From positions 1-23,626 of IMG/VR virus record IMGVR_UViG_3300032286_000236: a stretch of 23,626 bases of DNA. The stretch is one strand, 5' to 3'. The notes under the pieces were generated by a model. That model searched no databases. It had not been told where the DNA came from and saw only the letters and a program-made list of their open reading frames with translations. Shown piece after piece: positions 1 to 23,626 of the stretch; position 1 is the stretch's first letter, and every line of letters starts with the position of its first letter. A program made the position numbers and the translations under genes. This stretch comes from a virus.

Positions 1-1512
1 CGCAGCAATCTTACGAACCACTTCAGAAGCGTCCTGTCCCTGTGTAGCCATCTGTGGAATTGCTTGTGTGTATGCAGTTAATGAGCCCAGCAATGCTGCT
101 CTCATATCTTCAATTTCAATCTTCTCTAACTCTTGAGTTACGTTAACTGTAAATGGTAACTCACGCATAGCCATGTCTTTAGAAATTAACTTACCACCTA
201 ATGCTTGAAGCATAAAGATAAGTCCTTGGGCTGGGTTAAGACCAGCAAGCATTCCGTAACGGACATCTGCTGAGTAATCGCCCTTAATATCTTTTGCAGG
301 CTTGTATGTAATTTCATATGGTGAACCAGAATCAACACCACGAATTGTCTTCTCTTCTGGATAGATAGTTTCATCTACTTCAAAACAGATACGGATGATA
401 TCACGAAGTGCTGCAGCAAAGATTGCCTGTGCTGACTTTACCTGTGTATCAAAGGCTCCCATAAGAGCCTGTACGCCTTGACCAGTAACGATAGATGCAT
501 CAATGTTACCTGTACGTCCTTCAGGGTAACGAGCACCAACTCGAAGTTCTTGGTTAAGTAATTGTTGTTCGGTGAATGCGCCTTGTGGTAGAGTAAGTTC
601 TACACGACGAACACCAGCAGGGTTAGCGGTACGGATAACCGCATCGCCACCCAACTGAAGTTCTTGTACATCGTTAGGAAGTACAATAGGTGCTTGTACT
701 GATTTCTCCGCTGCTTCCATCGCCAATAAGGCAAAACGGTTGCGGAGTAATTGAATTCCAAGTACATCATCAAACTGTCCACGTAGTTCGCTGTCAATCG
801 AAGGTTTACGTGCAACAATTACCATCATCTTGCCAAGAGGATTCTTGGCTTGTGACAATACTAAGTTATCTCTTTGAGGGATAAAAATTAAAGATTGCTC
901 ATCATCGTAGTAACGAATCATTTCTACTTGAGCATTTAAGTCTTGCTTGTATCCGAAAGGTCCAAGCAGTTGTGTATCATACTCTGGAAATTGGCTTACT
1001 AACTCTCCAAGGGAAAGTGTATAGCGTTTAGCAAAAGCAACACAGCGTCCAAAACGGTCAAACTCTGGGTATGAACCAATTGGGTTCTCAATACGGATAC
1101 GAGGTAATTTTAGGTCGTCATCTAATTCAATAATGAATGGAACGAAACCGTAGGTTATATACCAGTCTGCTCCTGAGTACATTTGGATTGCGAGGTCAGA
1201 GTGTTGAAAATAATTACTAGCAATACGAGTACGCTTATCGGCAAAAGAACGAGCACGGTCATTGACCTGATTAGCGGCTGAGCAATTAACCGCTGGCAGA
1301 GGCGCCATAACCTCAGAAAGGTCCCTGGCAACGATATCAATAAAATTTGCCACGACATTGGCATCTACTCCATCTGGAAAGAAGTCAGGATATACTTCTG
1401 AGATTTTACCTTTACGTACAGCAAGTACATCCAGGTTGCGAGCATCTCTCTCACTATTACGGAAGCGTAGGGATTGAACCCGTGCTGCTACCTGCTCAAT
1501 TGATAATAACAT
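1..1512 (-). CDS. phage portal protein (3' end outside window)
   Basis: The minus strand is open from an ATG at 1512 to the window edge, giving 504 codons with no stop. The protein begins MLLSIEQVAARVQSLRFRN and is a mixed alpha/beta protein without membrane segments. It starts 7 bases after the terminase stop codon. The large terminase-portal order is standard in tailed phages, so I infer the portal, the ring through which DNA enters the capsid. Length and general character fit portals of about 500-600 residues. I cannot name a specific Pfam portal family by eye. The C-terminus lies to the left of base 1. A different capsid-associated protein is possible but less likely from position. Confidence 0.75.
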   Translation of the reverse strand, partial: MLLSIEQVAARVQSLRFRNSERDARNLDVLAVRKGKISEVYPDFFPDGVDANVVANFIDIVARDLSEVMAPLPAVNCSAANQVNDRARSFADKRTRIASNYFQHSDLAIQMYSGADWYITYGFVPFIIELDDDLKLPRIRIENPIGSYPEFDRFGRCVAFAKRYTLSLGELVSQFPEYDTQLLGPFGYKQDLNAQVEMIRYYDDEQSLIFIPQRDNLVLSQAKNPLGKMMVIVARKPSIDSELRGQFDDVLGIQLLRNRFALLAMEAAEKSVQAPIVLPNDVQELQLGGDAVIRTANPAGVRRVELTLPQGAFTEQQLLNQELRVGARYPEGRTGNIDASIVTGQGVQALMGAFDTQVKSAQAIFAAALRDIIRICFEVDETIYPEEKTIRGVDSGSPYEITYKPAKDIKGDYSADVRYGMLAGLNPAQGLIFMLQALGGKLISKDMAMRELPFTVNVTQELEKIEIEDMRAALLGSLTAYTQAIPQMATQGQDASEVVRKIAA

Positions 1513-1519
1513 TTATGTC

Positions 1520-3388
1520 CTAACCGTAAGTTTCTTGCCATTGGTCTGCAAAGGCTTCGTCTAAATTAAGTGAACCACGTCCAGCCTTTTGTGCTCTGGT
1601 AGCCCATCTATTTGTTTGATACTGTCCAACTCGACTTGATGTCTGCATAAGTTCTCTACAACGGATTATAGCAAACCATAATGCCATTACACAGTCAGTT
1701 GGGTTCTTAGTATCAGGCTTCCAAATAATCAGTTGCTGTACTAAAGACTTAAGTCCCTCTGAGCCTTCGTTAGAAGGTAACTCTAGAATGTTGTTATCTT
1801 GGAATCGACCATCTCGTTCTGAGCCAAAGAGGCTTGCCATAGAGGCTACACCAAATCCTACATCCCATTTATTTTTACCAGTAAAGTGAGAGTTAAGTTG
1901 ACATCCATAAGATGCTAGGTAGTTACGAAGGTCCGTATCCATAGCATAGTATTTTTGGTGGGCGTTGATTTCCACTCTAAACTCTTGTGGACTATATTTC
2001 TCTACCCACTCTCTAATGAGAGCATCTTCCTTTTGGGGGGAAGGGTCAACCATGTTAACACAGTCTAATACGTAAATTTTTCCATCTGAACGATTATAAG
2101 TTACTGCTACGAAAGCAGAGCGTCCAGTTACAGCAGGGTCAAAGCCAATTATTGTATAGGTTGATTGTGCGCTTCTTGGATGTCCTGGGGAGCCCTCTTT
2201 AAGCGGTCCGCGCTTTCGCATACCATTAACACATCCTGCCACAATTGTTGGCGAGAATATGGAGTCGGATTGAACGTCTTCTTGTTGGTAGACCATCGCC
2301 CAAACAGAGGGAGCGACTTCAGACCTTCTAGTAAATAACGAGGGTCCATCCCACTTGGGAAATAGCCCTTGCTCGTTAGGTTCATCTACATCGCCTTCTG
2401 CCCTATCGGTCCACGGCCAAAGCGTTTTCCATTTCTTAGGGTCTTCGTCAAATTCTAAAACTGCTGGACATGAGAAGTATGTGAACGGTGTCTTGCCACC
2501 TGTCCATTGGTCGCCATCTCGTATCATCTTATATAAATCTATAGGTGCGACACGGGTTCCTACAATAAGTAGTTTTCCATGTCGCCCTAGGCGGGTGATA
2601 ACTTCTTTTTGAAGCCATTCAATTTGCTTCTCCCACTCATGGGCGTTTGCATTCATCACCACATCGTCAAGGATAATCAGGTCGGCACGTGCTCCGTAAA
2701 TCTGAGAACCAAATCCTAGGGCTTGCACCGTAGGGTCCTTCTCGCCAGAGTCTCGACCTGCTCCTAGATAAATCATGTCAGCAGACCATGTAGGTGAGTC
2801 TGCCTTGTAGCCACCATTAGGGCCAAATGCCATTTGTAACTTTGTCCAGTTAGGATGGCTTAGTCTTGTCTTAATCGCAGATAGGAACTTACGAGCCATA
2901 CCTTGCGTCTTAGAGACGATAATAATTCTAACGTTAGGGTCTACTGCTATTCGGTAGGTAACATAGTTGATTGTAAGTACTGTTGACTTAGCATGCTCAG
3001 GTGGTACGTTGATAAGTACACGGTTAACTGCTGCTTGCTCGTAGGTCATTGAGGGATGTACCCATCTTGGCTCACGGCCTTCAACTAGGTCAATCCATGA
3101 CTTATGATGGTCAAAGAGTTTGGTGTCTAGGAATTGCTCTGAGAAATCCTCAAAAGAGATATCCTTTAGATTGGCTAGGTCAGCCTTGACACCTTTGCCT
3201 GATAGGCGGGCTTTGTCCGCTTTATCTTTAAAGTCTGGGTCTGCCATAGACCATTGACGGAAAGTTACGTCGTTGCGTCCTACGGCCTTCATGGCATCTA
3301 CGACAGTAGAGCCTTGGCTTAGCAATTCTAGGACCTGCTTCTGAGCAGCGTCCTTGGGTATATTTTGTACCCCTGGTTTACGTCCCAA
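1520..3388 (-). CDS. terL: terminase large subunit with N-terminal HTH
   Basis: This 622-residue protein is the packaging motor ATPase and nuclease that pumps DNA through the portal. Visible motifs are a Walker A-like PPEHAKSTV (129-137), Walker B LIILDD (237-242) and the coupling motif LIVGTR (274-279). The C-terminal RNase H-like nuclease domain opens with IIGFDPA (413-419) and has a second acidic patch EFRVEINAH and a late NPTDCVMALW. Residues 15-60 (Q-V-L-E-L-L ... G-S-T-V-V-D-A ... F-R-Q-W) read like the helix-turn-helix of small terminase subunits, so the DNA-recognition domain may be fused here. No separate terS gene is visible. The start is TTG at 3388: GGGGGA lies 6 bases upstream and an in-frame stop lies just above it. 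Confidence 0.93.
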   Translation of the reverse strand: MGRKPGVQNIPKDAAQKQVLELLSQGSTVVDAMKAVGRNDVTFRQWSMADPDFKDKADKARLSGKGVKADLANLKDISFEDFSEQFLDTKLFDHHKSWIDLVEGREPRWVHPSMTYEQAAVNRVLINVPPEHAKSTVLTINYVTYRIAVDPNVRIIIVSKTQGMARKFLSAIKTRLSHPNWTKLQMAFGPNGGYKADSPTWSADMIYLGAGRDSGEKDPTVQALGFGSQIYGARADLIILDDVVMNANAHEWEKQIEWLQKEVITRLGRHGKLLIVGTRVAPIDLYKMIRDGDQWTGGKTPFTYFSCPAVLEFDEDPKKWKTLWPWTDRAEGDVDEPNEQGLFPKWDGPSLFTRRSEVAPSVWAMVYQQEDVQSDSIFSPTIVAGCVNGMRKRGPLKEGSPGHPRSAQSTYTIIGFDPAVTGRSAFVAVTYNRSDGKIYVLDCVNMVDPSPQKEDALIREWVEKYSPQEFRVEINAHQKYYAMDTDLRNYLASYGCQLNSHFTGKNKWDVGFGVASMASLFGSERDGRFQDNNILELPSNEGSEGLKSLVQQLIIWKPDTKNPTDCVMALWFAIIRCRELMQTSSRVGQYQTNRWATRAQKAGRGSLNLDEAFADQWQETYG

Positions 3389-3481
3389 TTGGTTCCCCCA
3401 AAACGCTTATTTAACGGTGGGGTTAAACGGGCAGACTATCCCCAATATAATTATATTTATAATCCTATATTATAGGAGGAG

Positions 3482-3507
3482 CGGAGTTCTAAACGGAGCG
3501 AACTCCG
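3482..3507. repeat. perfect 8-bp hairpin
   Basis: CGGAGTTC (3482-3489) and GAACTCCG (3500-3507) pair perfectly around a 10-base loop. No T-run follows on either strand, so it is not a convincing terminator. It sits in the A+T-rich half of the terminase-proximal region. Its role is unknown. Confidence 0.5.
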
Positions 3508-3570
3508 TATATATTTATATACTATAGATAACCTGTTCAAAGTACTAAAACCGAACAGATAGGTTAAAAA

Positions 3571-3589
3571 TACGCTCATTCTGAGCGTA
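3571..3589 (-). terminator. hairpin with U-tract on minus strand
   Basis: TACGCTCA (3571-3578) and TGAGCGTA (3582-3589) form a perfect 8-bp stem with a 3-base loop. Read leftward, the stem is followed by TTTTT (3570-3566), which matches a rho-independent terminator. No leftward gene lies immediately upstream of it, so it may insulate terL from antisense transcription. Confidence in the structure is higher than in the role. Confidence 0.45.
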
Positions 3590-3809
3590 ATATATATATC
3601 CCCCCTATAATATAACAGATAATTTTTATGGGACTATATATACATGATTCTTCCCGATTTAATAAACTCTAGGGTCTAATCCCATAGGTATTTACGCAAC
3701 ATAACTGTTGCTTATTGTTTATTTAACGCAGGTGCTAATCCTTTGTTAATGACTAACTAATAAAGAGAATTACGGGGGGTAATAAAAATTATTTTCAGGG
3801 GAAGGTGGA

Positions 3810-3843
3810 AGGGAATTAAAAGGGTCAGGGAATTGAAGGGGTC
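3810..3843 (+). repeat. tandem 17-bp direct repeat
   Basis: AGGGAATTAAAAGGGTC (3810-3826) is followed directly by AGGGAATTGAAGGGGTC (3827-3843), with two mismatches. The repeats lie in a purine-rich tract from about 3795 to 3850. Two abutting copies resemble iterons or a terminase/replication protein site. This is inference from form and position only. Confidence 0.5.
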
Positions 3844-3935
3844 AAAGAATCCCACCCCTATCTATTGCCCCTGTCTGCGGGCATCCTCGCCCCGTTTAGG
3901 GGTATCCCTAGCCCATGCCTAACCCGCCTAAAACC

Positions 3936-3952
3936 CGTCATATAATATGACG
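3936..3952. promoter_or_regulatory. regulatory palindrome, copy 1
   Basis: CGTCATATAATATGACG is a perfect inverted repeat with 8-bp arms around a central A. This copy lies 29 bases upstream of the -35 box of the first plus-strand promoter, and about 110 bases from the nearest start codon. It is the leftmost of six copies, all in the plus-strand arm. Confidence 0.7.
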
Positions 3953-3981
3953 CCACGCCTAAAAATATATTTGCAGCCTAC

Positions 3982-4010
3982 TTGACCTAAACGCCCTAAA
4001 CCCTCATAAT
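3982..4010 (+). promoter_or_regulatory. sigma70-type promoter for the 209-aa gene
   Basis: TTGACC (3982-3987) and CATAAT (4005-4010) are separated by 17 bases and fit the housekeeping consensus closely. Transcription would start near 4017, giving a leader of about 46 bases before the ATG at 4063. It faces the single gene that ends in the strong terminator at 4706-4733. Confidence 0.65.
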
Positions 4011-4062
4011 TGACCCATGAAGCCAAAAGGTTTCATATCCGAGAAAAAGAAAAGAGAAAATC

Positions 4063-4692
4063 ATGGCAAAAGAAAAAGCAGTAAAAGAAGCAGTAAAGCA
4101 AAACCTAGCAATTCAAAACGATTACGCTGAACTAATTGCGAGTGGCGTGGATAGCAATTCACAAGCAATCCAATTTGTTCAGATGGTGGCATGTGAGATG
4201 GAAAACGGCACAACAATCCGAGAGGTGAAAGCATCCATGCAATCACTTTTGAAAGACATCAACATTAAGCCAATTATCCTGCCCACCCATGCTGAAGCAA
4301 TTCCTACCGCCAATTTAATAATTGGTAAATATGCTGATGAAATTGAGTCAATCAAGGTCAGCAAAATCCTCTCACTATCTGCCCGAGTTTTAGCGGATAA
4401 GAAAGCGAGTGGCGTTAAGGCTCATATTTCAGCGTTCAAAACTTTTGACGAATTGGATGCGAAAACCGCCACCAAGAAAGAAAGCCAAACCCGAGATGGC
4501 TCAACAAAAGCGAAAGTGGAAAAGTCAAAACCAATCGCCAATGTCGCAGAATTAGTATCCGCAATTTATTTGGGTACTACCAAGCATAAGCCAATCGGGC
4601 AATTAGATGAGCAAGGATTAAAAGAATTAGGCGCAATCACCGCATGGATGATGACCCTAAAGAAAAACCAAGCAGTAAAGGTGAACGCCTAA
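4063..4692 (+). CDS. unknown Lys/Ala-rich protein, moron-like unit
   Basis: This 209-residue protein is not recognised. It is rich in Lys and Ala, largely helical in appearance, and has no Cys cluster, signal peptide or obvious membrane segment. Residues about 130-160 form a polar linker (T-K-K-E-S-Q ... K-V-E-K-S-K), and a compact C-terminal helical part follows, with AITAWMMTLKK near the end. The ATG at 4063 is preceded by AAAGAGAAAA, a weak ribosome site. The gene has its own promoter upstream and a very strong terminator downstream, so it is transcribed alone. That arrangement is typical of morons, phage cargo genes expressed independently of the lytic programme. Function unknown; a host-benefit or exclusion role is only a guess. 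Confidence 0.75.
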   Translation: MAKEKAVKEAVKQNLAIQNDYAELIASGVDSNSQAIQFVQMVACEMENGTTIREVKASMQSLLKDINIKPIILPTHAEAIPTANLIIGKYADEIESIKVSKILSLSARVLADKKASGVKAHISAFKTFDELDAKTATKKESQTRDGSTKAKVEKSKPIANVAELVSAIYLGTTKHKPIGQLDEQGLKELGAITAWMMTLKKNQAVKVNA

Positions 4693-4705
4693 GAAAAGAA
4701 AAGGT

Positions 4706-4733
4706 AGCCCCCCGAAAGGGGGGTTATTTTTTT
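4706..4733 (+). terminator. strong rho-independent terminator
   Basis: AGCCCCCC (4706-4713), a GAAA tetraloop and GGGGGGTT (4718-4725) form a near-perfect G+C stem, followed by ATTTTTTT. It begins 13 bases after the stop codon of the 209-aa gene and closes that unit. This is the clearest terminator in the window. Confidence 0.92.
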
Positions 4734-4748
4734 GCCCAAAAATTTTTC

Positions 4749-4872
4749 CAACACAAACCAACACAAACTAATGTGTACAACTCCGTATGGGTACAGGAAC
4801 GAATCGCCCCAAACAATCATGCCCAAGCCAGCAAAAAATTCAACACAAACCAAACAATTCCGTATGGGTACA
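4749..4872 (+). repeat. duplicated two-part direct repeat
   Basis: CAACACAAACCAA occurs at 4749-4761 and 4841-4853. TCCGTATGGGTACA occurs at 4782-4795 and 4859-4872. The two words keep their order in both copies, but the gap between them is 20 bases in the first copy and 5 in the second. They lie between the terminator and the second promoter, so a binding-site role is possible. The 334-base stretch 4693-5026 contains no gene. Confidence 0.55.
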
Positions 4873-4897
4873 ATTATGAAAAGGCTCATTTGAGCCT

Positions 4898-4914
4898 CGT
4901 CATATAATATGACA
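4898..4914. promoter_or_regulatory. regulatory palindrome, copy 2
   Basis: CGTCATATAATATGACA carries the 15-bp core 4899-4913. It lies 14 bases upstream of the -35 box of the next promoter. A separate 7-bp inverted repeat AGGCTCA/TGAGCCT (4882-4897) abuts it on the left. Confidence 0.7.
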
Positions 4915-4928
4915 AAATTCTTCTAGAC

Positions 4929-4963
4929 TTGACACAGGCAATGCTAGGCATTAAAATTATGCC
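4929..4963 (+). promoter_or_regulatory. strong sigma70-type promoter with -10 inverted repeat
   Basis: TTGACA (4929-4934) and TAAAAT (4952-4957) are 17 bases apart. The -10 box sits inside an inverted repeat, GGCAT (4947-4951) and ATGCC (4959-4963). Transcription should start near 4964 and read the small genes from 5027. The sequence is closely matched by the promoter at 5819-5853 (shared TTGACACAG and TAAAATTAT). The embedded repeat suggests repressor control. Confidence 0.8.
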
Positions 4964-4988
4964 AACGGGAAAAAACCCCCGCCATGTC

Positions 4989-5005
4989 CGTCATATTATA
5001 TGACG
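4989..5005. promoter_or_regulatory. regulatory palindrome, copy 3 (opposite orientation)
   Basis: CGTCATATTATATGACG is the reverse complement of the other perfect copies and differs only at the central base. It falls about +26 to +42 of the predicted transcript and 21 bases before the ATG at 5027. As RNA it can form a 7-bp hairpin with a 3-base loop. Confidence 0.7.
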
Positions 5006-5026
5006 GCATTAGACAGAGAGGTAAAA

Positions 5027-5176
5027 ATGGATATCTTGACCGATAACCCAATACTATCTGCTCTTATGCAAAGTGCAGAAGTACAAAGAAATATCAAAGC
5101 CGAAGCAGAGCGCAAGGCTAAGGTTGCCGAGCAGACACGTAAAGCAATGGATAGGGCAACTCATGAGTGGAGATAG
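5027..5176 (+). CDS. 49-aa basic/charged small protein
   Basis: ATG at 5027 follows AGAGAGG by 5 bases and gives 49 residues starting MDILTDNPILSALMQSAEVQ and ending in a Lys/Arg/Glu/Ala-rich helix. It is the first gene after the strong promoter at 4929 and overlaps the next gene by 14 bases, which supports it being real. The second half could form an amphipathic helix or coiled coil. No family is recognised. It may be an early host-takeover peptide by position, but that is a guess. Confidence 0.65.
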   Translation: MDILTDNPILSALMQSAEVQRNIKAEAERKAKVAEQTRKAMDRATHEWR

Positions 5177-5309
5177 TATTGCACTCGACTTCATGAGTGA
5201 AGATGAGATAGCCGAGATACTTGCAACTGAGGGTATCTTGGAAGTTGATATGTCCGATTTCAACGACGAGTATTTAGAGGATGTTGCTTCGGACTCGGAC
5301 TACGAATAG
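5163..5309 (+). CDS. 48-aa hyperacidic small protein
   Basis: From the ATG at 5163 the protein has 48 residues, of which 17 are Asp or Glu and none are Lys or Arg. An AGGG about 7 bases upstream supports this start. Reading the same frame from the ATG at 5073 would overlap most of the previous gene and lacks a ribosome site. The next inner ATG is at 5193. The extreme negative charge recalls DNA-mimic inhibitors such as T7 Ocr, but the protein is much shorter and no homology is visible. It is co-transcribed with the 49-aa gene. Confidence 0.65.
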   Translation: MSGDSIALDFMSEDEIAEILATEGILEVDMSDFNDEYLEDVASDSDYE

Positions 5310-5319
5310 CAACTGGACA

Positions 5320-5463
5320 GCCCACGCTAGACGGCATAATCATGAGTGCAATTCTCATGGTGGGCACTGAGTGTATTGGTATGCATAGTCAATCAGCAGG
5401 GAAACCTGAAATGATGTTATGAAGGTCGCCACTTACCATACCATAGTGGATACCAATACACTC
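5320..5463 (+). ncRNA. candidate structured RNA with three-way junction
   Basis: No gene fits here, but the transcript would fold strongly. Hairpin A: GCCCAC (5320-5325) pairs with GTGGGC (5360-5365), with CATGAG/CTCATG (5341-5346/5354-5359) stacked inside. Domain B is closed by a perfect 14-bp helix, 5369-5382 with 5450-5463. Inside it, one arm stacks CATA/TATG, ATCA/TGAT and CAGG-GAAA-CCTG (5397-5408), a GNRA tetraloop. A second arm is CCACT/AGTGG (5429-5433/5445-5449). It lies between two small genes on a predicted transcript and ends 7 bases before a palindrome copy. It could be a cis-element, a processed small RNA or a trans-acting RNA. No known RNA family is recognised. Confidence 0.6.
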
Positions 5464-5470
5464 TCCACTC

Positions 5471-5487
5471 CGTCATATAATATGACG
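5471..5487. promoter_or_regulatory. regulatory palindrome, copy 4
   Basis: A perfect CGTCATATAATATGACG, 20 bases before the ATG at 5508. The bases after it (GGCACTA) resemble those after copy 3 (GGCATTA), so the repeat unit extends beyond the palindrome on the gene side. Confidence 0.7.
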
Positions 5488-5507
5488 GCACTAACTAAGG
5501 AGATAGC

Positions 5508-5636
5508 ATGTACATAGAGATAACAGACAGCATAGCCGTAGTGCTGGCACTTAGCGTGAGTACCACGCTGGTCATTACTACTGCTATTAAAAACGCTAAA
5601 CTTGTACGCAAAGTGCGTGAGTTAAGTGGAAAATAA
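5508..5636 (+). CDS. 42-aa single-pass membrane peptide
   Basis: ATG at 5508 follows a strong AAGGAGA ribosome site. The 42-residue product starts MYIEITDS, then carries one hydrophobic segment of about 20 residues (8-27) and ends in a Lys/Arg-rich tail, so it is probably a membrane peptide with a positive cytoplasmic end. Overlap of 11 bases with the next gene supports translation. Function unknown. Confidence 0.65.
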   Translation: MYIEITDSIAVVLALSVSTTLVITTAIKNAKLVRKVRELSGK

Positions 5637-5844
5637 AGTAGACTTTGCCAATGATATTATTCTCGCATTGACTAGGGATGAACTAGAAACAGTACGAGAA
5701 TCTTTACGGCAATTCTCCATAAATAATACTCGTCATGGCTTTACGGCTAGGGCGGTATTTGCTGATAACTTACGGGATAAGGTCGTGAATATCATTCTCG
5801 ATAGTGTCCAGCGTAAAATTGACACAGATAAGGAATTGGTATAA
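5626..5844 (+). CDS. 72-aa hypothetical protein
   Basis: The frame opens with GTG at 5626 behind GAGTTAA and encodes 72 residues, mostly predicted helix, charged and soluble (ALTRDELETVRESL, DKVVNIILDSVQRKID). No Cys or known motif is seen. It overlaps the membrane peptide by 11 bases, and its 3' end contains the -35 box and part of the -10 of the next promoter. Function unknown. Confidence 0.7.
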   Translation: MENKVDFANDIILALTRDELETVRESLRQFSINNTRHGFTARAVFADNLRDKVVNIILDSVQRKIDTDKELV

Positions 5845-5853
5845 AATTATACC
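5819..5853 (+). promoter_or_regulatory. promoter of the amidoligase operon
   Basis: TTGACA (5819-5824) and TAAAAT (5842-5847) are 17 bases apart. The -10 is flanked by GGTAT (5838-5842) and ATACC (5849-5853). It shares TTGACACAG and TAAAATTAT with the promoter at 4929, and the inverted arms differ in a matched way (GGCAT/ATGCC versus GGTAT/ATACC). Transcription should start near 5854. Confidence 0.78.
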
Positions 5854-5856
5854 ACT

Positions 5857-5879
5857 CGGCAAGAGAGAGTCTTTTGCCG
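5857..5879 (+). repeat. leader hairpin before the amidoligase
   Basis: CGGCAAGAGA (5857-5866) and TCTTTTGCCG (5870-5879) form a 10-bp stem with one G-U pair and a 3-base loop, starting about 3 bases after the predicted transcription start. It abuts palindrome copy 5. A 5' stem of this type can protect an mRNA or block ribosome access; which applies is unknown. Confidence 0.55.
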
Positions 5880-5894
5880 TCATATAATACGACA
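5878..5894. promoter_or_regulatory. regulatory palindrome, copy 5 (one mismatch)
   Basis: CGTCATATAATACGACA has one arm mismatch (ATAC for ATAT). It starts at about +25 of the predicted transcript, the same place as copy 3 relative to its promoter, and ends 11 bases before the ATG at 5906. Confidence 0.65.
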
Positions 5895-5905
5895 AGGATA
5901 GGAAA

Positions 5906-7120
5906 ATGGATACGACAACTGAAGAGGATGTTGTATCGCAGTTAAAGTGTGATTATTGCAGTAACACTACTGATGAACTCAATTCAGTAGTATCTGCAAC
6001 TGATGACCGATACTGCGACGATTGTGCAAGAATCTGTGAGCGTTGCGACTTTATAGGTCATCAAGATGATGACTTTAGTGTCGTAAACGACGCAGAAGTA
6101 TGGTGTCAGGGTTGCGTAGAGCGATACTCTAACTGGTGCGACTGGCACGAACAATACTTTACTGGTGATACTTACTATGCTGATGATAGTAATAGCACAT
6201 TTTGCGAGTATTGCTATCAAAACAATACCGCATATTGTGAGGATTGTGATGCCTCTTTTGTTAATGGTTGCGAGAGAGACCATGATGAATCTAGGCTCAT
6301 TCACGATTACTCATACCGCCCTGACTTAATCTTTCATCAGACTGATGACGATACCCGCCTGTACTTTGGTATTGAGATTGAGACAGAGCATAGAAGCGAG
6401 GATTACTCCAACAAAAATATTGCAGCGGAGTATGCTCATAGGCTAGAGAGTATGGACTTGGCTTACCTCAAATCTGACGGCTCGCTAACTTGTGGCTTCG
6501 AAATAGTTTCTCATCCAATGTCTCATGACTTCTTCATGAATGAGGCAGATGACTTTTGGGATACTATCTCCACGCTTAAGAATCGGTACAATATGATTTC
6601 ATGGGGCACTCGTACCTGTGGTGTCCATATTCATATATCTCGTAGCGGGTTTAATGGCGGTGCACACCAGCACCGATTCTTGCAACTTGTCTACAATAAC
6701 CAAGCCTTCTATGAAACTATGGCTGGTCGCTCATCAGATAGATGGGCTAGTTTCCATGATGTTGACATGCCAAGAGGTGGCAAATCCTTTATGCGTAAGA
6801 TTAGATACCATAGAGATTCAGAGCGATACTCTGCCGTCAATACCATCAACCGAGATACACTAGAGATGCGTATCTTTAGAGGTACTCTCAATGTCCGCTC
6901 ACTCAAAGCGATTATTAACTTAGCGCATGCCAGCGTTGAGTTCACTCGCAACGTGTCAGTACCGCAAGTCCGAGCAGGTTATCTCAACTGGAATAACCTT
7001 GTTCAATATGTAAAGAGCAAGCCCGAACTATACTCTGAACTTATCGCTAAGTTCGATAGAGTAAGTACTCAACTACAAGCAATCGAAAGGATAGAAGACA
7101 ATGTGTCTATTGGTCGTTAG
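5906..7120 (+). CDS. amidoligase with N-terminal zinc-ribbon array
   Basis: This 404-residue protein has two parts. Residues 15-125 carry repeated CxxC knuckles (C15/C18, C37/C40, C44/C47, C67/C70, C100/C103, C111/C114, plus C78/H81), a zinc-ribbon or treble-clef array. Residues about 150-350 match the phage amidoligase type (Amidoligase_2, glutamine-synthetase-like fold): GIEIETE (155-161), DGSLTCGFEIVSHP (191-204), CGVHIHIS (238-245) and TLEMRIFRGTL (318-328). Family members are predicted to use ATP to join a carboxylate to an amine. The substrate here is unknown. The next gene, a glutamine amidotransferase, overlaps by 20 bases and probably supplies ammonia. The ribosome site is AAGGATAGGA. 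Confidence 0.85.
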   Translation: MDTTTEEDVVSQLKCDYCSNTTDELNSVVSATDDRYCDDCARICERCDFIGHQDDDFSVVNDAEVWCQGCVERYSNWCDWHEQYFTGDTYYADDSNSTFCEYCYQNNTAYCEDCDASFVNGCERDHDESRLIHDYSYRPDLIFHQTDDDTRLYFGIEIETEHRSEDYSNKNIAAEYAHRLESMDLAYLKSDGSLTCGFEIVSHPMSHDFFMNEADDFWDTISTLKNRYNMISWGTRTCGVHIHISRSGFNGGAHQHRFLQLVYNNQAFYETMAGRSSDRWASFHDVDMPRGGKSFMRKIRYHRDSERYSAVNTINRDTLEMRIFRGTLNVRSLKAIINLAHASVEFTRNVSVPQVRAGYLNWNNLVQYVKSKPELYSELIAKFDRVSTQLQAIERIEDNVSIGR

Positions 7121-7922
7121 TTCACCGAATAGCACTCCAAGCAAGAAAGACTTAGAGTGTGCTTCGTGTAATAATCCGCATGGCTTCGGCTATGCTGTAA
7201 TCGCTGGTAATAAAATTATTACTGGTAAAGGTATGTCTGCTAAGAAGGTCATCAAGGAGTTCCTAGCAGTACGCAAGCAATACCCATCTAGTTATGCTAT
7301 GTATCATGCTAGATTCGCTACTCATGGCGTTAAGAATGATGACAACTGTCATCCATTCCAAGTTGGCAATAGCGACCTAACTTACTTAGCGCACAATGGT
7401 ATCCTCGATGTTGATATCCCAGTCAATGACAAGCGTAGCGATACCCGTATCTTTGCTGACGATATCTTACCTGCTATGGGTGGTGTCAAAGCATTAGATA
7501 ATCCTAACTTATACCGCATGCTAGAGAAGTTCGCTAGTGGTAGCAAGATTGCAGTCTTTACCCTCGACCCTGCAGCCGATTATGACTGCTATATTATCAA
7601 CGAGGACTTAGGTACATGGGATAATGACGGCAACTGGTGGTCTAATGATTCGTACAAGGAGTCATCATGGTCATCATTCTATAAGAAGTATGACTATACC
7701 GTCATTGATGACGACACCATGGATGATAACATGTGCCGTATGTGCGAGGCTATGCCCGTAGAAGATGCAAATCCATACTACTGCGAACAATGCCATACAT
7801 GCTATGACTGTAATGGTGTCTATGGCTCATCATGCATGTGCTGGTCTCCCGAGTGGGATAGATACTCCAGTTCCAAGAGAGAGGTAGCAAAGTATAATGG
7901 TCAATACGACTTCGGTTTCTAG
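7101..7922 (+). CDS. class II glutamine amidotransferase, Cys-rich tail
   Basis: This 273-residue protein has the N-terminal nucleophile fold signature: Cys2 exposed after Met removal (MCLLVV), NNPHGFGYAV (24-33), YHARFATHG (68-76), NCHPF (82-86), AHNG (97-100) and SDTRIF (113-118). Such domains release ammonia from glutamine and pass it to a partner. The partner is very likely the upstream amidoligase, whose 3' end overlaps this start by 20 bases. Residues about 212-246 form a second metal-binding region rich in CxxC, absent from ordinary amidotransferase domains, which may dock to the zinc array of the amidoligase. The start at 7101 is required for the catalytic Cys2. Confidence 0.88.
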   Translation: MCLLVVSSPNSTPSKKDLECASCNNPHGFGYAVIAGNKIITGKGMSAKKVIKEFLAVRKQYPSSYAMYHARFATHGVKNDDNCHPFQVGNSDLTYLAHNGILDVDIPVNDKRSDTRIFADDILPAMGGVKALDNPNLYRMLEKFASGSKIAVFTLDPAADYDCYIINEDLGTWDNDGNWWSNDSYKESSWSSFYKKYDYTVIDDDTMDDNMCRMCEAMPVEDANPYYCEQCHTCYDCNGVYGSSCMCWSPEWDRYSSSKREVAKYNGQYDFGF

Positions 7923-8061
7923 TGAAGCAGTACGCAAGACTATCATTGAGTTAATCTCTGTCGTAAGACAGGATGCTGACTCAGATAAGATAGTAGCAAA
8001 TGCTCGACTACTAATAGATAACCTGTCATATAATATGACAAGAAAGGATAGCAATGACTAA
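7897..8061 (+). CDS. 54-aa small ORF spanning a palindrome
   Basis: ATG at 7897 opens 54 residues. It overlaps the amidotransferase end by 26 bases and the next start by 8. GAGAGAGG lies 12 bases upstream, slightly far. The product looks helical (AVRKTIIELISVVRQD). Palindrome copy 6 lies inside the frame and would encode LSYNMT. The bases could instead be simple intergenic sequence. Confidence is moderate. Confidence 0.45.
   Translation: MVNTTSVSSEAVRKTIIELISVVRQDADSDKIVANARLLIDNLSYNMTRKDSND
8024..8040. promoter_or_regulatory. regulatory palindrome, copy 6
   Basis: TGTCATATAATATGACA is a perfect palindrome with T/A outer bases, a matched change from the C/G outer pair of the other copies. 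It ends 13 bases before the ATG at 8054. A weak TCGACT lies 17 bases upstream of its TATAAT, so promoter activity is possible for this copy. Confidence 0.68.
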
Positions 8062-8284
8062 GTTAAAAGTACATCATCCAAGTGGGGATGTGATAGCAGA
8101 GGTACATGATTATGCAGCAGGTGCATTACTTATGAGCCTGTATGGTGATGGCTCACATATCTCATATAAGGGTAAGGCAGTATGGCGAGAAGGTATAGAT
8201 GGTGAAGGTGCTGAGAGTTATGATACTACCAGCATGGTAATAGATAGCCGACTAATAGAAATGGGAGTACAAGTTGATGGATGA
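8054..8284 (+). CDS. 76-aa hypothetical protein
   Basis: ATG at 8054 follows AAGAAAGGATAGCA, a good ribosome site. The 76-residue product begins MTKLKVHHPSGDVIAEVHDY and has a beta-rich look with alternating polar and hydrophobic residues, net acidic. It overlaps the next gene by 8 bases. No family recognised. It is one of a chain of small overlapping genes leading to the WhiB gene. Confidence 0.7.
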   Translation: MTKLKVHHPSGDVIAEVHDYAAGALLMSLYGDGSHISYKGKAVWREGIDGEGAESYDTTSMVIDSRLIEMGVQVDG

Positions 8285-8528
8285 AGTAAGCATACAAGAG
8301 ATGATAGATAAGTATATGATATCATCCAGCCCGCAAGAGGTTATTGGCTGGCGTCGTCATATAATTATTTCAACCGACACAAACTCATACATGGGTCGCC
8401 TGTACTGGGACTCTGACGACGGCTATGAAATGTTTTGGGATGACGATAGCCAAGTACCACCCGAAGCCAGCAGACCTGAGTTCGAATATGTACTCGACTG
8501 CATAACAGATATGGACCGATACGAATGA
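8277..8528 (+). CDS. 83-aa acidic hypothetical protein
   Basis: ATG at 8277 is 9 bases after GGGAG and is preferred over the TTG one codon earlier. The product is acidic and rich in aromatic residues and Asp (LYWDSDDGYEMFWDDDSQ). It contains a half copy of the palindrome (8356-8365) within its coding sequence, probably by chance. Its stop overlaps the next ATG (ATGA). Function unknown. Confidence 0.68.
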   Translation: MDEVSIQEMIDKYMISSSPQEVIGWRRHIIISTDTNSYMGRLYWDSDDGYEMFWDDDSQVPPEASRPEFEYVLDCITDMDRYE

Positions 8529-8665
8529 GAACTGGTAGAGAAGTAAAGGAAGAGTTGGAAGCCATAGTTAAAGAACATGACACGACTGATGGCACTGAAG
8601 ATATCCTTATTGGATGGATAGAGGCACTAGAATGGGTGCTTAGTGAGTATAAGGGAGATGACTAA
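8525..8665 (+). CDS. 46-aa hypothetical protein
   Basis: ATG at 8525 overlaps the previous stop by 4 bases (ATGA), so translation is probably coupled. The 46-residue protein is Glu/Lys-rich and helical, with a Trp-containing amphipathic stretch (LIGWIEALEWVLSEY). Its TAA overlaps the next ATG by one base. Function unknown. Confidence 0.6.
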   Translation: MRTGREVKEELEAIVKEHDTTDGTEDILIGWIEALEWVLSEYKGDD

Positions 8666-8778
8666 TGAGTGAGCCAATGTACCTATCAGGAGATGACTAT
8701 GCCCTAAATGGGGTAGAGGATGAAGATGATGAAGTAATCATAGATGAACCTGACCGCATGTGGGAGGATGATGAATAA
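8665..8778 (+). CDS. 37-aa hyperacidic peptide
   Basis: ATG at 8665 shares its A with the previous stop. Of 37 residues, 16 are Asp/Glu and one is Arg. Like the 48-aa protein at 5163, it is far more acidic than its neighbours. Overlapping start and stop codons on both sides support translation, but a peptide this short could also be only a coupling ORF for the WhiB gene. Confidence 0.5.
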   Translation: MSEPMYLSGDDYALNGVEDEDDEVIIDEPDRMWEDDE

Positions 8779-9118
8779 AGGCAACTGTGCTGGCGATGAT
8801 AATCCAGACTACTGGTATCCTGAACTACCTCAGTATCGATTATCCAACGCCAAGTTAGAAGTACTTACTAAACAGACCAGTTATGCGCTAAAATTATGCT
8901 CTACCTGTCCCATCAAAGATGAGTGCCTAGAAGAAGGCATGAAGACTGAGCAGATGCGTGGAAGCGTAGTCGGATGGGGCAATCTGCCATTCGGTATATG
9001 GGGCGGAACTATGCCACATGAAAGATTAGAGATGGTTGGCATAACCCCAATAAATAATAAGGGAGCAGTAGTTAGTGCTGCATTTGCCCTAAGAAGACTA
9101 TCAAGTCAGAATCGATAA
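8771..9118 (+). CDS. whiB: WhiB-family iron-sulfur regulator
   Basis: The four cluster-binding cysteines are present: one near the start (KGNCAGDD) and CSTCPIKDEC, followed by the turn GIWGG and PHERLEM. WhiB proteins are small actinobacterial transcription factors with a 4Fe-4S cluster that bind region 4 of the primary sigma factor. Phage copies (TM4 WhiBTM4 is the known case) can interfere with host WhiB control. The spacing YWYPE after the first Cys fits the family's FFP motif. The start is uncertain: GGGAGG ends 3 bases before the ATG at 8771, while an in-frame ATG at 8744 would add nine residues with a weaker site. The C-terminal basic tail is short. Confidence 0.9.
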   Translation: MNKGNCAGDDNPDYWYPELPQYRLSNAKLEVLTKQTSYALKLCSTCPIKDECLEEGMKTEQMRGSVVGWGNLPFGIWGGTMPHERLEMVGITPINNKGAVVSAAFALRRLSSQNR

Positions 9119-9129
9119 GGCGGTGAAGT

Positions 9130-9513
9130 ATGAGACGACAATTAATATTGTTGTTAGTAATACTAATAACTCTCATCAATCTTGTACCACTACATGATGC
9201 ACCAATTAAGGTAAAGCGTGAGTGGACTATTGAAGATAGTAAAGCCTATGCAAAAGATTCAGTATATGCATGGCAACTTAATCAATGGAAATGCCTTGAC
9301 CAACTTTGGACTAGAGAATCTAACTGGAGACCCGAGGCATACAATCCTATAAAGGTTATGGGCAAGAATGCTGGCGGTATTCCACAGATACTAGGACTCT
9401 CGCCTAAGACTCAACCAACAGAACAGATTGACCGAGGCGTTGACTATATAATAAATCGGTATGCAACTTTCTGTAATGCTTGGAAACATTTTCAGAAGAA
9501 GGGATGGTACTAG
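9130..9513 (+). CDS. exported lytic-transglycosylase-like protein
   Basis: The 127-residue product begins with a short basic stretch and a hydrophobic segment (residues 5-20), a signal peptide or anchor. Then comes a lysozyme-like core: WKCLDQLWTRESNWRPEAYN with the presumed catalytic Glu63 in ESNW, and NAGGIPQI (80-86), the active-site signature of soluble-transglycosylase-like domains. These cut the peptidoglycan glycan chain. It lies far from the lysis cassette at 16399-17246, so it may act at the wall early or during superinfection. The ribosome site is GGCGGTGAAG. The last codons overlap the next gene's start. Confidence 0.78.
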   Translation: MRRQLILLLVILITLINLVPLHDAPIKVKREWTIEDSKAYAKDSVYAWQLNQWKCLDQLWTRESNWRPEAYNPIKVMGKNAGGIPQILGLSPKTQPTEQIDRGVDYIINRYATFCNAWKHFQKKGWY

Positions 9514-9689
9514 TGGCGTCATATGATTATGAATGTCCAGGAGATGGTGAGATTATTACCATTGAACGTGGTATGACAGAAGAGGAACAAGATTATGCTT
9601 GTAGTGTTTGTGGTAGCAAGTTAAGAAGGGTGTATACAGCACCACCAGTCAAGTTTAATGGGACTGGATTCTACTCAACTGGAGGTTAA
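9513..9689 (+). CDS. FmdB-like zinc-ribbon protein
   Basis: Starting at GTG 9513, the product reads (M)ASYDYECPGDGE, which aligns exactly with the MPTYEYxC start of FmdB-type zinc ribbons. AAGG lies 10 bases upstream, and the GTG overlaps the previous TAG by one base. The second knuckle is CSVCG, and the end FNGTGFYSTGG is typical. The first knuckle has lost its second Cys (CPGDG), leaving three ligands. An earlier in-frame ATG at 9504 sits too close to its ribosome site. The family is small and common in bacteria and phages, and its role is poorly defined. Confidence 0.75.
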   Translation: MASYDYECPGDGEIITIERGMTEEEQDYACSVCGSKLRRVYTAPPVKFNGTGFYSTGG

Positions 9690-10130
9690 ATGAAAGATTC
9701 AAATTGGGACTTAGACTTACGTGCTGGTGAAGCAGGTGAGAGTTATCTTGCTGACCTATTACACGCAGATACTATAGAAGTCAAGACTGATAGACGATGG
9801 AAAGATACTGGTAATATATTTATAGAAACTGAATGCTTCCAACAGAGTACTCAGAAATGGGAACCATCAGGAATATCTATAAGTAAAGCAACACATTGGG
9901 CATTCGTACTGGGTAATATGGTTCTAATAGTATCAAAGAATGAACTATCTTCTGCTGTTGAATGGCTTGGTTATCCTGTTGAAAACAAGATGCCACCTAA
10001 TCCAAGCAAGGGTTATATCGTAACTCCTCAAGCCTTGATAAGTTATATTCGTTCTAGGAATGAAGAGTTTGATAATGCTGGTGAGCAGTACAAGAACTTA
10101 ATGGAGTCAGGAGATACTATTGCTCGATAG
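9690..10130 (+). CDS. PD-(D/E)XK-like nuclease, putative
   Basis: This 146-residue protein has an early GEAGESYLADLL, then IEVKTDRRWKDTGNIFIE, where E30-V-K32 and the following TGNIFIE strand match the core of restriction-endonuclease-like folds in phages. A role in DNA cutting or DNA processing is inferred; no substrate is known. The start directly follows the previous stop, with TGGAGG just upstream. Its last 14 bases overlap the end of the leftward sigma-like gene, so the two arms converge here without a visible terminator. Confidence 0.6.
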   Translation: MKDSNWDLDLRAGEAGESYLADLLHADTIEVKTDRRWKDTGNIFIETECFQQSTQKWEPSGISISKATHWAFVLGNMVLIVSKNELSSAVEWLGYPVENKMPPNPSKGYIVTPQALISYIRSRNEEFDNAGEQYKNLMESGDTIAR

Positions 10131-10851
10131 ATTCATCTTGTTCATCTGCCCGCTCTTCATACCTCTCGCTTTCGCTCTCTTCTACTTCTACGGATTCGAG
10201 ATTATTTTGACTATCTTCTTCGGCATTTGGAGAATCCTTATCTAACCAAGGTCGGAATCCACCGATACGTGTGATAAGTTTCTTAATGGCACGATTATGG
10301 CGCATTCGGGCTGCATCTTCACTACCTAACTTCATCTCGGTAGCGATAGAACCATAATCAAGAGATTCAGCGTACTTGTAAAACAATACTGTCCTATCCT
10401 CGGTATTGAGTTTACGGTACGCTTTATCTATTTCAATCATCATGACCATCATGTTGCCACCCTCTGCTGGTGCTGGTGGTTTTCCTGGTCCTCCAAGATT
10501 TAATTTATGAGATACTCCATGTTCCTTACGAATAACCATTGGAAGTATTGCTTCAACAACAGTCACATCATAGTAAAACATATCTGATACCTCATAGCCT
10601 AACGTCTTTGCTTTCCAACGCTGGCAGTAATCTAAAGCCTGATTACGAAGTGAGCGGTATATCAGATTCTTGGCATCTTTTTCGCCTATGGCTTCCCATT
10701 CTTTTAACTTATTAGGATGTTCAGCAAACCATTCATAGAGTGATTGCTTTATATCATCATGCTCTACCATCTGATACTTCTTAGCATATTCAGATGATAC
10801 TGAGATTACAATGTAATCCCACTTCTCTATAGCAGACCAATCCATTACCAT
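10117..10851 (-). CDS. sigma-70-like factor with acidic tail
   Basis: The 244-residue protein resembles actinophage sigma-like factors. Residues about 30-105 form a region-2-like helical block (DDIKQSLYEWF, NLIYRSLRNQALDYCQRW). Residues 140-195 read like region 4: AYRKLNTEDRTVLFYKYAES, then YGSIATEMKLGSEDAARMRH as a helix-turn-helix. A Gly/Pro linker (118-132) joins them, and residues 203-244 are an acidic tail. It may steer RNA polymerase to phage promoters. It is the last gene of the replication operon, overlapping the phosphoesterase by 7 bases. An alternative ATG at 10845 would remove two residues. Confidence 0.68.
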   Translation of the reverse strand: MVMDWSAIEKWDYIVISVSSEYAKKYQMVEHDDIKQSLYEWFAEHPNKLKEWEAIGEKDAKNLIYRSLRNQALDYCQRWKAKTLGYEVSDMFYYDVTVVEAILPMVIRKEHGVSHKLNLGGPGKPPAPAEGGNMMVMMIEIDKAYRKLNTEDRTVLFYKYAESLDYGSIATEMKLGSEDAARMRHNRAIKKLITRIGGFRPWLDKDSPNAEEDSQNNLESVEVEESESERYEERADEQDESIEQ

Positions 10852-11597
10852 TTGAATGTCTTTCCATCTACTGTGAATGATTGATTAACAATAGGAACAA
10901 GTTGTGGAGTTACTGTATTGCCATTGACATGCAGGATACCAAAGCCTTGTTGCCATGTGAATAGTCCAGCCTTTACGTACTTAGCATTCTTATAGTCCAT
11001 AAGATTACCAAGTTCTAATCCCCAAATAGTTTTAGGTTTACCACCACGATAGGTTTGAGTCTGATGTGTTAATCCCATACGATGCGTATGCCCACAGGCT
11101 ACGCTCATGCCTGAACGCTTGGCTAATCCCAATGCTGTGGCTCCAGCCGTAGGCTGTACATTGCCCTCATCACCATGCATAAGCAACCATCCTGGCGCTA
11201 TTGCAAATGGGTCTTTATGATATTTAATTCCTAGTTCATTAAGACCTAAGAAGTTTTCTAACTCTAACTCTGGTAAGCCAAGAAATCCTGGCGCTCTCAT
11301 AGCAACTGTATTAAATAATCTATCTGTATGATTACTACGAACCATATGTTCTACAGTTAAGTCGTATAATACTTTCTTAGTTAAGTCTCTATCATGTGCA
11401 ATAGAGCGTTCATATTCTAGTTCGGTTCCCTTACTCCATTTAGATATGGTTTGCATATCCATCTCATCACCACAGGATGCGACAGTTTCAGGTTGATACC
11501 ATTGGATGAACTTAGCAACTGCTTTCGTTGCCTCTACATCATGATAAGGTACTTGTAAGTCTGAGATTATAACAATATTATACGACTTGGTTGTCAT
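10845..11597 (-). CDS. calcineurin-like metallophosphoesterase
   Basis: In order, the 250-residue protein shows ISDLQVPYHD, GDEMD, SNHTDR, MHGDE and GHTHR, the five metal-site blocks of calcineurin-like phosphoesterases. Two positions are unusual: the first block normally reads DxH and here is DLQ, and the third normally reads GNH(D/E) and here is SNHTD. Activity may therefore be altered. Such enzymes in phage replication operons may act on DNA ends or nucleotides, but the substrate here is unknown. It starts in an ATGA overlap with the HNH gene. Confidence 0.85.
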   Translation of the reverse strand: MTTKSYNIVIISDLQVPYHDVEATKAVAKFIQWYQPETVASCGDEMDMQTISKWSKGTELEYERSIAHDRDLTKKVLYDLTVEHMVRSNHTDRLFNTVAMRAPGFLGLPELELENFLGLNELGIKYHKDPFAIAPGWLLMHGDEGNVQPTAGATALGLAKRSGMSVACGHTHRMGLTHQTQTYRGGKPKTIWGLELGNLMDYKNAKYVKAGLFTWQQGFGILHVNGNTVTPQLVPIVNQSFTVDGKTFKW

Positions 11598-11884
11598 TTC
11601 TTCTTGGCTCGTCTCTTATTCTCTTTGCCCACGTTCTTTGAGTGGGACATTGCTTGTAAGTTTCCTATGCCATCTCGTCCAGCACGACCACCATTATCTT
11701 TGTGGTCAACATCTGTACTCTTCTTTAACTTCTTACCAGTAGCCTTCTTGTAATCAAGTCGTGCTTTGTTGGTAGATGTAGTCTCAGTTGTGCCATCCTT
11801 TTTCTTACGCTTGATGACGTAGATTGGACGACCACCATTTTGTTTACTGCCTTTGTAAGGTCCAAATATTTTCACTTGTCCCAC
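11594..11884 (-). CDS. small HNH endonuclease
   Basis: The 96-residue, very basic protein contains DVDHKDNGGR followed by IGNLQAMSHSKNVGKENK, the His-Asn-His metal/DNA-cutting core. The preceding RLDYKKATGKKLKKS is the usual lead-in. It is a free-standing small HNH nuclease, perhaps homing or replication-associated. It overlaps the Nmad1 gene by 13 bases and the phosphoesterase by 4, so it is built into the operon rather than inserted. Confidence 0.85.
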   Translation of the reverse strand: MGQVKIFGPYKGSKQNGGRPIYVIKRKKKDGTTETTSTNKARLDYKKATGKKLKKSTDVDHKDNGGRAGRDGIGNLQAMSHSKNVGKENKRRAKKK

Positions 11885-12234
11885 TTTCCTCTCAGTACTA
11901 GCAATCCTATAATTGCATAGTTAGCCATATCTTTTAGTGAATCCTCAAAGGACTCATGTTGTGGAGTATTGCCGCTATCAACTAGGTTATTAATCCTAGC
12001 CAACTTATCATGCATACGTACACGTAGTCCATTGATTGCACCGCCAGGAGCATCAGCAATATTCTTAGGACCATAATCTTTATGCTTAGACAGAAGCAAG
12101 TCCTGCAACTCGCTATACACTAGTGCTACTTCGAAAGTAAAGGTATCACTAATGTCAGTATTAATTGGTTTTGGGAAATCTCCTTCGAGTATACGTGGAA
12201 GCCTTGATTTTCCAAGTGGGTTATAATCTGCCAT
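11872..12234 (-). CDS. Nmad1/DUF1599-like protein
   Basis: The 120-residue protein carries LLLSKHKDYGPKNI, GLRVRMHDKLARINNL, and ESFEDSLKDMANYAIIGL, the pattern of DUF1599 proteins, also called nucleotide-modification-associated domain 1. The all-helical fold recalls nucleotide-binding pyrophosphohydrolases. A role in nucleotide handling or base modification is inferred from the family name only. It sits in the replication operon 6 bases after the preceding stop. Confidence 0.72.
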   Translation of the reverse strand: MADYNPLGKSRLPRILEGDFPKPINTDISDTFTFEVALVYSELQDLLLSKHKDYGPKNIADAPGGAINGLRVRMHDKLARINNLVDSGNTPQHESFEDSLKDMANYAIIGLLVLRGKWDK

Positions 12235-12240
12235 ACTTCA

Positions 12241-12606
12241 TCACTCTCCATCTTCTTCATAGGTCTCATCTTCTAATAATGAAATTAACTGTTCATCAAA
12301 GTCTCGCATCTCATCTTTGATAACCATATCTTCAATCAATCTTTTCATTCTGCCAGGACTTGTTTCTGCAGCATACAATGTTGCATATGTAGACTGGGTA
12401 ATATCTTTAATTGATTCAGGCTTGTCTGCATATTTATACATGCAGCGTAACAATGAGCCAACTAATAATACGTAACCGCTAGGTAAGATTAACTTAGGGT
12501 CAAATGCTTCTTCACCATTGTCATCTAGTAAATGGTCTGTTGCATCAAATATATTATCAAATTGTTGACCGCATATTTTGCATGCTGGGATGCTATCAAA
12601 TTTCAT
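12241..12606 (-). CDS. C2H2-type zinc-finger protein, unknown role
   Basis: Near the N-terminus, CKICGQQFDNIFDATDHLL forms a single zinc finger with CxxC and a later His (Asp-His-Leu). The remaining 100 residues are helical and acidic, ending EDETYEEDGE. It overlaps the primase TOPRIM gene by 11 bases. The zinc finger suggests nucleic-acid or protein contact in replication. Function not known. Confidence 0.65.
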   Translation of the reverse strand: MKFDSIPACKICGQQFDNIFDATDHLLDDNGEEAFDPKLILPSGYVLLVGSLLRCMYKYADKPESIKDITQSTYATLYAAETSPGRMKRLIEDMVIKDEMRDFDEQLISLLEDETYEEDGE

Positions 12607-13222
12607 TTAAGCCCACCTTCTGATGGAAGTATGAAGCACCTTCTTGCACGTACATTGAATTAACATCATGTCCTTCGGGTAGTTGAATTGTAGTAACTGG
12701 TAATTCTCTGGCAAGACTAGTGGCAAATTCTTTTCCAGGCTGGTCTCCATCTGCGAAGACAAAGACCCGTTCAAAGTCTGCCAACAATCGTGTGTAGTGT
12801 TTCTTCCACGAATTTGCTCCTGGAACCCCGACGCATGGAATTCCAACGAGAGAAGAAATCGTAAGTGTGTCAATCTCTCCTTCACATATTCCGATGTAAT
12901 CCCCTGCACGCTCAATATCAAGTACGTTGTACATGCGAGTAGTAGCACCAACCATACCCATATACTTCGGTTCAACAGCAGGGTTAAGACTGCGAAAACG
13001 CAAATCGACAACACCAGTCTTGGTAACATACGGTATGGATAATCTTCCGATGAATGATTCATGTCCAACCTCAGGTTCCTCTACTACGCCTAATCGAGCC
13101 AGACGTGCTGCTTCCCTTGTTATTCCCCTGCTTGCTAGGTAATCTTCTGCCTGAAAGATGTTTGCCGAGTACTTGGCTGTTGCCGAGTCCAGCAATTCCC
13201 TCTGCGATTGATTTTGCTTCAC
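12596..13222 (-). CDS. primase TOPRIM-domain protein (second half)
   Basis: The product contains YLASRGITREAARLARLG, IGRLSIPY and then the TOPRIM domain: IGICEGEIDTLTI with the catalytic Glu, VPGANSW, and VFVFADGDQPGKEFA with the Asp-x-Asp metal site. Together with the CHC2 protein encoded just upstream it forms a DnaG-type primase that lays RNA primers. The frame is open from a TTG at 13249 and overlaps the CHC2 gene by up to 179 bases in another frame. I chose the GTG at 13222 because AGAGAG lies 9 bases upstream. Whether it is a separate subunit or reached by a +1 shift is open. Confidence 0.82.
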   Translation of the reverse strand: MKQNQSQRELLDSATAKYSANIFQAEDYLASRGITREAARLARLGVVEEPEVGHESFIGRLSIPYVTKTGVVDLRFRSLNPAVEPKYMGMVGATTRMYNVLDIERAGDYIGICEGEIDTLTISSLVGIPCVGVPGANSWKKHYTRLLADFERVFVFADGDQPGKEFATSLARELPVTTIQLPEGHDVNSMYVQEGASYFHQKVGLNEI

Positions 13223-13445
13223 GTATATCAACTCTCTCTTGTTTAGCAATTATTTGTAAACTGTTTCCATTCATTCCACAAGCGAAACAGTTAAAGATAT
13301 TCTCTCTTGTATTAAAACTTGCCGAACTATGAGTGTCATCATGGAACGGACATCTAATATTTACTTGTCCACTTGTTCTAGTGGGATTGGCACCATAGTG
13401 CCTGAGTACATCTACAATATCAGGTAAGTCATCCTTCAATAACAT
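13071..13445 (-). CDS. primase CHC2 zinc-domain protein (first half)
   Basis: Residues 28-60 read VNIRCPFHDDTHSSASFN then FNCFACGMNGN, the CHC2 zinc finger that DnaG-type primases use to bind template (C32, H35, C53, C56). After about residue 88 the sequence turns into a Ser/Arg/Lys-rich tail with no primase character. The expected continuation (a helical linker then RGIT...RLGV) is in the overlapping frame encoding the TOPRIM protein. So the tail is either a real short C-terminus or a frameshift product. It overlaps the resolvase-like gene by 17 bases. Confidence 0.8.
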   Translation of the reverse strand: MLLKDDLPDIVDVLRHYGANPTRTSGQVNIRCPFHDDTHSSASFNTRENIFNCFACGMNGNSLQIIAKQERVDIREAKSIAEGIAGLGNSQVLGKHLSGRRLPSKQGNNKGSSTSGSIRRSRGT

Positions 13446-13797
13446 CGCCCAACCTTAATACTAGATAAGCATCTGCTATTGCTTTACCTCTTGCCTTAAT
13501 AATAACTGCTGGCATTACTGCACTTCTATCTATTCCTCTTGCTTGCGAATAATGCGTTGCTTCAATTTGAGCCTCTTTCGTCCAACCAGAGAGGTCAATG
13601 CGACCTGATTGGCCTGGGGCTTTGGCTTCAATAACACCAATGGAGCCAAGAAAGTCTCCTCTGATTGCAATATCGCCTTCATCTCTTGCACCTGTTCTTG
13701 CAAGTCGCTCAGCGTCAAATCCATTTCGTCTAAAATAGTCTCGTAAGTCGGTTTCAAATGTTGCTCCTCTAGCCTTGTGTGATTTGCGTGTTGTCAT
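13429..13797 (-). CDS. Holliday-junction-resolvase-like nuclease
   Basis: This 122-residue protein has the PD-(D/E)XK resolvase layout: RGATFETDLRDYFRRNGF with E15, RLARTGARDEGDIAI with D42, and VIEAKAPGQ with E57-x-K59. Proteins of this pattern are common in actinophage replication operons, where they are thought to resolve branched DNA before packaging. It begins in an ATGA overlap with the zinc-ribbon gene and runs into the primase gene. Confidence 0.82.
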   Translation of the reverse strand: MTTRKSHKARGATFETDLRDYFRRNGFDAERLARTGARDEGDIAIRGDFLGSIGVIEAKAPGQSGRIDLSGWTKEAQIEATHYSQARGIDRSAVMPAVIIKARGKAIADAYLVLRLGDVIEG

Positions 13798-13940
13798 TTA
13801 CATTCCGAACAGTAGTTGGCAGTTCTTATATTTCCATAACTAATATAATAAACTTTTCCACAATGAAAGCATAGAATTCTAATCATAGAGTTCTTGTCTC
13901 TTGGTAATAAATAAAATGGATTTCTAATTCTTAGTCTCAT
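13794..13940 (-). CDS. 48-aa zinc-ribbon protein
   Basis: ATG at 13940 overlaps the ATPase stop by 4 bases, and the TGA at 13796-13794 overlaps the next ATG the same way. The 48 residues contain CFHCG and, 16 residues later, CSEC, a single complete zinc ribbon. Basic residues (RLRIRN, PRDKNS) precede it. The perfect ATGA fit on both sides argues strongly for a real gene. It is likely a small nucleic-acid-binding partner of the helicase or resolvase, but no family is recognised. Confidence 0.75.
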   Translation of the reverse strand: MRLRIRNPFYLLPRDKNSMIRILCFHCGKVYYISYGNIRTANYCSECK

Positions 13941-14719
13941 GAGTTCTCTGGGATATCCTCTACGTACATGTATTCAGGATTGAATGCTAACCATGTCATT
14001 AGCGTTCCGCCTGCATCTGCTCTTCCATATCGGTTCTTGACTGATGCGATACCCATTGACGTTCCAACCACACCAAGCGTACATATAAGTGCAGGAAGTT
14101 GGGAGACTTTGCCTTGGATAGCAGAACGTGGCTGACACGGTGTCCCAGGAATAGCCTCGCTAGTATGATGAAGGACGACAATAGCCGAATTCGTAGCACG
14201 TGCAAGATATTTCAACTCCTTCATAATCGCTCTCATAGATGCAAATTCTTCGCCACCATCTGTGGCAACATCCATCAAGTTATCTAATACAATTAGAGTT
14301 GGTGGACAACCCCATAGTTCTTCAAATGCTTGAACCTCTTCATCAATATCTTGAAGGGTTGGTGATGATTCGAATGACCAGACTATATGACTGCCTTTTT
14401 GTAGGACTGCCTTAGTCCATCCAACATCAGTATTAAGTTTATGCTCTACATCTGTCTGACTCTTACCTGATATCATAGACGCTAGACGCATTGCCATAGT
14501 GTGTGCATTGGTATCAGCGGATATGTAAAGAGTTGGAACATTTGTTTTTAATGCTAGTGCTAGAGCAAGTGTTGATTTACCTGCTCCTGGAGCACCAGCA
14601 AACATTGAAACTTCTGAACGCCGTATGATAATCTTGGACGATTCGAATGCCTTGAAACAAGAAGGTAGGGGTTCTCCCCCAATAGACGCTCTACCAACAG
14701 ACCTCACTAGTGTACGCAT
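13937..14719 (-). CDS. RecA/DnaB-type ATPase, replicative helicase-like
   Basis: The 260-residue protein has Walker A AGAPGAGKST (41-50), a Walker B strand LIVLDNLMD (142-150) and a later IVVLHHTSE with His residues typical of the DnaB/RepA motif H3-H4 region. It has the RecA-like core but lacks a DnaB N-terminal domain, similar to RepA or KaiC-like single-domain phage helicases. Placed between the SSB-like gene and the primase genes, it probably acts as the replication helicase or its loader. The start ATG at 14719 has TAGGTAGGGG upstream. Confidence 0.8.
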   Translation of the reverse strand: MRTLVRSVGRASIGGEPLPSCFKAFESSKIIIRRSEVSMFAGAPGAGKSTLALALALKTNVPTLYISADTNAHTMAMRLASMISGKSQTDVEHKLNTDVGWTKAVLQKGSHIVWSFESSPTLQDIDEEVQAFEELWGCPPTLIVLDNLMDVATDGGEEFASMRAIMKELKYLARATNSAIVVLHHTSEAIPGTPCQPRSAIQGKVSQLPALICTLGVVGTSMGIASVKNRYGRADAGGTLMTWLAFNPEYMYVEDIPENS

Positions 14720-14765
14720 TTATCTTACCCCTACCTAATTGTTTAAAACGGAAATTGTTCTGGTT

Positions 14766-15152
14766 CTAGTTTACTGGCTTGCATTGGTCGGCTCCCTGTG
14801 GCATTGGGCAAACCCACATTGCGTATGGATTTCCCGTCTTGCTTGAGATTCCCGACTTGTACTTCCGTGCCCCGTGCTGACATGTCGGCCCTGCTGAGGT
14901 ACCTGATGGAGCCGAGTCCTGGGTTGGAGCCAAGGATGCTGGAGGCTTTGTGCTTGCTATGGAACTTGGCGTCGATAAAGGGGCGGTATTACTTGCTCCC
15001 ACCACCAACTTAGCAACCGCAGCAATTTGGGTAGCGTAGTCTCCGATGCCTTCTAACAGCACACTTAATTCATCTGCTGTATTGGCACGTACGTTTATCA
15101 TATCACCTGATGGTGTTTTATATGATACTTGTAGTTTCCATTCTTCTGCCAT
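14766..15152 (-). CDS. zinc-motif protein, possible ssDNA-binding (SSB-like)
   Basis: The 128-residue protein has a beta-rich N-terminus (WKLQVSYKTPSGDMINVRA), a Pro/Ser/Thr linker (58-88) and a C-terminal metal motif: CQHGARKYKSG ... WVCPMPQGADQCKPVN. This layout is common next to RecB-like nucleases in actinophages, where it may bind single-stranded DNA. Directly past the stop, the -1 frame encodes LEPEQFPF followed by a stop, which looks like an SSB-type acidic-hydrophobic tail. The annotated end may therefore be a frameshift artefact or a regulated end. It starts immediately after the nuclease stop. Confidence 0.62.
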   Translation of the reverse strand: MAEEWKLQVSYKTPSGDMINVRANTADELSVLLEGIGDYATQIAAVAKLVVGASNTAPLSTPSSIASTKPPASLAPTQDSAPSGTSAGPTCQHGARKYKSGISSKTGNPYAMWVCPMPQGADQCKPVN

Positions 15153-15776
15153 TTATTTCTCCTTCTTTGTTGAGAACTGACAATGAGCGGTGAGTCCGCA
15201 CATGTATTGACAAGAGTTTGTGTTGGGCAGAAATATACCAGCCTTACGTGCTTTATCGAAGCCCTTAACTAAGAACTCCATTTTATCGTACGTATAATCT
15301 GATAGGTCTACCATCTCCACAGTATTGCTACCTCTAGCCATGTAGTAGTTGCCCCAGTTGACTTCGCCACCTAAAGCATCAGTACCAAAGGTAACCTCTA
15401 AACCAAGTTTGTAGAAACCTAACTGGAGTGTGCTACTTGGTGTATTTTGTGATGTTTTTAAGTCAACGATAACTAAGTGACCATCGACATCAAATACTCT
15501 GTCAATAACCATCTTAATGGGTACGTCTGATACTACTGGAATTAGTTCCAATTCGATTGCAGGACGACCATCTGGTGCTGTCCATATTTTCCAATTTGGA
15601 TTCTGTTTACGCCAAGCAATGTATTGCTCAACCCACATAGGTCCTTGATTATGCCAGAAAGAAATATCTTCCTTATTGGGATTAGCCTTAGTTGAACGAC
15701 CACCAACTCTTGCATTGGTTAGGTCGACACCTTCAGATTCTTTTTCCCATGCTTTTTCCCATAGTGTTAGACTCAT
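15153..15776 (-). CDS. RecB/Cas4-like nuclease, catalytic part
   Basis: The 207-residue protein carries IDRVFDVDGHLVIVDLKTSQ with the nuclease acids D92 and D105-x-K107, then LQLGFYKLGLE, the RecB-family QxxxY-like motif IV. The C-terminus has C189, C193 and C199 (CQYMCGLTAHC), three ligands of an iron-sulfur cluster as in Cas4 and AddB. The expected fourth Cys and the GxxxH motif are in the separate upstream ORF. The ATG overlaps that ORF's stop by 4 bases. It is likely a 5'-3' or dsDNA exonuclease in recombination. The two ORFs add up to 270 residues, a normal single-chain size. Confidence 0.82.
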   Translation of the reverse strand: MSLTLWEKAWEKESEGVDLTNARVGGRSTKANPNKEDISFWHNQGPMWVEQYIAWRKQNPNWKIWTAPDGRPAIELELIPVVSDVPIKMVIDRVFDVDGHLVIVDLKTSQNTPSSTLQLGFYKLGLEVTFGTDALGGEVNWGNYYMARGSNTVEMVDLSDYTYDKMEFLVKGFDKARKAGIFLPNTNSCQYMCGLTAHCQFSTKKEK

Positions 15777-15964
15777 AGATTATCCCTATCCCACATTTCG
15801 GTAGCCAAGTGAAAAGCGGAACCACCAACTGACCAAACAGATGGCTCTTCCTTTTTCTCCAATAGCCTACCAAGATAGTATTGATATCCACATGTCAAAA
15901 AAGTGCTGAAAGCACTATAGGATATATGCTCTGGTAGTGTATATTCTTCTAGTTCGATTGACAT
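15773..15964 (-). CDS. RecB/Cas4-like nuclease, N-terminal part
   Basis: The 63 residues read like the N-terminus of a RecB-family nuclease: ISYSAFSTFLTCGYQYYL (with the cluster Cys25) followed by SVGGSAFHLATEMWDR (motif I His52). The frame then stops at TGA, and the rest continues in the -1 frame after an ATGA overlap. The gene starts the replication operon. No ribosome site precedes the ATG at 15964, and the -10 box lies only 8 bases away, so the mRNA may be leaderless. Confidence 0.78.
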   Translation of the reverse strand: MSIELEEYTLPEHISYSAFSTFLTCGYQYYLGRLLEKKEEPSVWSVGGSAFHLATEMWDRDNL

Positions 15965-15971
15965 GGATGTA

Positions 15972-16000
15972 ATTATACACAGGTAGGTCTATATATGTAA
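15972..16000 (-). promoter_or_regulatory. replication-operon promoter, leaderless start
   Basis: On the minus strand, TTACAT (16000-15995) and TATAAT (15977-15972) are 17 bases apart. The last -10 base is position -7 by convention, which puts +1 at 15965-15964, the A of the ATG. The -10 lies in TGTGTATAATT, which recurs in mirror orientation at 16032-16042. Confidence 0.7.
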
Positions 16001-16031
16001 TTACTTAAGTACTTCCATAGTTGGGTACTTA

Positions 16032-16042
16032 TGTGTATAATT
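16032..16042 (+). promoter_or_regulatory. possible rightward -10 element
   Basis: TGTGTATAATT repeats the leftward -10 region on the plus strand. The base composition around it is A+T-rich and further TATAAT words follow to 16120. The -35 position (TTCCAT, 16013-16018) is weak. It may serve the 53-aa gene at 16135, though a terminator intervenes. Confidence 0.35.
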
Positions 16043-16071
16043 GATATTAATATAAGATATAATATATATAT

Positions 16072-16086
16072 AACCCCGAAGGGGTT
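16072..16086. terminator. short bidirectional terminator
   Basis: AACCCC (16072-16077) and GGGGTT (16081-16086) form a 6-bp stem with a 3-base loop. TTATTAATAT follows rightward, and a TATATA tract leftward. It lies between the divergent promoters and the 53-aa gene, so it may attenuate rightward reading or protect the leftward operon. Confidence 0.5.
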
Positions 16087-16134
16087 TATTAATATATAAT
16101 ATAATATATAATTATATACTATAATAGGAGAACT

Positions 16135-16296
16135 ATGTCAACTACTTTCTGGGCAGTATTTGCAGGAGCAACCTCAGCATTTTTGGTTGTTAGGCTACTA
16201 GATTCAATCCTAGATGAACTCCATACTAGACGGCACGCTAGATACCTGGAGTACCTAGAGGAACAGGCAGACGGTCTATTCTGTGACTGTGATTAA
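16135..16296 (+). CDS. 53-aa membrane-anchored peptide
   Basis: ATG at 16135 follows a strong TAGGAG site. The product has a hydrophobic segment (residues 4-23), then a charged helical part (LDELHTRRHARYLEYLEEQ) and ends CDCD. It is a lone rightward gene between two leftward blocks, bounded by terminators. Function unknown; an early membrane-active or exclusion peptide is possible by position. Confidence 0.68.
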   Translation: MSTTFWAVFAGATSAFLVVRLLDSILDELHTRRHARYLEYLEEQADGLFCDCD

Positions 16297-16315
16297 CCTC
16301 TAGAAACGACAAAAG

Positions 16316-16353
16316 AACCCCCTTACCCAGTAGAGATACTAGGCGAGGGGGTT
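16316..16353. terminator. terminator between convergent genes
   Basis: AACCCCCT (16316-16323) pairs with AGGGGGTT (16346-16353), with a second small CCAGTA-GAGA-TACTAGG stem in the loop. TTTTC follows rightward and TTCTTTT leftward. It can end both the 53-aa gene and the leftward lysis operon. Confidence 0.8.
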
Positions 16354-16367
16354 TTCGTGTCTAAAAA

Positions 16368-16382
16368 GGGCCTTTAAAGCCC
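16368..16382 (-). terminator. leftward terminator after the lysis cassette
   Basis: On the minus strand, GGGCTTTAAAGGCCC forms a 6-bp stem, with G-U and A-T closing pairs near the loop, and is followed by TTTTTAG. It lies 17 bases after the holin stop. Confidence 0.65.
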
Positions 16383-16398
16383 AATTAGGGGTATATAA

Positions 16399-16590
16399 TT
16401 ACTTGCTACCAATACCAAATTCTGATGCTGATGGGTCAATAGCCTTTAGGATAGGTCCAGCAACTGCTGCAACTCCTGCTAGTGCTAGAGTCTTTAGGTC
16501 AGTTACTCCAGAAAGGTATAGAGCAATTACGGCTGCAACTGCAGCACGTAGGTATGTTGAAGCAATTGCTTCTAACTTCTTTTTCTTCAT
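16399..16590 (-). CDS. holin-like membrane protein
   Basis: The 63-residue protein starts MKKKKLE and carries two hydrophobic segments: residues about 13-27 (YLRAAVAAVIALYLSG) and 34-48 (TLALAGVAAVAGPILKA), ending DPSASEFGIG. This form is typical of actinophage holins beside endolysins. A holin opens the membrane for the endolysin at lysis. It overlaps the endolysin gene by 4 bases. Confidence 0.75.
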   Translation of the reverse strand: MKKKKLEAIASTYLRAAVAAVIALYLSGVTDLKTLALAGVAAVAGPILKAIDPSASEFGIGSK

Positions 16591-17036
16591 TTTGTCTCCT
16601 TTTTTGGCAATGGTTTAACCACGGCCTTTACTGTGTTAAGTGTTGTAGCAGTTCCTAACCAAGGAAACCAAGGCTTTGTATCATTGCCACAGTCTTCTTT
16701 GATAGAAATATGTAGATGGTGATTATGGGCATTGATTCCAGTATATCTGGCTTCCCCATTTTTCATTGACCAAATCTTGCCAGTAAAAATTAAATACTTA
16801 ACTCTTGGGTCCGCTTGTAGTTTTGTATAAATATCAAAGCAATCAATACCATTCTTAGGGTCGTGAGTTAAGTCTACTGCAAATCCAGTATTGTGGTCCG
16901 AATTAGGACTCTGACTTAAATGAGCAGCAGATGGAAGTAGACCATCGCTGACCTTGATTCTCTTCGGTCTTAATGCTGTCGCTTGGCGCAATACAGCAAT
17001 CGCAGCAGGTGTGGCTTTCTTGACAACAGTTGTCAT
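16587..17036 (-). CDS. endolysin, M15-type peptidase
   Basis: The 149-residue protein has SDGLLPSAAHLSQSPNSDH followed by NTGFAVDLTH, giving the zinc-site pattern H48-x6-D55, and the second site NAHNHHLHISI (H107, H109). This matches D-Ala-D-Ala carboxypeptidase/L-Ala-D-Glu peptidase endolysins. It would cut the peptide stem of host peptidoglycan. There is no separate cell-wall binding domain, only a short Lys/Pro-rich tail. The holin overlaps its end, and another membrane protein lies 6 bases before its start. Confidence 0.85.
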   Translation of the reverse strand: MTTVVKKATPAAIAVLRQATALRPKRIKVSDGLLPSAAHLSQSPNSDHNTGFAVDLTHDPKNGIDCFDIYTKLQADPRVKYLIFTGKIWSMKNGEARYTGINAHNHHLHISIKEDCGNDTKPWFPWLGTATTLNTVKAVVKPLPKKETK

Positions 17037-17042
17037 CGTCCC

Positions 17043-17246
17043 TCATTTCTTTAGTACTTGTAGTACTAATTCTGTTAAAAATTCAACCTTATCATCTAAC
17101 TTATTAACTTTATCTTTTAGGCTAGAGCCACCATTGGGCTTAAGTTCTGAAAGAAAATGTTTTACTAAATGTCGTACTGTTACTGCTAAGGCTCCAGCAA
17201 GAGTAGTTATAGCGACAGCCAATGCTGCCCATTCATTAGGCGCCAT
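17043..17246 (-). CDS. single-pass membrane protein of lysis cassette
   Basis: The 67-residue product begins with a hydrophobic segment (residues 5-25), then LVKHFLSELKPNGGSSLKDKVNKLDDKVEFL, a pattern seen in actinophage holin-like or DUF2746-type proteins with a coiled-coil tail. It may be a second holin or an accessory to tail or lysis timing. Its ATG overlaps the stop of the large tail gene by one base. Confidence 0.65.
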   Translation of the reverse strand: MAPNEWAALAVAITTLAGALAVTVRHLVKHFLSELKPNGGSSLKDKVNKLDDKVEFLTELVLQVLKK

Positions 17247-19423
17247 TATAAGGTCCGAATAGTTACTACTACAATGCCACCAAATCCTGAAAACTTCTTA
17301 TCAGATGGTGTCTTATTTATGAACTGTATTTCTTCAATCAGTCCCAAGTATTCTTCATCATTTCTAAAGTCTTGAATACGAATGGTATCACCAGCACTCT
17401 CTATGTTTTCTAGTTTAATTAATTTATCAAATGCTGCGCCTTCATATCCAACCTGTGTTCCAAAAGAATCCATTTCTCTATCGTAACATGCAAGAGGAAA
17501 TTGGACTAAGCGTTGACGTGGGACAGCAGGAAGTGCTTTGAGTTGATATCCCTTAAATACTGCACCCTTAGTGCTATCAGTAGAATACCTAGATATTGTA
17601 AACTTAAATGATACATATTGCTGGGCGCCTACTGGGTATGTTACAGAGACCTCAGGAGCAAAATCTTGCTCAGCAAAGTTACCAATAAGATACTCTTGAT
17701 TAGCACTATCTATCGATGCCATTTTAAATGAGCCATAGGTATTATCAATACTTGCCTTTAATGTTTTAAATACTTTGTTCTCTAAAGTGCTATAGCGAAT
17801 CTTTCCAGTAGTAATATAACCTTCTGACATTAGAGATGAAGCATCTTCTCTATATACATTTCCATTAGTTGAATTGGCATATGCTGTTGAGAACATCAAT
17901 AGATTTGTACTTCCAGAAAATGCACAGGCAGTTGTTGTTGCACTTGTAACTGCTGGATAATATAGGTCGCTTGCGTAAGCAAAACGCAATGTTTCTATTT
18001 CATCATCCAAGTCAATGCGTATAACTCCAGGAGAACCATCTACTCCAGTAGCGCACCATATAAATCTATCGCGAGCAGCAAAGTCATAGCAAGGTTGAGT
18101 TGTTTCTACAATAAGTGGTCCATATTTAATGGAACCATCTTGGTCTGAAATAATTGCTGCACGAACTCCCTTACTCGTACCTATCATCATATAACCAAGG
18201 TAGTAGAAAATCTTGTGTACTACTTCGCCAACTGGTAACTCTGCAGCGACTACGGCTGAGGTAAGTGTTGGCATAATTCCAGCACTTGATAAAGTAAACT
18301 TAGAGATTGTTGATTGAATGCTATTATAACCTGCAATGTAAATGGCAGAGCCTGAAGCGGTTATGGATGTATATGTAAATCCATTTGATGGATGTGTATA
18401 TACTGCATTTGGCATGGCTGATGTTGAAGATGAAAATTCATATACCTTGTTATCAGCACACATAACAATACGTTCTTTTATATACTCCATTGTGGCATTA
18501 GAAATTGTGCCAGCATCATCAAACATTTTAGTTTCTACAGTTGCAGAATCTCCAGTTAATAATTTTTTATATACAGTTTTTTTAGTTGTTTTATTAGTAA
18601 TCCAATAAGCATAGGTTCCATCATCACAGATAGCGTATACAGGTCCATCGGTTCCTGCATTATAGTTAATAAAATGCGTTACTGTACTAGATGCTGTACC
18701 GTTAGGTGTTACCGCTGTAGATGTTACATTTGTTGCAGTTTTAGCATATGAGAATGTTGTACTAGTCACGGCTGTAATTTCGTGCTCGCCATTAAATGTA
18801 GCATCTACTCCAGTAATAGTTACAACTGTTCCAATAGCATACTTATGTGCAGTACTTGTTGTCAATGTGGCAACATTTGAGGTTAGCGCTTTATTAGTTA
18901 TTGAGTAAGTAATTGCATTATATACCTTGTCAACATCATACGCATCGGCAAGTAATATACCATTAACGTCGTTCCAGGTTATTGAGCGGGCAAATTGCTG
19001 TGTTCTATTATTGCTGGTAATAGCGCCAGTAGTTATATGGTTTTGAATACAAGAATTAAGTAATGTTACTTGTCCTTTATTCCAAACATTTACACCTTTA
19101 CTATCAGCATATCTGTATGATACTGTTTCTCCAGCAGATGGGTCGTAGAATTTAACGCCACTACCATTATGGAATGAAGATTGAGAACGAACCCACCAAC
19201 CAGTTATTGACTGTTCGCCTGGTTCGGCACTTTGGTCAATCTGTTGCTTACGATATTGTGCAGTTCTTCTTGAATATGGATACTCATCATTAGCATATAA
19301 GAAGAATGGAAGTGCATTAATTGCAACATCATATGCTTCTGCATTAGGAGTATAGTTTACGGTACCAACAGGATTAGATAACGCATAAGGTATTCCATCT
19401 GTAATATCTGAACCGTAAGACAT
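17246..19423 (-). CDS. large tail protein, beta-propeller-like with Ig-like insert
   Basis: This 725-residue protein has repeated segments of the type YAYWITN, IYIAGYNS and RFIWCATGVDG..GVIRIDLD, which suggest a beta-propeller or similar beta-structure. Residues about 170-245 contain an inserted beta-domain (HKYAIGTVVTITGVDATFNG), a module often found in phage tail proteins. The last 120 residues are a separate beta-rich part. A receptor-binding or tail-fibre role is inferred from size, fold and position between other tail genes and the lysis cassette. No family name can be assigned. The ribosome site is AAAGGAG. Confidence 0.7.
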   Translation of the reverse strand: MSYGSDITDGIPYALSNPVGTVNYTPNAEAYDVAINALPFFLYANDEYPYSRRTAQYRKQQIDQSAEPGEQSITGWWVRSQSSFHNGSGVKFYDPSAGETVSYRYADSKGVNVWNKGQVTLLNSCIQNHITTGAITSNNRTQQFARSITWNDVNGILLADAYDVDKVYNAITYSITNKALTSNVATLTTSTAHKYAIGTVVTITGVDATFNGEHEITAVTSTTFSYAKTATNVTSTAVTPNGTASSTVTHFINYNAGTDGPVYAICDDGTYAYWITNKTTKKTVYKKLLTGDSATVETKMFDDAGTISNATMEYIKERIVMCADNKVYEFSSSTSAMPNAVYTHPSNGFTYTSITASGSAIYIAGYNSIQSTISKFTLSSAGIMPTLTSAVVAAELPVGEVVHKIFYYLGYMMIGTSKGVRAAIISDQDGSIKYGPLIVETTQPCYDFAARDRFIWCATGVDGSPGVIRIDLDDEIETLRFAYASDLYYPAVTSATTTACAFSGSTNLLMFSTAYANSTNGNVYREDASSLMSEGYITTGKIRYSTLENKVFKTLKASIDNTYGSFKMASIDSANQEYLIGNFAEQDFAPEVSVTYPVGAQQYVSFKFTISRYSTDSTKGAVFKGYQLKALPAVPRQRLVQFPLACYDREMDSFGTQVGYEGAAFDKLIKLENIESAGDTIRIQDFRNDEEYLGLIEEIQFINKTPSDKKFSGFGGIVVVTIRTL

Positions 19424-19447
19424 ATTTCTCCTTTAAATTAAATAGAA

Positions 19448-19687
19448 TTAAGCGTTTGGAATTGTTGGCAATGCTACTGGAAAGAATTCATTTCCATCGT
19501 AAGCAGCCTTAACCAAATTAACTGATGGATTGTTTTTCAAGTACTCAGTTACATCTACAATCTTTGGCTCACTTAAAAATATTGCACCCAAGCGGTCATC
19601 TGTATGTAAAACATCTGTAACTACTCCATCGATAATAAAAGCAATCTTAACTGGTGGTAGTGTTGGTGTTGTTTCTTCAGTTGTCAT
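19448..19687 (-). CDS. 79-aa hypothetical tail-region protein
   Basis: The product begins MTTEETTPTLPPVKIAFIID and is a small mixed alpha/beta domain (VVTDVLHTDDRLGAIFLSEPKIVDVTEYL). No metal site or membrane segment is seen. It overlaps the Cys-rich DUF6171-like gene by 11 bases and lies in the tail module. A minor virion or assembly role is likely, but unproven. Confidence 0.6.
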   Translation of the reverse strand: MTTEETTPTLPPVKIAFIIDGVVTDVLHTDDRLGAIFLSEPKIVDVTEYLKNNPSVNLVKAAYDGNEFFPVALPTIPNA

Positions 19688-19928
19688 TTGTTTCCTCCTT
19701 GTAAGAAATTCTTACTGCTTCCCACTTGTGTAGTGGACAGTAAGCATTTGGTAGTTTGACTTTCTGTGACATAAAGCATCCACATTCTTTGCATGTGCCT
19801 GTGGCTTGTAGCATAGGACATTCTTTACATATTGCCAATCTTTCTTGGGCAGTATCTGTCTCTACTCTGCCTAGGTTTTTATTAAATAAATCCCAAGGTC
19901 TTGCTGGTCTATCGTATGGCGTTGTCAT
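19677..19928 (-). CDS. DUF6171-like zinc-cluster protein
   Basis: This 83-residue protein has CKECPMLQATGTCKECGCFM, then K-x5-A-x-CPLHKW, the Cys-rich layout of a small family found in phages, including cyanophages. Six cysteines and one His are available for one or two zinc ions. It lies directly after the Cys-rich virion gene (1-base overlap), so it could help its folding or assembly. That link is inference. Confidence 0.7.
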   Translation of the reverse strand: MTTPYDRPARPWDLFNKNLGRVETDTAQERLAICKECPMLQATGTCKECGCFMSQKVKLPNAYCPLHKWEAVRISYKEETNDN

Positions 19929-20887
19929 TATATCCCCTGACTTACGGTTGCGCTAAAGTTATCAATAGTTGAACCTTGTGTATAATCAGATGGTATCTTG
20001 ATTAATCCAGTTCCAATTCCCTTAACAGGGCTAGTTGCTGTATAACTTAGTGTATTTCCAATTTGAATATTTCTTGCTGTATTTGAGTATGCTCTAGCAG
20101 AAATAGAGTCATCATATGTTGTCAACTCAATTGCTGCTGCTTCTTGTCCAAGAGAAATATCACTTGTTGCTGAACTAACTGTTCCACTTACAGACTTTAA
20201 TAGTCTTAAGTAGTAATTATATGATGTTCCAGTACAAGTTTGATAACAAGTATTACAGCAAGTATCATATACGGTTGAACTGCTTGTGCTTGAACATGTT
20301 TGATAGCAAGTTTGATAGCAGGTCTGGCAATTTGTTGTAGTAGTAGGTTCTGCAATTGCTGAAGGGTAACCACCAGAGTATGGTCCTTTTGCACAGTAAC
20401 CAGGGAAGTAGGCAGAACCATTTAAAGTATATCCACTAGGACATGTAGTTGTTGTTGAACAGTTACATGAGTAAGGATTACAATTATATGGGTTGCAGTT
20501 ATAGTATGTTGTTGTAGTCTCTGTATGTGGATTACAAGAGTAACAGTTACAAGAATAAGGATTGCAGTTATATGAACTACTGCTTGTATTATTGTATGAA
20601 GTTGCGGACCACCAAGAACCACTATCTGTAACCCAGAATGCTATACCAGTTCCAGGAGTAACATCAGCGCCAACAAATACATTTTGATTTAATGGGATAT
20701 ATGCAATTGGATAAGATGATGCAGCGGTATCAGATTTTGCTGAGGTTCCATCAGCATACCAAATGCCTCTTAAGGCTGTCCAGGCTGTACCAGAGTCAGC
20801 AGTGCCTAAAGAGCCAGATGTTACTCTATTAAAAAAATCACTTATAGATTTTATTAAACTAGATGCAATTGCTCCAAGGATTATCAA
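19928..20887 (-). CDS. Cys/Tyr/Asn-rich repeat virion protein
   Basis: In this 319-residue protein, residues 106-218 hold 18 cysteines in short repeats: SYNCNPYSCNCYSC, YYNCNPYNCNPYSCNC, then CQTCYQTCYQTC and CCNTCYQTC, separated by Ser/Thr runs. The N-terminus (1-105) and the C-terminus (225-319) are ordinary beta-rich tail-protein sequence. The repeats could form disulfides outside the cell or bind metal. There is no signal peptide, so it is assembled in the cytoplasm as part of the virion. It overlaps the preceding gene by 4 bases and the next by 1. A tail-tip adhesion or stability role is inference. Confidence 0.75.
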   Translation of the reverse strand: MIILGAIASSLIKSISDFFNRVTSGSLGTADSGTAWTALRGIWYADGTSAKSDTAASSYPIAYIPLNQNVFVGADVTPGTGIAFWVTDSGSWWSATSYNNTSSSSYNCNPYSCNCYSCNPHTETTTTYYNCNPYNCNPYSCNCSTTTTCPSGYTLNGSAYFPGYCAKGPYSGGYPSAIAEPTTTTNCQTCYQTCYQTCSSTSSSTVYDTCCNTCYQTCTGTSYNYYLRLLKSVSGTVSSATSDISLGQEAAAIELTTYDDSISARAYSNTARNIQIGNTLSYTATSPVKGIGTGLIKIPSDYTQGSTIDNFSATVSQGI

Positions 20888-21756
20888 ACTATATCACCAA
20901 CTACATACCATAAATCTGTCCCAACCTTAAGGGCTGTGGCAGAAGAGTATCTTGTACGAAGTTTAGGTGATGCTGGTGTTCCAGCAGTTGACAGAATGGT
21001 TGTTGTTCCAGATGTTACTGCAGATATAGTTACCTGTCCAGCATTGGTTGCAATAATATTAATTTGAGAACCTATTGCATATGGAACTGATGCATTTGTT
21101 GGAATAGATACTGTAATAGGAGATACGTTAGATGCGGTTATAATACTTCCAGCATCTGATGCAACTGTAGTGTATGTAGTACCTGTTTGAGCATTAACTG
21201 ATAATGCAATGATTGGAGCAGTTAGTGTCTTGTTAGTTAATGTATCTGTTGTGGCTCTGCCGACTAAAGTATCAGTTGATGTTGGTAATGTGATAGTTCC
21301 AGTATTTGAGATTGTTGATATGACTGGAGTTGTTAATGTTGCAGAACTGATAGTACCAGAGTTAATAGTTGGAGATGTTAAAGTTTTGTTAGTTAATGTT
21401 TGAGTTCCAGTTAAACTAACAGCAGCATCAATTGATGTATTAAAGTAGTTTAAGTCATCTGATGTAAGCACGTGTTTAATGGTTGCTCCACCTGAGTGGG
21501 CAATGGCACCGCTTCCTGCTTGTGCTCTTACAATAGTAAGTGTATCTGATGACACGCCAGTAACATATACAATTTCTTCGTTAACTGTATCTGGGTCAAT
21601 TGCTACTGTAAACTTATCTACGTTACCAGTTGTTAGGCTGACACCACCCATTAGCAAAGATGATGTGCTGCTAGCAACAGTCATTGTTGTTGCAGAACTA
21701 GATATTCCTGATGCCAGCGTTGTTTCAACGCTAATGCTAGAGTATTTGCGTGCCAT
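20884..21756 (-). CDS. tail fibre-like protein, Ser/Thr-rich beta repeats
   Basis: This 290-residue protein is Ser/Thr/Val-rich. Its N-terminal beta-domain (ETTLASGISSSATTMTVAS ... NEEIVYVTGVSSDTLTIVRA ... HSGGATI) is a module shared in form with the next tail protein upstream. A TLTNKTLTSPTI repeat follows (again as TLTNKTLTAPII), a hallmark of phage fibre shafts. The C-terminal half is a beta-rich tip. It probably forms part of a tail fibre or appendage. ATG at 21756 has GGAAAACAAATGG upstream. Confidence 0.72.
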   Translation of the reverse strand: MARKYSSISVETTLASGISSSATTMTVASSTSSLLMGGVSLTTGNVDKFTVAIDPDTVNEEIVYVTGVSSDTLTIVRAQAGSGAIAHSGGATIKHVLTSDDLNYFNTSIDAAVSLTGTQTLTNKTLTSPTINSGTISSATLTTPVISTISNTGTITLPTSTDTLVGRATTDTLTNKTLTAPIIALSVNAQTGTTYTTVASDAGSIITASNVSPITVSIPTNASVPYAIGSQINIIATNAGQVTISAVTSGTTTILSTAGTPASPKLRTRYSSATALKVGTDLWYVVGDIV

Positions 21757-21765
21757 TTGTTTTCC

Positions 21766-22671
21766 TTAGCGTGTGTAGTGTGGTCGGATTGGATACTTGC
21801 CAGTTAGTTTAGAATTCTCTTCTTTAACTCTCTGTTGGTATAGAGCATAAATATATTTAGAGGCTGACTGACCAGCACTTGATGGAATCTTTGAATCAGC
21901 ACTTTCTGCTTCTGCAGATGTAAAGTTAATTCTTCCAGCATCTAGGTAAGATAATAGTCTGTAACATGCACCAAGAGTAACAACATCACGACATGTTTCT
22001 GGCAGGCCAGTTACATCTGAAAAATCCTCATTGGCTGAATCTAGAGTATTTGGTGTAGAGCGATACCAAACCTGTACGGTTCTGCCTGGTGTAATATAAT
22101 CATAAATTACAATTGCAGCATTAGAGTTAAATGAATCAGTATTTGCCATTTGGTCTAATCGCCACTTGTCAACCATCTTCCACTCCTTAGATGGTCCAAC
22201 TGTTTCCCAAGATACTTGGAATACATCTTCACATTCATCTGGAAGGGCATAACTATTTTGGGCAGGATTGAAAGTAAAAGTATATGACTCCATAGTCCAT
22301 AATGTTGGAAATAGACTATTGATAGTGTCATTGATTGCTTGCTTAATGTTTACTCTAGGAAATGTTGGGGCTAATGTTACTTGTGCATATCTGGAGTGTG
22401 GGGCAGCAGATGTATTGCTATAGCCACGACCAAAGCCAGGAATTGCTGTAAGGGTGTTAGATGTTTTATCAAATGAATCAATCCAGATAAGTTCTTCATC
22501 AATCTCAATAATACCTTTTGCAAGGTTAGATGATGAGCCAATTTGAATGGCAGTATCAGTCGTTGTTAGACCACTAGAGTTGGCAAGATAGGTAATGCGG
22601 TCTTGACGCATTGTATAGCCAGCAAGGTTAGACCTTACTTCATCAATCATATCTTTAAGCGTTGCCATCAT
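21766..22671 (-). CDS. tail/adaptor structural protein
   Basis: This 301-residue protein begins with a helical DMIDEVRSNL stretch, followed by a beta-insert (IIEIDEELIWIDSF ... TAIPGFGRGYSNT ... HSRYAQV) of the same type as in the fibre-like gene. Next come INDTINSLFPTLW and NSYALPDECEDVFQVSW, a layout reminiscent of head-tail connector or tail-tubular adaptor proteins. The C-terminal Ala/Ser/Tyr-rich helix completes it. No tape-measure or major tail gene is in the window to settle the tail type. It overlaps the zinc-ribbon gene by 17 bases. Confidence 0.62.
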   Translation of the reverse strand: MMATLKDMIDEVRSNLAGYTMRQDRITYLANSSGLTTTDTAIQIGSSSNLAKGIIEIDEELIWIDSFDKTSNTLTAIPGFGRGYSNTSAAPHSRYAQVTLAPTFPRVNIKQAINDTINSLFPTLWTMESYTFTFNPAQNSYALPDECEDVFQVSWETVGPSKEWKMVDKWRLDQMANTDSFNSNAAIVIYDYITPGRTVQVWYRSTPNTLDSANEDFSDVTGLPETCRDVVTLGACYRLLSYLDAGRINFTSAEAESADSKIPSSAGQSASKYIYALYQQRVKEENSKLTGKYPIRPHYTR

Positions 22672-22879
22672 TCTCCTCTAGTATTGTTTCCTGAACTTCT
22701 TCTACTGGGGCCTGATACACAGGCTCAGCAATTGTTTCAAACTCTGTGCGATTGGTTTCTACATACTCACCCTGACCGCATACATTGCACTTTGTAAATA
22801 CTTGATTATCCTCAGCGTTGCGAGTTTCAACATAGTAATGAGAGCAACACTCTGAACTGTATTCGTATTTGATAGCCAT
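22655..22879 (-). CDS. 74-aa zinc-ribbon protein in tail module
   Basis: The product starts MAIKYEYSSECCSHYYVETR and has FTKCNVCGQGEYVET, one complete CxxC and an upstream CC pair plus His as possible other ligands. An acidic tail follows. It precedes the tail adaptor gene and overlaps it by 17 bases. It is probably a small metal-binding accessory; no family recognised. Confidence 0.62.
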   Translation of the reverse strand: MAIKYEYSSECCSHYYVETRNAEDNQVFTKCNVCGQGEYVETNRTEFETIAEPVYQAPVEEVQETILEENDGNA

Positions 22880-22888
22880 TAGAACTCC

Positions 22889-23626
22889 TTAGAAGTATAA
22901 AAAGACAACGCCGTTACCGCCTGAACCACCAGTCCAAGTACCAGCACCATTGGTTGTAGCACCACCACCGCCACCGCCTGCTCCGCCATTAGCGCCATTT
23001 CCTCCAGTAGTACTTGCGCCAGCACCTAAAAATCCACCGCCTCCACCACCGCCACTAAAATTGGTACCACTACTACCACCTGAATAGAAATCTCCGTTAC
23101 CTCCTGCATTTCCTGTAAACCCACCAGTTCCGCCACCGCCAATCAAACCTCTACCGCCAACACCTGCTCCACCACCACCACCTGAAACTCCTGCAGAACC
23201 TGCTGCGGCATTACCGCCACCGCCAGCGTATCCAATTACACCAACAGTGGCAAGAGGTGCGCCTGTATAAGAAACAGTTGAGGATGTACTGGTTGCTGTT
23301 ACAGCACCACCAGCGCCACCACCACCCAATGACACAGTGCCACCAGCACCACCGCCAGCCATAACCATTCCGTAAATTGATGAACCGCCGTTAGCACCAG
23401 CAGCAGTTCCAACGCCACCAGTACCACCTGCGCCAACAGTTACTGTATTTGAAACATAAGTCCAACCAGCAGAATAACCACCTGCTCCGCCACCTGACGA
23501 AGGGTTGCCTGCTCCACCGCCTCCACCACCACCAATTACGATTGCATAAACTCTATTTATACCAGCAGGAATATCTGTGATTGATGTTGTTCCTGTTGCA
23601 GTAATTGTGCGTTGTAGTTTGAGTCC
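22889..23626 (-). CDS. glycine-rich tail protein (5' end outside window)
   Basis: The minus strand is open from the right window edge to the stop at 22889, giving 245 residues. It begins in frame at 23626 with GLKLQRTITATGTTSITDIP, then AGINRVYAIVIGGGGGGGAG, and continues with long Gly-rich (GGGGxGG) runs separated by Ala, Asn, Ser and Thr. It ends NGVVFLYF. Such Gly-rich proteins are tail-fibre tips or adhesins in phages, and their polyglycine sandwich binds host surfaces. A methionine at 23368 is internal, not the start. Confidence 0.75.
   Translation of the reverse strand, partial: GLKLQRTITATGTTSITDIPAGINRVYAIVIGGGGGGGAGNPSSGGGAGGYSAGWTYVSNTVTVGAGGTGGVGTAAGANGGSSIYGMVMAGGGAGGTVSLGGGGAGGAVTATSTSSTVSYTGAPLATVGVIGYAGGGGNAAAGSAGVSGGGGGAGVGGRGLIGGGGTGGFTGNAGGNGDFYSGGSSGTNFSGGGGGGGFLGAGASTTGGNGANGGAGGGGGGATTNGAGTWTGGSGGNGVVFLYF

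Follow-up and report, generated by a model that had tools for sequence, protein, structure and literature searches.

Palindromes in one arm of related water viruses as probable operators of o209, a phage-encoded, putative helix-turn-helix protein with which they co-vary

The window analysed here, a 23.6-kb stretch of viral DNA (23,626 nucleotides), carries six copies of a short palindrome in its plus-strand arm. Among the genes of this arm are those for o209, a protein of 209 residues, and for amidoligase-like and class-II glutamine amidotransferase-like (GATase) proteins. Genes for a sigma-like protein and for WhiB are both present in the window as well. We refer to the palindromes as putative operators 1 to 6:

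3937..3951, no strand: putative operator 1, GTCATATAATATGAC, upstream of the o209 promoter
3982..4010, plus strand: o209 promoter-like pair TTGACC-17-CATAAT; its -10 ends 66 bp downstream of the operator 1 centre
4063..4692, plus strand: o209 gene, putative reader of the palindromes, 209 aa
4708..4723, plus strand: terminator-like intrinsic hairpin followed by a T tail, at the end of the o209 unit
4899..4913, no strand: putative operator 2, centre at about -58 from the inferred start of the 4929-4957 promoter
4929..4957, plus strand: promoter-like pair TTGACA-17-TAAAAT, between operators 2 and 3
4990..5004, no strand: putative operator 3, centre inverted, at about +33 and 22 nt short of the ATG at 5027
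5472..5486, no strand: putative operator 4, 21 nt short of the ATG at 5508
5819..5847, plus strand: promoter-like pair TTGACA-17-TAAAAT, upstream of operator 5
5879..5893, no strand: putative operator 5, imperfect half-site TACGAC, at about +32 and 12 nt short of the amidoligase ATG at 5906
5906..7120, plus strand: downstream gene for the amidoligase-like protein (Pfam PF12224)
7101..7922, plus strand: downstream GATase gene
8025..8039, no strand: putative operator 6, within the 3' end of ORF 7897-8061 and 14 nt short of the ATG at 8054

The palindromes come close to perfect dyads, with symmetry at 12 arm positions, and the window half-site reads GTCATA from outer to inner. Five copies have the GTCATATAATATGAC core, that of operator 3 carrying a central T which makes it the reverse complement, as an earlier note on this DNA had observed. 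The sixth, operator 5, is the variant GTCATATAATACGAC, which the note counted among the palindromes and which is in fact off in one half-site. The note had found the right six sites, with each position one base low, and had seen none elsewhere; we likewise found no further copy at up to two mismatches in the whole window. The nearest additional match, at 22274, has three mismatches, a class of match observed 13 times versus 1.3 in shuffled sequence. Four copies were said to precede start codons closely, which holds for operators 3 to 6, and the other two to lie upstream of promoters, which holds for operators 1 and 2. Nor are the palindromes standard promoters, as the note had recognised: no promoter call overlaps any of them, and separate promoters lie about 40–60 bp away.

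Relatives were located through the GATase-like gene, leaving 97 after removal of redundancy. Of the 70 with an o209 homologue, 69 carry 5–10 palindromes at the same gene junctions, while 25 of the 27 without one have no palindrome set (both present in 69, neither in 25, o209 alone in 1, the set alone in 2). A sister group that has kept the terminase, amidoligase and GATase lacks both o209 and the palindrome sets. The confinement to one arm described for the window extends to the relatives, with 422 sites inside the arm (56 loci) and none in 319 kb outside it. No relative turned up when viral contigs were scanned with the amidoligase, or bacterial and archaeal genomes with the terminase.

Within each genome the palindrome sequence is uniform, and between genomes it differs at the same junctions. 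At least 15 half-site types occur among the relatives, including GTCTGA, GTATGA, GTTCGG and GTCGGG, and many types lack TATAAT; TGTCATA-N3-TATGACA is the commonest form among relatives with the window's core. The flanks of replaced palindromes are conserved. Operator 6, for example, has been replaced in place in relatives, and the site orthologous to operator 1 lies about 3.0–3.4 kb upstream of the GATase start. The exact motif sought in a scan of relatives is thus missing from most of them and other palindromes stand at the same junctions; a function is therefore supported, with a changed meaning. The two genomes L100 and L106 share a backbone about 95% identical, yet their o209 proteins are 36% identical and their half-sites are GCTGTA and GTCATA, respectively.

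Divergence of o209 correlated with palindrome distance (rho 0.71, partial correlation 0.68, matched in 0 of 2000 permutations). When 17 genes of the compared region were each tested, o209 alone tracked palindrome type, the next best partial correlation being 0.25. Three o209 residues relate to the three outer half-site bases. At base 1, Arg or Lys at residue 53 goes with G and Glu with A; at base 2, Val or Ile at the preceding residue goes with T and Gln, Thr or Gly with C; and at base 3, Gln or His at residue 78 goes with A, Glu, Asp or Arg with C, and Pro, Ser or Ala with T. The rule is almost exception-free in its 47 source proteins, and for bases 2 and 3 it has zero exceptions across these proteins (22 clusters), although it was noticed on the same data as this first scoring and the clusters share ancestry. 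In held-out odd-length sets all three bases were correct in 12 of 13 evaluable cases, the thirteenth having a residue that the rule does not cover. The correct cases include proteins only 32–46% identical to any in the rule set, and the combination ATA, which is absent from it. Two held-out lineages were called wrongly: the rule fails at base 3 in the even-length lineage TCCGTT (L344, L347, L349, L356) and at base 1 where residue 53 is small (L137). No clear residues account for bases 4–6. For the window o209, the predicted base-reading residues are I52, R53 and E78. These comparisons suggest that three amino acids of o209 largely predict the palindrome sequence it reads, and that reader and palindromes have most likely changed jointly into at least 15 versions in related water viruses.

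The predicted structure of o209 (pLDDT 91.6) shows a confident helical, putatively DNA-binding domain, residues ~11–147, followed by C-terminal helices. Nothing convincing was found for the family in Pfam, PHROG or PDB sequences, and no match emerged when three o209 proteins were compared by tblastn with 50,697 phage records. Foldseek searches of the PDB with full and domain models returned nothing at E ≤ 0.001; one unnamed viral model matched at E = 1e-3. In VIA comparisons, the domains of two models matched the DNA-binding domains of ParB, KorB and SopB weakly (Z ~3–4.4), interspersed with unrelated helical folds. None of 47 members had a ParB-type Pfam match at E ≤ 0.1, including the N-terminal CTP-binding domain of ParB, and hhalign detected no similarity to R751 KorB, a Firecracker ParB-like protein or a plasmid ParB/KorB alignment. 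No fold or profile match of o209 to a known DNA-binding family was thus significant. The o209 alignment was too variable for use as a scan profile.

Across all sites, the end of a -10 element lies 30–60 bp before the site centre 116 times versus ~9 expected, and 40–60 bp after it 49 times versus ~6 expected. The sites thereby flank sigma-A-type promoters (TTGACA/TATAAT) near -58 and about +35. A Shine-Dalgarno sequence and start follow within 70 nt at 56% of sites versus 18% of random points, and several sites have no nearby promoter at all. Position -58 would be equally suited to activation.

We consider it likely that the palindromes are operators read by o209 in an autoregulated helix-turn-helix system that most likely represses. 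Of the three options in the earlier note, the operator set is thus strongly supported, by the co-variation with o209 and the co-occurrence in relatives, whereas the RNA hairpin and the sigma-like factor site lack support. Computation shows the set of sites, their co-occurrence and co-variation with o209, the residue-base rule and the promoter geometry; that o209 binds the sites physically, forms dimers and represses instead of activating is what we infer. An o209 dimer would read each palindrome, residues 52 and 53 at the start of the recognition helix contacting half-site bases 2 and 1, and residue 78, early in the next helix, contacting base 3. At sigma-A-type promoters, bound protein would sit ~58 bp upstream and ~35 bp past the start, in the latter case just 5' of early-gene ribosome-binding sites, where it would most likely repress early genes by blocking initiation or early elongation. 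The o209 gene lies between operator 1 and operators 2 and 3 and therefore probably controls itself, its product also repressing its own promoter. Related phages would have swapped the reader and all operators together, yielding mutually different specificities.

That o209 is instead an activator or dual regulator, using the -58 sites to recruit host RNA polymerase and turn on the early/middle arm, seems rather unlikely to us. These sites lie near a class-I activator position and the -35/-10 matches of the window's promoter-like pairs are good but short of perfect; however, the placement downstream of the start is the commoner one (116 versus 49), which is unexpected for an activator, and several sites lack a promoter. 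A ParB-type protein loading on centromere- or nucleoid-like sites for segregation, replication or packaging, with regulation secondary, is improbable. The dyads are of parS-like size and both models of the o209 domain resemble ParB, KorB and SopB weakly, but a ParA-type ATPase is missing from 13 longer relatives, no o209 member matches the ParB family, and the sites, rather than clustering, are distributed across junctions and associated with promoters and starts.

We give very little credence to 5'-end RNA hairpins governing mRNA stability, processing or translation. Most copies do fold (6–8 bp, z down to -5.5) and many stand directly 5' of ribosome-binding sites, yet palindromy by itself yields a hairpin, the copies are uniform inside each genome, and within-genome changes are one-sided in 60 cases versus 5 that preserve the pair, half of the one-sided ones breaking it. 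Operator 5 does not take the hairpin fold, operators 1 and 2 precede promoters, no Rfam match was found, and the residue-base rule would be left unexplained. Just as hard to credit is a role for the palindromes as promoter elements used by the sigma-like protein of the phage or by a WhiB partner. The core includes TATAAT and the window has both genes, but TATAAT is missing from many half-site types, divergence of the sigma-like protein and WhiB does not track palindrome type (partial correlations 0.21 and 0.10), and ordinary promoters lie ~40 bp from the sites.

The proposed o209 system resembles the repressor and stoperators of Cluster A phages in having one phage-encoded reader and many short junction sites (PMC6550527, PMC9283540), and, as there, reader and sites co-diverge between related phages. 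Cluster A stoperators belong to temperate phages; they span 13 bp, are asymmetric, follow the direction of transcription and number up to ~30 per genome (PMC6550527, PMC9283540). The Cluster A reader maintains lysogeny. Here, by contrast, the sites are dyads, 5–10 in one arm, and o209, belonging to no family found, would be an unrelated reader. Searches of 16 longer relatives, whose 28–41 kb records may be incomplete, gave no hit to a tyrosine or serine integrase. In Cluster O (Corndog, Firecracker), the 17-bp repeat TGTTCGG-N3-CCGAACA has 34 copies genome-wide, most away from promoters (PMC4351075); we counted 34 N3 copies in Firecracker. It is likewise a dyad, its arms invariant and its centre variable and AT-rich, with many copies intergenic or near starts (PMC4351075), and its half-site is that of one type here (TGTTCGG-N4). 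The spacer is 4 here and 3 there, however, and where Cluster O has more than 30 TGTTCGG-N3 copies, the window has six of another sequence and the TGTTCGG relatives fewer than 10. An o209 profile detected no homologue in the Firecracker genome.

The Cluster EG Microbacterium phage repeat, GATCAACC-N2-GGTTGATC, forms 8–10 dyads of one sequence cluster-wide (PMC7302621). These also occupy one arm, typically 14–22 bp upstream of starts (PMC7302621), compared with 12–22 nt here; the 18-bp repeats differ from ours in sequence and length, and here the sequence radiates and co-variation provides a candidate reader. The Cluster K SAS, the asymmetric repeat GGGATAGGAGCCC, overlaps the ribosome-binding site 3–7 bp before starts, and the ESAS has 17-bp imperfect arms, a variable spacer and a consensus that varies by phage (PMC3203893). 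Both are start-associated repeats among non-structural genes (PMC3203893), as here, but our sites, unlike the SAS, are palindromic and end 12–22 nt before starts. ParB reads G1 through R173 and Noc reads A1 through Q173, with an extra contact residue in a later helix, and KorB represses several plasmid promoters by binding operators (PMC7383237, PMC11790492). A helix-turn-helix plus a following helix would similarly read the dyad in o209, although o209 is without ParB-family match or profile similarity and the structural likeness is weak.

For the start-associated dyads of Clusters O and EG, no reader or function is described in PMC4351075 and PMC7302621; in the present group, co-variation and the residue-base rule name a candidate reader. 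Since the rule predicted palindromes in phages outside its source set, the question is directly testable. The o209 family offers a natural experiment, in which a regulator and its many operators would switch specificity jointly in backbones up to ~95% identical. It is conceivable, and we put it forward tentatively, that phages with no recognisable integrase keep an immunity-like repressor-operator system under strong diversifying selection, which would spare close relatives cross-repression in co-infection, and that the reader may represent a new DNA-binding family with a three-residue code and operators rewritten in place.

The palindromic core GTCATATAATATGAC occurs six times between 3937 and 8039 in the window, with first bases at 3937, 4899, 4990, 5472, 5879 and 8025 (operators 1–6; one half-site of the 5879 copy is imperfect). 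As the earlier note had claimed, the core is confined to this region, with no seventh copy in the window at two or fewer mismatches; at three mismatches there were 13 matches versus 1.3 expected. Its observation that four copies shortly precede start codons also held, the ends of operators 3–6 lying 22, 21, 12 and 14 nt, respectively, from an ATG. The region's three best promoter-like sites (3982–4010, 4929–4957 and 5819–5847) each adjoin palindromes.

When viral contigs were scanned for exact matches to the core, contigs came up with the window's set at the window's spacing. A scan with the protein of the class-II glutamine amidotransferase-like gene at 7101–7922 (GATase) gave 80 relatives; only a few carry the window's core, and in nearly all others covering the region the same junctions bear another palindrome set. 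The palindrome centre is nearly always A/T.

Half-site types among the relatives (outer to inner base), by length of the palindrome centre
3-bp centre: GTATTA, GTCTGA, GCCGTA, GCTGTA, ACTATA, ACTTTA, GTATGA, GTCCGA, GTACGA
4-bp centre: GTTCGG, GTCGGG, GTTCGT
2-bp centre: GTCGGC

Across 56 loci, all 422 sites fell no more than about 4 kb upstream or downstream of the GATase start, with none in the 319 kb farther out. The flanks of operator 6 align among several types even as the palindrome between them is swapped, so that operators seem to have been rewritten in situ, not brought in as one block. L091, L093 and L112, loci of different operator types, share a single copy of the palindrome-like GGGTCTTAAAATATGACCA near -1.7 kb relative to the GATase start. 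At window positions 5906–7922, the gene for an amidoligase-like protein, whose N-terminal segment is Cys-rich, is overlapped by the GATase gene that comes after it; nearly all relatives have this pair.

Any such palindrome will form a short hairpin as RNA simply because of its symmetry, and an RNA hairpin had been proposed previously. This proposal was not borne out, as one-sided changes numbered 60 versus 5 pair-preserving double changes, and 31 of the 60 break a pair. Copies are, moreover, alike inside one genome and unlike between genomes, a pattern that requires a trans-acting sequence reader, and on both grounds we set aside the RNA element reading.

The putative reader is o209, the 209-residue product of the gene at 4063–4692, for which Pfam, PHROG and PDB hold no covering family. 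A homologue lies between operator 1 and operators 2/3 in every relative covering the region, and 15 of 16 longer records have exactly one copy; none was seen in the remaining record, which may be a fragment. Among 97 non-redundant loci, o209 and a palindrome set occurred together in 69 and were both absent from 25, with o209 lacking a called set in one and a called set lacking o209 in two (L406, a CTTTCT-type call, and L234, a TGTGAT-N4-ATCACA repeat). A sister group without o209 retains the terminase, amidoligase and GATase. In this group (L228, L234, L224, L170), 2–4 copies of TGTGAT-N4-ATCACA sit 0.5–0.75 kb upstream of terminase, possibly serving a separate regulator. As the presence split is partly phylogenetic, we gave more weight to co-variation.

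Of 17 genes compared, o209 is the most variable (mean distance 0.73, versus 0.60 for WhiB, 0.33 for GATase and 0.19 for terminase). For each of these genes, we set protein distances between pairs of relatives against the distances between their half-sites; o209 gave a rho of 0.71 and a partial correlation of 0.68 once backbone distance was removed. The o209 value was reached by 0 of 2000 permutations. The other partial correlations were 0.25 for the amidoligase, the second best, 0.23 for a 72-aa protein, 0.21 for the sigma-like protein, 0.10 for WhiB and 0.00 for the FmdB-like protein. L100 (GCTGTA) and L106 (GTCATA) have terminases and GATases that are 96–97% identical, whereas their o209 proteins share just 36%. 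Half-site types also turn up again in distant o209 lineages, such as GCCGTA in both L097 and L140 (o209 about 26% identical), and this recurrence was made use of in a residue-base test.

From an alignment of 47 o209 proteins (22 clusters at 60% identity) we drew a rule for the three outer bases. Arg or Lys at residue 53 always accompanies G1 and Glu always A1, small residues being uninformative; the preceding residue is always Val or Ile with T2 and Gln, Thr or Gly with C2. Residue 78 is Gln/His with A3, Glu/Asp/Arg with C3 and Pro/Ser/Ala with T3, without exception. For base 3, column 78 outperformed every other column and was matched by 0 of 400 permutations, which overstate significance by counting clusters as independent. 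Arginine–guanine, glutamine–adenine, glutamate/aspartate–cytosine and aliphatic–thymine methyl contacts are chemically sensible, and so are the pairings of the rule.

The rule was then applied to held-out proteins, none used in making it and most collected afterwards. All three bases were correct in 18 of 29 evaluable sets, and in 12 of the 13 odd-length ones, including L376 and L385 at best identities of only 38% and 46%. The L243/L246/L260 lineage was correct at 32–34% identity, its Glu53-Val52-Gln78 giving ATA, a combination absent from the training set; the L243 and L246 palindrome had been seen before the rule was stated, their proteins not being among those used to make it. Of the 11 misses, four are GTTCGG sets whose call was shifted by one base; three (L268, L390, L352) have a residue outside the rule or align poorly, and four are true base 3 failures. 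The odd-length miss, L390, has T2 together with Leu at 52, a residue for which the rule makes no call. The true failures form a single lineage with even-length spacing, TCCGTT (L344, L347, L349, L356), which breaks the residue-78 rule and may use a different register. For L137 (Ala53, best identity 33%), bases 2 and 3 were correct and base 1 wrong.

AlphaFold2 predicted a confident helical domain for L129 o209 (pLDDT 91.6, pTM 0.86) and scored 83.4 for the window protein. In the model, the third helix begins at residues 52–53 and has the placement of a recognition helix; residue 78 is near the start of the fourth. Foldseek gave no significant match to the o209 models in the PDB; in a viral model library the sole strong fold match to the window model was A0A6G6XMX5, an unnamed 243-aa protein (E 1e-3, probability 1.0). 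A second aligner matched both models to ParB, KorB, SopB or Spo0J DNA-binding domains at Z about 3–4.4, scores equalled by unrelated helical proteins, and profile comparison with ParB/KorB proteins found no relation. In ParB, R173 reads G1 and Q173 reads A1, with a later-helix residue adding specificity (PMC7383237). The parallel suggests how o209 may read DNA and is not proof of family.

Among the relatives, a -10 element ended 30–60 bp before the site centre 116 times (about 9 expected) and 40–60 bp after it 49 times (about 6 expected), so that site centres are commonest at about +35 and about -58, counted from the inferred start. A ribosome-binding site and start follow within 70 nt of 56% of sites versus 18% of random points (median 21 nt). 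The downstream positions favour repression; the upstream mode is compatible with activation, and o209 is a possible activator there. Site pairs flanking one promoter are 89–114 bp apart with no strict helical phase, so a rigid loop need not be invoked. A WhiB-like gene (8744–9118), poorly conserved among relatives, and a sigma-region-4-like gene (10117–10851, minus strand) both lie near the palindrome arm.

Searches of longer relatives, whose records may be incomplete, turned up no tyrosine or serine integrase and no ParA-type ATPase. Cluster A repressors and stoperators diverge jointly, as reader and sites do here, but those stoperators are asymmetric 13-bp sites (PMC6550527), and the present system is not a stoperator system proper. 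Cluster O and EG dyads, which have no known reader, match in form and place (PMC4351075, PMC7302621). The Firecracker genome holds 34 TGTTCGG-N3 sites, and no o209 homologue was detectable in it. We therefore file the system as a phage repressor-operator variant with a new putative reader family, in which control likely acts like that of stoperators.
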